NCBI GenBank assembly: GCA_025457915.1
Contig: JALOTL010000016.1
Location: 1-64,000 of the forward strand
Length of the DNA stretch: 64,000 nucleotides
Direction: 5' to 3'
DNA from: Spirochaetota bacterium
Lineage (GTDB): Bacteria; Spirochaetota; UBA4802; UBA5550
Shown here piece after piece: positions 1 through 64,000 of the stretch. The position numbers and the translations under genes are program-made. The number at the start of each line of letters is the position of its first letter. Position 1 is the first letter of the stretch. The notes under the pieces were generated by a model. That model saw only the letters and a list, made by a program, of their open reading frames with translations. It was not told the origin of the DNA and did no database searches.

Positions 1-750
<750 letters not shown>

Positions 751-820
751 AGTATCACAAAGAATTTTGTTCAAATTTTAAGAAATTTAAGAGACTCGTC
801 TAAAACATTATCACTACTCG

Positions 821-850
821 GTTTTCAAAGAACTGCTATTAACTGCTATT
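821..850 (-). promoter_or_regulatory. rRNA leader boxA-like site with tandem 10-bp repeat
   Basis: On the minus strand, about 70 bases before the 16S 5' end, the leader reads GTTCTTTGAAAAC. This resembles the boxA antitermination element of rRNA leaders in many bacteria. Directly before it, AATAGCAGTT occurs twice in tandem (831-840 and 841-850). The rest of the 751-1209 gap is AT-rich leader and promoter sequence in which no gene is seen. Confidence 0.55.
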
Positions 851-984
851 AAAGGAGATAAAAAAATCCCCAGACACAAAAATGGAGATTTTAAGAACAA
901 TCGCCACCTGCCAGCGGCGTTTATTTATTTTTTTAAATCTCCTACACTGCTTTAATTTTACTCCGCAGTTAAAAGGCGAATGTA

Positions 985-1013
985 CATATATTTTAAAGCC
1001 ATGTACAAGTCAA
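985..1013 (-). promoter_or_regulatory. Promoter of the rRNA operon
   Basis: Minus strand -35 TTGACT (1008-1013) and -10 TATATG (985-990) are separated by exactly 17 bases. Transcription would start near 978 and give a leader of roughly 225 nt before the 16S. It is the best sigma-70-type match in the 460-bp gap. A second TTGACT at 1076-1081 has no convincing -10. Confidence 0.6.
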
Positions 1014-1209
1014 GTTTTTTTAAAAAAAATATTAAAAAAACCATCTGAAAATAAGAAAATAAGATTTTAACTTTTAGTCAACATTAATATTCGAAAATAA
1101 ATATTAATTGCGGTTATTTATTCGAACAACAGTTTTAATATACAAAACCGCAGACTTTTCATATTATCGTACGCAAATATATATTAACATTATAAGAAAT
1201 TATGTAAAA

Positions 1210-1671
1210 TTAAAATTTTTTATTTAATTCTTCTTCGTATCCAGCCAGAGTATAATACGCAGCCCTGTCGAAGAACACAATTACCCTGTTGATAAGGTCA
1301 ACCACCTGCTTGTAATCGGTTATATCGTTGCCCAAATGCTTCATGATAAACAGCCACATGTGCCGCTTTAAAAGGACCTGCGCCTGGAAAACCTGTGCCG
1401 CAGGTATGCCCTGAGTAATCCTGACCTTGCTGAGCTTGAAATAATATTCCTTGACCTCTTCCTTGGTAAGCTCTTTGGTAACCCATCTTGAAAGCTCTCG
1501 GTAGACGCGGCTTCCGATCTCGTAAAGCTTTTGAGAATCCAGGTTGCGGTAGGCCGTGGTTTTTTTGTTTTTTATGATATCGTTCATGAAGTATTCGATT
1601 ATCTCCTGGTGGTTCTCTTCGATCAGCCTCACGAACTTGTTTGTAGTTATGTCATTGCTTGTTTTAATCAT
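1210..1671 (-). CDS. RsbRD-N-type sensory protein (stand-alone)
   Basis: A 153-residue all-helical cytosolic protein without signal peptide or membrane segment. The pattern of conserved residues resembles the N-terminal domain of RsbRD-type RsbT co-antagonists, usually found fused to STAS or histidine kinase modules: an R-ITQGIP patch near residue 85, the LKRHMW helix near 103, and the closing FFDRAAYYTLAGYEEEL. Here the domain stands alone, so it may be a partner protein or a remnant of a larger sensor. It starts at ATG after a GAGAGG ribosome site. It lies downstream of cutA on the same strand, 143 bp away. The family call is by eye; the ligand and partner are unknown. Confidence 0.55.
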   Translation of the reverse strand: MIKTSNDITTNKFVRLIEENHQEIIEYFMNDIIKNKKTTAYRNLDSQKLYEIGSRVYRELSRWVTKELTKEEVKEYYFKLSKVRITQGIPAAQVFQAQVLLKRHMWLFIMKHLGNDITDYKQVVDLINRVIVFFDRAAYYTLAGYEEELNKKF

Positions 1672-1788
1672 GTCCTCTCTCCCAGTACATGGAATTTCAT
1701 TTTTTTATTTATGCACGACAAAGGACGCGGTCCCAGTTTATCGGCCCGCGTGCCGTATATTTCAAGTGATTATTGCACAAATGACGGC

Positions 1789-1813
1789 GCCCCCCGGGAA
1801 ACGGCCAGGGGGC
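1789..1813 (-). terminator. GC hairpin after cutA
   Basis: GCCCCC (1789-1794) and GGGGGC (1808-1813) form an inverted repeat that begins one base after the cutA stop codon on the minus strand. There is no U-tract in the cutA direction, so it may act as a 3'-end stabiliser rather than a true intrinsic terminator. Confidence 0.35.
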
Positions 1814-1814
1814 T

Positions 1815-2135
1815 TTATCTGGTCGCTTCTGAAATCCAGTCCAGGTACTTTTCATTCCCGTCGGAGATTACGACCGATACGATTTCAGGGACCTCGTACG
1901 GGTGAAGGCTTAAAATCCTCCCTTTGATTATCGGGAACTTGGATTCCGTGCTTTTTATCATGAGGAGGAGCTCCGGGTCCCTGCAGACCTCGCCCTTCCA
2001 CCTGTAGTACGACACGACTTCCGGCACGATATTGACGCACGCCGCCAGGCTCTCCCCGACAAGCGCCCCGGCGATTTTCTCCGCGACTTCCCTGCTTGGG
2101 ACCGTGCAGAATATTTTAACGTATCCGGACATCAC
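1815..2135 (-). CDS. cutA: CutA-type divalent cation tolerance protein
   Basis: A 106-residue protein with the full CutA1 pattern: a ferredoxin-like strand KIFCTVPS at the N-terminus, the LAACVNIVP motif (about 30-38), YYRWKG (about 43-48), and the C-terminal LHPYEVPEIV (about 78-87). CutA proteins are very stable PII-like trimers in the cytosol, linked genetically to copper and other divalent cation tolerance, though the biochemical role is uncertain. Length matches the family. It begins five bases after the stop of the membrane-anchored gene upstream (2141-2524), so the two are probably co-transcribed. Confidence 0.93.
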   Translation of the reverse strand: MMSGYVKIFCTVPSREVAEKIAGALVGESLAACVNIVPEVVSYYRWKGEVCRDPELLLMIKSTESKFPIIKGRILSLHPYEVPEIVSVVISDGNEKYLDWISEATR

Positions 2136-2140
2136 GCGAT

Positions 2141-2524
2141 CTATTTTTTACCGGGCGTTATCCCCGCGATGAAAATACCGGCGAGGTCGACCCTGACCGT
2201 CTTTCGCTCCGGCAGTTTGTCGAAAATGCTTTCGTCGCACAGGAGGTCTATCACCTGCGGCCCTATCTTCGCCTTCACCACGGGAACCTTCCTGACCTTG
2301 TATATCCTGGGTATCTGTTCAATGACGGACTTTGGCATGTTCGCGTTCGCCACCTTTATCCTCTTTTTTTCAAGAACGAGTATATTTGTCGCGACCTTGT
2401 GCTGGTTGACCAGGGTCTGCTGATCGTCCATTTTTTTTCTCAATTTTTTCCTGAAGAAAAAAAACGCCCCCGCGGCCGCAGCCGCTACAACTCCAAGAAT
2501 AATATAAAGATGCCACCACTCCAC
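2141..2524 (-). CDS. Small membrane-anchored protein of unknown function
   Basis: A 127-residue protein starting at GTG. The start is supported by GGAGG seven bases upstream; no ATG gives as good a site. Residues about 6-24 form one membrane helix rich in alanine and phenylalanine. A basic stretch and then a soluble domain follow (SVIEQIPRIYKVRKVPVVKA, then LLCDESIFDKLP and a hydrophobic end). The pattern of N-terminal helix plus VPIVKAKIGP-like core recalls uncharacterised small anchored proteins I know from clostridia, but this is a loose recollection. It is co-directional with cutA, five bases apart. No function can be assigned. Confidence 0.6.
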   Translation of the reverse strand: MEWWHLYIILGVVAAAAAGAFFFFRKKLRKKMDDQQTLVNQHKVATNILVLEKKRIKVANANMPKSVIEQIPRIYKVRKVPVVKAKIGPQVIDLLCDESIFDKLPERKTVRVDLAGIFIAGITPGKK

Positions 2525-2805
2525 TTCGGTTCCTCCATCAGCTTTTCATTTTAACTGCCGCATATTAATCCGTTGCGGATGAAACGCGCGCCATATAACG
2601 CTTTTTCCCGGGCCCGCATCGCCATTATGACGAATCCGTACAACGTATAAACAAAATATGGTCAAAGTCAAGATTAATATACCGTTTTATTTGATCGCGG
2701 ACGCGCCTCAGGAATTAATCTCCGGAAGGATATTTTTTATTGAATCCTGCCGGATTTATCACTTATTTAAAATAAGATCATCAGACATACGCAAGAGAGG
2801 AAAAA

Positions 2806-3297
2806 ATGAAACAGAGCATATACGATTTCTCTGCAACAACGATAGAATTCTTCAACCGGCCCCTTTCGGAATACAAAGGAAAAGTCCTTCTGATTGTCAA
2901 CACCGCAAGCAAATGCGGGTTCACACCCCAGCTAAAGGCCCTGCAGGACCTTTACGAAAAACATTCGAAAAAGGGATTCGAGATACTTGCGTTTCCGTGC
3001 AACCAGTTCATGGAGCAGGAGCCGGCAAACGAAAAGGAGATAAAAAATTTCTGTGAAACGACCTATAATACGACCTTCCAGATATTTTCCAAAATCGACG
3101 TCAAGGGCCCGGACCAGCACCCGCTTTACGCGTATCTTACCAGCAATGCGCCCGGGATATTCGGAAGCAGGAAGATTAAATGGAATTTCACGAAGTTTCT
3201 GATCGACAGAAGCGGCAAAATCGTCAGGAGATACGCGCCAGCCACCAAGCCTGAGGACTTCGAGAAGGACATTATCGGTCTGCTAGAAAAATCCTAA
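2806..3297 (+). CDS. Glutathione peroxidase family protein
   Basis: A 163-residue thiol peroxidase of the glutathione peroxidase family, which reduces hydroperoxides in the cytosol, often with thioredoxin as donor in bacteria. The catalytic residues are visible: Cys37 in NTASKCGFT, Gln71, and Trp126-Asn127 in KWNFTKF. The FPCNQF motif with Cys65 is intact. The usual FGGQEPG loop reads FMEQEPA, a change next to the catalytic Gln. It starts at ATG after GAGAGG, six bases away. There is no signal peptide. It has its own upstream gap of about 280 bp and a strong terminator directly after the stop. Confidence 0.93.
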   Translation: MKQSIYDFSATTIEFFNRPLSEYKGKVLLIVNTASKCGFTPQLKALQDLYEKHSKKGFEILAFPCNQFMEQEPANEKEIKNFCETTYNTTFQIFSKIDVKGPDQHPLYAYLTSNAPGIFGSRKIKWNFTKFLIDRSGKIVRRYAPATKPEDFEKDIIGLLEKS

Positions 3298-3301
3298 TAA
3301 A

Positions 3302-3328
3302 AAAAGGGGGCGAAAACCGTCCCCTTTT
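3302..3328. terminator. Bidirectional terminator between convergent genes
   Basis: AAAAGGGG (3302-3309) pairs with CCCCTTTT (3321-3328), extended by two more pairs and closed by an A-rich loop. A U-tract is available on both strands, so it can serve the peroxidase gene and the opposing small exported protein. Confidence 0.8.
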
Positions 3329-3346
3329 CATCAGAATTTGATAATA

Positions 3347-3577
3347 TCAGTCTACAGTCCCTTTCGACTGGCTGCAGCTTGATGTTGTTCCGCTTACCTT
3401 GCAACCAAATTTCTCCTTGGCCTTTTTTCTCTTATCAAAAGTATCAGCGCCCTTGAATTTAACGTATCCGCCGCCCTCGCAGAGATAGCATCCGTCGGTC
3501 TGCGCCGACAGGTTGACTGAGAAAACCATTGATAACGCGACACCGGTCACGGCCAGAAAAACGAGTATTTTTTTCAT
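3347..3577 (-). CDS. Small exported protein with four cysteines
   Basis: A 76-residue protein with a clear Sec signal peptide (MKK, hydrophobic core to about residue 23, cleavage near LSAQ). The mature part is only about 50 residues and carries CYLC followed by a glycine-rich stretch, a lysine-rich helix, and two further cysteines (KFGCKVSGTTSSC). The spacing suggests two disulfides or a small metal site in the periplasm. GGAGG sits five bases before the ATG. I do not recognise a named family. Confidence 0.6.
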   Translation of the reverse strand: MKKILVFLAVTGVALSMVFSVNLSAQTDGCYLCEGGGYVKFKGADTFDKRKKAKEKFGCKVSGTTSSCSQSKGTVD

Positions 3578-3751
3578 TCTTTCCTCCAGGTTTTTTTTTA
3601 TGAATTTACCCGGTTTTAATTAAAAATCAAACAGATATTTTCAAACCATTGAAAAAATTTGTCAATGCAACGCTGGATGAATTTTATCATATAATGAATC
3701 AAAGCATTCTTGACATAAAAAAAAATAATTCTTATTATTGGCCAGGGTTAA

Positions 3752-4696
3752 ATGTCAATGTCCATGTCGCCTGAAATACTGCTCGTGGGAACGGGCGCGG
3801 TCGGGAGCTTTTATTCGGGAAAGCTCCAGCAGGCCGGCGCGCGCGTATCCGCCCTGTGCAGGTCGGACTACGAAATCGTCAAAAAGTCAGGGATCGCGGT
3901 AAAAAGCGTCTGGGGGGACTTCCATTTCATGCCGGAGCTCGTCGTCAACAGGATCGAGGATTACAAGCAGAAACCGGACTACATCATAGTATCCACGAAG
4001 GTCCTTCCCGGGATAAAACCTGCCTCGATCATAGCGCCGGCAGTGGCCCCCGGCACCTCGATTTTCATGCTCCAGAACGGCATCGGAGTGGAGGACCCTG
4101 TGGCGGCCGCGTTCCCGAAAAACGAGATAATAAGCGGACTTGCCTTTATCTGCGTGAGCAGGACCTCGTACGGCAGGGTGGAACACCAGGATTACGGCAG
4201 GCTGGTCATCGGCAGGTACCCTTCCGGACCATCGGAAAAAGCCGGCATTCTTGAAGCTCTCTTTAAAAAATCCGGCGTGCCGTGCGAACACGATGCGAGC
4301 GTTGCCACGGCAAGGTGGAAGAAACTCATCTGGAACGCCCCCTTCAACCCGATGTCGGTCCTGGGCGCGGGAGCGGACACGATGGAGATGATGGGCAACC
4401 CCGCGTCCCGTCACCTGGCGAAAAAAGTGATGGAGGAGGTCGCGCTCCTGGCCGGAAGGCTCGGGCATGAGATCACGGAAGCCTTCATACAGAAGATACT
4501 GGACGACACGGCCGTCATGAAGCCCTACAAGACCAGCATGCTCCTCGACTTCGAAAACAAAAGACCCATGGAGGTCGAGGCCATACTCGGCAGACCACTC
4601 GCAATAGCGAAGGACCTCGGAATATCACTTCCTTACATGGAGTCCCTTTACGGACTACTTACAATTATCAACGAAAGGTTTATCCCCAACAGATAG
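3752..4696 (+). CDS. panE: Ketopantoate reductase (PanE/ApbA family)
   Basis: A 314-residue NADPH-dependent 2-dehydropantoate 2-reductase-like protein, the pantothenate pathway step that makes pantoate. The Rossmann motif VGTGAVGSFY is at about residues 11-20. The family's catalytic lysine region is seen as RWKKLIWNAPFNP, and the acidic motif ENKRPMEVEAILG lies near residue 270. Length fits the family. Three in-frame ATGs (3752, 3758, 3764) compete; the CAGGG site best suits the first. No other coenzyme A gene is nearby, so another 2-keto acid reductase role within the family is possible. Confidence 0.85.
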   Translation: MSMSMSPEILLVGTGAVGSFYSGKLQQAGARVSALCRSDYEIVKKSGIAVKSVWGDFHFMPELVVNRIEDYKQKPDYIIVSTKVLPGIKPASIIAPAVAPGTSIFMLQNGIGVEDPVAAAFPKNEIISGLAFICVSRTSYGRVEHQDYGRLVIGRYPSGPSEKAGILEALFKKSGVPCEHDASVATARWKKLIWNAPFNPMSVLGAGADTMEMMGNPASRHLAKKVMEEVALLAGRLGHEITEAFIQKILDDTAVMKPYKTSMLLDFENKRPMEVEAILGRPLAIAKDLGISLPYMESLYGLLTIINERFIPNR

Positions 4697-4703
4697 TCCG
4701 CAA

Positions 4704-4723
4704 GCGCAATTCATAAATTGCGC
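4704..4723. repeat. REP-like palindrome
   Basis: GCGCAATT and AATTGCGC flank a 4-base spacer, eight bases after the panE stop codon. The core is shared with the palindromes at 4943-4980, 6475-6516 and 6876-6915. The rest of the 330-bp gap up to 5026 is AT-rich, with no gene seen. Confidence 0.7.
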
Positions 4724-4942
4724 CAACCATTTCGGCCGACACCATATTTGGAATAAAAATTATTTCTCGCGCGACATTATACAGCAAATCCACATCAAAA
4801 ACAAAAAAAACGATAACCCCACCGATTAATCTCATTGACATTTTAAAAATTTGTATATATGCAAAATTTATATAAATATTTTCAGTTTCGCGCAACGGAG
4901 GAATGAGGCGATTCTATCAGTTGACGCGATTAAACAGGTTCA

Positions 4943-4980
4943 GGCAATTCAAGAATTACCGATTGGCGATTCGTGAATCG
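4943..4980. repeat. Pair of degenerate REP-like palindromes
   Basis: Two imperfect copies of the local palindrome core lie side by side: GGCAATTC/GAATTACC at 4943-4960 and CGATTC/GAATCG at 4967-4980. They sit just before the lipoprotein gene, and translation from a start at 4973 would run into them, which argues for the later start at 5027. Confidence 0.6.
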
Positions 4981-5026
4981 TACTGCCAGCGAATATCGCG
5001 CCGACCGGAAATTCCGGGAGGTCTTC

Positions 5027-5965
5027 ATGGTATCTTTATCGAAACGGTCCGCATTGGTTCTTTCACTTGCGATCATTACATCATTTACAATCACCGCCTG
5101 CTCCACCAAAAAAATGACCAAACAGGAAGAGTATAAAAAGAAGCAGGAAGATCTCGCGAAAAAAAAGAAAGAGGACCAGGAAAAGCGCCAGAAAGACTGG
5201 AAAAAGAAACAGGAAGACTTCGCCAAAAAGAAAAAGGATGAACGCGAGCGGCAGAAGGACCTCGCGGCCCAGGCCTTGAACAGCTGGAAGGGATATGAGG
5301 ACGAAAGGGAAAAACTCGTCTCCGCGCTTGTCAACGCCGAGGAGGACGACGCGAAAAGCAGGGAGAGGGACACGCCGAAGCCGATGAGGTTAAGCAAAAA
5401 AACTGCCGCAATCCAGCCGGTCCAGAACGTTTCGTATAACTCAGGGGAAAACGCATCCAACGACTCAGGCGGGTGCATGTCATCATTCTGGAGCGGAGTG
5501 GAAACCGTTAATGAAGTCATGCCGTATGTTCAGCAGGGTGCGGAACTTGCACAGCAGTATGATCAATTGAACAGGCGCAGGTCTGCACCCTCGGTCAGAG
5601 CATCATCCAGTTCAAGCGGCTCATCAAGCAACAAATCATCAAATTCCTCAGGGAACAATCAAAGCAACTCTCAAAATAAAGACTCAAATTCCCAAGGCAG
5701 GTGCTGTGATATATATAAAGATTTATGTTTAAAAGCACTAAGTGATTGCAGAGCATGTCAAGAAGCAAGCAGAAGAGCTGAAAATTTTCGATGTCCAAAA
5801 ACAAATAAACTCGAATATGGATGCGATGAAGAAAGACAACTGAGGAGAGAAAGCCAAGTTGTTTGTAATAAATATCAGGATTCAAAAATGGCGAAAATGA
5901 GCCATCATAACTCATGCCAAGTTTGCAGAAACAGTTCCTGTAGTTATCCATCCTGTAACTACTAG
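5027..5965 (+). CDS. Lysine-rich, cysteine-rich lipoprotein of unknown function
   Basis: The ATG at 5027 is preferred because GGGAGG lies five bases upstream and the protein then begins with a lipoprotein signal (hydrophobic to TITAC, Cys25). The 312-residue product has three parts. A charged helical region, about 30-90, contains a tandem repeat (KKKQEDLAKKKKEDQEKRQKD, then KKKQEDFAKKKKDERERQKD). A middle part is followed by a serine/asparagine-rich linker (about 190-220). The C-terminus has twelve cysteines in about 85 residues, ending CSYPSCNY. From about 5590 the codons turn distinctly AT-rich compared with the first half, suggesting a mosaic origin. No family is recognised. Confidence 0.7.
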   Translation: MVSLSKRSALVLSLAIITSFTITACSTKKMTKQEEYKKKQEDLAKKKKEDQEKRQKDWKKKQEDFAKKKKDERERQKDLAAQALNSWKGYEDEREKLVSALVNAEEDDAKSRERDTPKPMRLSKKTAAIQPVQNVSYNSGENASNDSGGCMSSFWSGVETVNEVMPYVQQGAELAQQYDQLNRRRSAPSVRASSSSSGSSSNKSSNSSGNNQSNSQNKDSNSQGRCCDIYKDLCLKALSDCRACQEASRRAENFRCPKTNKLEYGCDEERQLRRESQVVCNKYQDSKMAKMSHHNSCQVCRNSSCSYPSCNY

Positions 5966-6010
5966 AATGCATTGCTTTTTGTTAAATAATAATTTTAAAT
6001 GAGGTTCATC

Positions 6011-6457
6011 ATGAAAACACTTTTATCCCCAACCATCACGATGACCTTTTTCCTTGTTATTATAGTTCTTATAGTCCCTGAACGCTCCGCGACCGGTCTC
6101 GACCTTTTCGGAGGCGACCTCGCGGGCGAATACAGGGTTACGGGCAACAACCCGAACGGTTCGAAGTATGTCGGATATGCCGTCGTTTCCAAGAAGAGCA
6201 AGGAGGTCGATTACGACTTCGTGTTCGTCCTCACAGCAGGCGGCAGGAGACTGAAGGGTACGGGCACCCTCAATGACGGGATCATATCCGTGGGATACGC
6301 CACGGAGAGGGACTACAACCTTGCCAGCCAGAACAGGATGCCCTGGAGCAAGGCCGTAAGCAGGAGGACCGTGTACCAGGTCAAGAACTTCGGGAAGACC
6401 CTGATGGGGGTCTGGGGGAAGGGAAAGGCCAACGAGTTCCTGAACAGGGCGAAGTAG
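6011..6457 (+). CDS. Exported protein of unknown function
   Basis: A 148-residue protein with an N-terminal hydrophobic signal (about residues 5-26). The mature part looks all-beta (EYRVTGNNPNGSKYVGYAVV, then YDFVFVLTAGG and LKGTGTLNDGIISVGY), like a small lipocalin-type or single-layer barrel. It ends with a tryptophan/glycine segment, GVWGKGKANEFL. GAGG six bases upstream supports the ATG at 6011 over one at 5999. It follows the lipoprotein gene by 45 bp and may share its transcript. Function unknown. Confidence 0.65.
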   Translation: MKTLLSPTITMTFFLVIIVLIVPERSATGLDLFGGDLAGEYRVTGNNPNGSKYVGYAVVSKKSKEVDYDFVFVLTAGGRRLKGTGTLNDGIISVGYATERDYNLASQNRMPWSKAVSRRTVYQVKNFGKTLMGVWGKGKANEFLNRAK

Positions 6458-6792
6458 CTGCCGCGTACATCGGCGCGATTCATGAATTGCTCCAACGAAA
6501 AGGATTCTTGAATCGCCTCAACCGGATCGGTAATAACGATAATCCCGTGGAAATGGTCCGGCATGATTATATATGAATCCAGTTTTACATTCGAATAATG
6601 ATTTATCAAATCCAGCCAGGCGCTATCAACAATTTCACCGTATTCATTTAAAATCATTTCCTTGTTTTTAATTTTACCGAAAAGACTTTTACGATTACGG
6701 GCAACCATGGTGACAAAATACGCGCCCGGCCGTGAATAATTGTATTCTTTCAATCGGATCGACCGGTATTTTTTTAGTCTTTTATGATGCAT
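6458..6792 (-). pseudogene. Truncated REP-associated tyrosine transposase (RAYT)
   Basis: The first ~90 residues match the start of REP-associated (Y1/HUH) transposases: SIRLKEYNYSRPGAYFVT, RNRKSLFG, an LNEYGEIV segment, and the HUH histidines in IIMPDHFHGIIVI. After that the frame runs through REP-like palindromes (6475-6516) and then into sequence antisense to the exported protein gene, where it stops at 6313. The C-terminal part with the catalytic tyrosine is gone, so the gene is dead. A cognate-looking 40-bp palindrome lies about 85 bp upstream of its ATG. Confidence 0.8.
6475..6516. repeat. REP-like palindromes at the RAYT truncation point
   Basis: GCGATTC/GAATTGC (6475-6490) and GATTC/GAATC around 6504-6515 are two more copies of the palindrome core. 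They lie inside the broken transposase frame, at the point where its family similarity ends. Confidence 0.6.
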
Positions 6793-6875
6793 GAAAATTT
6801 ATTCAGAAATAAACTCGGCAATTCCCCAGTTTTATTAATATACGATTTTTATAAATAATTTTTAAATGAATTTCT

Positions 6876-6915
6876 CTTCACGCTGGCGCAATTCATGAAT
6901 TGCGCCAGCGTGAAG
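6876..6915. repeat. Perfect 40-bp REP-like palindrome
   Basis: Bases 6876-6895 are the exact reverse complement of 6896-6915. The centre is ATTCATGAAT and the core GGCGCAATTC/GAATTGCGCC matches the other local REP-like elements. It lies upstream of the RAYT remnant on its strand. A cruciform or RNA hairpin would be very stable. Confidence 0.9.
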
Positions 6916-6980
6916 CTTGCCGACCCCAATATGAATTACCCGGGCCGGAATCTATTCGAATTCATATTCTCCGGATAAAA

Positions 6981-6998
6981 TCTTTATATTTTCTTAAC
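6981..6998 (+). promoter_or_regulatory. Candidate PHO box of pstC
   Basis: TCTTTAT-ATTT-TCTTAAC has the 7-4-7 (11-bp period) layout of PhoB boxes. A -10-like GATATT lies ten bases downstream (7009-7014), and the pstC ATG is at 7042. The stretch is closely similar to the one before pstS (16673-16690), including a TCATAAAA...CATCC segment nearer the start codon. Confidence 0.6.
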
Positions 6999-7041
6999 GG
7001 CTTTCCCGGATATTTTCTTCATAAAACATCCGGGTGCACGC

Positions 7042-7929
7042 ATGAAGATATATAAAAGCGCGATATTCGACAAAATCATTGAAAAGGCATTCCTGGCTGT
7101 CGGAATGACGAGCATTTTCGTGCTCCTGCTCATAATGCTTTTCCTGTTCAGGGAGGGGCTGCCCCTTTTCGGCAGCGTGAGCCTGCCGGACTTCCTTCTC
7201 GGAAGGGAATGGTACCCGGTGAGCGGGCACCAGCGGTTCGGCGTGCTTCCATTGATCGCGGCGTCAGTTTCGGTCACGCTTCTCGCGTCGGCCATCGCCG
7301 TGCCGTTCAGCCTCTCAATCGCGGTTTACCTGTCCGAGCTCGCCGGCAGGAGGACGCGGGAAATCATAAAGCCGGCCATAGAGATCATCGCGTCGGTCCC
7401 GTCGGTCGTCATAGGCTTCTTCGGGATGGTGGTGGTGGCCCCGTTTCTGCAGAGCCAGTTCGGGATAGATACCGGCCTGAACCTTTTCAACGCGGCCGTG
7501 ATGCTCGCCTTCATGGCCATACCTACGATATCCAGCATTTCCGAAGACGCGGTATCCTCCGTTCCCGTGTCCCTCAAGGAGGCTTCGTACGCCCTGGGAG
7601 CCAACCGCTGGCAGACGATCTACCGCATCACCCTCCCAGCGGCCCTCTCGGGCATATGGACTTCGATAATACTGGGCATTTCGAGGGTGATAGGGGAAAC
7701 GATGGTGGTGCTCATGGTCGCGGGCGGGGCGACCACCATGCCGACGTCGCTGTTCTCGCCCGTAAGGCCGCTCACCTCGAATATAGCGGCTGAAATGGCC
7801 GAGACCGGCGTGGGAAGCGTCCATTACCACGCCCTGTTCGCAATAGGCATAATACTGTTCATCATAACCTTCATCTTCAACATGGCAGCGGATTATCTTT
7901 CCGACCGGTACAAGTTCAAGGAGAGGTGA
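7042..7929 (+). CDS. pstC: Phosphate ABC transporter permease PstC
   Basis: A 295-residue inner-membrane permease of the high-affinity phosphate importer PstSCAB. About six membrane helices are seen. The cytoplasmic EAA loop that docks PstB reads VSLKEASYALGANRWQTIYRITLPAALSG-like (about 175-205). PstC-type features such as IASVPSVVIGFFG are present. It is followed one base later by pstA, so the two are translated from one message. pstS and pstB are about 8-9 kb away, a split arrangement. The upstream box links it to PhoB control. Confidence 0.95.
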   Translation: MKIYKSAIFDKIIEKAFLAVGMTSIFVLLLIMLFLFREGLPLFGSVSLPDFLLGREWYPVSGHQRFGVLPLIAASVSVTLLASAIAVPFSLSIAVYLSELAGRRTREIIKPAIEIIASVPSVVIGFFGMVVVAPFLQSQFGIDTGLNLFNAAVMLAFMAIPTISSISEDAVSSVPVSLKEASYALGANRWQTIYRITLPAALSGIWTSIILGISRVIGETMVVLMVAGGATTMPTSLFSPVRPLTSNIAAEMAETGVGSVHYHALFAIGIILFIITFIFNMAADYLSDRYKFKER

Positions 7930-7930
7930 C

Positions 7931-8815
7931 ATGAAACCCAGGATATACGGAGAGAAACAGCTCAAGCGCAGGAAAAGGGCGGACCTCGCTGAAAGGATCA
8001 TGTTCGTCATGCTCAGGCTCTCGTCCTTCACGGTCATTTTTTTCCTGGTATTCATGCTCGCGTACATATTCAAGAGCGGAATATCAGCGATATCATGGGA
8101 GTTCATCACCGAAGCGCCGAGGGACCAGATGACCGCCGGAGGCATCCTTCCCGCGATCATCGGCACGCTGCTTCTCATGGCGGGCTCGTCCGTGATCTCC
8201 GTCCCGGCCGGCATCATCACGGCGATATACCTGACCGAATACGCGAGAAGCAGGAGGGTGGTCAGGGTCATAAGGATGGGGATAAGCAACCTTGCGGGTG
8301 TGCCTTCCGTGGTGTTCGGCCTGTTCGGGCTGAGCCTCTTCGTGGTGTTTTTAGACTTCGGTACTTCCATAGCGGCAGGGTCGCTCACGCTCGGGATACT
8401 CAACCTCCCGGTGATTATAAGGGCCACCGAGGAGGCGCTGGCTACCGTACCCGGATCCTACAGGGAAGCTTCGCTGTCCCTGGGCGCGACCAGGTGGCAG
8501 ACCATTTACAGGATCGTGCTTCCGGCCGCCCTGCCAGGGATCCTGACGGGCGCCATGCTCTCCCTCGGAAGGGCGGCGGGCGAAACCGCTCCGGTAATGT
8601 TCACGGCGGCCGTATTCTACTCGCCGGACCTACCGTCCTCTGTCTTCGATGAAATAATGACCCTTCCCTACCATATCTACGTTCTGGCGACGGCCGGCAC
8701 GAAAATCGAGGCCACGAGGCATCTGCAGTACGGGACCGCGATAATTCTGATAATGCTGGTCTTGCTGTTGAATCTTTCGGGGATAATAATCAGGTTCAGG
8801 TTCAGGAGAAGATGA
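7931..8815 (+). CDS. pstA: Phosphate ABC transporter permease PstA
   Basis: A 294-residue permease partner of PstC, with a basic N-terminus and about six helices. The EAA-loop segment is GSYREASLSLGATRWQTIYR (about 175-195). The ISNLAGVPSVVFGLFG segment and the C-terminal HIYVLATAGTKIEATRHLQYGTA-type region are typical of PstA. The start follows the pstC stop by one base, with AGGAGA... GTGAC just upstream. It ends 12 bp before the convergent pit gene. Confidence 0.95.
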   Translation: MKPRIYGEKQLKRRKRADLAERIMFVMLRLSSFTVIFFLVFMLAYIFKSGISAISWEFITEAPRDQMTAGGILPAIIGTLLLMAGSSVISVPAGIITAIYLTEYARSRRVVRVIRMGISNLAGVPSVVFGLFGLSLFVVFLDFGTSIAAGSLTLGILNLPVIIRATEEALATVPGSYREASLSLGATRWQTIYRIVLPAALPGILTGAMLSLGRAAGETAPVMFTAAVFYSPDLPSSVFDEIMTLPYHIYVLATAGTKIEATRHLQYGTAIILIMLVLLLNLSGIIIRFRFRRR

Positions 8816-8827
8816 AATAAATTCCGC

Positions 8828-9817
8828 TTAAAAGAAGTTTACAACGACCCAGTAAGCCGCGGCCGATATCAAAGCGGAGCAGGGTATGGTAAGGACCCAG
8901 GCCCATACGATCTGGCCCGCCACCCCCCAGCGGACCGCGGTGAGCCTCTTCAGCGCGCCCACTCCCATGATGGACCCGGTAATGGTGTGCGTTGTGCTTA
9001 CCGGGATGCCGAGCCAGGAAGTGACGAAAAGCGTCACGGCAGAACCGGTCTCCGCGCAGAACCCGTCCACCGGCCTCAGCTTGGCCACCTTCTGCCCCAT
9101 TGTCTTCACGATACGCCATCCTCCGAACATGGTCCCCAGGGCTATGGCCGCCTGACACGAGAGCACAATCCAGAGCGGAATATGGAACTCACCGCCCAGG
9201 TACCCGGTGCTGAAAAGCAGGCTCGCGATGATGCCCATTGTCTTCTGGGCGTCGTTGCCGCCGTGGCCCAGGCTGTAAAGGGCGGCGGACACAAGCTGTC
9301 CCTTGCGGAAGATGTGGTCCACCTGCATCGGGGCATATTTCCTGAAAAGCCTGTATACCGCGACCCCCAGTCCCAGGCCGAGGAGAAGACCCAGAACGGG
9401 AGATATGAAGATGAACGCGATCGTTTTGAGGATGCCGGACCATACTAGCGATTTCATCCCGGCCTTTACCAGGGCGCCGCCTATCAGGCCCCCCATGAGA
9501 GCGTGCGACGACGATGTAGGAAGGCCGAAGTACCAGGTAAGGATGTCCCAGGCGCAGGCGCCGGTAAGGGTCGCGAAAATGATGTTGGGGTCGATTATGC
9601 TGACTTCGACTATGCCCTTCCCTATGGTGCCGGCCACGTGTAGCCCGAAAAAAAGGAAGGCGATGAAATTAAAAAAAGCGGCCCAGATTACGGCGAGCCT
9701 TGGAGAGAGGACCCTGGTGGAAACGACGGTCGCTATGGAGTTTGCGGAATCGTGAAACCCGTTTAGAAAATCGAAGAACAGGGCGAGAAAAATGAGAAAT
9801 ATGATATAAAGGTCCAT
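8828..9817 (-). CDS. pit: Low-affinity inorganic phosphate transporter (PiT family)
   Basis: A 329-residue PiT-family permease that carries metal-phosphate or phosphate coupled to a cation gradient. Both halves of the family signature are present: NGFHDSANSIATVVSTR near residue 19 and the inverted repeat GHGGNDAQKTMGI near 190, each with GxNxD-type residues. The LPTSSSHALMGGLIG and VSTTHTITGSIMGVG segments match as well. The start overlaps the end region of the DUF47 gene (two bases apart), with AGGG as ribosome site. Together they form the usual pit accessory pair. Confidence 0.95.
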   Translation of the reverse strand: MDLYIIFLIFLALFFDFLNGFHDSANSIATVVSTRVLSPRLAVIWAAFFNFIAFLFFGLHVAGTIGKGIVEVSIIDPNIIFATLTGACAWDILTWYFGLPTSSSHALMGGLIGGALVKAGMKSLVWSGILKTIAFIFISPVLGLLLGLGLGVAVYRLFRKYAPMQVDHIFRKGQLVSAALYSLGHGGNDAQKTMGIIASLLFSTGYLGGEFHIPLWIVLSCQAAIALGTMFGGWRIVKTMGQKVAKLRPVDGFCAETGSAVTLFVTSWLGIPVSTTHTITGSIMGVGALKRLTAVRWGVAGQIVWAWVLTIPCSALISAAAYWVVVNFF

Positions 9818-9818
9818 T

Positions 9819-10442
9819 TCAGCCCTGCTTTACTATTATAGATTCGACTATGTTGACAATGTCCTCGCACTGGTCGAGCACCGTTTCCGCGTCCTGGTAT
9901 ACCTCTTTCCACTTGATGATCATTACCGGGTCTTTCGTATTATCGAAGAGCTTGACTATGGTCATGTCCCTCATCAGGTCGCCGGCGTTTTCAAGCCTGT
10001 TGACCTCAATGCAGTAATTCATGAGGGTCTCGAACTGCTTGGTGTCTTTCAGGGATTTGATGACGTTTACCACGTTTTCGACAGACTCTTCGATGATCTT
10101 CGAGAATTCTATCAGGTCATCGTTCGAATCCAGTTTGTAGAGATACATTCTTTTGATTATCGTGTATATCAGGTCGACGACGTCGTCCATTTCATGCGCC
10201 AGGGAGTGTATGTCCTCGCGGTCGAAGGGTGTGATGAAGGTGCGGTTGAGCTTGTCTATTATGTCGTGGGTGATGTCGTCGCATTCGTGTTCTATCCCCG
10301 CCATTTCCCTCACGCTGGCCTCGATGAAGCCGTTTGTCGCGGCCAGCCTTGAAAAGCATTTGGCCGCGGCGGTGAGTTTTTCAGCCTGGGAATCAAACAA
10401 CTCGAAAAACTTGGTTTCTTTCGGGAGAAAACTGAAGCCCAT
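9819..10442 (-). CDS. DUF47 (PhoU-like) accessory protein of the PiT transporter
   Basis: A 207-residue all-helical cytosolic protein of the DUF47/PhoU-like family, which is normally encoded just before pit and thought to regulate it. The characteristic acidic metal-binding patches are visible: EHECDDITHDIIDKLN (about 50-65) and SLAHEMDDVVDLIY (about 80-93), plus VNRLENAGDLMRD and DQCEDIVNIVESI toward the end. GGAG five bases before the ATG supports the start. A weak PHO-box-like repeat lies at 10469-10486. Confidence 0.92.
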   Translation of the reverse strand: MGFSFLPKETKFFELFDSQAEKLTAAAKCFSRLAATNGFIEASVREMAGIEHECDDITHDIIDKLNRTFITPFDREDIHSLAHEMDDVVDLIYTIIKRMYLYKLDSNDDLIEFSKIIEESVENVVNVIKSLKDTKQFETLMNYCIEVNRLENAGDLMRDMTIVKLFDNTKDPVMIIKWKEVYQDAETVLDQCEDIVNIVESIIVKQG

Positions 10443-10468
10443 AACGACTCCTTTGTTCAGGTATTTGC

Positions 10469-10486
10469 GTTAAAGATTTTTCAATA
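10469..10486 (-). promoter_or_regulatory. Weak PHO-box-like repeat before DUF47-pit
   Basis: On the minus strand TATTGAA-AAAT-CTTTAAC matches only the second half of the boxes at pstS and pstC well. It lies 26 bp from the start codon, too close for a standard -10 and ribosome site after it, so it could be chance or a repressing position. Confidence 0.25.
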
Positions 10487-10889
10487 TGATATTGAAGTTT
10501 GATCATTTAAAATCCGGCTAAATACGCCAATATGACGATTAACCGTATAAATAATATTTATCAATTAACACTTCATTTTACAAAGCTAAAAACCATTAAT
10601 GACGTAAAAATTCAATAAAAAAAAGACGGGGTTAATATTTTTAACAGGAACAAATCAACGGTTCTAAACGGTATTTTTCCCATATCCGGATTCTTAATGA
10701 GTGCACTAAAATGGACAAACAGAGCAATACGAAAAGATACTATCGATGGAGGCTGTATTGTTCAGGAAAAATGCATGATAATTAATTCATTTTTTATTAA
10801 AAAAACATTGAAAAAAAAACATATGTCAATTAGTTTGTTAAACAATTAAAAGTTATGTTTAATCGTTAAATTTTCTTTCGTGGTCTCAT

Positions 10890-10927
10890 GCCGGGTCTGA
10901 ATAATGGAGGGTCGGCCCGGCTTTTTT
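10890..10927 (+). terminator. Leader hairpin with U-tract before the radical SAM gene
   Basis: GCCGGG (10890-10895) pairs with CCCGGC (10916-10921), followed directly by six Ts. It ends about 60 bp upstream of the chosen start at 10989. It may be a terminator of upstream transcription or an attenuator in the gene's leader; the 20-base loop makes it weaker than the other terminators here. Confidence 0.45.
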
Positions 10928-10988
10928 CCCCCATTTGAGCATCCCGAAACAGATCTGCAAACAATATAAAAAAGCAAAGGCAAAAATC

Positions 10989-12566
10989 ATGAAAAAAGCC
11001 CTTCTGGTCCACCCCCCCTTCCCTGAAAACGGGTTCTGGAACTACAAGCCCGTCTGCGCTCTCCTGGGAGCCAAATACCCGGCCCCTCCGCTGGGGCTTA
11101 TAACTGTCGCGGGTCTGTTCCCGGACCGGTGGGACCTGAAGCTCGTGGACATGAACGCGGAGGTCCTCACCGAGGGGCACATCGAATGGGCCGACATCGT
11201 TCTCACGGGCGGGATGCTCCCTCAGCAGAAAAACATCCTCGCGCTGATGGAAAGGATACACGGCCTCGGGAAACGGGTGGTGCTCGGCGGACCTGATCCC
11301 AGCTCACAGCCTGATATCTACAGGGACGCTGACTATATAGTCATGGGAGAGGCCGAGGGTGTTTTCACCGGCCTGCTTGACGACCTGGCAAAAAACGCCA
11401 CCGGCGGCATCTATTCCTCCGCGGAAAAAGCCGACCTCGCCGTAAGCCCGATACCGAGATACGATCTCCTGGACTTCAGGAACTACCTGATGATGGGCAC
11501 CCAGTTCAGCCGCGGCTGCCCGTTCAACTGCGAATTCTGCAACGTCGTCGAGCTTTTCGGCCGCACGCCTCGGACGAAATCGCCCGACCAGGTCATCCGC
11601 GAGCTGGAACGGCTCTACGGTCTCGGGTACAGGGGGCACGTCGATTTCGTTGACGATAATTTCATCGGCAACAAGAGAACCGCGAAGGAAATCCTCACCG
11701 TCCTGAGGGACTGGCTCAGGGAAAAGGGGCACCCGTTTTATTTTTCCACGGAGGCGTCGATCAACCTGGCCGACGATGACGAGCTTCTCGACCTCATGTG
11801 CGAGGTCGATTTCCGCTACGTATTCATTGGGATCGAATCCGCGGACAGGAAAGCGCTCGCCGGATCGAAAAAATTCCAGAACGTCACGAGGAACATTACC
11901 GACGACCTCATGAAGATATACCGCAGGGGGATAGTGGTGAATTCCGGGTTCATACTCGGCTTCGACCACGAGACCAGCGAGTCCGCCAGGATGATAGTCG
12001 ACACCGTTGAAGACGGCATGATACCGATGGCGATGGTGGGCCTGCTGTACGCTCTTCCGAACACGCAGCTCACCAAAAGGCTGCTGGAGGAAGGCAGGAT
12101 ATCAGAATCCGCCGGCGAGATAGAAGACGACTGGGAAATCGACCAGACGACCTCGGGGATAAACTTCGAAACCGTGAGGCCGAGGGCCGAGATATTGCAC
12201 GATTATCTGCACGTCATAACGTCGATCTACGATGACGAAAGCTATTTCGACAGGGTTCTCAGGCTGGGCATGTCGATGGAAATCCGGCCCAGGTTCATTA
12301 TGAAACCCGGAATGAGAGTGAAATCCATAATCGGTTTTTTCCGCCTCATCCGCATCATGGGCTTCAGCAAGAAAAGATCGCGTCTCTTCTGGAGAAACAT
12401 CATGCAGCTCCTGTTTCGGAAACCGTCGTCCCTTGAAACGGTCATAAACCTTATGGCCATGCACGTCCATTTCAAGAGCCAGACCGGGCACATAGCGGGT
12501 ATAATCGTTGAAAGGATAAACAGGATAAACGAGCCGGTACACGAAAAAATCAAGGCACTGGCTTGA
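10989..12566 (+). CDS. B12-binding-type radical SAM protein (DUF4070 class)
   Basis: A 525-residue protein with an N-terminal cobalamin-binding-like Rossmann domain (LVHPPFPENGFW, then VDMNAE, VVLGGPDPSS and DYIVMGEAE). A radical SAM domain follows, with cluster cysteines Cys177, Cys181 and Cys184 in RGCPFNCEFCNV. The C-terminal ~150 residues fit the DUF4070 extension seen in this enzyme group (hopanoid-methylase-like and related). The ATG at 10989 is chosen because conserved sequence begins directly after it; an upstream TTG at 10935 has no ribosome site. The substrate is unknown. It lies between pit and phoR in the phosphate island. Confidence 0.85.
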   Translation: MKKALLVHPPFPENGFWNYKPVCALLGAKYPAPPLGLITVAGLFPDRWDLKLVDMNAEVLTEGHIEWADIVLTGGMLPQQKNILALMERIHGLGKRVVLGGPDPSSQPDIYRDADYIVMGEAEGVFTGLLDDLAKNATGGIYSSAEKADLAVSPIPRYDLLDFRNYLMMGTQFSRGCPFNCEFCNVVELFGRTPRTKSPDQVIRELERLYGLGYRGHVDFVDDNFIGNKRTAKEILTVLRDWLREKGHPFYFSTEASINLADDDELLDLMCEVDFRYVFIGIESADRKALAGSKKFQNVTRNITDDLMKIYRRGIVVNSGFILGFDHETSESARMIVDTVEDGMIPMAMVGLLYALPNTQLTKRLLEEGRISESAGEIEDDWEIDQTTSGINFETVRPRAEILHDYLHVITSIYDDESYFDRVLRLGMSMEIRPRFIMKPGMRVKSIIGFFRLIRIMGFSKKRSRLFWRNIMQLLFRKPSSLETVINLMAMHVHFKSQTGHIAGIIVERINRINEPVHEKIKALA

Positions 12567-12631
12567 TTCCCGGGCTGATGCCGGGCGGCAGTAAAAAACT
12601 GCAATGCATTAACATTCAGCCCCTCCTCTCC

Positions 12632-14374
12632 CTATCGGGCGGGTAAAAGAATAACAACCGCAAAAACCGTGCCGTCACCTCCGGACTCCACGCTGATCCG
12701 CCATCCGAGCAGGCCGGCCGCGTGCTTCACGATGGAAAGGCCGAGACCGGTTCCGCCCGTGTCCCTGGACCTGCTCCTGTCGACCCTGTAAAACCTCTCG
12801 AAGATCCTGTCGAGCTCCCCGGCCGGTATTCCTATTCCCGTGTCCCTGACCCGCACCGTCAATGAACCGCCTGTTTTTTCGGCGCTCACCGTGACCGTCC
12901 CGGGAGGATTGGTGTAATTTACCGCGTTGTCTATGATATTAAAAAAAATCTCTTCGGCGAGAAAAGCGTTCCCATTTACAACACAATCCGCCGTGGAAAA
13001 ATCGTTTTTAATTTCCAGGCCTTTTTTAACAGCTTTTACCGAAAGAATATCGATGCACCCCGTGATTATTTTCCCCGGATTAATCTCTGTCATCTCTAAA
13101 TCAGGAGCTGATTCGAGCATGTTCAGCTTTAATATGTCGTTGATTATGGAATTCTGCCTCTCCGCGCTATCAAGGGCTTTTTTGATGTATTCGAGGGAAG
13201 GCCCTCCGCCGTCGAATCCCTCCAGGACCGTCTCAAGGTATCCCTTCATTATCGCTACCGGCGTCTTGAGCTCGTGGGAAAGGTTCGATACCAGGTCGGC
13301 CTTCATCGACTCGAGCTTCTTCCTTTCTGTGAAATCGTGGAGCACTATAATGACCCCCTGCAGGGTCGATTCTTCCTTTATGGGGCTGATGTTGATATGA
13401 CAGTACCTGCCTCCGAGAAGCTCATCTTCGAACTTCATACCGCTGCCGGAACCGACGGCTTTTTCTATGTTTGAATTAACCCTGCCGCTCCTCACGACCT
13501 CGTAATAGAGGCTGCCGGTCGGGTCCCGGTCCATATCGAAAAAAAGCCTGAAGGCACCGTTCGCCACGATTATCCTTTTATCGTTTCCTATAACGGCGAT
13601 GGCGTCGGTTATCGTCTCCAGGGTTATCTCGAGCTTTTTGTGCTCGAACTCCAGACTCGCGATTTTTTCCGAAATACCGTCCGCCATCCTGTTGAGCGCC
13701 CTCTGCACCTCTCCCATCTCGTCCCCGCTGTAATTCATTATCCTCTGAGTATAGTCGCCGTCAGAAAATTTCTGCGCGAAGACGAGGGTCTTTCTGACCG
13801 AACCGGTGATCTTCCCGGAAAAAACTATCACGATTAATATGGAACACCCGGCGATTACAATCCCGAATAAAAGCACGCGGGACCTGAGCCTGTCGAGCCC
13901 GTGGTCCACCTCCTCAAGGGATTTTGAAAGCCTGATGATGTAGCCGCCGGACTTTCTCGCGTAGTAAAGAAAATCATGCTTCAATGTACTGCTGTACCGG
14001 ACCGCGGACCCTGAACCGGACCTCGCCGAGTCCTTAATCTCGATCCTGTAAAAATGGTTATCCATCGAAGAGACGTCCATGACCTCTGAATCCGCCCTGA
14101 CGTTTCCATGAAGGTCGACGATCGTCACCCTGAGGCCTATAATCCCGGACATGTCCCTGACGGCCTTTTTCAGTTTATCGCTGTCTTCAAGAACGAACGG
14201 CTCCCTGAGGAAAACAAGCCCCATGAACCTGATCTTCTCGTCCATCTCCCTCTTGAGGATGCCGATATGGGTTTCTCGCATGATGTCCAGGAAGAAAAAA
14301 AGCAAGACTAAAACGAGAACGGCTATCAGGCCGGTATACCAGAAGATGATCCTGCTGCTGAGTTTATTTAGCAC
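12632..14374 (-). CDS. phoR: Sensor histidine kinase PhoR (phosphate regulon)
   Basis: A 580-residue membrane kinase that phosphorylates PhoB under phosphate limitation. Order: membrane helix about 8-30, periplasmic domain about 31-160, second helix about 165-186, HAMP about 187-240, PAS about 255-345, HisKA with His367 in SNLSHELKTPVAIMKG, then the ATPase domain with NIIDNAVNYT, DTGIGIPAG and GTGLGLSIVKHA. It begins nine bases after phoB and is the last gene of pstB-phoU-phoB-phoR. The large periplasmic domain is bigger than in E. coli PhoR and closer to the B. subtilis type. Confidence 0.92.
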   Translation of the reverse strand: MLNKLSSRIIFWYTGLIAVLVLVLLFFFLDIMRETHIGILKREMDEKIRFMGLVFLREPFVLEDSDKLKKAVRDMSGIIGLRVTIVDLHGNVRADSEVMDVSSMDNHFYRIEIKDSARSGSGSAVRYSSTLKHDFLYYARKSGGYIIRLSKSLEEVDHGLDRLRSRVLLFGIVIAGCSILIVIVFSGKITGSVRKTLVFAQKFSDGDYTQRIMNYSGDEMGEVQRALNRMADGISEKIASLEFEHKKLEITLETITDAIAVIGNDKRIIVANGAFRLFFDMDRDPTGSLYYEVVRSGRVNSNIEKAVGSGSGMKFEDELLGGRYCHINISPIKEESTLQGVIIVLHDFTERKKLESMKADLVSNLSHELKTPVAIMKGYLETVLEGFDGGGPSLEYIKKALDSAERQNSIINDILKLNMLESAPDLEMTEINPGKIITGCIDILSVKAVKKGLEIKNDFSTADCVVNGNAFLAEEIFFNIIDNAVNYTNPPGTVTVSAEKTGGSLTVRVRDTGIGIPAGELDRIFERFYRVDRSRSRDTGGTGLGLSIVKHAAGLLGWRISVESGGDGTVFAVVILLPAR

Positions 14375-14383
14375 TGTTTGGAC

Positions 14384-15070
14384 CTATTCCTTGAACCCGT
14401 ATCCGACGCCGGAAAAAGTCCTGATGATGTTTTTATAAGGGCCCAGCTTCTTCCGGAGGTTCATTATGTGGACGTCGATGGTCCTGTCCACGACGTACGC
14501 GTCCTGTCCTCTGACGCTGTCGATGATGTTGTCCCTGCTGAAGATTTTCCCCGGGTTCTCAAGAAAAATCCGGAGAATAAAAAACTCGGTCTTTGTGAGG
14601 TCCACGGATGACCCGTCTATCGATAGGGCATATTGTTCTGGATAAAGTTCCACCCCTTTGTATCTGAGGACCTGCGTCTCTTTGGCGTGAAGGGTCTCCG
14701 TCCTTCTCAGATGCGCTTTTACCCTGGCCTTGAGCTCCCTGACGCCGAAGGGCTTGGTCATGTAATCGTCGCCCCCGAGCTCGAAGCCGAGCACCTTGTC
14801 GAATTCCTCGGTCTTTGCGGACAGGAACATTACCGGGATTGAAGCGTATTCCTTTACAGACTTCAGGCGTTTGCAGAACTCGTATCCGTCGGTGCCCTGC
14901 ATCATGATATCCAGTATTATCAGGTCGGGGATGTTTCCTTTCTTCATGTGCTTTTCAGCAAGGTCTGCCGAGGAAAATGTGTTCACCTCGTAGCCCTCCT
15001 TTTCAAGATTGACCTTTATAATTTCCTGGATGTCCCTTTCATCGTCTATGGCGAATATCTTATTTTTCAT
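14384..15070 (-). CDS. phoB: Response regulator PhoB (OmpR/PhoB family)
   Basis: A 228-residue response regulator. The receiver domain has the acidic pair DD (9-10), phospho-acceptor Asp54 in ILDIMM, Ser84 and Lys106 in TKPFG. The C-terminal winged helix ends with RTIDVHIMNLRKKLG, typical of PhoB/PhoP. It is expected to bind the 11-bp-period repeats proposed here before pstS, pstC and pstB. It lies 21 bp after phoU and 9 bp before phoR. Confidence 0.93.
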   Translation of the reverse strand: MKNKIFAIDDERDIQEIIKVNLEKEGYEVNTFSSADLAEKHMKKGNIPDLIILDIMMQGTDGYEFCKRLKSVKEYASIPVMFLSAKTEEFDKVLGFELGGDDYMTKPFGVRELKARVKAHLRRTETLHAKETQVLRYKGVELYPEQYALSIDGSSVDLTKTEFFILRIFLENPGKIFSRDNIIDSVRGQDAYVVDRTIDVHIMNLRKKLGPYKNIIRTFSGVGYGFKE

Positions 15071-15091
15071 TCTCCATCCCCGGAAAAGATT

Positions 15092-15748
15092 CTACTCCTC
15101 CAGATGCCTTATGTCAATACCTTCGATATAATAAATTATCCTTTCGGCAATATTGGTGGCATGATCGCCGATCCTCTCAAGTGCCTTGGCGGCCATGATA
15201 AGCCCCAGGGCCTGTGAAATGATCTCGGGTTTTTCGGCCATGTATGAAAAAAGCTCGCGGTAAACCTGCAGGTTAAGGTCGTCCATTTCCCTGTCGCTTT
15301 CTATTACTACCCTTGCCGCCTCAGCATTCATTTCTGTCATCGACTGGAAGGCGCCGCGTATCATCCTTACAGCGATTTCAGACATCCTAGGAATGTCCAC
15401 AAGGGGCTTCAGAGACGGGCGCCCCTCCTGCCTGATTGTCTCGCACGCAATGTTGGAAGCAAGGTCGCCTATTCTTTCGAGATCCGTGTTTATCTTGAGC
15501 ATCGCCAGGACGAACCTGAGGTCCACGGCCGCGGGCTGCCTGGTCACCAGTAACCTGATACACTCCTCGTCGATTTCCACCTCCAGTCTGTCGAGCCTGG
15601 AATCGTTCCCGACTATCTCCTTTGCGGCCCTCGTATCGCCTTTTTTCAGCGATTCGACAGCCTTTGCGACGGATTCGATCGCAAGGTCGGCCATTTCGAA
15701 TACCCTTCGCTTGATTGCTTCCAACTCCTGTTCAAGATGAGTAGTCAT
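15092..15748 (-). CDS. phoU: Phosphate transport regulator PhoU
   Basis: A 218-residue protein made of two three-helix PhoU repeats. It represses PhoR signalling through the Pst transporter when phosphate is ample. The metal-binding motifs are seen in both halves: DSRLDRLEVEIDEECIRLL (about 49-67) and SDREMDDLNLQVYREL (about 150-165), with ERIGDLASNIA and ERIGDHATNIAE closing each repeat. Length is standard. It sits 22 bp after pstB, the usual order. Confidence 0.95.
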   Translation of the reverse strand: MTTHLEQELEAIKRRVFEMADLAIESVAKAVESLKKGDTRAAKEIVGNDSRLDRLEVEIDEECIRLLVTRQPAAVDLRFVLAMLKINTDLERIGDLASNIACETIRQEGRPSLKPLVDIPRMSEIAVRMIRGAFQSMTEMNAEAARVVIESDREMDDLNLQVYRELFSYMAEKPEIISQALGLIMAAKALERIGDHATNIAERIIYYIEGIDIRHLEE

Positions 15749-15770
15749 TTCCCCTCCTTTCTTTTCACTG

Positions 15771-16538
15771 TCAGCCGAACTTTCCCGTGATGTAATTCTC
15801 TGTCATCTGCAGATCCGGCCTCGTGAAGATTTTTTCCGTGCCGTTGACCTCTATGAGCTCGCCGAGATAAAAAAACGCGGTGTAATCGCTCACCCTCGCG
15901 GCCTGCTGCATGTTGTGCGTGACTATAACTATCGTATAGTTCGCCTTCAGGTCCTGTATCAGCTCCTCGATCTTCTGCGTGGATATGGGATCGAGGGCGG
16001 ACGCGGGCTCGTCCATAAGTATTATCTCGGGCTGTACCGCTATGGTCCGGGCTATGCAGAGCCTCTGCTGCTGTCCCCCGGAAAGGCCCATCGCGGACTC
16101 GCCGAGCCTGTCCTTCACCTCTTCCCACAGGCCCGTGCTCTTGAGGGACGAATCGACTATGCCCTCTATCTCGTACCTGTCCCTGACGCCGTTTATTTTC
16201 AGTCCATAGGCTATGTTCTCGAAGATGGATTTCGGAAAGGGATTGGATTTCTGGAACACCATCCCCACCCTTCTCCTGAGACCGGTCACGTCGTATTTTC
16301 TGTGATAGATGGATTCGCCGTCGATGAGAATGTCCCCTTCCGCCCTGCTCCCGGGAATAATGTCGTTCATCCTGTTGATGCACCTCAGAAATGTTGATTT
16401 TCCGCACCCGGAAGGCCCGATCAGGGCGAGCACGGAGTTTTTCTTTACCGACAGGGAAACATCCCTGACTGCCGGAACGTCTCCATAATAAAAGGTGAGA
16501 TTATTTGCCTGAATTTTATTTTCCATTATATGGACCAT
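15771..16538 (-). CDS. pstB: Phosphate ABC transporter ATPase PstB
   Basis: A 255-residue ATPase of the Pst importer. Walker A GPSGCGKS is at 41-48, the PstB-typical [16 protein letters not shown] around 93-108, signature LSGGQQQRL around 152-160, and Walker [14 protein letters not shown] follows. Two starts are possible, ATG 16538 or ATG 16526 (MENKIQ); neither has a clear ribosome site, and conserved sequence begins after the second. It heads the pstB-phoU-phoB-phoR run and is divergent from pstS, with a PHO-box-like repeat at 16594-16611. Confidence 0.95.
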
Positions 16539-16593
16539 CTTGTTATTTTGTTAATAACTAACCCAACATCAATAAAAAAAATATAATGCAATT

Positions 16594-16611
16594 GTGAAGA
16601 TTTTGTTAAAA
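16594..16611 (-). promoter_or_regulatory. Candidate PHO box of pstB-phoU-phoB-phoR
   Basis: On the minus strand TTTTAAC-AAAA-TCTTCAC gives two TTxAC units exactly 11 bp apart. A -10-like TATATT starts eight bases further downstream. The start codon of pstB is about 56 bp away. Confidence 0.5.
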
Positions 16612-16672
16612 TTTCCATTTTATATTTTACTGGTTGTTAAAAAACAATAAAATCCATCAGCTCATCATGAAA

Positions 16673-16690
16673 TCTTTATATTTCTTTAAC
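16673..16690 (+). promoter_or_regulatory. Candidate PHO box of pstS
   Basis: TCTTTAT-ATTT-CTTTAAC is nearly the same as the pstC element at 6981-6998. TAAATT lies ten bases downstream as a possible -10, and the pstS ATG with its GGGAGG site is at 16744. No good -35 hexamer is present, as expected for PhoB-activated promoters. Confidence 0.6.
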
Positions 16691-16743
16691 ACGCGCCGGT
16701 TAAATTTTTTTCATAAAATACATCCAGGGAGGATTAATATTTA

Positions 16744-17565
16744 ATGTACAGAAAAACATTTCTTATTGCCGTAATACTTCTTTCTGCCGCCGCCCTCTTA
16801 ATCGGCTGTTCGAAGGGAAAAAAAGACAGGGTTATTATAAAGGGATCGACCACCGTCCTGCCGATAACGCAGAAGGCCGCGGAGGAATACAGGAAAATCA
16901 ACAAGGTTTCAATTACGATCGAGGGAAGCGGGTCCGGAAACGGAATAAAAGCGCTGATCGACGGATCGGCCGACATCGCTAATTCTTCGCGCTCGATGAA
17001 AGATGAGGAAAAGAAGGCCGCGTCCGAAAACGGCATCAAGGTGAAGGAGATCAAGGCCGCTTACGACATGATAGTCCCGGTTGTTAATCCTGCCAACAGG
17101 GTGGCCGGTCTGACGGTTGCTCAGCTCAATGCCATTTATGACGGTTCAATCAGCAACTGGAAGGAGATAGGTGGAGCCGACGGCGCGATAGTAGTTATAT
17201 CGAGGGACACGAGTTCCGGAACGTACGAGGTCTGGCATGAAAAGGTCATGAAGAAAACCGACGTCAGGAAGGACGCGCTTCTCCAGGCTTCAAACGGGGC
17301 AATCGTCAGCACCGTGTCCGAAAACCCGAGGGCCATAGGCTACGTGGGTTTCGGCTATGTAAGTCCTAAAATAAAGGCATTGAAAGTAAACGGCGTTCAG
17401 CCCACCATAGAAAATGGAAAATCCGGCAGATTTCCGCTTTCAAGAGAGCTTTACATGTATGTGAATGAAAACAAGCTTTCCGATAATGCTAAAAAATTCA
17501 TAGATTATATTCTTTCAAAAGAAGGTCAAAAACTCGTGAAAGAAGACGGTTTTATCCCACTTTGA
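16744..17565 (+). CDS. pstS: Phosphate-binding lipoprotein PstS
   Basis: A 273-residue substrate-binding lipoprotein of the Pst system. The lipobox is LIGC with Cys22. Phosphate-contacting segments of the family are visible: KGSTTVLPI near residue 33, SGSGNGIKALIDGSADIANSSR near 59-80, and SRDTSSGTYEV near 157. Length is short-form, as in Gram-positive and spirochaete PstS. GGGAGG supports the ATG. It stands alone on the plus strand, divergent from pstB, with its own terminator. pstC-pstA are far upstream. Confidence 0.95.
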   Translation: MYRKTFLIAVILLSAAALLIGCSKGKKDRVIIKGSTTVLPITQKAAEEYRKINKVSITIEGSGSGNGIKALIDGSADIANSSRSMKDEEKKAASENGIKVKEIKAAYDMIVPVVNPANRVAGLTVAQLNAIYDGSISNWKEIGGADGAIVVISRDTSSGTYEVWHEKVMKKTDVRKDALLQASNGAIVSTVSENPRAIGYVGFGYVSPKIKALKVNGVQPTIENGKSGRFPLSRELYMYVNENKLSDNAKKFIDYILSKEGQKLVKEDGFIPL

Positions 17566-17582
17566 AAAAAACACCATTTAAT

Positions 17583-17608
17583 AAAACGGCCGCAAGGCCG
17601 TTTTTTTT
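17583..17608 (+). terminator. Intrinsic terminator of pstS
   Basis: AAAACGGCC and GGCCGTTTT close a GCAA tetraloop, followed by a run of Ts, 18 bp after the pstS stop codon. This is a textbook rho-independent terminator. Confidence 0.92.
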
Positions 17609-17737
17609 AATCGCGTTGGTAAAAATGCCAATACCGTGTTGGTATCAACACCACTGAAAAAATAATTAAATCAAACAAAAAAATATATTTTGACCAGTAA
17701 TGACGGCGATTTTTCCTTTATCCCTGCCAGTTTTCTC

Positions 17738-17766
17738 TTGGCATGTTTCATGCAATAATATATAAT
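17738..17766 (+). promoter_or_regulatory. Promoter upstream of the structured repeat and cysteine-rich gene
   Basis: TTGGCA (17738-17743) and a perfect TATAAT (17761-17766) are 17 bp apart. Transcription from near 17773 would place the whole structured repeat (17797-17912) in the 5' untranslated region of the gene at 17945. Confidence 0.65.
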
Positions 17767-17796
17767 CAACGCCGTTTCACACGGCTGGATATATAT

Positions 17797-17912
17797 AAGG
17801 GAACCTCAAATAATCAAATCAGGATGTTCCCTTGTGGGCACTTTCGATGTATAAATTAGATTTTTTCAGTGATTTTATAATGAAAAATCTAATTTATAGG
17901 GGTGCCCATAAA
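17797..17912 (+). repeat. Structured repeat element, copy 1
   Basis: This element shares the segment TAATCAAATCAGGATGTTCC and the TTTTTTCAGTG.TTTTATAATG loop with 26459-26685. Stem 1 pairs AAGGGAAC (17797-17804) with GTTCCCTT (17826-17833). Stem 2 pairs GGGCAC (17836-17841) with GTGCCC (17902-17907) and encloses a perfect 16-bp stem, 17850-17865 with 17883-17898. It ends 32 bp before the ATG at 17945. It could be a small non-autonomous mobile element or a leader RNA structure. Confidence 0.75.
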
Positions 17913-17944
17913 TAATTTAACACAATTGATTTTGGAGGACCAAA

Positions 17945-18313
17945 ATGAAAAAGACCCTTTTCTTCGTTCTATTCTCAGTCGCCATTCTCTTCGCCGTAAC
18001 GGCCTACACACAGGAAGACGTCCAGAAAACCGGCCCGTGCAAGGCCGATGCTGAAAAATTCTGCAAGGACATCAAACCGGGCCACGGCAGGATTATGGCA
18101 TGCCTTAAAAGTCACGAAGCCGAATTGAGCCAGGCCTGCAAGGACCACAGGGACCAGGTCAAGGAAAACATGCAGGCATTCAAAAAAGACTGCAGGGACG
18201 ACGCCAAAAAGCTCTGCAAGAACATCAGGCACGGACACGGCAGGGTCATAGCCTGCTTGAAAAGCAACAAGGACAAGCTTACCGAAGCATGCAAGGCGCA
18301 TTTCGACAAGTAA
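17945..18313 (+). CDS. Exported cysteine-rich protein with two GLG1-like repeats
   Basis: A 122-residue protein with a Sec signal peptide (to about residue 22). The mature part holds two tandem cysteine-rich repeats of the GLG1/Cys-rich FGFR type: CKADAEKFCKDIKPGHGRI..CL.....L..AC, then CRDDAKKLCKNIRHGHGRV..CL.....L..AC. Each has four cysteines and a GHGR motif. In eukaryotes the repeat is in Golgi apparatus protein 1; bacterial members are exported and uncharacterised. GGAGG six bases before the ATG supports the start. The leader contains the structured repeat, which may affect its expression. Confidence 0.8.
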   Translation: MKKTLFFVLFSVAILFAVTAYTQEDVQKTGPCKADAEKFCKDIKPGHGRIMACLKSHEAELSQACKDHRDQVKENMQAFKKDCRDDAKKLCKNIRHGHGRVIACLKSNKDKLTEACKAHFDK

Positions 18314-18360
18314 TTCCTCGATTGTTTTGTTGACTAAAATGTCACTGCGGTGAGCGAAAC

Positions 18361-18395
18361 GGCGGAGCAATCTTTTATAATAGGATTGCTCCGCC
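18361..18395. terminator. 12-bp perfect hairpin between two exported genes
   Basis: GGCGGAGCAATC (18361-18372) pairs perfectly with GATTGCTCCGCC (18384-18395). There is no U-tract, so it is either an imperfect terminator of the cysteine-rich gene or a palindromic repeat. Confidence 0.5.
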
Positions 18396-18451
18396 TCCAG
18401 CTCTCAATGTGTACACATATCTGATCTAATAAATATCCGAATAACCCGATT

Positions 18452-19366
18452 ATGAAAAATATAAAAGCAGTTTTACTAACCATCTCTCTTTTATTCGTAT
18501 GCGTGATATCTTATTCCATGGATTCTTTTATAGAGAAGATCGAGCATGGCGGCAGGACCAGGAGCTTTAAAATAGTCCTTCCGGAAAAAAATGTACCCAG
18601 CCGGAAGTATCCGCTTATAATAGTCCTTCACGGCGGCGGAGGAAACGCGAAAAACGCGGAAAAGATGTCCGGGATGTCAGAAAGGGCGGTAAAGGAAGGC
18701 TTCATTATCGCCTATCCCAACGGTACGGGTTTTTTCTCCGAAAGACTCCTGACATGGAACTCAGGCAACTGCTGCGGATACGCCCTGGATAAAAAAACCG
18801 ACGATGTGAGCTTCATCAGGGCCGTGATCAACAGGCTGACGGAAAAACATGCCGCGGACCCCTCGCGGGTTTATGTAACAGGCATGTCGAACGGAGCGAT
18901 GATGACGTATGCGCTGGCCTGCGAGCTTCCGGGGATGATAACCGCCATAGCTCCGGTGTCAGGGGCCATGAACTGGAAGCCGTGCAACCCGGGGCGGCCC
19001 CTGTCGGTAATGATTTTCCACGGCACGGACGACCTCCATGTTCTCTACGGCGGCGGGCGCCCGAAAAAAAGGGCCGACCGCAAACACGACAGGATCGACG
19101 AGTCGGTGAAATCAGCGGTCGATTTCTGGGTCGAACGGAACGGCTGCTCGAAGAAACCCGTTATCGAATCGAGGGGAAAAGTCACGGTCGAAACTTACAG
19201 GGAAGGAAAAGACGGCACGGAGGTGGTTTTATACACCATAAAGGGCGGAGGCCATTCCTGGCCTGGCGGTAAAAAAGGATTTATTTTCGGCGACGAGCCT
19301 GTCAGGGATATATCGGCGACTGATCTTATGATCGATTTCTTTAAAAAACATCCCGGGAAAAAATAA
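18452..19366 (+). CDS. Exported esterase of the PHB depolymerase / LpqC family
   Basis: A 304-residue alpha/beta hydrolase with an N-terminal signal peptide (to about residue 23). The oxyanion motif VLHGGGGNA is near residue 55, the nucleophile serine lies in GMSNGAMMT (about 146-154), the acid in FHGTDDLHVLYGG (about 190), and the histidine in GGGHSWPGG (about 266-274). The WNSGNCCG motif is typical of this poly(3-hydroxybutyrate) depolymerase/feruloyl-esterase-like family. A periplasmic or secreted esterase is likely; the natural substrate cannot be told. It is monocistronic, after a hairpin. Confidence 0.88.
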   Translation: MKNIKAVLLTISLLFVCVISYSMDSFIEKIEHGGRTRSFKIVLPEKNVPSRKYPLIIVLHGGGGNAKNAEKMSGMSERAVKEGFIIAYPNGTGFFSERLLTWNSGNCCGYALDKKTDDVSFIRAVINRLTEKHAADPSRVYVTGMSNGAMMTYALACELPGMITAIAPVSGAMNWKPCNPGRPLSVMIFHGTDDLHVLYGGGRPKKRADRKHDRIDESVKSAVDFWVERNGCSKKPVIESRGKVTVETYREGKDGTEVVLYTIKGGGHSWPGGKKGFIFGDEPVRDISATDLMIDFFKKHPGKK

Positions 19367-19471
19367 ATTCCCCGGCTCAGTTCCGTTCACTTCACGGCCC
19401 ACGCCGGGACCGGCCGTGCCTCCTGCAGGAAAATCATCCCCCGATCCGTAATAAATCAATCTGTCGCGCGG

Positions 19472-20284
19472 TCATTCAGGGTCAGGAAATTCCGGGTCCC
19501 TCTTTTCAAGAAATGCGGTTACCCCGTGCACGCACTCGCCCGATGCGATGAGGTCCGAAGCAAGGAAAGTCTCGAATTCCAGCGCGTCATGCAGAGGGAG
19601 ATTCGGCGTGCGCCTTATAACCTCGAGCGAGGCGCGCACAGCCCTCGGTCCGTTGCGGGATATTATTCCGGCCATATCGAGCGACTCCTCCAGGGTCTTC
19701 CCCGCCTCGCTGATCCTGTTGATCGAACCGATTTCCAGCGCCTCTTCCGCTCCGAGTCTTCTGGCGGTAAGGATCAGGTCCGCGGCCCTCGATGGACCGA
19801 TGAGCCTCGTAAGGGCGACTCCCCCGCCCCAGTCGCACATGAGCCCCAGCCGCACCTCGGAAAAACAGATTTCCGCCCTGGGGTCCATTACCCTGATATC
19901 GCAGCGAATAGCCAGCTCCGCGCCTCCCCCGAATGCGTTGCCGTTCAGCGCGGCTATGATGGGAAAAGGAAGGGAGGTCAGGCCGTCCACGCAACCGCGG
20001 ATATAACGGACGAGCCGCTCCGCCACTGGCCTGCTGTGAGTTTTTACGGGATCTATAAGTTCGGAAACCTGCGGGTTGGACGGATTTACGTCAAATCCGG
20101 ATGAAAACACGCCTCCTGCGCCGGTTATTACGAGAACGCGGGGATGTTTTTTCTTGAGCTGCGCCGTGGCCCTTTCAAGGCCCGCCCACATTTCACTGTT
20201 GAAGGCGTTTTTTTTATCCGGCCTGTTAAAGGTCAGGACCGCGATCCTCTCCCTGTATTCCAGCAATATACCGTCATCTGGCAT
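19472..20284 (-). CDS. Enoyl-CoA hydratase/isomerase family protein
   Basis: A 270-residue crotonase-fold enzyme. The N-terminal FNRPDKKNAFN segment, the oxyanion-hole motif SSGFDV (about 60-65), and NGNAFGGGAELAI (about 113-125) are all clear. One catalytic-type glutamate is present in FSEVRLGL, but the following proline-glycine pair of hydratases reads CDWGGG, so the exact reaction (hydratase, isomerase or hydrolase) is open. It would act on acyl-CoA thioesters in the cytosol. No other fatty-acid gene is adjacent. Confidence 0.88.
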   Translation of the reverse strand: MPDDGILLEYRERIAVLTFNRPDKKNAFNSEMWAGLERATAQLKKKHPRVLVITGAGGVFSSGFDVNPSNPQVSELIDPVKTHSRPVAERLVRYIRGCVDGLTSLPFPIIAALNGNAFGGGAELAIRCDIRVMDPRAEICFSEVRLGLMCDWGGGVALTRLIGPSRAADLILTARRLGAEEALEIGSINRISEAGKTLEESLDMAGIISRNGPRAVRASLEVIRRTPNLPLHDALEFETFLASDLIASGECVHGVTAFLEKRDPEFPDPE

Positions 20285-20379
20285 GCCTGTCCTCCGGACG
20301 AGTTATGATTGAGCATTCAGATACTATAACCGGAACAAAAAAACGGCAATGATTTTTTATCATGCGCCGCCCTGCCGGA

Positions 20380-20850
20380 TCATTCCGCCTTTTTCCTGTC
20401 CCTGGGGGCAGTCAGTATCCTGTAAAACCTGTCCCATTTTTTTTCGTCGATAATCTTCCAGTTTCCATCGCCCCTGATCTTTGCGACGAATTCCTTCTTC
20501 CTGTTCTTTACAGCACCGGCAATAGAGAAGGCGCTCCAGAGGCCGAGAAACGTAACGACGGCAGAACCAATAAATGCGTGCCTGCATGCTCCGCCGGAAA
20601 AATCGGCCTTGAATCCGACAACCATCAGGCCGTAGACGAGAGCGTGCAGGGCCGAAATGATCATGGCTGCGAAAAAAAAATTAATAACCCATGCCCTTTC
20701 GGAAATTATCTCCCTGATTCCCAGTTCAAGATCGTGCTTCTGGACGGTATCCGGATCGAATTTCATCTTTATCAGGGTACGCGCCGAGTTCTCGACAGGC
20801 ACCTCGATTTTCCTGACCCTTATGCTCCTGAACCTGCATTTTATGGACAT
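20380..20850 (-). CDS. Membrane protein of unknown function
   Basis: A 156-residue protein with two predicted membrane helices (about 54-78 and 88-110). An N-terminal charged domain contains a KCRFRSIRVRKIEVP basic stretch. The basic C-terminal tail includes WKIIDEKKWDRFYRIL. AGGTGAGG before the ATG supports the start. It follows the enoyl-CoA hydratase gene in the opposite order on the same strand, so they may be one unit. No family is recognised. Confidence 0.55.
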   Translation of the reverse strand: MSIKCRFRSIRVRKIEVPVENSARTLIKMKFDPDTVQKHDLELGIREIISERAWVINFFFAAMIISALHALVYGLMVVGFKADFSGGACRHAFIGSAVVTFLGLWSAFSIAGAVKNRKKEFVAKIRGDGNWKIIDEKKWDRFYRILTAPRDRKKAE

Positions 20851-21096
20851 CGCCTCACCTCGGACAGGTATTATTCTTTTTCAAAGCCGGCAATTAAGCC
20901 GGACCGGTATGAATGAAAACAACGGTTATGTTTATCGCCTTTTTAAGGATAAACAGCAATCCGGTCTTTATCAAGCATTATTTGATTGAGCGGTGGATAC
21001 GGAAAAGGAGATCACGAAATGTACAGGATTATGTTTCTAATCTTCCTGTCTCCCTGATAATAAAAAAAACACCTTCCCTTCCTAAAAAGATTAATC

Positions 21097-21125
21097 TTGA
21101 CACATAATGACGATTAATATAACAT
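21097..21125 (+). promoter_or_regulatory. Promoter of the M23 protein gene
   Basis: TTGACA (21097-21102) and TAACAT (21120-21125) are separated by 17 bp, about 80 bp before the ATG at 21207. The rest of the 20851-21206 gap shows no gene. Confidence 0.6.
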
Positions 21126-21206
21126 TTAATATTTGACATTTATATCATTAATTAACTGATTTCCAAATCTGAAAAAATAATAAGCGGAAAAAAATTTAAT
21201 CCAAAT

Positions 21207-22217
21207 ATGAAACTGAATCCATTCAAAGAATCAAATTTAAAGGACCTGCAGCAGAACCTGAGGGAATTCATCGCCGAGCACTCGAGCACCCTCTCGGAAA
21301 AATCAAAAGACCTGTGGCGGCGCTTTCTGACGAAGGGCAGGGAGCGCATCACCGTCATGTTCATCCCCCATTCCGAGAAAAGGATCCTGAATTTCCACAT
21401 ATCGATATTCGCCATCGGCATCACGACCGGCATAATAATCTTCACGATAACCATAACCTCCATACTGATCATAAGCCATTCTTCCACGATAAAGGAGGTA
21501 TCCAAGCTTAAACGGTATGGAACAAATTCAAAGATCCAGATAAAAACCTACAGGGATGAAATAAACAAGCTTTATTCAATCTTTCAGAGGCTCAAGCCGG
21601 AGATAACGCACCTTTATTCGCTTACCCCCGGGAGCGACATAGATTCACTTTGGGCAAAGGGGGGCGTCCCGAACCCCGACCCTGTAGGGGAGAACGTCGA
21701 GCCGTCCCCCCCGATAGAAGTCTTGAACGTCCAGGAGATAGAGCGCGAGCTCAAGACCACGAAAAAGGTGATAGGAAAAATCAAAAGCTTCCTGGAATAC
21801 AGGAAGAAAATAATAGAAAATACCCCGTCGATCTGGCCGGTGGACGGTTATATCGTTTCCAGGTACGGCCAGAGAAGCTCGCCATACACCTTTGAAAAGG
21901 AATTTCACCAGGGGATCGATATAGAGGCTTTCCCGGGCAGCGAAATCAAAGCGACCGCACCGGGCAAGGTGGGGGAAATCAGGTGGGACCCCGTTCTCGG
22001 CCTGACGGTGTCGATCAAACACAAGTACGGATTCATCACGTCATATTCGCACTGCCAGAGGGTATCAGTTGAACTGGACCAGAAGATATCCAAGGGCGAG
22101 GTCATTGGCTATGTCGGAAGGACCGGCAGATCGGCAAACTATCTCTGTTTTTACCAGATAAAGATCGGCACTGAGTTCGTGGATCCCATGCCGTATCTGA
22201 ATAAAATAACCAGATAA
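21207..22217 (+). CDS. M23/LytM-domain membrane protein with altered zinc site
   Basis: A 336-residue protein with a cytoplasmic N-terminal stretch, one membrane helix (about 68-95), a coiled-coil region and a C-terminal M23 (LytM) domain. The HxxxD motif is present (His234-Gln-Gly-Ile-Asp238) and so is His282. The usual HLH of the second metal motif, however, reads Tyr312-Leu-Cys314. With two of the standard histidines gone, it may be an inactive, EnvC/NlpD-like regulator of amidases rather than an endopeptidase, unless Cys314 holds the zinc. It has its own promoter and terminator. Confidence 0.82.
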   Translation: MKLNPFKESNLKDLQQNLREFIAEHSSTLSEKSKDLWRRFLTKGRERITVMFIPHSEKRILNFHISIFAIGITTGIIIFTITITSILIISHSSTIKEVSKLKRYGTNSKIQIKTYRDEINKLYSIFQRLKPEITHLYSLTPGSDIDSLWAKGGVPNPDPVGENVEPSPPIEVLNVQEIERELKTTKKVIGKIKSFLEYRKKIIENTPSIWPVDGYIVSRYGQRSSPYTFEKEFHQGIDIEAFPGSEIKATAPGKVGEIRWDPVLGLTVSIKHKYGFITSYSHCQRVSVELDQKISKGEVIGYVGRTGRSANYLCFYQIKIGTEFVDPMPYLNKITR

Positions 22218-22237
22218 TCGTCATCCTGATTGAAAAC

Positions 22238-22264
22238 AAAACCCGCCTCTGGCGGGTTTTTTTT
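22238..22264 (+). terminator. Intrinsic terminator of the M23 gene
   Basis: AAACCCGCC (22239-22247) and GGCGGGTTT (22251-22259) form a 3-base-loop hairpin followed by Ts to 22264, 20 bp after the stop codon. Confidence 0.92.
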
Positions 22265-22343
22265 ATTCTGAGCTGGATTAAATACCACACTGATACAGCA
22301 GTGGCAACTTTGCTTCTGGAATTTTTTATCGTCCGATCGGAGT

Positions 22344-23369
22344 TTAAAACTCCTCTTCTTTTCTCTTCGATGTGAGAAGCTCGTCCGGCACCTCTTCAAT
22401 CCTCTCCCCGACCTTAATGGACATCCTGTTGGAAACCACCCCCGGCCTGCACTTGAATTTCTTCCTGCCGCCGATCTTGAGCACCATGTCAGATCCCATC
22501 TTGGTGCTCGGGAGCTTGATAACGTCGCCGGTGGTAAGGCCGAGGACTTCCTGCACCGTTATGATCGCCTCGCCGATCTCCGCGACTATCGGAAGCTTGA
22601 CGGTTTCCAGCCTGCTCTGGATGACTGAAAGATTTTCGTCCGTGGCCCCCTTTCTTATGCTTGAATACATGTACTGGGCAGACAGCTTGGATATAACCGG
22701 CTCGATCGATATGTACGGTATGCAGAGGTTTGTCATCCCCTCCACTTCCCCGACCTTGGTCTCCAGCGTTATAAGGACCACCATGTCGCTCGGAGGTACA
22801 ATCTGTGCGAACTGAGGGTTGGTCTCTATGTTCCCGAGCCTCGGCCTCAGATCGATGACATTCGACCACGCCTCCCTGAGGTTACCCAGTATCCTCACGA
22901 TTATCCCTTCCATTACGGACAGCTCGATGTCCGTGAGCTCGCGGCTTATCTTTGTCGCTTCACCGGTGCCGCCGAAAAGCTTGTCTATTATAGTGAAGGT
23001 GATTGACGGGTCTATCTCAAGTACCGCGGATCCCTTGAGAGGGTCCATGTTTATGACCGCGAGGGTTGTCGGGTTCGGTATCGACCTGATGAATTCCTCG
23101 TAGGTAAGCTGGTCGACAGAAGCGACGTGCACTCCCACGAGGGCCCTCAGCTGTGCGGACAGGGCCGTGGTGGTGAGGCGGGCGAAGGTCTCATGCATCA
23201 TCTGGAGCGTCCTGATGTGGTCCTTGGAAAATTTGTCCGGCCGCCTGAAGTCGTAGATCTTGACCTTCTTCTGCTCCTTGGCGGCGGAATAGTCAGTGGT
23301 ATCGACCTCGCCCGTTGAAATCGCGGTCAACAGGGCATCGATTTCATCCTGTGATAGTATCTCGGTCAT
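22344..23369 (-). CDS. fliM: Flagellar motor switch protein FliM
   Basis: A 341-residue C-ring protein that binds CheY-P and sets rotation direction. The N-terminal CheY-binding motif ILSQDEIDALL is at residues 4-14. The middle CheC-like domain includes FGGTGE (about 131-136), and the C-terminal SpoA domain ends with KIGGRKKFKCRPGVV. The start codon overlaps the stop of the upstream exported-protein gene by four bases (ATGA), so translation is probably coupled. No other flagellar structural gene is adjacent. Confidence 0.96.
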   Translation of the reverse strand: MTEILSQDEIDALLTAISTGEVDTTDYSAAKEQKKVKIYDFRRPDKFSKDHIRTLQMMHETFARLTTTALSAQLRALVGVHVASVDQLTYEEFIRSIPNPTTLAVINMDPLKGSAVLEIDPSITFTIIDKLFGGTGEATKISRELTDIELSVMEGIIVRILGNLREAWSNVIDLRPRLGNIETNPQFAQIVPPSDMVVLITLETKVGEVEGMTNLCIPYISIEPVISKLSAQYMYSSIRKGATDENLSVIQSRLETVKLPIVAEIGEAIITVQEVLGLTTGDVIKLPSTKMGSDMVLKIGGRKKFKCRPGVVSNRMSIKVGERIEEVPDELLTSKRKEEEF

Positions 23370-24322
23370 TTCTTTTTTCCCTTCATTATTTTGGCGTCCA
23401 GCCCGGTCACGAGCCAGAGGCTGCTTTTATCGCTTTTCTCAAGGGTAAACCTGTACCTGAACCTGTTAGTATACTTGACGCCGAACCTGTCGGCGATAAC
23501 GTCCACGAAAGCAATGCTCCTCACGGGGTCCGTCTCTTCTTTAACGATCCGGAAATCCATCAGGTAATCGTCCCTTTCCCTGCACAGGTACTTCTTGAAA
23601 TCCTCCCCTGTCCTCTGCCTTTCCTCCATGTCCCCCATGTTGTATATCCTGACAAAATTCGGGAAGGAGGATATGTATTTCTCGATTTCTATGTATTTCA
23701 GGCACCTGTCGAGCTGTCCCTTTTTTTCCGCGCTCAGCATCAAGAGTACGGTTTCCGACGGAAGCACGTCCCTGGACATTGCGGGCTGTTCCCTGAGCGC
23801 CTCCATCCTGGGCTTGATAAGCATAAATCCCAGTTCATTATCGCTCTGAATGGTATCATTCTTTTCCATGTCCGGAAAAAAATAACCCCTCACCCTGTAT
23901 TTGCCGCCGGGCGCAAGTTCGTAAAGCCTGTTCAGGTTGACCGTATATACAAAACTCTCCGAAGGCCCGAGTTCTATCCTTCTGGACGGCAGATCTGAAA
24001 GGATGTCCTTAAGCTGCCTGTTTTCCACCCTGTACGGGACCGTAGTCGCGATCTCCCTGCCCAGTCTGTCGAAAACGATCGGCTGGAAGGTGGTATAAAG
24101 CGCGGTGTTATGAAGGCTGTTGTCGTATACCGTGAAAAAATTCGTTTCTGCAGATCTGTTCTTTACGAAAATCTTCAGGTTTATTTCCTCGTCTGAACAA
24201 TAGACTTTTTTATCGAGGACCATATGCACCCTTAACCCCGAATTTTCCGAAAATAGCGGCGGGAACGCGTATAAAACCAATATGGCTGTTAATATGACTT
24301 TTTTATAATAAGACATAATCAT
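23366..24322 (-). CDS. Exported protein of unknown function, coupled to fliM
   Basis: A 318-residue protein with an N-terminal signal peptide (hydrophobic about 8-24, cleavage near FSEN). The first half looks like an Ig-type beta domain (HMVLDKKVYCSDEEINLKIFVKNRS and GPSESFVYTVNL with FYF strand patterns), like domains that describe relative ligand strength in periplasmic proteins. The second half is mixed and ends in a strongly basic KGKKK tail. It overlaps fliM by ATGA. No homologous family is recognised. The link with fliM suggests a role near the flagellar motor or simply shared transcription. Confidence 0.65.
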   Translation of the reverse strand: MIMSYYKKVILTAILVLYAFPPLFSENSGLRVHMVLDKKVYCSDEEINLKIFVKNRSAETNFFTVYDNSLHNTALYTTFQPIVFDRLGREIATTVPYRVENRQLKDILSDLPSRRIELGPSESFVYTVNLNRLYELAPGGKYRVRGYFFPDMEKNDTIQSDNELGFMLIKPRMEALREQPAMSRDVLPSETVLLMLSAEKKGQLDRCLKYIEIEKYISSFPNFVRIYNMGDMEERQRTGEDFKKYLCRERDDYLMDFRIVKEETDPVRSIAFVDVIADRFGVKYTNRFRYRFTLEKSDKSSLWLVTGLDAKIMKGKKK

Positions 24323-24504
24323 TTAACGGGCACGATAATTTATGAAAATCGCCCTGTTATTTTTTTCGGTATTTACGCGGTATTACGTTATTAAATTATA
24401 TGAAGGAAAGGTCAAAATCCATAATTATGGGCTTTTTTTACCGACAGGAAGCACCAGGATATCAGTCCAGTGAATACATTATGTCTCATTAAATGAGGCC
24501 CGGT

Positions 24505-25137
24505 TTACTCCTCGTAAGTTGAAAAAATAAATTCAAGTATGGAATTTCTGTCCTTTTCATGCATGCCCGTAAATTCAACCATGTATATCTGCCTGTCGGG
24601 ATTGAGGCTGATGATTTTTCCCACGAACTCGATCCCGGTTTCTCCGAGTGTTACATGCCCCTTCATATACGACCCCTCCCTCAGGGCCGTAACGCATTTC
24701 AATGCCGCTGCCCTGTCCTCGAGAAGGACCAGTTTTCCATTATGGAATACGACCTCTTCTGAATGGACCCCTTTTTCTTGCTCCACGGGATTGAAGATGA
24801 AAAACTTTAGCGGGATATCGACCGTTGCCGAAAGGCACCTCCTCTCCTCGCTGCGCTCTATCTTGTCCGTATGGCAGAAAAATAAAACCTTCGGGTCCGT
24901 AATTATCCTGCCGATCAAATCCATGGTGAATTCGTACGAAGCGACTTCCTCCACCCAGAGGTACATTTCAATCTTATCGCCTTCGGATACAGCCTTAAAA
25001 AAATCCCCTTCGCACAGGGCTCCAAGGTAACGGTCCCCGTTGTCAATCACGGTCAGCTTGCCGTAGCCGAATCCTTTTTTATATGCCCTGAGAAGGCTCC
25101 CTATATGGATGTTTTTTGAGTTTTCAAGCTTTTTCAT
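24505..25137 (-). CDS. PilZ-like domain protein (possible c-di-GMP effector)
   Basis: A 210-residue soluble protein with a YcgR-like layout: an N-terminal beta domain (about 1-95, ending with FFCHTDKIERSEE) and a C-terminal PilZ-like domain starting RSEERRCLSATVDIPLKFF. The RxxxR motif is kept, but the usual D/NxSxxG motif is not clear, so nucleotide binding is doubtful. It is co-directional with the exported gene and fliM downstream (182 bp gap), consistent with flagellar control. The call is by pattern only. Confidence 0.5.
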   Translation of the reverse strand: MKKLENSKNIHIGSLLRAYKKGFGYGKLTVIDNGDRYLGALCEGDFFKAVSEGDKIEMYLWVEEVASYEFTMDLIGRIITDPKVLFFCHTDKIERSEERRCLSATVDIPLKFFIFNPVEQEKGVHSEEVVFHNGKLVLLEDRAAALKCVTALREGSYMKGHVTLGETGIEFVGKIISLNPDRQIYMVEFTGMHEKDRNSILEFIFSTYEE

Positions 25138-25302
25138 AAGTACCCGGAGTCTGAAGATGCTATTACATTATGCGAATATTGTCAAATATTTTAACCCTCC
25201 CATGCAATCCTGCGCATTTATCACAATAAAATATTTCTTGCCATTTTACATGTTTGCTTCAGCCTGAGGTTTCCTGATCAAACTGGAAACAAGTGGACCA
25301 TT

Positions 25303-26334
25303 ATGGGAATAACCTACAAGGACTCGGGAGTCGACGTTGAAGGCGGCAATAATTTCGTTAAAAGGATCGCGCCCATCGTCAAAAAAACCTTTTCGGACAG
25401 GGTAATAACCGGCATAGGCGGTTTCGGCGCGCTTTTTTCCGCTTCCTTTCCGGAATATAAAGACCCGGTGCTTGTTTCCGGCACTGACGGGGTGGGAACC
25501 AAGCTTAAAATCGCCCAGATGATCGGGAAACACGACACGATCGGAATAGACGCGGTGGCGATGTGCGTTAATGATATAGTCGTTTCCGGTGCGGCGCCGC
25601 TTTTTTTCCTGGACTACATAGCCTGTGGCAGGCTTAACGAGGACGTCCTTGTTGACGTGGTGAAGGGCCTGGCCGAGGGTTGCAGGCTTTCGGATTGCAG
25701 CCTTGTAGGCGGTGAGACGGCCGAACACCCTAACGTGATGGAAGCGGACGATTACGACATCGCAGGTTTCGCGGTCGGGGTTGTCGACAGAAAAAACATA
25801 ATTAACGGCGAATTAATTGTTCCCGGAGATATAATCATTGGCCTGCCGTCATCCGGGGTCCATTCAAACGGTTTCTCCCTGGTCAGGAAGCTTTTTTTCG
25901 ACATCAAAAAATACGGCCCCGACAAAAAGTTCGCCGATCTGACCCTGCCCCTTGGAGAGGCGCTCCTGGCGCCAACGAGGATCTACACGAGATGCATCAT
26001 GGATTGCATCCGGTCTGGCAATGCGATTAAAGGCATTGTTCATGTAACTGGCGGCGGATTTTATGAAAACATTCCCAGGATACTCCCGGAAAATACGGCT
26101 GTGAAAATTGACCTGGAATCCTTCGAAAAACCCGCCATATTCAGTATAATCGAACGGGAAGGCGGCGCGGACCGCAGTGAGATGTACACGACTTTTAACA
26201 TGGGAATAGGGATGATGCTTTTTCTTGATAAGGATTCTGTCAGCGGTACAGTCAATTCTCTTGTAAAATCCGGCGAAAAACCGGTAATAATTGGAGAAGT
26301 TGTTCCTTTTAAAAATGAAAAGGTCATATTCTGA
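25303..26334 (+). CDS. purM: Phosphoribosylformylglycinamidine cyclo-ligase (AIR synthase)
   Basis: A 343-residue purine biosynthesis enzyme that closes the imidazole ring, FGAM + ATP to AIR. Family signatures: TYKDSGVDVEGGN at residues 4-16, the IGGFGALF segment, the ATP-binding SGTDGVGTKLKIA (about 59-71), GGETAEHPN (about 138-146), and VTGGGFYENIPRI (about 248-260). Length is standard. It starts at ATG after GTGGA. It is monocistronic here, with a weak terminator after it; no other pur gene is in the window. Confidence 0.96.
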   Translation: MGITYKDSGVDVEGGNNFVKRIAPIVKKTFSDRVITGIGGFGALFSASFPEYKDPVLVSGTDGVGTKLKIAQMIGKHDTIGIDAVAMCVNDIVVSGAAPLFFLDYIACGRLNEDVLVDVVKGLAEGCRLSDCSLVGGETAEHPNVMEADDYDIAGFAVGVVDRKNIINGELIVPGDIIIGLPSSGVHSNGFSLVRKLFFDIKKYGPDKKFADLTLPLGEALLAPTRIYTRCIMDCIRSGNAIKGIVHVTGGGFYENIPRILPENTAVKIDLESFEKPAIFSIIEREGGADRSEMYTTFNMGIGMMLFLDKDSVSGTVNSLVKSGEKPVIIGEVVPFKNEKVIF

Positions 26335-26458
26335 TCAGAATTTGTCCCGGATTATGAAAACTCCGGTCCCTTTTTATACTGTTTAATTCATCATTTCAGG
26401 TCATTCAACACCATGCTTCCCGCATTAATCTCTTAAACTTTCATTTACTTAAATAAAA

Positions 26459-26685
26459 GAACATCTAATAATCAAATCAGGATGTTCCCTTGTGGGCACT
26501 TTCAATGCATAAAATTGAGCTATAACAAAAACCAGCTTTTTCTTTTTTTAAAACAAACAAAATAAGTGTTTTTTTCAATACTTGCGCCCTATGGTAGACA
26601 CAAAAACGGTAGTTTTTGTGTCTACCATTAGATTTTTTCAGTGGTTTTATAATGAAAATTCTAATTTATATTGAAGTGCCATAAT
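26459..26685 (+). repeat. Structured repeat element, copy 2, interrupted
   Basis: This is the second copy of the element at 17797-17912. Stem 1 pairs GAACATC (26459-26465) with GATGTTC (26481-26487). The sequence differs from copy 1, but the pairing is kept. Stem 2 outer arms are GGCACT (26495-26500) and AGTGCC (26675-26680). Between about 26518 and 26627 it carries roughly 110 bp absent from copy 1, flanked by ATT on both sides. The loop segment TTTTTTCAGTGGTTTTATAA is nearly identical to copy 1. Confidence 0.75.
26591..26628. repeat. Perfect 17-bp palindrome inside repeat copy 2
   Basis: 26591-26607 (ATGGTAGACACAAAAAC) pairs perfectly with 26612-26628 around a GGTA loop. It forms the right end of the extra segment that splits copy 2. 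It looks like a hairpin-type terminus of a small mobile element, or a terminator-like structure. Confidence 0.8.
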
Positions 26686-26866
26686 ATAAATAAATTACAT
26701 TTTTAAAAAAATTTTTTGTAACAAAAGCACAAAAAGTGTTTGCTTTTTATAAGCAAAAAATTTTTTCTATCAACAAATTATTTTATTCTCTTAAATCGGG
26801 ATTAATTTTCCGTCCGATTTTTGAGCATTCCATTTATTCTTTAAATATAAAACGGAGGGATATCGT

Positions 26867-28444
26867 ATGATCAAAAAAATCGTATCCGTTTCTGTTTTCT
26901 TCCTTATGCTGCTGATCTCGGTGGGCGTATTCGCCCAGGCCGCAAAGGATAAAAACAAGGAACAAGAAGTTGTAAAAAAAGAGGAGCCCAAGGCGACAGG
27001 CCCTGAGAAGCTCATGATTTATGACGGGGCAAACATCAAGCTCCAGTTTTACGGTTACGTGAAGCTCGACGTTGTATACAACACGAGAAACGTACAGAAT
27101 GAATCAGGCCCATTTCTCGTAGAACCGAGAAAAATCTTCGACACGGGCCTGACCAACTATGTTTTTTCAGGTAATGCCGGATCAGCGGATTACAGGACTA
27201 TGCTGGCATATTTTCCGGTTGTTTACGGAAAAACAAAAGCCATGAATAATGGTTCTCTTGTTGCGGACCCGAGGCATACAAGGTTCGGTTTTAAAATAAT
27301 GGGCCCCGTAGCGCTGGGAGCAAAAACTTCCGCGTTGATCGAAGCCGACTTCTGGGGAATGACCGCGGCGTCAGGTACCGGACTAAGGCAGGGACAGCTC
27401 AGGATGAGACACGCCTCTGTGCGCATGGACTGGACCTCCGAATATTACAAGGCCTATCTCCTTATGGGACAGTTCTGGTCAATAGTGATGGCGGATCCCC
27501 AGGCCCAGCCCAACATGGTGACCTTCATTCCGCTCGGGAAAACCGGTCTTCTCTTCATGAGGGAGCCCCAGATAACCCTGGGACAGACAGTCGGAACTAA
27601 AGCCATCAGCCTCAGACTTGAAACATCTGCGGCCAGGGTCATGGGAGGAGACGATCCCGGAGCGACTAGCGTCGCCTATAACGGAAATAACGCTATTCTC
27701 CAGGTAGTGAACAACATGTATCCAGGCGCCAACAATACCCAGGTCGATTCAATCGGTCGCGGTGAGGCATCCAAGAAACCCGGATTCAGGGGCAGAGTGG
27801 CGCTGGAATCTTCTCCGATCGACGACCTCAGCTTAACTCTCGGGGGCACTACCCAGTACCAGATTGAAAAACACGAAATTCCTCAGACGGTACTTTTGAG
27901 CAATGTCCCAATGACCAGCATGAGCAAAAAAGTCAACTCCTTCGTCTGGCAGGTATACACGAATATTACGTACTCTTTTGCCAGTATAATTGGCGCTTAC
28001 TGGAGAGGCAAAAACCTCGACACATTCCTCAGCGGACTCGACCAGGGCGTTGTATGGGAAAAGGGCATGGCCTTTTCAATTCCGAATCCTTACGGCGGTA
28101 ATTTCTCTACTGTAATGGGAACGCCTTACACGGGCTATGTTTACAGGGTATACACAATTAAGACCCATGCGATTTACGGACAGCTGGTTCTAGATTTCAA
28201 CAGGGTGAAAATGCTGCCGCTGTCTTTAGGCACCGGTTTCGGCCAGGAGACTAAAACCAACGCCCACTACGTGGCTGCCGGCAAAATCCTCTGGAACAAG
28301 CAGATTTTCGGAAACATGTGGTACTACGCGAACGATTACCTCAAATTCGGTTTCGAAGTAACCGCGATGCAGACGAAATACAAGAAAGACCTCGGCGTGG
28401 CAAAAAACATGAAGTACCAGTTCGCCACCCAGTTTACTTTCTAA
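26867..28444 (+). CDS. Outer-membrane porin-like beta-barrel protein
   Basis: A 525-residue exported protein: signal peptide to about residue 23 (GVFAQ), a charged KEEPK linker, then a long beta-rich barrel beginning KLQFYGYVKLDVVYNTR. It ends in phenylalanine (ATQFTF), the terminal signature recognised by the BAM machinery. The opening strand and overall plan resemble DcaP-like or OprP-like trimeric porins; substrate unknown. GGAGGG seven bases before the ATG supports the start. It is monocistronic, with a strong terminator. The upstream spacer carries the interrupted repeat element. Confidence 0.8.
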   Translation: MIKKIVSVSVFFLMLLISVGVFAQAAKDKNKEQEVVKKEEPKATGPEKLMIYDGANIKLQFYGYVKLDVVYNTRNVQNESGPFLVEPRKIFDTGLTNYVFSGNAGSADYRTMLAYFPVVYGKTKAMNNGSLVADPRHTRFGFKIMGPVALGAKTSALIEADFWGMTAASGTGLRQGQLRMRHASVRMDWTSEYYKAYLLMGQFWSIVMADPQAQPNMVTFIPLGKTGLLFMREPQITLGQTVGTKAISLRLETSAARVMGGDDPGATSVAYNGNNAILQVVNNMYPGANNTQVDSIGRGEASKKPGFRGRVALESSPIDDLSLTLGGTTQYQIEKHEIPQTVLLSNVPMTSMSKKVNSFVWQVYTNITYSFASIIGAYWRGKNLDTFLSGLDQGVVWEKGMAFSIPNPYGGNFSTVMGTPYTGYVYRVYTIKTHAIYGQLVLDFNRVKMLPLSLGTGFGQETKTNAHYVAAGKILWNKQIFGNMWYYANDYLKFGFEVTAMQTKYKKDLGVAKNMKYQFATQFTF

Positions 28445-28472
28445 CTGTTTTAATGTAAAAACACTGATGCCT

Positions 28473-28503
28473 AAAAAACCCCCGCCGCTGGCGGGGGTTT
28501 TTT
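28473..28503. terminator. Terminator of the porin gene
   Basis: A 14-bp stem (28473-28486 with 28490-28503) made of CCCCCGCC/GGCGGGGG flanked by A6 and T6, with a GCT loop. It can terminate transcription in either direction. Confidence 0.95.
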
Positions 28504-28628
28504 CTTATCGTTTGCAGTAAAAAACCGTTTGAGTATAAATTTACATTTTGTGATTTAAATCGAAGATGGGATTACGCTCCCGTCCCGCCCTTTTCGGCTC
28601 CGCTCAACGAGCTGTTTTATGATCCGTC

Positions 28629-28656
28629 CGCCGGCTGAGCGTAGTCGAAGCCGGCG
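28629..28656. repeat. Short inverted repeat with GAGCGTAGTCGAA core
   Basis: CGCCGGC (28629-28635) and GCCGGCG (28650-28656) flank TGAGCGTAGTCGAA. This core resembles short palindromic repeats common between genes in environmental genomes. A related GGCTCCGCTCAACGAGC segment lies at about 28599-28614. It sits between the porin terminator and the end of htpG. Confidence 0.45.
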
Positions 28657-28684
28657 TAAACGAGCACAGCCAGGGGGGAGAGTT

Positions 28685-30556
28685 TCAGAGTGCTTTTTCC
28701 ATAACACGGTTGAGCCTCTTCACGAACTCCGCTGGACTCTTCAGTTCCACGCCCTCTATCAGCAGAGCCTGTTCGTAAAGAAGAAAGCTGATGTCTTCTA
28801 TTACCGGCTCCTCAGAAGAATCAGCCAGCTTCTTCACGATCTGATGGTCCGGGTTTATCTCGAGTATCGGTTTGAAGTCAGGAAGGTTTTTCTGGCCCAT
28901 GGCCTTCAGGATGCTCTGCATCTTGACCGTGGGGTCGTTCTCGTCCGCCACTATGCACGAAGGCGAATCCGAGAGCCTGGTGCTGGCCTTCACGTCCTTG
29001 ATCCTGTCACCGAGAGCATTCTTGATCTTTTCAATTACGGGCGCGATATTTTTCTCCCTTTCCCTGTCGTCGTCCGTCTTGAGATCGTTGGCCGAATCGG
29101 TCCTGTTCACAGACTTCAGCTCAGTGTCCCTGTACTTGTCGATGGAGGATATGACAATCTCGTCTATCTCATCGTCAAGCACCAGGACCTCTATGTCCTT
29201 CTTCCTGTAAACCTCCAGCAGCGGCGAGTTCTTGAGGTTTTCCTCCCTGTTGCCGGTTATGTAGTATACGGACTTCTGGTCGGGCTGCATCCTTGACAGG
29301 TAGTCGCCGAGTGACGTATAGCCCTCGACCTTGCTGGATTTGAACATTACCAGCTCGAGCAGCCTGTCCCTGTTCTCGAAATCCTGATACAGACCCTCCT
29401 TGAGGGGGACACCGAATTCCCTGAAAAAGTCGTCATATTTAGCCCTGTCGTTCTTCTTCAGGGCCTCGAGCTCGTCGAGGATCCTCTTCACGGAGCTGCT
29501 TTTTATCTTCATCAGCACCTTGTTCTGCTGGAGGATTTCCCTGCTGACGTTAAGCGGAAGGTCCTCGGAATCTATCACGCCCCTCACGAACCGAAGGTAA
29601 GTCGGCATGAGATCCCTGTCATCGTCAGTTATAAACACCCTTTTAACGTAAAGTTTTATTCCCGGCCTGTAGTCCGCCCTGAACATATCGAAAGGGGCCG
29701 TCTTGGGTATGAAAAATAGCGTGGTATAGTCCAGGGTGCCCTCCGCATGCGTATGGATATAAAAAGCCGGGTCCTCGTAATCGTGGGATATAGACTTGTA
29801 AAACTCATGATAATCCTCGTCCTTGAGATCGTTTTTGGGCCTCTTCCAGAATGCGGAAGCGGCATTTACCTGGTCCGTCTTTTCCTCCCTGGTCTCCTTC
29901 TTCTTTTCGCCCTCCCCTTCGTGTTTCACCGATTCATAGTGGAGGAATATGGGAAAGGGAATATGGTTGGAATATTTTTTTATGATCCCCTCTATCTTCC
30001 ATCTATCGGCATATTCTTTTCCCTCTTCGTTAAGCTGCAGGATTACCGTTGTCCCGCTCTCCTCCCTTTCCGCCGGCTCCACCTCGTATTCGCCCAGGCC
30101 GTTGCTCGTCCATCTGTACGCCTTATCCTCCCCGGCCTTTCTGGTCACCACCTCCACCCTGTCCGCTACCATGAAGCACGAATAAAATCCCACGCCGAAC
30201 TGGCCTATCAGATTCGAGTCCTTCTTCGCGTCGCCGGTCATTTTTTTTACAAAATCCCTGGTGCCGGAACTGGCTATGGTTCCGAGGTTTTCTTCGAGAT
30301 CGGCCTCGTTCATGCCGATTCCCGTGTCGGACATGGTAAGGGTGGAATCCTTTGCGTTGAAATGAATGTCGATCCTCGGGTCAAACTTGATCTTTTTAAA
30401 AGCATCGTCCGTCAGATTAAGGTATTTCAGCTTGTCAATGGCGTCCGATGCGTTGGATATCAGCTCCCTCAAAAAGATCTCCTTGTGTGAATAAAGAGAA
30501 TGGATTATGAGGTGCAGAAGCTGGTTGACCTCGGTCTGAAATTTGTGTTTCGACAT
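28685..30556 (-). CDS. htpG: Chaperone protein HtpG (Hsp90 family)
   Basis: A 623-residue Hsp90 chaperone. The start at ATG 30556 has GGAGGG four bases upstream and gives the family's MSKHKFQTEVNQLL opening and normal length; the open frame extends upstream to 30679 without similarity. The ATP-binding domain shows RELISNASDA, DTGIGM and GQFGVGFYS. The middle domain (for example FRADYRPGIKLYVKRVFI) and the C-terminal dimer domain follow. It helps late folding of client proteins in the cytosol. It is monocistronic. Confidence 0.97.
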   Translation of the reverse strand: MSKHKFQTEVNQLLHLIIHSLYSHKEIFLRELISNASDAIDKLKYLNLTDDAFKKIKFDPRIDIHFNAKDSTLTMSDTGIGMNEADLEENLGTIASSGTRDFVKKMTGDAKKDSNLIGQFGVGFYSCFMVADRVEVVTRKAGEDKAYRWTSNGLGEYEVEPAEREESGTTVILQLNEEGKEYADRWKIEGIIKKYSNHIPFPIFLHYESVKHEGEGEKKKETREEKTDQVNAASAFWKRPKNDLKDEDYHEFYKSISHDYEDPAFYIHTHAEGTLDYTTLFFIPKTAPFDMFRADYRPGIKLYVKRVFITDDDRDLMPTYLRFVRGVIDSEDLPLNVSREILQQNKVLMKIKSSSVKRILDELEALKKNDRAKYDDFFREFGVPLKEGLYQDFENRDRLLELVMFKSSKVEGYTSLGDYLSRMQPDQKSVYYITGNREENLKNSPLLEVYRKKDIEVLVLDDEIDEIVISSIDKYRDTELKSVNRTDSANDLKTDDDREREKNIAPVIEKIKNALGDRIKDVKASTRLSDSPSCIVADENDPTVKMQSILKAMGQKNLPDFKPILEINPDHQIVKKLADSSEEPVIEDISFLLYEQALLIEGVELKSPAEFVKRLNRVMEKAL

Positions 30557-30871
30557 TTTTCCCTCCAGAGAATTGATATGTTTTTCCGGGAACATCAAAT
30601 TCTTATTTACATTCCCGTTCAGTTGAAACAGTTTTTTAGCCAGGGGCGATATTCGCGATGATAACTCGATCTCTGGCACGCGGGAAATCCCGCAATTGAC
30701 CGTAAAAAATATTAAATCCCCGCTGACGGTCCACTTGACTTAGATCATTCAACACTGTAAAAAATCAAGTTAATTTTTTCGGCATCCCGCGTGAATTATT
30801 GTTTGATTAAATCCTGACCGGTATATTACCTGAATGCATATAAAATAATCTCCTCCGGCAGGCACTTTTAC
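30557..30871. other. Divergent spacer between htpG and the DUF1178 gene
   Basis: A 315-bp AT-rich spacer. One small hairpin is visible (GCGGGA 30680-30685 with TCCCGC 30688-30693). No CIRCE element, clear sigma-32 promoter or coding sequence was recognised. Confidence 0.4.
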
Positions 30872-31216
30872 ATGATTTCCGTTGACCTTGAATGTGAAAA
30901 TAAACACCGGTTCGAAGGAGAGTTCAAAAATTCCTCCTCTTATAAGAATCAGCTCGAAAACGGCATGATCGCCTGCCCGGTCTGCGGTTCAATGGAAAGC
31001 AGAAGACTTTACACAGGCTGTTCTTTTCAGGCAGGGCCCACTGCAGGCACATCTATTGACAGGAAATATTCCAGCATTTTCGAGGCCCTCAGATCATTCA
31101 ACAATTTCGTAAGGAAAAATTTCGAAAACGTGGGCGACGGTTTTACCGAAAAAGCAAGGGCAATGCATTATGATATTGAAGAGAAAAAATATATACGGAA
31201 ACGCATCAAACAATGA
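30872..31216 (+). CDS. DUF1178 zinc-ribbon protein with 3' frameshift
   Basis: A DUF1178-family protein: opening MISVDLECENKHRFEGEF, zinc-ribbon ACPVCGS (about 34-40), a SSIFEAL-RSF helix, and the family's ARAMHY segment. After HYDIEE the frame as read gives a short unrelated tail and stops at 31216. Removing one A from the six-A run at 31184-31189 restores the typical ending (NIYGNAS..., then LTEEGVEVIPM) with a stop at 31286. The gene is therefore either recently frameshifted, phase-variable, or carries a one-base sequencing error. The function of the family is unknown. Confidence 0.8.
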   Translation: MISVDLECENKHRFEGEFKNSSSYKNQLENGMIACPVCGSMESRRLYTGCSFQAGPTAGTSIDRKYSSIFEALRSFNNFVRKNFENVGDGFTEKARAMHYDIEEKKYIRKRIKQ

Positions 31217-31389
31217 TCTATCCGGCCTTACGGAAGAAGGCGTCGAGGTTATCCCGATGCTCGACCTGGAAAAAACGGACAACTAAATGCTGTTTGAATC
31301 AGAATAGAATCCATAACGCAACTGCTGATTCTTCGAGACGTTAAATGCACACGTCTTCCATATTGATAAAAATTCAAATGGGAGCGGCA

Positions 31390-31845
31390 CTAGTCCCTGT
31401 ATACTATAAAGCTCAGGAAGGAAAGCACCATGTATATGGCAGGCACGATCAGGTTCAGGTAATATCCGAATGTGATCTCGTAAGGGGCCTTGCTGATCTC
31501 CCTGGCGGCGCCGATATAAATGACCCATCCGAGATAATAAGCGTTGAGCGCCTCCCTCGCTATGAAAGTTTTCAGTCCTGGGAAATACATGGCCGCGAAC
31601 ATGACGACCACAATGCCTATGAGGTGTACCGCGAGCGGATTGTTTATCGTAAAATATGTCTCGAAGATGAAGTATCGCGCCATTGGAAGGACTATCGCGA
31701 AAAACGCGGCTATAGTATTGACAACAATCAGCTTCTCGAACAGATTTATTTCCTGGAATTTGCCGATCGCGCTTTCAGCGACGGACCTCAGGAAATCAAA
31801 AATCCATTTTATCAAATCGATCAATAAATCAAAAAGCCTTTGCAT
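31390..31845 (-). CDS. Small integral membrane protein of unknown function
   Basis: A 151-residue protein with about four membrane helices (about 37-60, 68-90, 98-112, 125-147) after an amphipathic N-terminus. It has few charged residues except PGLKTFIAREAL. It follows the HAD phosphatase gene by nine bases and is the last gene of the run that begins with the large barrel/Ig/OmpA gene. No family is recognised. Confidence 0.55.
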   Translation of the reverse strand: MQRLFDLLIDLIKWIFDFLRSVAESAIGKFQEINLFEKLIVVNTIAAFFAIVLPMARYFIFETYFTINNPLAVHLIGIVVVMFAAMYFPGLKTFIAREALNAYYLGWVIYIGAAREISKAPYEITFGYYLNLIVPAIYMVLSFLSFIVYRD

Positions 31846-31854
31846 AGCTGGTTC

Positions 31855-32637
31855 CTATGATAAAATTTTTTTCACGGCCTCGGTGAAGCCCTCCGGTCCC
31901 GCACCGTCCGTCACCGTGATCTTCCCGGGTATGCCATTGCAGGAAACGGAGCCGTCCGGACCTCGCACCAGAAAGGCGCGGTCCACTGCGTATAACAGGG
32001 GCAGGTCGAGGGGACTGTCCCCTATTCCGGCCGTTTCTATCCCGCCGCACACGTCAATTTTTTTATAATACCCTCTTATTATTCCCACGGCAGTGCCCTT
32101 GTCCGTATCTGCCGACATAAGGTAAAAAAATCTCTTCCCCTTCATGATCGATAGACCGCGGCCGGACAGCAGGCTATTAATCTTATCCAGATCAAAAGAC
32201 CCGGATTCGGCATCCATTATAAACGGCAGTGAGGCCTTCCGCATCCTGGCGAGACCGGCGCGTTTTCTGGAAAGGCCGGTCCTCTCTGCGATTTCATCCT
32301 CTCCCATTTCCAGGATCGTCCTCGGGCTTCCAGGAAAAAAATCCTTTATCCCCTGAAATTTCTCCGTCAATTCCCCCGTCATCATGCCTGGAAACCCGAT
32401 CCTGAAATCTCCGTTCCCGTCAGGATATGCGATTCCGCCGCCGTTTTCAAAAATAAACGGGTCGCCGAGACGGAGCTCCGCGTGTATTTCCTTCATTTCG
32501 AAAAAGGTCTTGCTGGAAACCAGCACCAGGGGCACCCCCCTTGTTTTCAGCAACTCGATCCCGGGTCGTGATTTGTCGCAGCCGTATGTTTCGGAATCGA
32601 GAATGGTTCCGTCAAGATCTGAAAATACCACCAGCAC
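31855..32637 (-). CDS. HAD phosphatase, mannosyl-3-phosphoglycerate phosphatase-like
   Basis: A 260-residue HAD-IIB phosphatase. Motif I is FSDLDGT (residues 5-11) with two catalytic aspartates, motif II SSKT with the family's SSKTFFEM, then FENGGGIAYP typical of the MPGP subfamily, motif III with DKGTAVG and motif IV GDSPLDLPLL. MPGP makes the compatible solute mannosylglycerate, or glucosylglycerate in related enzymes, from its 3-phosphoglycerate ester. No synthase gene is adjacent, so the substrate is uncertain. It starts at GTG, a few bases after the upstream stop. Confidence 0.78.
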   Translation of the reverse strand: MLVVFSDLDGTILDSETYGCDKSRPGIELLKTRGVPLVLVSSKTFFEMKEIHAELRLGDPFIFENGGGIAYPDGNGDFRIGFPGMMTGELTEKFQGIKDFFPGSPRTILEMGEDEIAERTGLSRKRAGLARMRKASLPFIMDAESGSFDLDKINSLLSGRGLSIMKGKRFFYLMSADTDKGTAVGIIRGYYKKIDVCGGIETAGIGDSPLDLPLLYAVDRAFLVRGPDGSVSCNGIPGKITVTDGAGPEGFTEAVKKILS

Positions 32638-32642
32638 GGCCG

Positions 32643-35276
32643 TCAGTCGGTCCTCTTGATAAGGAGAAATTCAACCCTTCTGTTTCTCCTCCTGTTCTCG
32701 TCAGTAGTGTTCGGATACAGCGGAACGGTTTCGCCCATTCCCATGAACCTGATTCTTCCTTCGTCCATGCCCTTGCCGATCAGATAATTCATAACAGACT
32801 TAGCCCTCCTTTCGGAAAGCTCGAGGTTCAAGTCGTCCTTCCCTATATCGTCCGTATGCCCCTCGACGGTAATGTCGTAGCCGCGGTATTTTTTAAGGAT
32901 AGAGTATACCCTGTCCAGTATGTCCTTGCCCTTTCCCGTAAGGCTCTCGCTTCCGAAATCAAACTCTATGTTGCTTATTCTCATTTTCAGGCCCCTCTCG
33001 GTGACTATGACCAGAATGTCAACCTCGATGACGTCTTTTTCCGACCTGGAATGATTGCCTGCGAAATCACTGGCCTCGAGCGTCAGGCCGTAGTCCGCGG
33101 CTGACTCGACGAGGTCCCTGCCGTCGCCCAGCCCGTCCCAGATTATCTGCGCCGGGACCTGGCCCTTTCCCTCGAATACCTTAAAGGCGCCTCCTGACGG
33201 CGAGGTTATGGTGATCTTCCAATCCTTGATTCCGAACCTGTCGTACGCCCTCGAGGAAATCAGCAGGAGATCGTTATCCCCGTCGTTATCCGGTGAAAAA
33301 AGTCCCGGCGTGTGCCCGATCTTCAGGTCAGGCGGGGTACTGTCCACAATCAGCCTCTTCTCAAATGATTCCGGGGCATTGCCGCTCTTGAAGCTTGCGG
33401 AGAATTTGACGAAGTATTCACCGTCATCCAGCTTTCCCCCTTCCCCGTCCAGACCGTCCCACTTGACGAGCCTGGGAAGTTCGCCGGCACCGGCGATCTC
33501 TTTAACTGTTTTCTTCGCGTTCCTGACCGTTATTTTCCATGATAAGAGTCCCTGCGTTCTGGAAAGTTTCGGGAAAGCATTGACATCCCCGTCCTTGAGG
33601 TATGAAAAGTATTCCGACGACAGCGCGATGTCGGCAACCTCGTACTGCCTGGTAAGTGTTATCTCCCTTATCTCAGCGGTGATTTTATTTCCGGCCCTGT
33701 CTGTGCCGGTTATTGTATAGCCGTACAGGCCTTCGGGAACGTCTTTATTCGCGTCATCCCTGCCGTCCCATATTATCCTGTTGGGAACCTCCGATCCCTT
33801 CCATGAATATTTTTTTACGGTCCGGCCAGCCGAATCCCTGAAGCACGCGGTCCATTCGTCGTCCGGATCGGTCTTTATATTCTGCCTTATCATGTAAAAA
33901 TCCTTGTGTCTGTCTCCGTTCGGGGAAAAAAGATCGTCGTCGGTCAGGAGCTTCGCCTCGGGTGGCTTGTTGTCCACGAAAATTTTTCCCATCCTCTTCG
34001 CCGAAATATTGTCCCTCGCGTCCCAGGCATAGAATGAATAATCGTATTTCCCGTCCGGCACGGTCCTCCCGTTCCGGTCGGTCCCGTCCCACATTATTGT
34101 ATCCGGTACAATGACCGACTCCTTTGTCTGAAAAAGCCTTTTGAAAAATCCTGAAAAGGTGAGTTCCCTGATCATGTCCCTGTCGGAAATCTTGAATTCC
34201 CTTACCAGGCTGCCGTCCTGATCGGATATCTGCAGCTTCCATCCCTTTATCCTGCTCTGGTCGGCCACCTTCGATGTGAACTGCACATAGTCCTGGACCC
34301 CGTCATGGTTCGGCGAAATGAATTCGTTATCATATCCGATATTTGTTTCAGGCGGCGTATTATCGAGCATCCCGTATTCCATGTTGAGCCCGACGTAATG
34401 CGTGAATTTCTTGTATTTGCAGTAATTGAACGCGTAATTCAACGAACCGTCGAAGTAGGATGTGCTGAACTTCAAACCGGCACCGCCGGTGAAGTAACCG
34501 TAATCGTATTCCCTGGGCAGAATGAAGCCGAACCGCAGTACCAGGATGCTGAAAAGCTCGGATTCAAGGCCAGTCTTTACCGGGAAATGCCTGTAATTAA
34601 GCGCTGACACGTCGTTGAAGAGGCCCAGGCTGAACGACCTGGTCCTGAAAAACTTGAAGTTATAACCGGCGGTAACCGAATTGAAATCCGCCCCGGACTT
34701 GCTCTTCCCTGTCGGAAGTCCGAAACTTACAGAGAAACCGGCCTTCGGATCAAAAAATCCGAACCCGGTTTTCCGGTCAGTCCCGGCAAACTTGTATATG
34801 ATTCCCAGCATGCCGCCGAAATAATCCATGGATCCGGGCAGCCCGTGAAAATAATTAAATGCAAATCCCAGCATCACCTTCTGGGTGAAATCCTTCGCGC
34901 CGCCGATGGAAAAGGAATAACCCTTTTTAAAATCCTTCCCGTCAGGTACATAAATGTACCTGAACGAAGTCCCCAATACTCCATATGACAAAGGAACTGC
35001 AAGCGTAACGTCGGGGTTCTTGCTTTTTATCTGTAATGGAAGCGAGCCGTACTGCGCGGATATTCCTGTCCTCTCGAGCCCGGCTATAGACGCCGGGTTA
35101 AGATAGAAATATTCGGTCCCGAAGGAGGACACTCCCGTCCCGGCCCTTCCCAGGGATGCCGCCGAATCGCCGAGGAAATAGAGCCCCTTGCCGCTGTATT
35201 TGTCGGGTGTCTGGGCAACGGCAGGCACGGCCAGCCCAAGAAGAATTATAATGACTATGATCGATCCGGGTTTCAT
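32643..35276 (-). CDS. Outer-membrane barrel / FlgD-type Ig / OmpA fusion protein
   Basis: An 877-residue envelope protein. A signal peptide (to about 21) precedes an N-terminal barrel of the UPF0164/PorV-like type (SAASLGRAGTGVSSFG, YLNPASIAGL, to about 310). Then come at least three FlgD-type Ig modules, each opening with a calcium-loop-like motif (ISPNHDGVQD, FSPNGDRHKD, FSPDNDGDND) and containing IIWDG.D-type turns. The C-terminal OmpA domain (about 775-875) has the peptidoglycan-binding VEGHTDDIG, NLELSERRA and GMGE segments. It would link the outer membrane to the cell wall. This layout is known in spirochaetes. Confidence 0.85.
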   Translation of the reverse strand: MKPGSIIVIIILLGLAVPAVAQTPDKYSGKGLYFLGDSAASLGRAGTGVSSFGTEYFYLNPASIAGLERTGISAQYGSLPLQIKSKNPDVTLAVPLSYGVLGTSFRYIYVPDGKDFKKGYSFSIGGAKDFTQKVMLGFAFNYFHGLPGSMDYFGGMLGIIYKFAGTDRKTGFGFFDPKAGFSVSFGLPTGKSKSGADFNSVTAGYNFKFFRTRSFSLGLFNDVSALNYRHFPVKTGLESELFSILVLRFGFILPREYDYGYFTGGAGLKFSTSYFDGSLNYAFNYCKYKKFTHYVGLNMEYGMLDNTPPETNIGYDNEFISPNHDGVQDYVQFTSKVADQSRIKGWKLQISDQDGSLVREFKISDRDMIRELTFSGFFKRLFQTKESVIVPDTIMWDGTDRNGRTVPDGKYDYSFYAWDARDNISAKRMGKIFVDNKPPEAKLLTDDDLFSPNGDRHKDFYMIRQNIKTDPDDEWTACFRDSAGRTVKKYSWKGSEVPNRIIWDGRDDANKDVPEGLYGYTITGTDRAGNKITAEIREITLTRQYEVADIALSSEYFSYLKDGDVNAFPKLSRTQGLLSWKITVRNAKKTVKEIAGAGELPRLVKWDGLDGEGGKLDDGEYFVKFSASFKSGNAPESFEKRLIVDSTPPDLKIGHTPGLFSPDNDGDNDLLLISSRAYDRFGIKDWKITITSPSGGAFKVFEGKGQVPAQIIWDGLGDGRDLVESAADYGLTLEASDFAGNHSRSEKDVIEVDILVIVTERGLKMRISNIEFDFGSESLTGKGKDILDRVYSILKKYRGYDITVEGHTDDIGKDDLNLELSERRAKSVMNYLIGKGMDEGRIRFMGMGETVPLYPNTTDENRRRNRRVEFLLIKRTD

Positions 35277-35561
35277 AATTATTTTTCCAGAAACAGTTCA
35301 GACAGAAATATTTACCATACAGGCAATAAGCAAGTCATTTTTACCGATATGAACAGTTCGTTTTAAAAGAAAGACATTTTTACGCCTGAGAATCATGAAA
35401 TAAAGAATAATTATTGAAAAAAATTTTAATCTATTATAGTTCAGAATATATAAAAAACACGTTGCAGTTTCCCGCAAACTGATGATACAGTGTTGAACAG
35501 GAATACACCCGGAGTGGATGAGGCCGGCATAATCAAAGTTTAAAAAACCGGGGTTGATAAA

Positions 35562-37391
35562 ATGACTGAAACCATCTATGCGGAAAAAGACCTGAAAAGG
35601 TTTTCCACCAACTTCATTCTGCGGACCGAGGGGATAAGCTATTTTTTCATAGCCCCCATGATAATTTTTTACGTATGGTCCAACCTGAATTTTACAGATG
35701 AACAGTTCAGGCTTTTTCTCTCATTCTCGATGATTGCAATCACGGTTTCATTCATCACAACGCAGATCAACAACCTCATAGTCATATCACCCGTAGTCAA
35801 ATATTTTAAAAGAATTCTTAATAAAGAAACTCCAGGTGAAGAAGAACACGAAAGGGTCCTTAAAAGATTCTTAGCCCTTCCCTACATTCACAGCTTCGGC
35901 GCTTTTTTCAGATGGATATTCGGCCTGGGCATGGCCATAGTGCCCACCATGATCTTTGCGAATCCGTCTCCGCAGCAGACATTCAACATGTGGATGACCG
36001 TCGTCATCAACGCCCCGCTCGGGGCAATACTCTATTTCATTCTAACGGAGCTCTACATCCAGCAGCTGATAGACAGAAAGGCGTTCCTGGTATGGCCGAA
36101 AGGCCTTCAGATGAAAAGGGTAAACCTCTTCACGAAACTCTCTTCCACTATCATAATCATAACCTTCGTGCCATTCGCGACGCTTCTCACATATTTCCTT
36201 ATCTTCATTTCAGATCTGAAGATTGATTTTTCCATGGTATATTTCAAGATAGCAGTCATAGGTTTTTACGGAATTCTGGGCGCGATCCTCGTCTCCATCA
36301 TTCTTACCAGGACGATTATTTTCAAGGTTAAGATAATTCTCGATTTCCTGAAAAAGGTGGGTGAGGGGGACCTTCTTGCCTCGGTGAACAAGATTGGAGT
36401 GATGGACGAGCTGACCATCATCAACAAATCAGTCTACAGCATGAAGCAGAATCTTAAAAGCATGGTTGAATCCATATCCGGAACATCCAATGACCTCAAG
36501 TCATCGAGCGAAGAGCTGATAAAACGCTCGGGAAAACAGCTCGACAAATCCAGGGAGCTGGCCGCGATCATGGAGGAATCGAGCAGCGCGTTCGAGGAAA
36601 TGTCGGCATCTTTTGAAACAAACCTGGACAATGTAAAGCACCAGGTTGAAAACTCGAACTCAGTGAAGAACGACATATCAAAAATCGCCGAGAAGGGCGA
36701 GATACTGGCAAAAAAGACCTGGGACCTGAGCCAGAAGGCGCAGGAATCCGTCTCTACCGCCGAGGACGGGGAAAGGCTCGTGAACGAATCGGTTGAAACC
36801 ATAAAAACGCTTGTTGTTTACATGGAAAAAATCGACGAGACCGCGGGCATGATAAACGACATCGCGGACCAGATCAACCTCCTTGCCCTGAATGCCGCGA
36901 TAGAGGCGGCCAGGGCCGGCGAACACGGCAAGGGATTCGCGGTCGTTGCGGACGAGGTCAACAAGCTGGCCGACCAGACAACGTCGCTGGCGAACATCAT
37001 CAAGAGCGACATCAGCCAGCATACGGCCAGGATATCATCCGAGCTCCAGCACATGAACCTGACCGTCAAGGGATTCGGGAAGATGAAATCCAGCATAGAG
37101 GAGATAGACAAGGTGATCTCGGAGGTCTTCGATTTCACCCAGGACCTCATGAAGATGAACGAGGAAATAAAGAAAAAAATCGACAATCTGAACGACCTGT
37201 CCTCCAGGATAAACGTTTCATCGCAGGAGCAGCACCTGACCAACGACGAGCTGAGCAATTCAATGAATATAATAAACGAGATAACGCAGGCCACGGCGGA
37301 GAACGCGGACTTCGTACAGAAGGCGGCCGTCCACTTCGTGGAAAACGCGGAAAAACTACACCTGAGCATACAGAGGTTCAAGATCACCTGA
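35562..37391 (+). CDS. Methyl-accepting chemotaxis protein with six-helix N-terminus
   Basis: A 609-residue receptor. About six membrane helices occupy residues 25-260, with no large periplasmic domain. A HAMP-like linker ([21 protein letters not shown]) follows, then a long coiled-coil signalling domain with the conserved tip [29 protein letters not shown], which contacts CheA and CheW. The membrane domain probably senses membrane or intracellular signals. GGGG eight bases before the ATG is the ribosome site. In the 285-bp spacer, TTGCAG (35462) and TACAGT (35486), 18 bp apart, form a possible promoter. Confidence 0.92.
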
Positions 37392-37410
37392 CGCCCCGTC
37401 AGGGCTTTTT
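37387..37410 (+). terminator. Terminator overlapping the receptor stop codon
   Basis: CCTGAC (37387-37392) pairs with GTCAGG (37398-37403), followed by GC and five Ts. The TGA stop of the receptor gene lies within the stem, and the convergent methyltransferase gene ends inside the same hairpin. Confidence 0.7.
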
Positions 37411-38100
37411 CCATGCATAAACCACAAGGCTCTTCGGAAAAAAGTTGTCGAAAAACTTCTCTGCCTTTCTCATGAATCCCGAATAGAGGCCAAGATGCAG
37501 GAACTTCCTGTAGGCGCTTGTTATGGGCTGATCGTTCAGGTGCAGGCCGACAACGCACCTTATCATCCACCAGATCGTATGAAAGGAATGCTTGAATCCA
37601 AGCCCGTAGATCTCGAGGCCGGAGCTTCTCATTATTTTCACCAGTTTCTTCGGCATGTACTTCCTGATGTGCCCGCCCGGGGAGGTGAAGTACTCGCAGG
37701 TGAGGGCGTCGTATATGGCCTCGCTGAAATAAGTGGGCACGGTAATCGCTATCCTGCCGTTTTTCTTCAGCACCCTCGAAAGCTCGCTGCATGCGAGGGA
37801 ATCGTCGGCCACGTGTTCCATGACCTCGGAGCAGATTACAAGGTCGAATGTCTCGTCCCTGTATGGCAGCCTGAGGGCGTCGCCGGACAGCGCGAAATAG
37901 CCGCCTGGATATTTCCCGGTTTTCCCCATGAGTGAAAGCGAATACCTGGCCTTCCTCAGGGACTCCATATCGATGTCCATGCTGTATACGACGGCGCCGG
38001 ATTCGTAAAGCTTGAGCGAATGCCTGCCCTCGCCGCACCCGGCGTCGAGCACCAGATCGCCCCTGTTAACCCCGAGCCTTCCCAGATCCACCGTTAGCAT
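37399..38100 (-). CDS. Class I SAM-dependent methyltransferase
   Basis: A 233-residue methyltransferase. SAM-binding motif I VLDAGCGEGRHSL is at about 17-29, motif II YSMDIDMESL at about 39-48, and the acidic motif FDLVICSEVMEHV around 83-95. It probably methylates a sugar, lipid or small molecule, as its partners are two glycosyltransferases. The ATG at 38100 has a good AGAGGTGA site and lies 35 bp inside the end of the preceding glycosyltransferase gene, so the genes overlap in different frames. It is the last gene of the run from 41960. Confidence 0.88.
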   Translation of the reverse strand: MLTVDLGRLGVNRGDLVLDAGCGEGRHSLKLYESGAVVYSMDIDMESLRKARYSLSLMGKTGKYPGGYFALSGDALRLPYRDETFDLVICSEVMEHVADDSLACSELSRVLKKNGRIAITVPTYFSEAIYDALTCEYFTSPGGHIRKYMPKKLVKIMRSSGLEIYGLGFKHSFHTIWWMIRCVVGLHLNDQPITSAYRKFLHLGLYSGFMRKAEKFFDNFFPKSLVVYAWKKP

Positions 38101-39325
38101 TTATCACCTCTTCGTATATTTCCACAAGCTCCCTGGCCGCGTTGCTCCAGGTAAAGGTCTCGAGGATTCTTTTCCTTCCGGCCTTCCCTATCCTTGTCCT
38201 GACTGCCGGGTTTTCGATGAGAAAATCGATGCCCCTGGCGATCGCCTCCGCGTCCCTCGGCGGCACGAAGTAACCGGTCTTGAGGTGCTCTCCCACGACC
38301 TCAGGCAGGGCCCCTCCGGTCGACGAAATCACCGGCAGCTCGCACGCCATGGCCTCAGCCGCGGGAAATCCGAACCCCTCGTAGAGGGACGGCGATACAG
38401 CAATCTCCGTCTCGGAATAGAGCTCGATGAGCCTGTCCATGGAAATTTTTCCCGTGAAGGTCACCTGGCTGTTCAATTTGAACTTGTCGACTATCCTGGG
38501 CATGAAATTCCTGTTTGGGGCGCCCCCGTCCACTATCGTGAGGTGCACCCTGTGTTTCGTGAGGGTCATGGCCCTGAGAAGGTATATTATCCCCTTCTTG
38601 CGGTCTTCCACGTTCCCCACGAAGATGATGCTGTTCTTTTTTTTCTTAAGATTCCTTATCGGGTAAAAAATCGAAGAGTCCATTCCGTTGTACACGACGC
38701 TTATCCTGTCCCTCGGCACCCCGAACGCCCTGTTTATCTCTTCCGCCGAGTCGTGAGAAACCGTTATTATTTTGTCCATGCGGTTTGCCACGAACTTCTG
38801 CATTATAAGCGGATAGTACAGGACCCTTTTTATCTTGAGGTTGAAATCGGAAGGATATTCGAACCATGTGGTCCTGTCTATCGTCAGCGGGTGATGTATG
38901 GTCGACACGAAAGGAATGCCGATGAGTTTTATCAGCATGAAACCGTAGCCGAGGCACTGGTTGTCGTGTATAACGTCGTAATCATATTTCTTCACGAGCT
39001 CCTTCAGCTTCAGGAAGGCCCTGAAGGAAAAGGTTTCAATCTCAGGGAATATCCCCATCTTGGACGCGATAAACTCGTAAAAGTTGAATGGACTGAACGT
39101 GGAAAACGGCCTGTGCGGCTTGATGAATTCCTTTCTGTTGTTGAAATAGTTATGGTTGCTGATCCTGTGCATGGTCGCTCCCTCGATCTCGAATGGATAC
39201 GGCGGGCCGACTACCACGTGAACATCGTGTCCGAGCTTCATCAGCTCCTTCGCGAGGTAGGTCAGGTATATCCCCTGGCCCCCGCAGTAAGGGTTTCCCC
39301 TGTAGCTGAGCAGACATATTCTCAT
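38066..39325 (-). CDS. GT4-family glycosyltransferase (second of tandem pair)
   Basis: A 419-residue GT-B retaining glycosyltransferase. It begins MRICLLSYRGNPYCGGQGIY with the acceptor-domain glycine loop. The C-terminal donor domain has FVGNVEDRKKG and the E-x7-E motif in YEGFGFPAAEAMACELPVI. It is clearly a paralog of the upstream gene at 39328-40563 (same opening motif, similar length), so a tandem duplication. The likely role is adding sugars to a glycolipid or surface glycan from nucleotide sugars. GGGG before the ATG overlaps the end of the previous gene. Confidence 0.92.
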   Translation of the reverse strand: MRICLLSYRGNPYCGGQGIYLTYLAKELMKLGHDVHVVVGPPYPFEIEGATMHRISNHNYFNNRKEFIKPHRPFSTFSPFNFYEFIASKMGIFPEIETFSFRAFLKLKELVKKYDYDVIHDNQCLGYGFMLIKLIGIPFVSTIHHPLTIDRTTWFEYPSDFNLKIKRVLYYPLIMQKFVANRMDKIITVSHDSAEEINRAFGVPRDRISVVYNGMDSSIFYPIRNLKKKKNSIIFVGNVEDRKKGIIYLLRAMTLTKHRVHLTIVDGGAPNRNFMPRIVDKFKLNSQVTFTGKISMDRLIELYSETEIAVSPSLYEGFGFPAAEAMACELPVISSTGGALPEVVGEHLKTGYFVPPRDAEAIARGIDFLIENPAVRTRIGKAGRKRILETFTWSNAARELVEIYEEVINANGGSGKARG

Positions 39326-39327
39326 AT

Positions 39328-40563
39328 TTAACCCCGGTTTCCGTTTATAACGGATTTATATACTTCGAGAGTTTTTTCAGCTGCGACCGGCCATGAAAAA
39401 TTTTCAACCACCCTCTTCCGGCCGTTCGCGCCCATTCTCATCCTCAGTCCCCTGTCGGCCAGGAGCTTCATTATGGCTTCGCTCAGGGCCCCGGCATTTT
39501 CCGGAGGAACCAGAATGCCGGTATTATCGTCCACTACCTCCTTGAGGGCCCCGGCCGCGCTGGCGACCACCGGCGTTCCGCAAGCCATGGCTTCGGCCAC
39601 GGGAAGACCGAACCCTTCATGCAGGGACGGCATTACGAGAACGGCCGTTGTGCTGTAAAGGCTTACAAGACGGGCATGGTCCACCTTGCCGACGAATTTC
39701 ACCCTTTTCTCAACGCCGAATTTTTTCACCATATCGTAGCCGCTCATCTTTTCTGGCGGGCCCGAATCGACGATAGTAAGCCTCACATCATCCGGCATCA
39801 TCGAAAGGGCTTCCGCAAGGAAAGTGAAACCCTTTTTCCTGTCATCGGTATTTCCAACGAACAACAGGGACCTTTCATCCCTTTTCTGCCCGGTATTTTT
39901 AAACGCGTCAACGTCTATCCCGTTGTAAACAACTGAAATATTTTTCCTGTCCACGCCGAAGGCCCGGTACAGCTCGTCAACGCCCGCATATGATGACGTT
40001 ATCACCCTGTCCAGGGCCTTGATGACGAACCTCTGCATGTTCAGGGGATAAAAAAGAACGGTTGTCATTTTTTCCCAGAAGGTCCTGTCTGTCATGAAGT
40101 CCGCCTCCCTGTCCTTGGTCAGCGGATGATGGACGGTGGAAATTATCGGTATTCCGAAGGCCTTCATCGGAATCAGGCCCCATCCCATGGTGTTGACGTC
40201 GTGGATTATATCATACCGCTTTTTTCTTAAAATTCTCCTCAGGGCGGAAAAAGCCCTCATACTGAAGGTCTCCATTTCCGGAAAGACATGAAACCGCGTG
40301 AGCAGGTAATCGATGAAGTTCCATGGGGAAAAAACCCTTTCCAGTTTTTCCATCGGAAAATGCGAGGTCCTCACGGCCCAGATGTTAAGGTTTTCCAGCC
40401 TGTAAACTTCCGACCATTCGTCGAGAGGGTCCGGGTACGGAGGCCCTACGATTACATCGGCCTCAACGCCGATCCGGGCAAGTTCCCTGCTCAGGTGATA
40501 TATATAGATTCCCTGACCGCCGCAGAATGGATTTCCCCTGTAACATAGTAGAAGAACCTTCAT
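39328..40563 (-). CDS. GT4-family glycosyltransferase (first of tandem pair)
   Basis: A 411-residue GT-B glycosyltransferase, paralogous to the next gene. It opens MKVLLLCYRGNPFCGGQGIY, has FVGNTDDRKKG and the nucleotide-sugar motif HEGFGLPVAEAMACGTPVV. Shared motifs in the same order (IISTVHHPL and ISVVYNGID compared with FVSTIHHPL and ISVVYNGMD) point to a duplication followed by divergence, perhaps with different acceptors. It starts at ATG after GAAGGGAA. It follows the membrane protein gene by 18 bp. Confidence 0.92.
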   Translation of the reverse strand: MKVLLLCYRGNPFCGGQGIYIYHLSRELARIGVEADVIVGPPYPDPLDEWSEVYRLENLNIWAVRTSHFPMEKLERVFSPWNFIDYLLTRFHVFPEMETFSMRAFSALRRILRKKRYDIIHDVNTMGWGLIPMKAFGIPIISTVHHPLTKDREADFMTDRTFWEKMTTVLFYPLNMQRFVIKALDRVITSSYAGVDELYRAFGVDRKNISVVYNGIDVDAFKNTGQKRDERSLLFVGNTDDRKKGFTFLAEALSMMPDDVRLTIVDSGPPEKMSGYDMVKKFGVEKRVKFVGKVDHARLVSLYSTTAVLVMPSLHEGFGLPVAEAMACGTPVVASAAGALKEVVDDNTGILVPPENAGALSEAIMKLLADRGLRMRMGANGRKRVVENFSWPVAAEKTLEVYKSVINGNRG

Positions 40564-40581
40564 TTCCCTTCATGATTCTTA

Positions 40582-41166
40582 TTATTTTTTCGGCAGGGTG
40601 GATCTTGTCGTTATAATCGCCATCCCGACCCAGAAAACGGACCCGAGTATGACCAGAGATATTGCTGCCGCGGGAACGGCAAGGGCCCAGAAATTCCTTA
40701 CATATAGGCCGTAAATCAGCACGGCCGCTACGCCCGCCGTGAACAGGCATAAAAAGAACGCCTTGATTTTGGAAAAATCCTTTTTCTCCACTATTTCAGG
40801 CATTGGAGGCACCACCTTAATCGTAAGAATAGTCCAGCCGATCCAGAAACCGGTTGCCGCGACAAACAGCGCAACAAGCCCGATGGGTATGGCCAGCGAG
40901 TAAAACGTCCAGTCGTGGACAGTCGTGAGATCGTTTCCGAGACTGTAATCGTTTTTTATTATAAAAACAGAATATATGAAAAGACCCGCAAGCGCAGATG
41001 AAATAACAAGCGCGATAAATCCAAAAATTTTCGGTCTGCCCAATGCCCGGTCTCCTGTATAATTCATAATCACCGTCGGGTCAAGAATCCTTCCATATAT
41101 GCATATTGTCAACATATTAATCGGAATGTCAGGGTCCGGGCAAGCGGGTTTGTAAAAACGGTTCAT
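40582..41166 (-). CDS. Four-helix membrane protein of unknown function
   Basis: A protein of up to 194 residues with four membrane helices in two similar halves: each half has a pair of helices and ends with a WIGWTILTI- or WVGMAIITT-type segment, suggesting an internal duplication. The first ATG (41166) overlaps the stop of the preceding phosphatase gene by four bases. Conserved-looking sequence starts at the later ATG 41067 (MNYTGD), so the true start is uncertain. It lies between an inositol-phosphatase-like gene and two glycosyltransferases. No family is recognised. Confidence 0.55.
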   Translation of the reverse strand: MNRFYKPACPDPDIPINMLTICIYGRILDPTVIMNYTGDRALGRPKIFGFIALVISSALAGLFIYSVFIIKNDYSLGNDLTTVHDWTFYSLAIPIGLVALFVAATGFWIGWTILTIKVVPPMPEIVEKKDFSKIKAFFLCLFTAGVAAVLIYGLYVRNFWALAVPAAAISLVILGSVFWVGMAIITTRSTLPKK

Positions 41167-41960
41167 CCGCCGAACATTTTCTGAATAAATCCGAAGTCCT
41201 CGTGGTTGTATACGATCAGGTAGTCCTTCAGTTCGTATCCCCCGTTGATGATTTCCCCTATGTCCGGATCATCGCCGTTAAGGTATTTCAGTCTGCCGCC
41301 GGCCTTCCGGATTATCGGGATCGCCCCGGCCCAGTCCCAGAGGTACGATTTGCCAACGAAGGCCAGGACCCTGTTCCTGGCGTTGTCCGTCGTAAGACAT
41401 GCGTGCAGGGCAGTGGAGCCCAGGTTCCTCACCTTGCCGGGAAAGTTCTTTATGAATCCGAACCTTATTTCGGAGGAGTAGAAAATATTGGTCTCGGTAT
41501 CGATCGTCATCCCGGGGTCGACCTTCAGGGGCCTGCCGTTAAGGTAGGAATTATCGTCGTCGTTGTAAAAAAACATGTCGAACCCGGGGGAATATACGAA
41601 CCCGTATTTCGGCTTGAAGCCTTCGAATATGCCGATCGAAACGCACCATATCGGAAGATACATACTGTACATGGCGGTCCCGTCGATTGGATCGATTATC
41701 GCGGTCATTGCATCGTCCCCGGCGGCATGGATGCTGACATCGAAATTTTCCTCATAGACAAACCTTATCCCGGGATACCTGCCGGATATCCTCCCCATCA
41801 GCATTTCCTGAATCGATATGTCGGCCTGAGTCACGATTGAAGCGTCGAGCTTTCTGGAAACCCGCAGACCGTCCTTCTGGAATGAAAGGCCGCATGCCCC
41901 GGCCTGCTTCAGGAGGGATTCGAAGAAATCGAAATCTTCTTTAAGAAAACGAACGCCCAT
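41163..41960 (-). CDS. Inositol monophosphatase family protein
   Basis: A 265-residue metal-dependent phosphatase of the IMPase/CysQ/FBPase superfamily. The metal-binding signature IIDPIDGTAMY (about 87-97), an upstream EEN acid pair in FVYEENFD (about 67-74), and the C-terminal WDWAGAIPI (about 208-216) are all present. Substrates may be inositol phosphate, PAP or a sugar phosphate. Its place before glycosyltransferases hints at an inositol- or sugar-containing lipid, which is inference. It starts 52 bp after the ABC exporter operon. Confidence 0.85.
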   Translation of the reverse strand: MGVRFLKEDFDFFESLLKQAGACGLSFQKDGLRVSRKLDASIVTQADISIQEMLMGRISGRYPGIRFVYEENFDVSIHAAGDDAMTAIIDPIDGTAMYSMYLPIWCVSIGIFEGFKPKYGFVYSPGFDMFFYNDDDNSYLNGRPLKVDPGMTIDTETNIFYSSEIRFGFIKNFPGKVRNLGSTALHACLTTDNARNRVLAFVGKSYLWDWAGAIPIIRKAGGRLKYLNGDDPDIGEIINGGYELKDYLIVYNHEDFGFIQKMFGG

Positions 41961-42012
41961 GGATGGTAAAATACAAATAAGACGCGCGGAGTCAACCCTA
42001 AAAATGGCCCGG

Positions 42013-42942
42013 TCAAAGACCGTATTTTCTTGCGTTCGTGACGAAGACGTCCTCCAGCGTCGGCGCTATCCTCTGGAGCCTGAAGCTGTCGATGCCCATC
42101 TCGCCGAGAGATCCGGCTATGAGTCTTTTTACCTGCACGCCTTCGTCGCACAGTATGTGTATATCGCTCCCGAATATCGCCGAATCCCTGATGAAATCAA
42201 GCATGCTTATCCGCTCGAACACGCGGATGAAATTCTCGACCTGGAGGGAATAAACGCTGTAAGGAAGGCCGCTCTTCAGCCTGGAGGGCGAATCGAGCGC
42301 TATGATCCCGCCGTTTATGACCAGGGCGATCCTGTCGCAGTGCTCGGCCTCCTCCATATAGTGGGTGGTCACGAATATTGTCTTCCCCTCCTCGGAAAAC
42401 CTGTAAATTATCTCCCAGAAGTTCCTTCTCATTATCGGATCCACGCCGGATGTCGGTTCGTCCAGAAAAAGCATGGGGGGGTCATGCAGGATGGCCGCGC
42501 CCAGGGCCAGCCTCTGCTTGATTCCCATGGGAAGGCCGCTGACGATGGCGTTCCTGTCTTCGTCTATCTCGGCCAGCGACAGGGCATATTCCATCCTGTC
42601 GCGGAGCCTCCGTCCGGAAAGGCCGTAAATGCTGCCGTAAAACTCGAGGTTCTCTACGACAGTCAGATCGTCATACAGCGAAAATTTCTGTGACATATAC
42701 CCGATGTTGTTCTTTATGATTTCCTGCTCCCTGACTATATCGTAACCGTACACATGTCCCTCCCCGAAAGTCGGAAGGATGATCCCGCACAGCATCTTTA
42801 TCGTGGTGCTCTTGCCCGCGCCATTCGGCCCGAGGAAGCCGAATATCTCGCCCCTCGTCACTGAAAAGCTTATCGAATTCACGGCGGTGAAATCGCCGAA
42901 TTTGCGGGTCAGGTCCTTTACCTCGACAGTATATTCCATCAT
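42013..42942 (-). CDS. ABC exporter ATPase (second ATPase of the efflux operon)
   Basis: A 309-residue ATPase of the drug/ABC-2 exporter type. Walker A GPNGAGKST is at about 37-45, QKFSLYDDLTV is the Q-loop region, LPMGIKQRLALG the signature, and LFLDEPTSGVDP the Walker B. A C-terminal regulatory tail follows. It corresponds to one half of YbhF. The start overlaps the stop of the permease gene by four bases (ATGA), giving coupled translation. It is the last gene of the tetR operon. Confidence 0.92.
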   Translation of the reverse strand: MMEYTVEVKDLTRKFGDFTAVNSISFSVTRGEIFGFLGPNGAGKSTTIKMLCGIILPTFGEGHVYGYDIVREQEIIKNNIGYMSQKFSLYDDLTVVENLEFYGSIYGLSGRRLRDRMEYALSLAEIDEDRNAIVSGLPMGIKQRLALGAAILHDPPMLFLDEPTSGVDPIMRRNFWEIIYRFSEEGKTIFVTTHYMEEAEHCDRIALVINGGIIALDSPSRLKSGLPYSVYSLQVENFIRVFERISMLDFIRDSAIFGSDIHILCDEGVQVKRLIAGSLGEMGIDSFRLQRIAPTLEDVFVTNARKYGL

Positions 42943-44099
42943 TCAAGCCTCTCGCTGAATCTCTTCGCGCTGATCAGAAAAAGAAAGACCCCCATTATTA
43001 AAAGCACGAGTATATCGCCCCAGAGCACGGTCATGCCGACCCCCTTGAGAAAGACCCCGGAAACGATCGTCATGTAGTACCTCAGCGGGTTGATGTACGT
43101 GATGTACTGGATCACCTCGGGCATGGAATAGATCGGGAATATGTACCCCGAAAAAAGTATCGAAGGCAGAAAATACAGGAACGTGGACAGTATCGCCTGC
43201 TGCTGGGACCTCGAGATCGTCGACACGAAAAGCCCGACTGAAACGTTGGCCAGGATGAAGATGAGGCTCGCGAAGACAAGGAACAGGTAGCTGCCGTTAA
43301 AGGGCACCCCGAACCAGGCGATCGCGGCTATGCTTATGATTATGATGTCGATGAAGCAGATTCCCACGTACGGGATGATCTTGCCGGCGATATATTCCAT
43401 CGGCTGTATTGGAGACACTATGATCTGTTCTATGGTGCCGATCTCCCTTTCCTTGACCACCGACATTGCCGTCATGCTGATCGCCACCATGTTGATTATC
43501 ATCCCGAGTATCCCGGGGATGAAATAATTTCTGCTGGCGAGTTCCGGGTTGAACAGGGTCCTCTCCTTTAGCTCTACCCCCTGCTTGAACCGTATCATCC
43601 TCGGCTCGCCGCTCAGCAGCACGGATCTCACCTTTTTCAGCAGGTAGTCGTATGAAAAATTCGCCGTGATCTGGTTTACGTAGGCCACTATGAGGGCCGC
43701 CCTGTTGGAGTTGGTCCCATCCACCAGGATCTGGACCTCGGTCGGCCTTCCCGATCCCAGCCTTCTTGCGAATCCCCTTTCAATGTGGATGAACATCTCA
43801 ATATCGCCGCTGTCCAGCAGGCCGTCCGCCGTTTTCGCCGAATCCAGGTATGAATGCATCTGGAAGTAACCGCTCGCCGTGAACTTCTCCACGAACCTCC
43901 TGCTCGTCGAGGTCCTGTCGTTGTCCAGCACCGCCATCTTGACGTCCTTGACGTCCGTCACGACCGCGTAACCGAACATTATCAGCATTACTACCGGCGG
44001 AACGAACAGGATAATCCTCATCCTGGGATCCCTGAACATCTGCTTGAATTCCTTTTTAACGAAGCTCCTGACTATTTCTTTTCTTATCTGGTATTTCAT
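42939..44099 (-). CDS. ABC-2 type permease (YbhR/YbhS-like), second
   Basis: A 386-residue permease. The start at ATG 44099 is preferred: MKYQIRKEIVRSFVKKEFKQ is the normal opening of the family and the frame upstream overlaps the preceding gene. One helix (about 25-43) is followed by a large extracytoplasmic domain (about 45-170) and five C-terminal helices with the family's VKEREIGTIEQIIVSP motif before them. It pairs with the permease at 44105-45253, five bases away, as the membrane channel of the exporter. Confidence 0.9.
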   Translation of the reverse strand: MKYQIRKEIVRSFVKKEFKQMFRDPRMRIILFVPPVVMLIMFGYAVVTDVKDVKMAVLDNDRTSTSRRFVEKFTASGYFQMHSYLDSAKTADGLLDSGDIEMFIHIERGFARRLGSGRPTEVQILVDGTNSNRAALIVAYVNQITANFSYDYLLKKVRSVLLSGEPRMIRFKQGVELKERTLFNPELASRNYFIPGILGMIINMVAISMTAMSVVKEREIGTIEQIIVSPIQPMEYIAGKIIPYVGICFIDIIIISIAAIAWFGVPFNGSYLFLVFASLIFILANVSVGLFVSTISRSQQQAILSTFLYFLPSILFSGYIFPIYSMPEVIQYITYINPLRYYMTIVSGVFLKGVGMTVLWGDILVLLIMGVFLFLISAKRFSERLE

Positions 44100-44104
44100 C
44101 TCGC

Positions 44105-45253
44105 CTATTCCGCAAGCTTCAGGGAAAGTTTTTTCATGCTGATTAAGCCCACAACCAGCGCGTATATGAACAGGAACAGGATCTGGGTCCACAGCAGCGT
44201 AAAACCGACCCCTTTCAGAGCAATGGATTTCATGACGTAAATGAGATATTTCGCCGGCACCACGTATGTTACGAGCTGTACGAAGATCGGCATGTTCCTG
44301 ACGGGAAAAATATAATCGGACAGGAACAGCGAAGGCAGGTACGTGATTATCATGGACATCTGCACAGCGAGGACCTGCGATTTGGCGGCGGAAGAGATCA
44401 TTATCCCAAGGCTTGACGTGCCGACAAGGAAAAGCAGGGATATGAGAAGCAGCTCAAGGAAGCTTCCCTCGAGCGGAACGTCAAAAACGAAGTACCCGCA
44501 TGAAACCGTAAGAACCACGTCGAACAGCGCGATCAGGACATAGGGTATCAGCTTGCCGAAAAACACCTCGTGCTTCCTGACCGGGGTCGTTATCAGCGTT
44601 TCCATCGTTCCCCTTTCCCATTCCCTGCTGATGGTCAGGGAGGTGATCAGCGCGGATATGATCGCCATTATGATTACGATATTCCCCGGAATGATGAAAT
44701 TTTTGCTTTTCAATTCCGAGTTATACCAGATCCTGCTTTTTATATCCACGGGCATTTTTATGCCGGATATGCCGAGACCCCTGAGCTCATCGAGCTTCAG
44801 ACGCCTGTTGAAATCGAATATTATGGCCTTGACGTAACCGATGGATATCATGGCAGACGTTGAATCTGATCCGTTTACCACGAGCTGCACGTCAGCCGGC
44901 CTGCCGCTGTTGAACCTCTTTGAAAAATCTCCCGGAAGGACGATAGCCATGGATATCTTCCCGCTGTTGATCAGGCTGTCGATCTCCTGGTAGTCATCAA
45001 CATACTTGTATATCGATATGTATTCGGTGTGCGAAAAATTTTCAAGAAAGGACCTTGAAAACCAGCTTCGGTCCTGGTCGAAGACCGCGGTGCTGACCCT
45101 CTTCACGTCCATGTTCAGCGCGTAGCCGAACAGGATAATGAGAAACATCGGCAGAAATATCGAAAGGGCCAGGCTCCTTGTGTCCCTCTTTATCTGGATC
45201 CACTCCTTGTCGGCTATGACCAGGGTTCTTACAAGTGACCTGATTAACCTCAT
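44105..45253 (-). CDS. ABC-2 type permease (YbhR/YbhS-like), first
   Basis: A 382-residue permease with the same plan as its neighbour: N-terminal helix after RDTRSLALSIFLPMF, large periplasmic domain, then SREWERGTMETLITTPVRK and five helices. GGAGG four bases before the ATG at 45253, and a four-base overlap with the stop of the ATPase gene upstream, fix the start. The two permeases probably form a heterodimer. Confidence 0.9.
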   Translation of the reverse strand: MRLIRSLVRTLVIADKEWIQIKRDTRSLALSIFLPMFLIILFGYALNMDVKRVSTAVFDQDRSWFSRSFLENFSHTEYISIYKYVDDYQEIDSLINSGKISMAIVLPGDFSKRFNSGRPADVQLVVNGSDSTSAMISIGYVKAIIFDFNRRLKLDELRGLGISGIKMPVDIKSRIWYNSELKSKNFIIPGNIVIIMAIISALITSLTISREWERGTMETLITTPVRKHEVFFGKLIPYVLIALFDVVLTVSCGYFVFDVPLEGSFLELLLISLLFLVGTSSLGIMISSAAKSQVLAVQMSMIITYLPSLFLSDYIFPVRNMPIFVQLVTYVVPAKYLIYVMKSIALKGVGFTLLWTQILFLFIYALVVGLISMKKLSLKLAE

Positions 45254-46164
45254 CTTTCCTCCGCGACAATGTGCACGAAGCAATCTTCAAGCGTGGGGGT
45301 TTTTTCCGTCATGGATATAGATTTTATCCCGGCCCCTGACAGGATTTTTTTTATTTTTCTTTTCGAATCTTCGAGGTCAGACACAAAAAGCCTCAGGGTA
45401 TCCCCCGTGAGAATGATACCCTTGTATTCCGGCTTCTTTCTCAGCTCCATCTCGCTCTTGATTGGATTCGTTGTCTTCATCTCCATGAAACGCTTCCCGA
45501 TCGACTCCTTGATGTCCGACGGATAGCCAGAGGTGATAAACCTTCCCCTGTACATCAGCGCGATCCTGTTGCATCTTTCAGCCTCGTCGAGATATGCCGT
45601 GCTTACCAGTATCGTTACGCCTTCCGAGAGGAGATCGTAAAGAATTTTCCAGAACTCCCGCCTGGAAACGGGATCCACGCCGTTGGTCGGCTCGTCGAGA
45701 AGTATCAGGTCCGGGGCGTGCACCAGGCAGCACGCAAGCCCGAGCTTCTGCTTCATCCCCCCCGACAATTTTCCTGCGAGCCTGTCCCTGAAAGGGCCCA
45801 GCCTGCTGAACCCGTATAACCTGTCAAGGCCGGCCCTGATCTGCCTTTTTGATTTGCCGAAAAGCCTGCCGAAAAAGTAAATATTCTCCTCCACGGTGAG
45901 GTCCTCGTACAGACCGAACCTCTGCGGCATGTACGCCAGCCTTTCCTTGATGGAATAGGGATTGCCGGAAACGTCCATACCGTCGATGGTAAGTCTCCCG
46001 CTGTCCGGACGAAGAATGGCGGCCGTCATCCTCAGCAGCGTGCTTTTGCCCGCGCCGTCGGGTCCGACTATGCCGAATATCTCCCCCTTTAAAGTGGAAA
46101 AGCTCAGCGAGGATACGGCTTCCCTGTCCCCGAAACTTTTCGTAATCGACTCGGCGACGATCAT
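45250..46164 (-). CDS. ABC exporter ATPase (first ATPase of the efflux operon)
   Basis: A 304-residue ATPase. The ATG at 46164 has GGAGAAG upstream, and conserved sequence (MIVAESITKSFGDREAV) begins there; the longer open frame to 46434 is only a shadow of the HlyD gene. Walker A GPDGAGKST, Q-loop MPQRFGLYEDLTV, signature LSGGMKQKLGL and Walker B LILLDEPTNGVDP are intact. It corresponds to the other half of YbhF, so this operon keeps the two ATPases as separate genes. It overlaps the HlyD stop by four bases. Confidence 0.93.
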   Translation of the reverse strand: MIVAESITKSFGDREAVSSLSFSTLKGEIFGIVGPDGAGKSTLLRMTAAILRPDSGRLTIDGMDVSGNPYSIKERLAYMPQRFGLYEDLTVEENIYFFGRLFGKSKRQIRAGLDRLYGFSRLGPFRDRLAGKLSGGMKQKLGLACCLVHAPDLILLDEPTNGVDPVSRREFWKILYDLLSEGVTILVSTAYLDEAERCNRIALMYRGRFITSGYPSDIKESIGKRFMEMKTTNPIKSEMELRKKPEYKGIILTGDTLRLFVSDLEDSKRKIKKILSGAGIKSISMTEKTPTLEDCFVHIVAEER

Positions 46165-46964
46165 TTTTTCTTCTCCGTTATTATAACGGCGTCGGCCGGC
46201 ATACCCGGCTTCAGGCTCTGGTCTGGGTTGTCCACGCTGATCTTTACGCCGTACATGAGCTTCACCCTTTCGTCCCTGGTCTGGATGGTCTTGGGAGTGA
46301 ATTCCGCCTTGCTGGATATTGCCACCACCTTCCCTGGAAAAATCCTCCCGGGAAACGTGTCCACGGTAATCTCGGCCTTCTGTCCTATCTTCACCCTTCC
46401 CAGCTTCTTTTCGCTGACGTAGATCCTGATCCATGTTTTTGTAAGGTCCGCCACGGTCATTATGGGCGAACCTGGAAAGGCCATTTCTCCAACCTCGAGG
46501 TTTCTGTCGAGGACTATGCCGGACGTGGGGGAAAGTATGACGGCGTTTCCTATCGCCGCGTTTATCTGGTCGTAGCCGGCGCTGGCCATCCTGTACGCGG
46601 TTTCAACGTTATCGTAGTCCTTTTTCGATATGGCCCCGGTGTTGTAAAGCTTTTTGATACGGACCAGGTTTTCCCTCGCGTTGCTCAGGTTGGCAGATAC
46701 GGACTGCCTCTGCGCACTCAGTTCGTCGAACTGTATCCTGACGAGCAGGTCATTCTTCGACACCTCCTCGCCCTCGTCTTTCGTCAGGACAAGGACCCTG
46801 CCGGCTATCTTGGTGCTGATTTCTATTTCAGTAACCTCGATCGTGCCGGATCCCTCGATCCTCGCAGCGCTCTCACCCAGGTGCCTGAAAACCTCGAAAT
46901 AAAGCGTTGCCGTTACAAGCGCGGTCCCGATCACCGCTATGGGTATGATCCTTTTCCTGTTCAT
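46161..46964 (-). CDS. HlyD-family periplasmic adaptor
   Basis: A 267-residue membrane-fusion protein that bridges the inner-membrane exporter and TolC. An N-terminal anchor helix (about 6-24) is followed by the lipoyl half-motif GRVLVLTKDEGEEVSKNDLL (about 55-74), a short coiled-coil hairpin (about 80-130), the second lipoyl half ILSPTSGIVLDRNLEVGE, and a beta-barrel end GLKPGMPADAVI-like. It starts one base after the tolC stop. It resembles YbhG/YhiI. Confidence 0.92.
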   Translation of the reverse strand: MNRKRIIPIAVIGTALVTATLYFEVFRHLGESAARIEGSGTIEVTEIEISTKIAGRVLVLTKDEGEEVSKNDLLVRIQFDELSAQRQSVSANLSNARENLVRIKKLYNTGAISKKDYDNVETAYRMASAGYDQINAAIGNAVILSPTSGIVLDRNLEVGEMAFPGSPIMTVADLTKTWIRIYVSEKKLGRVKIGQKAEITVDTFPGRIFPGKVVAISSKAEFTPKTIQTRDERVKLMYGVKISVDNPDQSLKPGMPADAVIITEKKK

Positions 46965-48356
46965 TTATCTGCCTCCGAAAATCTCGCCTTCATCGTCAAT
47001 GCCCGTGTCCCTCTGCAGCTCGGCCAGCGACTGATAATATCCGTTTATCGCGTTGATGTAGCCTGTCCTGGCCTCCGTAAGCGCCAGCTGCGACCCCAGG
47101 AGCTCGGAATTCTTTATCACCCCGGCCCTGTAACTTTCCCTGGCAATCCTTATTCCCTCCTCTGACTTGGCCACGTTTTCTTTCTGCGACTGTATCGTCT
47201 TGAAGGAAGTCTGCAGGCCGTAGCACGAGGATTTTATTGATATCAAAACAAGCCTTCTGATTTTCGATATCTCATGCTCCGCCCTGTCCATGTTTTCCTT
47301 TTCCTCCCTCTCCCTGGCCCTGGTGGGGTCTATCGGCAGGAGCGAACCCCATCTGTAAGTGGCCGCGACGCGGACCTGCCAGTTCTGCTGCCAGCTCCTG
47401 TCCCCCATGAACTGGGTCTGAAGTATGTTCACGGTAGGTTTTTCAAGGTTCTTGTTCAGACCGTAAGAGCCCCCGAGCGTGAAAGTCGGCCAAAGATAAT
47501 GGGAGCTGTTGATGTTTTTCGCGTTTTTCGCTATTTCCTTTTTCATCCTGATCTGTACGATTTCAGGCCTGTTCTTGAGCGCCGCCTCGGACAGGCGTTT
47601 TATCGAACCGTCCATGTCATCTATCCCTTTAAAAGCGTCGGCATCCAGTATGGACCGGTCAGCAGTATAAATGTTTTCATCGAGACCCAGATGGTAGTTG
47701 AAGTTCTCGATCGCAAGCCTGTGTTTATTTTCCGCGTCCAGGAGGTACGGCTCCTGGCTCTTGAGGCTCACCTGGGCCTGGAGCAGTTCGAACCTGGGAA
47801 CGCTTCCGGTTTTATAAAGGCTTTCCACGTCTTTCATGTTGATCTTTAAAAATTTTATCGCGTCTTTCCTGAGAATGATCAGCTCCTCGGAAAGAAGAAT
47901 ACCGAAATACGCTTTGATGACCGCGTAGGTCGTTTCATTCTTTATCTTCCTAACGTTTTCCACGGCGATTTTATATGCATTCCGGGAAAGCTGCAGCGAA
48001 TTGTAAAACATGCCCGGATTGATGCCGAACTTCAGCTGGATAATTTTTATATCGTACTGCCCTTCGGAAAAGCTCATGATCCCCTGTTCCGCGTACTGTC
48101 TGATTGCGGCCGCCTCCGACTCCAGGACGGGATACAGCTGGCCCCAGGCTGCATTGATCTTCTCCTCCGCCGCCTTCTGTTCCTTCATCGCGATCAGGTA
48201 GTCGCGGTTATTCTTGAGGGCAACGGCCACGGCTTCTTTGAGTCCTATATTCTTCAGATCCTCCGCGGCCGATGACGATACCGAAAGCAATATGAAGGCG
48301 GATATAAATATGGAAGCAGTAAAAAATGTTATTATAGGGTTCGTTTGCCTATTCAT
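46965..48356 (-). CDS. TolC-family outer-membrane efflux protein
   Basis: A 463-residue outer-membrane factor with a signal peptide (to about 30). It shows the two TolC-like repeats of long alpha-helices and barrel strands (for example LKEAVAVALKNNRDYLIAMKE near the N-terminus and YRAGVIKNSELLGSQLALTEARTG-type helices near the C-terminus). It forms the outer exit duct of the tripartite pump. Its start overlaps the end of tetR by eight bases. Confidence 0.9.
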   Translation of the reverse strand: MNRQTNPIITFFTASIFISAFILLSVSSSAAEDLKNIGLKEAVAVALKNNRDYLIAMKEQKAAEEKINAAWGQLYPVLESEAAAIRQYAEQGIMSFSEGQYDIKIIQLKFGINPGMFYNSLQLSRNAYKIAVENVRKIKNETTYAVIKAYFGILLSEELIILRKDAIKFLKINMKDVESLYKTGSVPRFELLQAQVSLKSQEPYLLDAENKHRLAIENFNYHLGLDENIYTADRSILDADAFKGIDDMDGSIKRLSEAALKNRPEIVQIRMKKEIAKNAKNINSSHYLWPTFTLGGSYGLNKNLEKPTVNILQTQFMGDRSWQQNWQVRVAATYRWGSLLPIDPTRAREREEKENMDRAEHEISKIRRLVLISIKSSCYGLQTSFKTIQSQKENVAKSEEGIRIARESYRAGVIKNSELLGSQLALTEARTGYINAINGYYQSLAELQRDTGIDDEGEIFGGR

Positions 48357-48966
48357 GTTTTTCTATTCCGTTTTTTATTATTGAAATAAGGTTGTTCCTG
48401 TAATCCACAAGATGGTTTTCCCTGAAAACCATCTTGTGGAGATCAGTTCCCTCTAATGTTATCCTCAGAATATTGAAAAAAACTACCGCCCCAATGACCT
48501 GCATGTGGGTGTATACCGGGTCAATCTCCCGGAACCTGTTTTCCTTTTTCCCTTTGCTGTAGAGGTTCACTACGACGCTTAATGTCGGAAGGATGAGCTT
48601 GGGAATTGCGAGCTTTTTAAAATATTTTCCACCGCTTGAAATCTCCCTCAACATAAGCCTTCCGAATTCAGGATCTATCGAGCCGGTAAAGTTCACGAAC
48701 CTGCTTATGATGTCGTATATCTGGTCGCTCGGGGAAACCTCAGTGATGTCGCCAATGACAACGGCATATATTTTTTCATATATATCGATCAGTATTCTTT
48801 CGTACAGCGCTTCCTTGTTCTTGAAGTGGTAATAGATCATGGCCTTGTTGATTTTAGCCCATGAGGCTATCCTGTCTATCCTGGCGCCGTCATACCCGTA
48901 CTGGGAAAATTCCTTTACGGCTGCTTTCAGGATCCTTTCTACAGATGTGGGGCCGTCGTGTTTCAT
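48349..48966 (-). CDS. TetR-family repressor of the efflux operon
   Basis: A 205-residue TetR regulator, first gene of the operon. The N-terminal HTH (about 9-55) reads ILKAAVKEFSQYGYDGARIDRIA followed by INKAMIYYHFKNKEALYERI. The C-terminal ligand domain is unassigned. ATG 48966 is chosen because similarity begins there; an in-frame TTG at 48990 would translate through the operator. No ribosome site is visible before the ATG, which lies two bases from the palindrome, so the message may be leaderless or nearly so. Autorepression and inducer-dependent efflux are inferred. Confidence 0.88.
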   Translation of the reverse strand: MKHDGPTSVERILKAAVKEFSQYGYDGARIDRIASWAKINKAMIYYHFKNKEALYERILIDIYEKIYAVVIGDITEVSPSDQIYDIISRFVNFTGSIDPEFGRLMLREISSGGKYFKKLAIPKLILPTLSVVVNLYSKGKKENRFREIDPVYTHMQVIGAVVFFNILRITLEGTDLHKMVFRENHLVDYRNNLISIIKNGIEKHE

Positions 48967-48967
48967 A

Positions 48968-48987
48968 TTAACTAACCATTTAGTTAA
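48968..48987. promoter_or_regulatory. TetR-type operator palindrome
   Basis: TTAACTAA (48968-48975) and TTAGTTAA (48980-48987) are perfect inverted arms around CCAT. This is a common operator form for TetR/AcrR repressors. It covers the predicted transcription start and abuts the tetR start codon. Confidence 0.8.
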
Positions 48988-49016
48988 CAAATAATTACCC
49001 GTGCTGAAAAAGTCAA
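48988..49016 (-). promoter_or_regulatory. Promoter of the tetR-efflux operon
   Basis: On the minus strand TTGACT (49011-49016) and TATTTG (48988-48993) are 17 bp apart. The -10 touches the operator, and the start point would fall near 48981 inside it, so bound TetR would block polymerase. Confidence 0.55.
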
Positions 49017-49128
49017 ATATTTTTTTTATTTTTTAACGCCAGTATTGATTTCAATCTCTGCCGCTTCATGATGAATATTTATTGACAGAAAATAATGCGA
49101 CATAATATAAACGAACTGGAGAAACATC

Positions 49129-49716
49129 TTGATTGGCAGATTAAAAGGAACCATTGAAGACCTGAAACCGACCGAGCTCATCCTTGACGTCGGCGGAGTG
49201 GGTTATCTCGTCCAAATCCCCTTTTCCACATACGAAAAACTTACCGGGGAAGCCGCTGCGTCCCTCTTCATATACACCTATCACAGGGAGGACAGTCTCC
49301 GGCTTTACGGTTTTTATACGATGGCGGAAAAAAGCGTATTCTCGATCCTCCTAGGCATCAGCGGTATCGGGCCATCAATGGCGCTTTCCGTCATATCCGG
49401 CATATCCATCGAGGCGCTTATAGATTCGGTTAAAAATGAAAACCCGTCATACCTTACCGGCATACCGGGAATAGGAAAGAGCAGGGCCGAAAAATTGATA
49501 TTCGAGCTCAAACGGAAGATAAAAAAAATTGAGACTCTTTCCGCCGGCCAGGCCCAGCCTGCATCCAGCGGCAACCTTGCCGTAGAAGCCCTCGTGACGC
49601 TCGGATTCGACGAAGCGAGATCGCTGAAAACAATTGAAGCGCTCATAAAAGAAAAACCCGATTCGACGGCCGAGTCCCTCATCAAGGAAGCCCTGCGATC
49701 ATTCGCCTCCAGATGA
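49129..49716 (+). CDS. ruvA: Holliday junction helicase subunit RuvA
   Basis: A 195-residue RuvA, which binds four-way junctions and loads RuvB. It starts at TTG with GGAG seven bases upstream, giving the family opening MIGRLKGTIED. The OB domain, two helix-hairpin-helix motifs (LLGISGIGPSMALSVIS and LTGIPGIGKSRAEKLI) and the C-terminal RuvB-binding domain (NLAVEALVTLGFDEARS) are complete. ruvB and ruvC are not adjacent. Confidence 0.95.
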   Translation: MIGRLKGTIEDLKPTELILDVGGVGYLVQIPFSTYEKLTGEAAASLFIYTYHREDSLRLYGFYTMAEKSVFSILLGISGIGPSMALSVISGISIEALIDSVKNENPSYLTGIPGIGKSRAEKLIFELKRKIKKIETLSAGQAQPASSGNLAVEALVTLGFDEARSLKTIEALIKEKPDSTAESLIKEALRSFASR

Positions 49717-49828
49717 CCCTCCCGACATATGCGAAATTTATGCTGAAAACGAAAAAATTTTTCTTGCATTTTAACGGCATAAAAAACTATTCTCAAAACG
49801 TTTGAACAAATCGTTTAATATATATGTT

Positions 49829-50866
49829 ATGAAAAACGGCATTTTATCCGCGTCGCTCGCGTGCGTCATCTTCATTGCGTCCCAGGCCGATGCTTCAGCA
49901 GGCAGTTTATACGGGAATCCCTATTCAGGGCTGTTCGTGCAGGCGGAACAGGCCCCAGAAAAAAAGCAGATCGACGGCAAGGAAACCGGCGAGCAGGGCG
50001 CTGGTGAAACGAAAAAAAAAATCGTGAGGTATTCCATACTGATCGGGGTTCCGGTGCTCGTCTATTCCTTCGCCCTGGGGTCCTGGGGATGGGCTGACCG
50101 GAGAAGCTGGAAATGGGGACACGAAGGGTTCTTCGGCCACGGCACTTACGAAGGCGGCCTCGACAAGACGTGCCATATGTATTCCCAGTACTTCACCATG
50201 AGGGCGGCCTATACCGTGTTCAATTACACTGAAAACGGCGCTCCAATAAAATGGGTCTACGCAATCGGGTTTACGTCGCTCCTCGGCCTGAGCATAGAAT
50301 TCGGAGACGCCTATTCCGGGCAGAACGGGTTCGCATGGGAGGACCTGGTGGCGAACGCGGTGGGGATAACAATCGGATCGCTGCTTGAAAAATATCCGAA
50401 AGCCGACGCGTTCGTAAGCCTCAGCGCCGAATATTTTCCGACCGAATACTTCAGAAAAAGGCCGCAGCACCTGATGATGTTCCCGGACGACTACAGCGGG
50501 TGGAGCATCATGGCGAACTTCAAGCTTGCCGGATTCAGGGAGATCGGCCTTGAAATCCCTGATTTTATGCGGTACATCATGCTCGATCTGGGATACTTCT
50601 GCCGCGGATACACTAAGTACGACAGGAGGACGGCCGCGGAGGGTCTGCGGTACCCCACGAAATCCCAGAACTGGTTTTTCGGCGTCTCCATAAACATGAT
50701 GGAAGTCGTGAAGGACTTTTTCGAGGACAAGAACAGCTTCGCGTGCAGGGCTGCACAGCAGCCGTTCAAATACATTCATATTCCCGCGGGCTACAAATTC
50801 AAATACGCCATCAGGAAATCAATCGGCCACCCGAAGGTAAGGTGGAACAATCCCATGAACAAATAA
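49829..50866 (+). CDS. DUF2279-family exported protein
   Basis: A 345-residue protein with an N-terminal signal peptide when started at ATG 49829 (ILSASLACVIFIASQADASA). A TTG at 49802 would add nine residues and has no better ribosome site. After a charged linker and one membrane segment (about 65-85), the DUF2279 core follows: GGLDKTCHMYSQYFTMR, LGLSIEFGDAYSGQNGFAWEDLVANAVG, with conserved His and acidic residues. The C-terminal part (about 200-345) is beta-rich and may reach the outer membrane. Its stop codon abuts that of the convergent gene. Function unknown. Confidence 0.65.
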   Translation: MKNGILSASLACVIFIASQADASAGSLYGNPYSGLFVQAEQAPEKKQIDGKETGEQGAGETKKKIVRYSILIGVPVLVYSFALGSWGWADRRSWKWGHEGFFGHGTYEGGLDKTCHMYSQYFTMRAAYTVFNYTENGAPIKWVYAIGFTSLLGLSIEFGDAYSGQNGFAWEDLVANAVGITIGSLLEKYPKADAFVSLSAEYFPTEYFRKRPQHLMMFPDDYSGWSIMANFKLAGFREIGLEIPDFMRYIMLDLGYFCRGYTKYDRRTAAEGLRYPTKSQNWFFGVSINMMEVVKDFFEDKNSFACRAAQQPFKYIHIPAGYKFKYAIRKSIGHPKVRWNNPMNK

Positions 50867-51535
50867 TCAACCGAAGGTTTTAGATTTCAGTTCCCTGAGA
50901 GCGTCGGCCGCTATCCATCTCGCGGACCTTGAATCTATCCTGGAAATTTTCTCCGCGAGATTTATAGCTTCCCTGTTGAGCCTTTGATTCCTCTTTCCTA
51001 TCTGCCGGAGGGCCCAGTTTACCGCTTTCTTCACGAAATTCCTTTCGTCCGAAGAGGCATTGAAAATCAGCGGAAAAAACTTACTGAACCTGGAATCCGA
51101 TGAATCCCGGTCATGCACGGCAAGCACGGCCATAAGCGCAAATCCGGCCCTCCTGACGTATTCCTCTTCTCGTCCCGCCCACTCCATTGCCATGTCGTGC
51201 GCGGAAGGGATTTTCCAGAAAAGGTTCAGGCAGGCCTGGTCGCATATGCCCCATGAATCTATTTCGCCGATCCATTTTTCAATCACATCGCCGCTCATCA
51301 ATTCCGGATCAGCAATCAGGCTCGCCAGTATCATTGCCTCGTGGATCCCGGAATCCCATAATTCAAGCGCGACCCCGTGGTTTTTTCCGGTCTCCGCCGC
51401 CATCCTGCGGAGCACGGGCATGCTTATACCCAGCATGTTTTTCGATTTAATGCCGAATCTCCGCATGCCCTCCGCATTTTTCCTGTTATGGAGCGATTTG
51501 AGCTTTCTTATTATTTCCGCGCATTTCTTCGTCAT
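50867..51535 (-). CDS. AlkD-like DNA alkylation repair protein
   Basis: A 222-residue all-helical HEAT-like repeat protein of the DNA alkylation repair family. Family segments are visible: AEGMRRFGIKSKNMLGISMPVLRRMA (about 18-43), EAMILASLIADPELM (about 66-80), DSWGICDQACLNLF (about 93-106), and the NFVKKAVNWALRQIGKRN helix (about 167-184). AlkD enzymes excise N3- and N7-alkylated purines without base flipping; other members are structural. No partner repair gene is adjacent. Confidence 0.85.
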   Translation of the reverse strand: MTKKCAEIIRKLKSLHNRKNAEGMRRFGIKSKNMLGISMPVLRRMAAETGKNHGVALELWDSGIHEAMILASLIADPELMSGDVIEKWIGEIDSWGICDQACLNLFWKIPSAHDMAMEWAGREEEYVRRAGFALMAVLAVHDRDSSDSRFSKFFPLIFNASSDERNFVKKAVNWALRQIGKRNQRLNREAINLAEKISRIDSRSARWIAADALRELKSKTFG

Positions 51536-51631
51536 GACTGATTCTATTTTTTTTTCATTTCGCTTTTAAAGCAACAAGCCGCCGCATTATAACAGATTCA
51601 TGTTTTTTAAAACACGGCAGGCAATGGATAA

Positions 51632-53608
51632 TTAATTATTCGGAGCCCCTTTATTTAAAATCTCAAGCGCCCATTTCGCGGCAAGGTGCCCGTTGCCCTT
51701 CCGCAAAACCGTTATTATCCCGGTCTCCCCGCGGCCGCCGAAAAAAATCCCGTAACTTACCGGTCTGTTAGTACCGTCTATGACCGTCGACGTTTTCCCC
51801 CATGTCTCTTCCATGTTTGTCCGCACCGGTTTTTTTTGAAGCGGTAAATAATTCCTGGGGTCGCCGTATTCCTTGACTGCGCCGGATGCCGTTCCCATGA
51901 TGAATGTTTTCGCAAGAAGGCCGTATACTTTCCTGGCAGCCTCCCGCCTGATTCTTTTCGGTTCGCCTCCGGAGTCACGCCCGCTGGCATGCAAAAATCC
52001 CGCGATTTTCATGAGATCCCCGACCGAAAAAAATACCCTCCTGTCAAGGCCGGAAAGTATTTTTGAAAAATCCCCCCCGTCTGGAAGATTGTCTTCAATT
52101 CCGCATTCGCCGCAAAACCTTTCGAAAAAGGCGCGGAACCCTTCCTCTGATATTTCCCCCGCGAGAGACGCGAAATACATGTTGCACGATGACGGCAGAG
52201 CGTCTTCGATGCCGATGTCGCCGTGGCCCCCTGGCTTCCAGCAGCCCTCCGGCAGGAGATTGTTACCCTTTTTTCCGCCGCATGAAAATCTGTACCCTGA
52301 AAACAGATCAGGTCTTTCGGACGCCAGATAAAGGGCAGCTATTATCTTGAATATGGATCCGGACGGCAGCCTCCTTTTCTCCATTGATGGATTCGACGCT
52401 TCAATTATCCTCCCGCTGTTTAAATCAAATTTCACGTAAGACAGATAAATGGACGCGGCTCCGTCTTCGGAAGCCCTGAACTTCAGCCCGGGATGGTAAT
52501 GCTCCAGTATTTCGTATCTTCCGTATCCCAGGCTGGAAAGGGCCAGTGCCCCTTTCTGACACAGGCCCACTCCATGTCCCAGTCCCATGCCGCTGAAAAC
52601 AAACTTCAAATCACCCGATGAATGGTCTTTCTTTACGGTGTAATTGTTGCTCTTAATGAAATTCCATCCCCTCTTCCTGTTGATCCTCAGTCTGAAATCC
52701 TCGGACGCGTAGTCCTTTTTATTGTTATCCATAGCAATCCGTATCACGGCGCCTCTTGATTCGACATCAAGGATTCTTTCCGCTGCTTTTCCTTTCGTCC
52801 CCAATATGCCTCCCAGTTCCGATGCAGGCAGAGTGCGTTCCCAGCCGCTTTTGCCGTCCCTGCAGAGATATCTCCCCGTTTGAAAAAGCCTGTCCCTTAC
52901 GCCGTCATCCCCGGGACGCGAACCAAGCCTGAAAAGCCCCCGGTCAAGAGTGACGCCCCCGCAGCAGGAATGAAAAAAAAGTACTGCTGGTTCTATCATG
53001 TCGCAGTCCGGAACAGGTCCGTTCCATGACACCCCCCTGTAGACCTGGCAATGCGTGAGATCGCAGAAATCATATCCGTCATGTACAGGCGCGATTTTAC
53101 GGTACCTCGAGGAAATAACGGCGCCCAGCGCGTAAACCGCCTCCATCCCCCCCGGAGGGGTTTTCCCGAATTCAGAAACAGCCGCGTCCATGCAATACGC
53201 GGAAAGCCTTTCGCTGGTTATTATCACGGGGTCCGGTCCGGCATCGAGCCGGACGGTTAAAGGCGTGCGGTAGGACCTGGCGCCGCCTTTCAGTTCAATC
53301 CTTGCGACGCCGGGACCGCCTCCGTCGGCTCTGAAATCGAATTTACCGGAAAAGACCCGGCCGTTTATTTCAGCGTGCCAGGCTCCTTCACGAAAATATA
53401 TCCTGAGCCGTCCGCCGCCGGTTTGCAGTCCGGAGCCGCTCTCCCTTACGGGGGTGGATCCGTCAAAGACGAATACAAGAGGGACGCCGTTGTTCCTTGC
53501 GAGCCGCAGGTGCTTTGAAAGAATCCCTATCCTGACCGCCGGCTCTTCCGTTCCATTCAGGGGCAATATCGCGAGCGATAATATGATAAGCGGGAAAAGC
53601 CTTTTCAT
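51632..53608 (-). CDS. SpoIID/LytB domain fused to a penicillin-binding domain
   Basis: A 658-residue exported protein with a signal peptide (to about 19). Residues about 130-375 form a SpoIID/LytB domain: SERLSAYCMDAAVSEFG, DLTHCQVYRG (184-192), HSCCGGVT (213-220) and LGHGVGLCQKGAL (344-356). These proteins cleave or bind denuded peptidoglycan glycan strands. Residues about 385-655 look like a penicillin-recognising serine domain with SxxK at Ser418-Lys421, SxN at Ser474-Asn476, and Lys605-Thr606-Ser607 where KTG is expected. It begins six bases after the macroglobulin gene. The fusion is unusual; whether the serine domain is active is open. Confidence 0.8.
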   Translation of the reverse strand: MKRLFPLIILSLAILPLNGTEEPAVRIGILSKHLRLARNNGVPLVFVFDGSTPVRESGSGLQTGGGRLRIYFREGAWHAEINGRVFSGKFDFRADGGGPGVARIELKGGARSYRTPLTVRLDAGPDPVIITSERLSAYCMDAAVSEFGKTPPGGMEAVYALGAVISSRYRKIAPVHDGYDFCDLTHCQVYRGVSWNGPVPDCDMIEPAVLFFHSCCGGVTLDRGLFRLGSRPGDDGVRDRLFQTGRYLCRDGKSGWERTLPASELGGILGTKGKAAERILDVESRGAVIRIAMDNNKKDYASEDFRLRINRKRGWNFIKSNNYTVKKDHSSGDLKFVFSGMGLGHGVGLCQKGALALSSLGYGRYEILEHYHPGLKFRASEDGAASIYLSYVKFDLNSGRIIEASNPSMEKRRLPSGSIFKIIAALYLASERPDLFSGYRFSCGGKKGNNLLPEGCWKPGGHGDIGIEDALPSSCNMYFASLAGEISEEGFRAFFERFCGECGIEDNLPDGGDFSKILSGLDRRVFFSVGDLMKIAGFLHASGRDSGGEPKRIRREAARKVYGLLAKTFIMGTASGAVKEYGDPRNYLPLQKKPVRTNMEETWGKTSTVIDGTNRPVSYGIFFGGRGETGIITVLRKGNGHLAAKWALEILNKGAPNN

Positions 53609-53614
53609 CAGGAA

Positions 53615-56600
53615 TTACTTCTTTTCCACCTCGACGATAAACGGATCCGACCAGCCCTGGATGGTCGGTTCATACATGCACTCCATCCTCGCCGGCTTTA
53701 CCAGGAATTTTCCGGGTAGCTCGGCCCTTATTATATAGGCTACTTCGTATATCTCCCCCCTGGCCAGATTGGTGAAGAAAAAAACCATCCGGTTGTCCCA
53801 CCTTTCGGAATGCACGAAAGGCGTCTCGTCGTAAGCGCTGTTTTTAACAACCTCGAAACCCGAGGGAAGATAGTCCTCCATCACCATGTATTTGAAGCTG
53901 TCCGACGCGACGAACCTGAGCTTTACCAGCAGTTCGTCGCCGATTTTTATCTGCCTTTTTTCCTCGAGGCTCTGCGGGACCAGGTATTCGTTGTTCTTGA
54001 GGTCCCTCACCCTGGTAATGGCCGAGACCGCCCTCGTGATGCTTATTCCGTTGGATAGCGCCCTCAGACTGCCTGCTTCAGACTTGAATATCGACATTAT
54101 GCCCTTTTCCTTGAAATAAAGGGAGCCCTTCATCACAACATCAAAACTGGCGTCCGGCGAGGCGCCGTTCAATGCCTCCACCACGAACTCCGGTTTTTCC
54201 TTTCCGGATTTCAGCTCGATCTTTTTCTTCAAATTGCCCATGGATTTCCTGTCTTTCATATCGTACGACATGTCAGCCACATTCGAACCGTCCAGCGTGA
54301 ACCGGACTTTCCCGGTGGCCGCCGGAACCATGCCGGAGGTTTCAATGTACTTGCAGACGGCCATCATCACGCTGGATGTTTCCTTGGTTGAACCCCACGC
54401 GTCTCCTCTCGATCTTCTCGACAGCGAGCTTGCGGCCTGGGAGGCGAGGGTTGATTTGTTCCCGGATTCAACCAGAGCCGACAGCGCGTGGGCCGTCATT
54501 TCCACGTCCCCGCCGGGCCATCCCCAGCTCTGGCCAGCATCAGACTGCCAGTATATGCCCTTCTCGTCCTTCTTTACGCTGTCCAGGAGACGGTCCGAGT
54601 AATCCCTGCCGTCTCTTTTCAGGGATTCGGCCTTATCACCCGACAGGATCCCTTTCTTTTCAACATTGGCAATCGCCCTTACAAGGCATGAAAACTGGTA
54701 AGCGTTCGCAGGTTTCCTCTTCACGAGCTCTGCATACGCCGTTTCATTCCATTTCCCGAAAATGGAATAGACGTAAATCAGGTATGCAACCTGGTCTGAT
54801 TCTATTCCGGCGGGGCTTTTCAGTATCCTCCCCATAGCTTCTATCCCCCTGTTGCGGACCTCGAGGTCGATGGTGTATCCCATCGATGCCGCTATAGAGA
54901 GGGACTCCATCACGAACCCGGTAAGAAACTCATTGCCCCTGTCGCCGTACCACCAGCCCCAGGTGCCGTCGTCGTTCTGCATCTGCTGGACCCTTGACAG
55001 GCCTGTTTTAACCTTGTCCTCGAGATTCTTCTTGTACTTATCTGACACGAGCGCGTCGAATCCCTTCTGCCTCATGAGTTTCTGAAGAACGGCCGCGGGC
55101 AGGAACCTGTTCATGGTCTGCTCGATGCAGCCGTAAGGATACTTGCTGAGGAATTTCGCCGCCCTTACCATCTGGACTATCGGAGACGGGTTGAGGCTGA
55201 TGGTCATCTCTTCGGGAACGAACCTGAAATCATCCCCTGGCTTGAGAGGTGTCAGTGTGACCTTCCTGCCCGATGCCAGGTCCCCTATGCCGTACATTTT
55301 ATACGATACGCCCCGCTTTTCAACCGGTATGGAAAGCCTGAGGGCGTCCCTGGCGTCGCTGTCGGCCACGGCCCTGTATTCGGCCTTCACCTCTTTTTTT
55401 CCTGCCGGGACATTGTAATCATAGTAGTTCCTGACGGAGCCGTATGCCGGAAGGCTTATTGCAAGCTCACGGTCCGGTTTGTAAGCAGACCCGTCGATCT
55501 TGAACTCGGTATCGATTTTTTTAAGCCCGCGCTCCGTGTTGCTGTTGACTATGCCTATCAGTGAAACCGAATCCCCTTCCGTGAGGAACCTCGGCTTACC
55601 AATCCTCGCTATAAGGTCCTGCGTTACGAGAAATTTATGAATGTTCTCACCGACCCTTCCTTCAAGGTCGTGCCCGCGCGCCGTGAGCCTCCAGGTCGTC
55701 AGGTTGTCCGGCAATATAAATTCCACCGAGGCGAAGCCCTTTTCATCCGTCCTGATGTTCGCCTTCCAGAAGGCGGTGTCGTCGAATTTTTCCCTGACTT
55801 TGACCTTCCCGTCCTTCCCGGCGCCGGCGAGAAGCGTTATTGGATAGGAATAGCTGGTGACGACCCAGTTTGTTATCCTGGAATAGAAGTATCCCTGCAT
55901 TTTAGGGGTGTGGTCGTACCTGATCTGGTAAATGGCCTCGTCAACCGCCGCCAGGGAAAGGTCGGCTTTTACGGGCCTGCCCTTGCCGTCCGTGGCCTTT
56001 ATTTCGATCCTGGCCTTATCTCCGGGTTTGTATTTCTGCTCAGCGGTTTTCAACTCCAGCCGCAGCCGCGTGTCTTTAACGGGAAGCGTTATCTCGACGC
56101 TGTTCGCGTACAGCGCCCTTTTTCTCTGCATGGTTGCGGTGAGAAAAAGATTGGGCGCGTAGGCGCTTTTTATGTTGAATTTAACCGGAACGATGTTGCC
56201 GTTCATTTTCACGACCCTGTGCTCGTATACGTCCCTTCCCTCGAGAGTGATGCAGACATATGAATCGGTAAACCTGCTCTTCAAAATGCATGTCACTTCC
56301 TGGGGCCTGCTCAGGCTGGTCACGTTCAGGGACACCTCAAGGTTTTTCAGCCGCGAAGAAACGTTGAAGCCGGAATCGCTGTAGATCCAGATCACCCTCG
56401 AGGCCGTTATCGGATTTTCCTTCCTGTCCGTCGCTCTCGCCACCAGGTCGAATTCCCCGTAAGCGGACATCTTTTTCGGGAGTTTCAGGAGCGCGAAACC
56501 CTTCGCGTCAGTGGTGACCCTGTCGGTGTAGACCGGGTTTTTATCATGCACGTAAACCCTCTGCCAGGGTTTCCAGAGATACCTGAAAAGCTCGACGTTT

Positions 56601-58969
56601 ACCGTGGCCCTGACGGGCTTGCCGGCCTGGTTCAGCGTCAGGACTTCTATCTCCTTCTCCTCCCTGTCGGAGAAAAAATTCTGCCTGGGGTTTATCTTGA
56701 TGTAGAACTCGCCCCTTCCCACCCTTATCTTTTTTATCGACGTGATTGTCACGTTGGACTTGTCCGTCACGGAAGCCTCGAGAGTGATCTCCCTATCGTA
56801 GGGCAGGCTGCCGGCCGATATCCCGAGAACGGCAATGCCGTTGTCGTCCACGTATTTTTCACCCTCAAGTTTGATCTTGCTGTAATACTGTTCAGATTCG
56901 GTCTCCTCTTCCCACCAGTATCTTGAATCCGCGTCCCGGAGCTTGGTCTCGTAGAACCTGTACTTCACCAGCGCCCCCTTCAATGGAGCGCCGAAAAAGT
57001 ACTTTGCCTCGACCTTGAATTCGGCAGTGTCGCCGTTTATGAAGTAATCCCTTGATGGAGTTATGTCGATCTTGAATTCAGGCTTCCTGTACTGCTCGGC
57101 ATAGAATCTCCCGGAAGCATAAAGGTTGTTCTTGGTAGGCCCGGTCCTGATCTCATATTCGCCCAGGTTGATCTCGGGAGAGAGCTTGATCCTGGAGCTG
57201 GCGGTGCCCCATTCGTCCAGGAAGAGTGTGCCCTCATCGACCGTCTTTCCCATGTCGATGTTTTCTATCCTGTAGTAAATTCTTTCGTTCTTTAGAGGCA
57301 CATATCTGGCGTCCCTCTTTTTTCCGATGACCTTGTAAAAAACCGTGTCGCCTGCCCTGTAGACGGGCCTGTCGGTGTATATGAAATACCTGTTCACCTC
57401 TTTTCGGAACGATGTTGACGATCCGGAACTGCATATGGCGTAGCTACCGTCAGGACCGATTGCGAGCACGGAAAGATACATGCCGGACGCTGTGTTTTTC
57501 TGAAACACGCCGTCTGCGTCGGTCTCGCCGCTCGAGATAATTTTAATCGGAAGCTCTTCGATTCTCTGCGGGGGAGTGAACCTCTTCTTTTTCTTCTTGT
57601 CGCTCTTTTCGGGAGTGGAATCAAAAACGGCTATCTTCGCCCTTCCGGTGGGGCTGTTGTCGATCAAATTCGTTACATACACGAATACCGATCCCGGCGA
57701 GCGCTTTACCACCGATCCGATCGAGGTCACGGTGAAAAATTTCCTGCTGATGATCCTTCCAGGGCCGGACACCTCAACGCAGTATCCGCCCGTAGCGAGC
57801 GGATTCTTTATTTCAAGCGACTGGTATTTCCATTCGTACGGCCGGAAATCGTTGATGGACTCTTCCCATCTTGCCACCCTGGCGAACCCCTCCTTCTGGG
57901 GATCCATGACCGAAGGATTGCCTCCGCCGCGCAAAAAGACGTCTATTGGAACCTTGTATATTGTGACCCTGACGCTCTCAAGCCTGAAGCTCTTCAGGTT
58001 GAACTCCAGCTTGTTTCCGGGAGCGAAGGTGTAGCGGTGCGTATACACCTCGATCTGCGGCTCTTTCGGCTTTACGGTGAAATTTACCGAATCCCTGCTC
58101 ACGCCCTCGGCAATATTAATGGCCTGGGATTCGAGCGCATGGAAACCCTCATGTGTTATCTTCAGCCTGTAGTAGCCCGGCTTGACGTCCTCGAGCCTGA
58201 AGGCCCCGTCCTGGTATGTCACGGCGGAATAGGTGACGTTCCCGGCCGCGGTCACGTTCATGTTGATGGCGGGCGCATCGATGCCCTCGATCTTTATCTT
58301 GCCGGATATCACGGCGGGCCTGATCATCATCATCGGGAGATTGAAGCCCTCGCCGGTTTTTATGTCCTTCAGCCTAGCGGTCTCCGTGATGTATCCGTTT
58401 TTGGAAAAAGTCGCGGTATACCCTCCCCCGGTAAGCTTTTTGAAGACGTACTTTCCGCCCTGGTCAGTGACGGTCGTGAGGGGTTTTTCACCAGGCTCGA
58501 AATATTCGTATCCCTTTTTTACGCTTACGTCGACGCCCGCCAGCGGCGAGCCCCTGGAGTCCCTGACGACGCCGGACAGGACCGCTTCCTTTTCGAGGGT
58601 GATCGACTGGGTGCCTTCGGATATCACCCCGGTCGACCTGTAAGTGACGTATCCGTCAGCCGAAACCTCTATGACGTATTTTATGTGGGGTATGAAATCA
58701 TCTATGCTGAAATTCCCGGAGGAATCCGATTCACGCAGATAGTATCCGAGGCCCATGTTCGCGTTTTTAATCTCAACCCTGGCCCCCTTTACTCCCCTGC
58801 CGGTGGACGACTCAACGACCCTTCCTTCTATAACGGATTTTGAGGGAAGCTTTTTCCCTCCATCCTCGAAAATTGTAAGTCCGTCCACGGTTTTTCTGGA
58901 ACCCGGAGTGGAACATGCGGCCGCGAAACAGGCCGCAAGAATGATGAAAATAAAATATGACTTTTTCAT
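53615..58969 (-). CDS. Alpha-2-macroglobulin family lipoprotein with thioester
   Basis: A 1784-residue lipoprotein (ATG 58969 after GGGGGTGG; lipobox AAAC about residue 19). Three carboxypeptidase-regulatory-like Ig domains come first (about 45-110, 130-200, 215-285), followed by the MG-domain stack, the bait region, and the thioester domain with YGCIEQTMNRF, whose cysteine is about residue 1281. A helical toroid and receptor-like end follow. Bacterial macroglobulins are thought to trap attacking proteases in the periplasm and often sit beside a penicillin-binding protein gene, as here. It is the central gene of a tight minus-strand run. Confidence 0.92.
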   Translation of the reverse strand: MKKSYFIFIILAACFAAACSTPGSRKTVDGLTIFEDGGKKLPSKSVIEGRVVESSTGRGVKGARVEIKNANMGLGYYLRESDSSGNFSIDDFIPHIKYVIEVSADGYVTYRSTGVISEGTQSITLEKEAVLSGVVRDSRGSPLAGVDVSVKKGYEYFEPGEKPLTTVTDQGGKYVFKKLTGGGYTATFSKNGYITETARLKDIKTGEGFNLPMMMIRPAVISGKIKIEGIDAPAINMNVTAAGNVTYSAVTYQDGAFRLEDVKPGYYRLKITHEGFHALESQAINIAEGVSRDSVNFTVKPKEPQIEVYTHRYTFAPGNKLEFNLKSFRLESVRVTIYKVPIDVFLRGGGNPSVMDPQKEGFARVARWEESINDFRPYEWKYQSLEIKNPLATGGYCVEVSGPGRIISRKFFTVTSIGSVVKRSPGSVFVYVTNLIDNSPTGRAKIAVFDSTPEKSDKKKKKRFTPPQRIEELPIKIISSGETDADGVFQKNTASGMYLSVLAIGPDGSYAICSSGSSTSFRKEVNRYFIYTDRPVYRAGDTVFYKVIGKKRDARYVPLKNERIYYRIENIDMGKTVDEGTLFLDEWGTASSRIKLSPEINLGEYEIRTGPTKNNLYASGRFYAEQYRKPEFKIDITPSRDYFINGDTAEFKVEAKYFFGAPLKGALVKYRFYETKLRDADSRYWWEEETESEQYYSKIKLEGEKYVDDNGIAVLGISAGSLPYDREITLEASVTDKSNVTITSIKKIRVGRGEFYIKINPRQNFFSDREEKEIEVLTLNQAGKPVRATVNVELFRYLWKPWQRVYVHDKNPVYTDRVTTDAKGFALLKLPKKMSAYGEFDLVARATDRKENPITASRVIWIYSDSGFNVSSRLKNLEVSLNVTSLSRPQEVTCILKSRFTDSYVCITLEGRDVYEHRVVKMNGNIVPVKFNIKSAYAPNLFLTATMQRKRALYANSVEITLPVKDTRLRLELKTAEQKYKPGDKARIEIKATDGKGRPVKADLSLAAVDEAIYQIRYDHTPKMQGYFYSRITNWVVTSYSYPITLLAGAGKDGKVKVREKFDDTAFWKANIRTDEKGFASVEFILPDNLTTWRLTARGHDLEGRVGENIHKFLVTQDLIARIGKPRFLTEGDSVSLIGIVNSNTERGLKKIDTEFKIDGSAYKPDRELAISLPAYGSVRNYYDYNVPAGKKEVKAEYRAVADSDARDALRLSIPVEKRGVSYKMYGIGDLASGRKVTLTPLKPGDDFRFVPEEMTISLNPSPIVQMVRAAKFLSKYPYGCIEQTMNRFLPAAVLQKLMRQKGFDALVSDKYKKNLEDKVKTGLSRVQQMQNDDGTWGWWYGDRGNEFLTGFVMESLSIAASMGYTIDLEVRNRGIEAMGRILKSPAGIESDQVAYLIYVYSIFGKWNETAYAELVKRKPANAYQFSCLVRAIANVEKKGILSGDKAESLKRDGRDYSDRLLDSVKKDEKGIYWQSDAGQSWGWPGGDVEMTAHALSALVESGNKSTLASQAASSLSRRSRGDAWGSTKETSSVMMAVCKYIETSGMVPAATGKVRFTLDGSNVADMSYDMKDRKSMGNLKKKIELKSGKEKPEFVVEALNGASPDASFDVVMKGSLYFKEKGIMSIFKSEAGSLRALSNGISITRAVSAITRVRDLKNNEYLVPQSLEEKRQIKIGDELLVKLRFVASDSFKYMVMEDYLPSGFEVVKNSAYDETPFVHSERWDNRMVFFFTNLARGEIYEVAYIIRAELPGKFLVKPARMECMYEPTIQGWSDPFIVEVEKK

Positions 58970-58982
58970 AACCACCCCCGAA

Positions 58983-59576
58983 CTATTTTATGGTCACGGC
59001 CCTGAAGGCCGAATACTGGCATTGCCCTTTCCCGGAAAACCCGCGCAGCTTCGATGAACACCTCAATTCCGATGGAACAAGGATGGAATCGCCCTTCCCA
59101 TCGCACGATTCAACGACCCCGAAACTCGCCACGTCTATTACTGTAACGTCCTCCACCGGATACGGCTGGGTCGTGACGGTTATGATTATCTCCGCGTCGG
59201 CGACCTCGCTTATGTCCAGCGGCCTGGATCTTTCATCCCTCCTGAGCGCCCCGGCAAGATAGTCCCTGAGGACGCGGCTTATATCCGGCGACCCGTGGAC
59301 GAATGACCCGTAGCAACCCCTTACTTTCCCGCCCTTTTTCAGCGTGACGAACATCCCGAACCTGCCGAAAAAATCCGGCGTTTTTAAATGCCTGTTTCCC
59401 ATGCTTCCCTGCGACAGGAATTTAAACGCGCACGAGCGAAGCCATTCGACCATCTCTTTCGCTTCGGCGCTTTTCCCGAATTTCCTCCATTCATCAAGTC
59501 CGTCATCGCCGGATAAGGGCCCTGCAGCGAGAGCCATTGTTAAAATCATTATAATTGCTTTCCGAAGTCCCGCCAT
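58983..59576 (-). CDS. Exported AMMECR1-domain protein
   Basis: A 197-residue protein with a signal peptide (MAGLRKAIIMILTMALAAG, cleavage near PLSGDD). The rest matches the AMMECR1 fold pattern: GMFVTLKKGGKVRGCYGS (about 74-91), AGALRRDERSRPLDISEVAD (about 108-127), and IITVTTQPYPVEDV (about 131-144). AMMECR1 proteins are usually cytosolic with unknown activity, so an exported one in an envelope operon is unusual. It lies 4 bp after the VanW gene and 13 bp before the macroglobulin start. Confidence 0.75.
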   Translation of the reverse strand: MAGLRKAIIMILTMALAAGPLSGDDGLDEWRKFGKSAEAKEMVEWLRSCAFKFLSQGSMGNRHLKTPDFFGRFGMFVTLKKGGKVRGCYGSFVHGSPDISRVLRDYLAGALRRDERSRPLDISEVADAEIIITVTTQPYPVEDVTVIDVASFGVVESCDGKGDSILVPSELRCSSKLRGFSGKGQCQYSAFRAVTIK

Positions 59577-59580
59577 ATCG

Positions 59581-60324
59581 CTAACGCACGCATACCCCGC
59601 GGTCAGCCGGCATGGGGTCTTTCAATCCGTTCCTGACGGGAGGATAATAATCCTTGTACAACAGCCTGGTTTCCACGAGCCTGGCGCCGAAAAATTTTTT
59701 TCTATATACATGGACGGAAAAACCCTGCCTTATCCTTTCCCGGTCATCTTCAAGCGGGAGCGGAAGGTCTTCCTCTTCCGTCGTTATCTCGTATTTGAAT
59801 GGAGTTTCTCCCGGCGCCATGATTTCCACGGTCAGGCTTTTGTCGTTAATGGAGGTCATGATGGTGAGCGGCCTTCCGGATGAGTTTTTCATCCTCAGGT
59901 CTTTTTTCCCGTACTTTATCGTCGCGTCCAGGCCGGGCGGCACGTAGCTGACCGGCTTGAAATGCCTGTGCCTTTCAACTATATCGCCACCGGATAGAAG
60001 CAGCGCGTTAAACAGCGTGGATGAGACCTGGCAGAGACCGCCGCCCGGCTCCATTCTCACGTCATCGCGGTAGAGCACCCTGCCGTTTAAATAGCCGTTC
60101 GCTGTGGATCCCTCGCCGACAATTTCATTGAATGAAAAAACCGCCCCGGGCGATATGACCGACCCGTTCAATCTCAGGCAGGCTATTGAAATGTTTTTTT
60201 TAACCGCTTCGTCCTGGTCCGAAATTGAGGTTGTATATGAAGAAAGAACCACCTGCTCTCCCCGCGGCGCGCTAAAAACCGCGGCGGAGGACGCCAGGAT
60301 AAAAATTATGATTATTTTTATCAT
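59581..60324 (-). CDS. VanW-family exported protein
   Basis: A 247-residue protein with a signal peptide (to about 19). The VanW core is clear: LNGSVISPGAVFSFNEIVG (about 52-70), MEPGGGLCQVSSTLFNALLLSG (about 91-112), VERHRHFKPVSYVPPGLDATI (about 116-136) and MKNSSGRPL. VanW was named from vancomycin resistance clusters and is linked to cell-wall modification; its reaction is unknown. It begins 38 bp after the small exported gene and leads into the AMMECR1 and macroglobulin genes. Confidence 0.88.
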   Translation of the reverse strand: MIKIIIIFILASSAAVFSAPRGEQVVLSSYTTSISDQDEAVKKNISIACLRLNGSVISPGAVFSFNEIVGEGSTANGYLNGRVLYRDDVRMEPGGGLCQVSSTLFNALLLSGGDIVERHRHFKPVSYVPPGLDATIKYGKKDLRMKNSSGRPLTIMTSINDKSLTVEIMAPGETPFKYEITTEEEDLPLPLEDDRERIRQGFSVHVYRKKFFGARLVETRLLYKDYYPPVRNGLKDPMPADRGVCVR

Positions 60325-60362
60325 GCCGCGACCATGACTATTAATACCGCATACACGGGCCT

Positions 60363-60842
60363 TTATTTGCTTTCAAAAAATTCCCTTATTCCCTTCATCT
60401 TTTCCTCGAAAACCATGGAAAAATAAATCTCTTTCAGGCTGCATCCTCCCCTGGATCCGTCCATTTCGAATTCGATGAAGAGATTATATATCTGCGCGTC
60501 TTTCGTTTCATCCATGACAATGAAGAACGCAAAAACCCCGCCCGAAGAATAAAACCTTATCCTGTTCATCCTGACGCCGTGTTTCTTGCAGTCATAATAA
60601 AAAAGGCCGAACCTGTCGAGAAGCCTGATGCCCGACCCGCCCCTTTTTATCATGCCGCCAAGGCATTCCCTTATTCTTTTTTCCTGTTCCGGATTGTCGT
60701 TTATGGCCCTGGAAAGAAAAGCCGAGCAGTATTCCTTCAGCTCGCCCTCCGACATCTTGGCCTCGGCCCAGGAACAGAAAAAAACCGCGGTCAGGAAAAA
60801 AGCAGCCAGGGACGCCTTCGCGGAAGTTTGCTTTGAAATCAT
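60363..60842 (-). CDS. Small exported protein of unknown function
   Basis: A 159-residue protein with a signal peptide (hydrophobic about 10-25, cleavage near SWAEA). The mature part is mixed alpha/beta, with three cysteines (EYCSAFL, RECLGG, DCKKHG) plus one near the C-terminus (GCSLKE). It is the first gene of the minus-strand envelope run and is divergent from the PBP1A gene across only 65 bp, so the two must share a promoter region. No family is recognised. Confidence 0.6.
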   Translation of the reverse strand: MISKQTSAKASLAAFFLTAVFFCSWAEAKMSEGELKEYCSAFLSRAINDNPEQEKRIRECLGGMIKRGGSGIRLLDRFGLFYYDCKKHGVRMNRIRFYSSGGVFAFFIVMDETKDAQIYNLFIEFEMDGSRGGCSLKEIYFSMVFEEKMKGIREFFESK

Positions 60843-60907
60843 CGGCCGATTGCCCCTGTTATAAAAATATCTTGCATCTTGAATATCGTTATGTTATTTA
60901 ACACAGC

Positions 60908-63241
60908 ATGGGCAATAAAACAAGATATTTTTTCTTAGCCTTGATGGCCTTTATTGCCGTGGTCCCCTTTTTCTACATCGTTTACGGCTACAAGAAAAGC
61001 TACGACGTCATCCGGAAGGGCATAGAATATCAGCCGTATCTCGCTACAAGAATTTATGACGTCAACGGAGAGCTCATATCCGAGCTCTTTTATGAGAACC
61101 GGAGCATAACCGACATAAAAAGCATCCCGCCGCACGTGATACAGGCCTTCCTCGCCGCCGAAGACCAGAACTTCTATTCTCACGGGGGCATGGATTTCAT
61201 CGGCATCGGCAGGGCGCTCATAATTGACGTACTGTCCGGTTATTTCAAGCAGGGAGGCTCGACGATAACCCAGCAGCTGGTGAAGCAGCTGTATACAAAA
61301 AGCGAGAAAACCTTCTCCAGAAAAATCATCGAGCTCTTTCTTACCAGGGAATTCGAAAAAAAATTCGATAAAAATGAAATCCTGCAGATGTACTTCAACC
61401 AGGTTTATTTCGGACACGGGGTGTTCGGGATTGGCGCAGCTTCCAGGTTCTATTTTGACAAGGATGTTGAAAACCTGGGATACATCGAGGCCGCGCTTCT
61501 CGCCGGCATCCCGCCGGCCCCCGGCAGGTATTCGCCGATTAAAAATGTAAGGCTTTCCTTCAACAGGCACATGCAGATCATAAGAAACATGATAAACGCA
61601 GGATACGTGGACAGGGACGACGCCCTTGTAAAATTCGGACAGTTCTGGGAAAAATATTCCGACGACCTGAAGCTCAAGTTCCAGGACCTCGGTGTAAGAA
61701 ACATTTCAAACGACCGGGCGCCACATTTCACCGAGCACATAAGACGAATGCTGGTCGAGAAATACGGCGAGGAGGCCGCTTACTCCGCGGGAATGAAAAT
61801 CCATACCACCCTCGACCTGAGGCACCAGGCCGCGGCCGAGGCCGCGATAAGGGAAGGGCTGGAACGTCAGAACGAAGTCGCGTCGCGGTTCAATTCCGAT
61901 ATCATAAACAATGCGGACATAAGCATGCTTAGAAAAGACAGGCAGCTGAAAAAAATCCCGGCAATCAGGCGCGGCACGGAAAAAAAATTTCTCAAGGAAT
62001 TCAGGGGGGAGGCCCTCGAGGAAGCCCTGTTTGCATCCCAGCTCTTCGGTCTTTCCTCGATGGAGGACGCCATCTCCGGCTATTCGGACGAATTTGAAAA
62101 ATTCGCCCAATCGGCAAGAGTCGAGGGCGCGCTTATCGCGATAGACCCGGCGGACGGCTCCATAACAGCGATGGTCGGGGGAGGAGATTTTCATTCCGAA
62201 AACCAGATAAACAGGGCAGTCCAGTGCACCAGGCAGCCCGGCTCCTCATTCAAGGCATTCGTATACGGCGCTGGCATCGAAACCGGCCAGATCACCCCCG
62301 CGACCGCATTTCTGGACGCGCCGATCATATTCAAGGACAGAAAAAAAACATGGTCGCCTTCGAATTATGAAAAGAGTTTCCAGGGAAAGGTGCTGGCCAG
62401 AAAAGCATTCGCCATGTCTCTCAACATCGTTTCCGTATTGATTCTCGAAAAAATAGGCATCAACACGGTATCCGGGTTCGCGTCAAAGATGATGAAGATA
62501 CCGGCATCCAGGTTTGAGCTGGATCCGACCCTTGCCCTCGGCACCACGGAGCTTTCGCCCCTTGAAATGGCCCGGGGCTTCGCGGTCATAGCCAACAGGG
62601 GGAAAAACGTCACCCCCCATTCCATCCGGTACATCGAGGACAAAGCGGGTAAAAGGATATATTCAGGTCCGGGACAGTCGGCTGAAAAAATCATATCGGA
62701 AGATACCGCGTTCCTTCTTACCAGCCTTCTTCGCGAGGTGGTAGATCGGGGCACGGCGGCCTCTGCGGTGCGAAAGGGCGCTGGTTTTCATCTGCCGGCA
62801 GCCGGGAAAACCGGCACCAACACGGATTTCCGCGACGCATGGTTCGTCGGGTTTACGCCGGATCTTGTCGCCGCCGTATGGATGGGATGCGATTCCCAGA
62901 AATTTTCCCTAGGACGGGGCCAGAGCGGATCCGTCGCGTCCGCGCCGGTATGGGGAAAATTCATGAGCGGGATTTACAGGTTCAGAAAGCCCTCGAGGTT
63001 CCCTACGCAGCCCCCAGAAATTAAAAGCGTAAAAATCTGTTTAAAAACCGGGCTCGTCCCCCTCGGCGACTGTCCAACAACGACAGAATACTTCATCAAT
63101 GGCACGGAGCCAAGGACAATCTGCAATTCCGACCACAGCGATATGATAAGCATATTCGACCAGATAAAAAAATCAAAGCAGGAAATGAAGGACAGGATAA
63201 AGTTAAACATAGACAGCGAGCAAATAAATACGGAAGAGTGA
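60908..63241 (+). CDS. Class A penicillin-binding protein (PBP1A-like)
   Basis: A 777-residue bifunctional peptidoglycan synthase. The membrane anchor is at about 8-27. The glycosyltransferase-51 domain shows AAEDQNFYSHGG (83-94, catalytic Glu85) and QGGSTITQQLVKQL (115-128). The transpeptidase domain has SxxK at Ser446-Lys449, SLN near 497, and KTGT at 634-637. It ends with an acidic and lysine-rich tail. Divergent from the VanW/macroglobulin run, it resembles the pbpC-macroglobulin pairing of other bacteria, but the sequence is of the PBP1A type. Confidence 0.95.
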   Translation: MGNKTRYFFLALMAFIAVVPFFYIVYGYKKSYDVIRKGIEYQPYLATRIYDVNGELISELFYENRSITDIKSIPPHVIQAFLAAEDQNFYSHGGMDFIGIGRALIIDVLSGYFKQGGSTITQQLVKQLYTKSEKTFSRKIIELFLTREFEKKFDKNEILQMYFNQVYFGHGVFGIGAASRFYFDKDVENLGYIEAALLAGIPPAPGRYSPIKNVRLSFNRHMQIIRNMINAGYVDRDDALVKFGQFWEKYSDDLKLKFQDLGVRNISNDRAPHFTEHIRRMLVEKYGEEAAYSAGMKIHTTLDLRHQAAAEAAIREGLERQNEVASRFNSDIINNADISMLRKDRQLKKIPAIRRGTEKKFLKEFRGEALEEALFASQLFGLSSMEDAISGYSDEFEKFAQSARVEGALIAIDPADGSITAMVGGGDFHSENQINRAVQCTRQPGSSFKAFVYGAGIETGQITPATAFLDAPIIFKDRKKTWSPSNYEKSFQGKVLARKAFAMSLNIVSVLILEKIGINTVSGFASKMMKIPASRFELDPTLALGTTELSPLEMARGFAVIANRGKNVTPHSIRYIEDKAGKRIYSGPGQSAEKIISEDTAFLLTSLLREVVDRGTAASAVRKGAGFHLPAAGKTGTNTDFRDAWFVGFTPDLVAAVWMGCDSQKFSLGRGQSGSVASAPVWGKFMSGIYRFRKPSRFPTQPPEIKSVKICLKTGLVPLGDCPTTTEYFINGTEPRTICNSDHSDMISIFDQIKKSKQEMKDRIKLNIDSEQINTEE

Positions 63242-63247
63242 GATCAA

Positions 63248-64000
63248 ATGCTAATAGTCTGTTCCAACTGCAAATCCCATTATTCGATAGACATGAACGA
63301 GCTTAACACCATCCCGAACTCGATTTTTTCATGCAAGGGATGCGGGAACACGATAAAAATCGCACAGTGCCCTCACTGTAATACGTTTTATACCGTGAGC
63401 ATACCCTCTCCTCAAAAAACAGAATACAGGGTTAAATGCCTTAAATGCCATAATGATTTCACAATTGATTTCCCCTTGAGCCGGCAGCCACTCCAGCAGG
63501 AGCAGCCTTTCAGCCGGTATGAGAACCGAGAGCAAGAGCGTAAAGATCCATTTACGAAGACAGGGGTTGAAGAAAAACGCGATCTTTATGGAAAAAAAAC
63601 CGCGCCGGACGTCATGGATGTCTTTTCCTGGCTCAATGGCGCGCTGTCCCAAAAAAGGCTGGCAGTGGGCCTTGCGTCCGTCCTAATTTCAACATTGTTC
63701 GCTGTGCCGGCATCGTATCTTCTTAACCTGGCCGGTGCAACCCTGCAGATTCCTCCCGGTATTCGAAATTTGACAACACTTATTCCCGCACTGATGGTCT
63801 TCAATTTCTTCATCCTGGCATCGGCGGTGATATGCAGGATTTCCATGGATGAAGACAGGGGTATAAAACCCGGCTTTCCGGAAATTATCGGGTACGCATC
63901 CAGGCTGGCCGTTCCATCTTTCACGGCCAATATACTCCTTCTCGTATCCTGCGCCTCCCTCCTGATTTTTTTCGGCGAGATCCCGGTGGCCGGACCCGTT
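63248..64000 (+). CDS. Zinc-ribbon membrane protein (cut by window end)
   Basis: The frame opens at ATG 63248, six bases after the PBP stop, and runs off the window (251 codons seen). The N-terminus has three CxxC-type pairs (CSNCKSHYS, CKGCGNTIK, CPHCNTFYT) and a fourth (CLKCHND), like MJ0042/zinc-ribbon domains. A charged linker follows, then hydrophobic segments (about 137-163, 177-197, 215-240), suggesting a Yip1- or RDD-like membrane part. It is probably co-transcribed with the PBP gene. The product and full length are unknown. Confidence 0.75.
   Translation, partial: MLIVCSNCKSHYSIDMNELNTIPNSIFSCKGCGNTIKIAQCPHCNTFYTVSIPSPQKTEYRVKCLKCHNDFTIDFPLSRQPLQQEQPFSRYENREQERKDPFTKTGVEEKRDLYGKKTAPDVMDVFSWLNGALSQKRLAVGLASVLISTLFAVPASYLLNLAGATLQIPPGIRNLTTLIPALMVFNFFILASAVICRISMDEDRGIKPGFPEIIGYASRLAVPSFTANILLLVSCASLLIFFGEIPVAGPV

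Follow-up and report, generated by a model that had tools for sequence, protein, structure and literature searches.

What task could unite a thioester-containing alpha-2-macroglobulin (A2M), two predicted cell-wall enzymes and an AMMECR1-domain protein that are encoded side by side in an uncultured spirochaete? The four genes, VanW, AMMECR1, A2M and a SpoIID-transpeptidase fusion (SpoIID-TP), occupy positions 51632 to 60324 on the minus strand of the window, the 64,000-nucleotide stretch of DNA that we analysed, and are separated by gaps of 4-7 bp. Counting one more gene upstream, a first-pass annotation had described five tightly packed minus-strand genes whose products all carry signal peptides or a lipobox. 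Both statements held: the open reading frames lie where it had placed them, with gaps of 6, 7, 4 and 38 bp, and sequence inspection revealed an export-type hydrophobic segment at the N-terminus of all five products as well as a lipobox-like FAAAC motif in that of A2M. When the sequence was scanned for promoters and terminators, promoter-like sites were in no excess over shuffles and terminator-like sites in slight excess only.

Macroglobulins were first recognised in bacteria two decades ago; protease-trapping A2M resembles proteins of the human immune system. The A2M of this locus (53615-58975, minus strand; 1786 aa) is of the lipoprotein type and is the single copy in the genome. Its translation probably starts at an ATG two codons inside the GTG. 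Following three N-terminal CarboxypepD_reg repeats, the MG2, BRD, A2M, TED and bMG10 domains all score over their Pfam or NCBIfam cut-offs, and by Pfam the bait region (PF07703) and the protease-trap architecture are intact. The CIEQ thioester motif spans residues 1283-1286 (codons at about 55118-55129), and C1283, E1285 and Q1286 are invariant in an alignment of 16 orthologues.

Directly downstream lies the SpoIID-TP fusion (51632-53608, minus strand; 658 aa, predicted to be exported), with a SpoIID-type lytic domain at residues ~110-377 and a penicillin-binding transpeptidase domain at ~390-650. Sequence scores for both halves fall under the curated cut-offs (TIGR02669, E=3e-15; PF00905, E=0.001, 18.8 versus 22.1 bits). 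Structure comparison gave a clear fold, matching PBP3/SpoVD and the SpoIID structures 5i1t and 4rwr. The transpeptidase motifs S418xxK421, S474xN476 and K605T606 are invariant in the alignment, and so are E156, which we take to be the catalytic glutamate of the SpoIID domain, C182 and C187; H176 is nearly so, and these Cys/His residues are of the metal-binding type. The protein thus shares folds and active-site motifs with the SpoIID lytic transglycosylase and the SpoVD/PBP3 transpeptidases, but here both domains reside in a single 658-aa polypeptide. We know of no spore formation in the host lineage.

At the opposite end of the block, the VanW gene (59581-60324, minus strand) encodes a 247-aa protein with an export signal and a VanW domain scoring 148 bits (PF04294; cut-off 27 bits). 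L,D-transpeptidases of the VanW family occur mostly in Gram-positive bacteria. Alignment of 17 orthologues showed the predicted catalytic residues, Cys98 within GGGLCQ and His119/His121, to be invariant, and VanW proteins from distant loci also retain GGGxC and an RxxH-type histidine. Loss of the catalytic cysteine in Melainabacteria was ruled out, as the alignment shows it there within GGGICL. Comparison with PDB sequences returned no solved relative. VanW constitutes a second L,D-transpeptidase family, demonstrated in C. difficile, and some VanW proteins lack the activity (PMC12729407); from its conserved residues, we predict that the protein encoded here is an L,D-transpeptidase. It resembles LdtCd4 and LdtCd5 in its VanW domain with conserved Cys and His, but differs in having no detectable PG4 domain and in belonging to a diderm host. 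It is the sole VanW of the genome, and among the relatives examined its close orthologues, in further distinction from LdtCd4 and LdtCd5, occur only in genomes that possess this A2M.

Between VanW and A2M, directly 5' of the latter, lies the gene for a 197-aa AMMECR1-domain protein (58983-59576, minus strand; PF01871, 53.8 bits against a cut-off of 25), also predicted to be exported. Its AlphaFold model reached a pLDDT of 91, with 1zq7, 1vaj and 1wsc as the top PDB matches, and R86, C88 and G90 are invariant over 31 aligned sequences. AMMECR1 is a conserved family that includes a human member, and we know of no established function or activity for it. The fold and the RGCxG motif are those of AmmeMemoRadiSam protein A; unlike that protein, the AMMECR1 described here is exported and divergent (TIGR04335, 40.7 bits versus a cut-off of 99). 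The operon contains no Memo or radical-SAM partner gene.

Could these genes have been packed together by chance, as unrelated envelope genes in one genome? Twenty loci from relatives had enough flanking sequence for comparison. The order VanW-AMMECR1-A2M-SpoIID/TP, for which the first-pass annotation had suggested a search, recurs in 15 of them, in at least three families, and VanW-AMMECR1-A2M in 18. Gene overlaps of 4 bp are frequent in these loci. Among 59 related genomes, a VanW orthologue was present in 27 of the 30 with this A2M versus none of the 29 without, and the fusion in 24 of 30 versus none of 29 (Fisher p ~1e-13 and 3e-11). Partners not linked to A2M are still encoded at another place in the genome (SpoIID-TP in G020, G042 and G035; VanW in G026 and G038). 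The adjoining PBP1A and 159-aa genes are not conserved beside the block, as a chance neighbourhood would predict; however, the recurrent order and the co-inheritance refute that explanation for the four genes, leaving it hardly any probability at all. Outside this order, A2M is accompanied by VanW and/or AMMECR1 in metagenome-assembled genomes (MAGs) from roughly nine further phyla, in one Armatimonadota MAG as TP-SpoIID-AMMECR1-A2M-VanW, and nearly all loci of the VanW/AMMECR1 type have AMMECR1 directly 5' of A2M. VanW-AMMECR1-A2M-SpoIID/TP is a widely conserved gene set and, apparently, one not previously described.

The two flanking genes do not belong to this set. The first, 38 bp upstream of VanW, encodes a 159-aa, predicted exported protein (60363-60842, minus strand) of no known family; searches of Pfam and NCBIfam gave no match. 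It is possibly co-transcribed with the four genes; since no homologue was found in the orthologous loci, it is not a conserved member of the module. The second, a divergently oriented class A penicillin-binding protein (60908-63241, plus strand; 777 aa), belongs to the PBP1A family (TIGR02074, 569 bits), and its PBP_1c score of 324 falls under the cut-off of 494. It had been counted at first as part of the module. Because the genome encodes four class A PBPs, this one included, and no homologue stands beside the module in any orthologous locus, we rejected that assignment. The larger envelope system that the first-pass annotation had proposed is thus real and conserved, and it exceeds an A2M-PBP1C pair, but the facing PBP is not in it.

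The genes of the set are conserved and inherited together, their enzyme motifs are all intact, and their products are predicted to be exported. Combining homology with the genetics of mag operons, we consider it somewhat probable that the four genes represent a third class of bacterial A2M operon, in which a covalent protease trap is coupled to cell-wall cutting and re-crosslinking. A2M would be a periplasmic trap anchored in the membrane; once an intruding protease cut its bait region, the thioester would bind that protease covalently, as happens in YfhM-type A2Ms. Its partner enzymes would act on peptidoglycan at the site of the trap: SpoIID may cut damaged, peptide-stripped glycan, the penicillin-binding domain may form or trim D,D-cross-links, and VanW may use existing tetrapeptides to form L,D (3-3) cross-links, so that no new lipid II would be needed. 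Least certain is the part played by AMMECR1; the most economical guess would be an A2M partner that helps to mature, guard or reset the trap and takes the slot held by DUF1175 (MagC/YfaT) in mag/yfa operons. The whole would guard against envelope attack by protease or peptidoglycan-hydrolase effectors or by predators. We infer a role in detecting or repairing breaches, and the module is probably a defence-and-repair kit for the breached envelope.

The same enzymes might instead serve growth, motility or shape, with A2M as a regulator or scaffold that traps nothing. Such housekeeping would suit the conservation of all wall-enzyme motifs and the transpeptidase and SpoIID pairs found beside A2M in several phyla, but not the invariant thioester residues. 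Moreover, presence is patchy even within one genus (g3), where four genomes carry all three parts and two lack every one of them, which fits an accessory system better; we regard housekeeping as rather unlikely. Covalent tethering is another alternative: VanW and the thioester would fix the A2M lipoprotein (or one of its partners) onto peptidoglycan as a structural membrane-wall link, while SpoIID-TP opened and closed the mesh at the attachment site. L,D-transpeptidases of other diderms do tether lipoproteins to peptidoglycan (PMC12729407), DUF1175/MagC has been cited as peptidoglycan-binding (PMC10318531), A2M is lipoprotein-like, and two Bacillota MAGs encode an A2M-VanW fusion protein. However, the enzymes known to perform such tethering belong to the YkuD rather than the VanW family, and A2M has kept a full bait region and protease-trap architecture. 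This explanation seems to us quite improbable.

With this module, the recently recognised VanW L,D-transpeptidases gain a partner system outside Gram-positive bacteria, and AMMECR1 is placed in the periplasm beside a thioester protein, which makes its role testable. A bolder version, which we put forward tentatively, is that of an envelope-immunity system, widespread but undescribed, whose complement-like thioester trap, L,D-transpeptidase (fused to the trap in some Bacillota) and cutter/cross-linker protein work as one machine. Exported AMMECR1 would be its dedicated macroglobulin cofactor, and this would provide the first functional setting for a bacterial AMMECR1 protein.

How, then, does the module relate to the A2M systems already described? 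With type I (YfhM/ECAM and S. enterica A2M, paired with PBP1C) it shares the CxEQ thioester, the bait region, the lipoprotein-type start and the link to a wall-synthase gene (PMC3328433; PMC5764988). It cannot be filed there, for the thioester is present but the neighbour is not PBP1C; the partners are VanW, AMMECR1 and SpoIID-TP, and the A2M occupies a separate branch of the A2M tree, whereas true A2M-PBP1C pairs in other relatives form their own A2M lineage. Type II (the mag operon, MagA-F; E. coli yfaP-Q-S-T-A) likewise has several exported partners, including a protein that combines SpoIID with a transpeptidase-like part (YfaQ in E. coli), a feature recognised as type II in this analysis rather than by a published criterion. 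The same pair occurs in spirochaete and acidobacterial mag/yfa-type loci, so this part is not the novelty it was first taken for; its presence in both operon types points to peptidoglycan cutting and re-linking as a shared task. MagD traps proteases and binds its own operon partners (PMC5764988), and magD protects P. aeruginosa from the peptidoglycan-targeting T6SS effectors VgrG3 and Tae1 (PMC12663445). Because the MagD lineage of E. coli and P. aeruginosa lacks the thioester, that phenotype may not transfer to the present module.

Might the module simply belong to the mag/yfa system, with VanW and AMMECR1 substituted locally? The common SpoIID and transpeptidase partners would agree with this, as would the A2M tree, in which both types group together, apart from the PBP1C type. 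Yet DUF1175, DUF2135 and DUF2138 are absent from the block and from beside its orthologues, and the thioester is intact, which rules out filing it as type II, although DUF1175-type A2Ms of Acidobacteriota and Spirochaetota keep the motif too. Across 79 loci DUF1175 never occurs with VanW or AMMECR1, and one spirochaete (G026) carries both A2M types at separate loci; membership in the mag/yfa system is accordingly doubtful. That VanW and AMMECR1 lie outside the known layout was supported, in that we found them in no described one, and a literature search of partial coverage returned no relevant paper linking A2M with either. Where mag/yfa operons have DUF1175, DUF2135 and DUF2138, this one has VanW and AMMECR1, a second, independent partner set for bacterial macroglobulins.

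Five minus-strand genes face a plus-strand class A penicillin-binding protein (PBP) at the positions first annotated, with gaps of 6, 7, 4 and 38 bp between them: a SpoIID-transpeptidase gene (51632-53608), a thioester alpha-2-macroglobulin (A2M; 53615-58975), AMMECR1 (58983-59576), VanW (59581-60324) and a gene for a 159-aa product (60363-60842). VanW, AMMECR1 and all main domains of the A2M, a single-copy gene in this genome, were firmly assigned by Pfam and NCBIfam, and the SpoIID and transpeptidase matches of the 658-aa protein lay below the curated cut-offs. Because its AlphaFold model (pLDDT 82.7, pTM 0.84) matches PBP3/SpoVD transpeptidases as well as the SpoIID structures 5i1t and 4rwr, this protein is a genuine two-domain fusion. 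The AMMECR1 model (pLDDT 91) significantly matched only AMMECR1 structures (1zq7, 1vaj, 1wsc). As the first-pass annotation had held, each of the five minus-strand products has a hydrophobic segment of export type at its start, called by a simple hydropathy test and not by a signal-peptide predictor. The 159-aa product, predicted to be exported, belongs to no known family and has no homologue in the relatives' loci. The genome also carries a divergent AMMECR1 gene (C20:17598-17999) beyond two canonical ones; elsewhere in the window lie a 16S rRNA gene (1-750, minus strand) interrupted by the left end and a 525-aa protein (26867-28444) without a Pfam match.

Of the 59 related genomes searched, counting that of the window itself, 30 carry this A2M with an identity of at least 44%. 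We compared up to 20 kb around it in most of the 30 and counted gene order in the 20 loci where the flank on each side reached about 4.5 kb or longer. The order seen in the window, VanW-AMMECR1-A2M-SpoIID/transpeptidase, recurred on the same strand in 15 of the 20, 12 of them compact, and VanW-AMMECR1-A2M in 18; a 4-bp overlap between VanW and AMMECR1 is frequent. Two loci (L034, L036) keep the order with added genes between. The SpoIID-transpeptidase gene is unlinked from A2M in three genomes (G020, G042, G035) and was found nowhere in G011. A solitary A2M occurs in G026 and G038 (L051, L052), with the VanW orthologue at another place; both genomes have a second A2M locus, mag-type in G026.

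Among the 59 genomes, a VanW orthologue accompanied 27 of the 30 with this A2M and none of the 29 without it (Fisher 9e-14), and the fused SpoIID-transpeptidase 24 of 30 versus 0 of 29 (3e-11), p-values that take no account of relatedness. In G039, VanW was scored present from a fragment lying at the end of a contig (E=1e-14), and two distant partial matches (G021, G030; E about 1e-26) were left uncounted; the three A2M genomes lacking VanW are 72-73% complete. One genus (g3) is split, with all three parts in four genomes and none in two, and families f4 and f7 are likewise split.

Invariant across orthologues are the A2M thioester residues C1283, E1285 and Q1286; VanW Cys98, His119 and His121; transpeptidase S418/K421, S474/N476 and K605/T606; SpoIID E156, presumably the catalytic glutamate, C182 and C187; and AMMECR1 R86, C88 and G90.

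The facing PBP (60908-63241, plus strand), initially counted into the module, does not belong there. It is of the PBP1A family (Pfam, NCBIfam) and has no homologue beside orthologous modules; the genome encodes four class A PBPs in all, this one included. True A2M-PBP1C pairs in relatives (L062-L066) form a distinct A2M lineage, separated on the tree with support 99.

Scanning the A2M alignment against GTDB genomes gave 79 named loci, with partner genes called by HMMs. VanW and/or AMMECR1 adjoin A2M in MAGs named Spirochaetota, Deltaproteobacteria/Syntrophaceae, Omnitrophota, Nitrospirota, Proteobacteria, Bacillota, Armatimonadota, Actinomycetota, Melainabacteria/Cyanobacteria and Vermiphilus, part of the distant loci being single MAG contigs with possible binning errors. 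Distant AMMECR1, VanW, transpeptidase and SpoIID genes were confirmed by Pfam where tested. An Armatimonadota locus (L134) reads transpeptidase-SpoIID-AMMECR1-A2M-VanW, and the loci L125, L127 and L129 read AMMECR1-A2M-VanW with transpeptidase and SpoIID divergent to it. VanW in these three and L145, the Melainabacteria type, has GGGICL for GGGxCQ, retaining Cys and replacing Gln. In two Bacillota MAGs VanW is fused to the A2M C-terminus, at residues 1504-1630 behind bMG10 in L099 (9569-14719; Pfam) and similarly in L101 (9569-14689; partner HMMs).

VanW and/or AMMECR1 accompanied A2M at 46 of the 79 loci, DUF1175 at 25 and neither at 8, several of these on short contigs; the two sets never occurred together (0/79). 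DUF1175 is the MagC/YfaT family, which resembles NlpC/P60 and is itself cited as a member that is inactive and binds peptidoglycan (PMC10318531). Partner labels over all groups changed 6 times along the A2M tree versus 31 in shuffles, and since VanW/AMMECR1 and DUF1175 labels switch very few times, their exclusivity rests on few independent switches. SpoIID and a transpeptidase are common to both sets. The fusion is thus not the novel addition first supposed: E. coli YfaQ scores above cut-off for SpoIID, and its N-terminal stretch aligns with the transpeptidase part of the window's fusion (hhalign 90.8%, E=1.2e-6). In yfaQ (L067:6149-7798, 'Tandem DUF2300') this transpeptidase-like N-terminus retains SLWK and has SCG for SxN. 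The proposal that VanW and AMMECR1 lie outside known A2M layouts stands, no account of either with a macroglobulin having been found in a literature search of partial coverage.

Work in C. difficile showed VanW proteins to form a second L,D-transpeptidase family with a Cys-His-small-residue triad, and some VanW proteins lack this activity (PMC12729407). For the module itself, the data establish its conservation and joint inheritance, its intact motifs and the folds of two of its members. The best-supported reading is a membrane-anchored A2M that would trap proteases covalently where the envelope is damaged, while one enzyme activity cuts glycan and two others form different kinds of cross-link; the proteins, predicted to be exported, would interact and be catalytically active, and AMMECR1 may have a part in this.

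The closest studied relative is the mag operon, which traps protease (PMC5764988) and shields P. aeruginosa from peptidoglycan-targeting T6SS effectors (PMC12663445). Unlike the E. coli and P. aeruginosa mag/yfa A2Ms, which are without CxEQ, DUF1175-type A2Ms outside E. coli in these loci keep it (L058, L060, L061 and Acidobacteriota among them), so lack of the thioester is not general to type II, in agreement with its reported absence in many species (PMC3328433). The module misses one defining feature of type I (PBP1C-paired) and one of type II (mag/yfa) A2M systems, and is therefore a variant apart from both.
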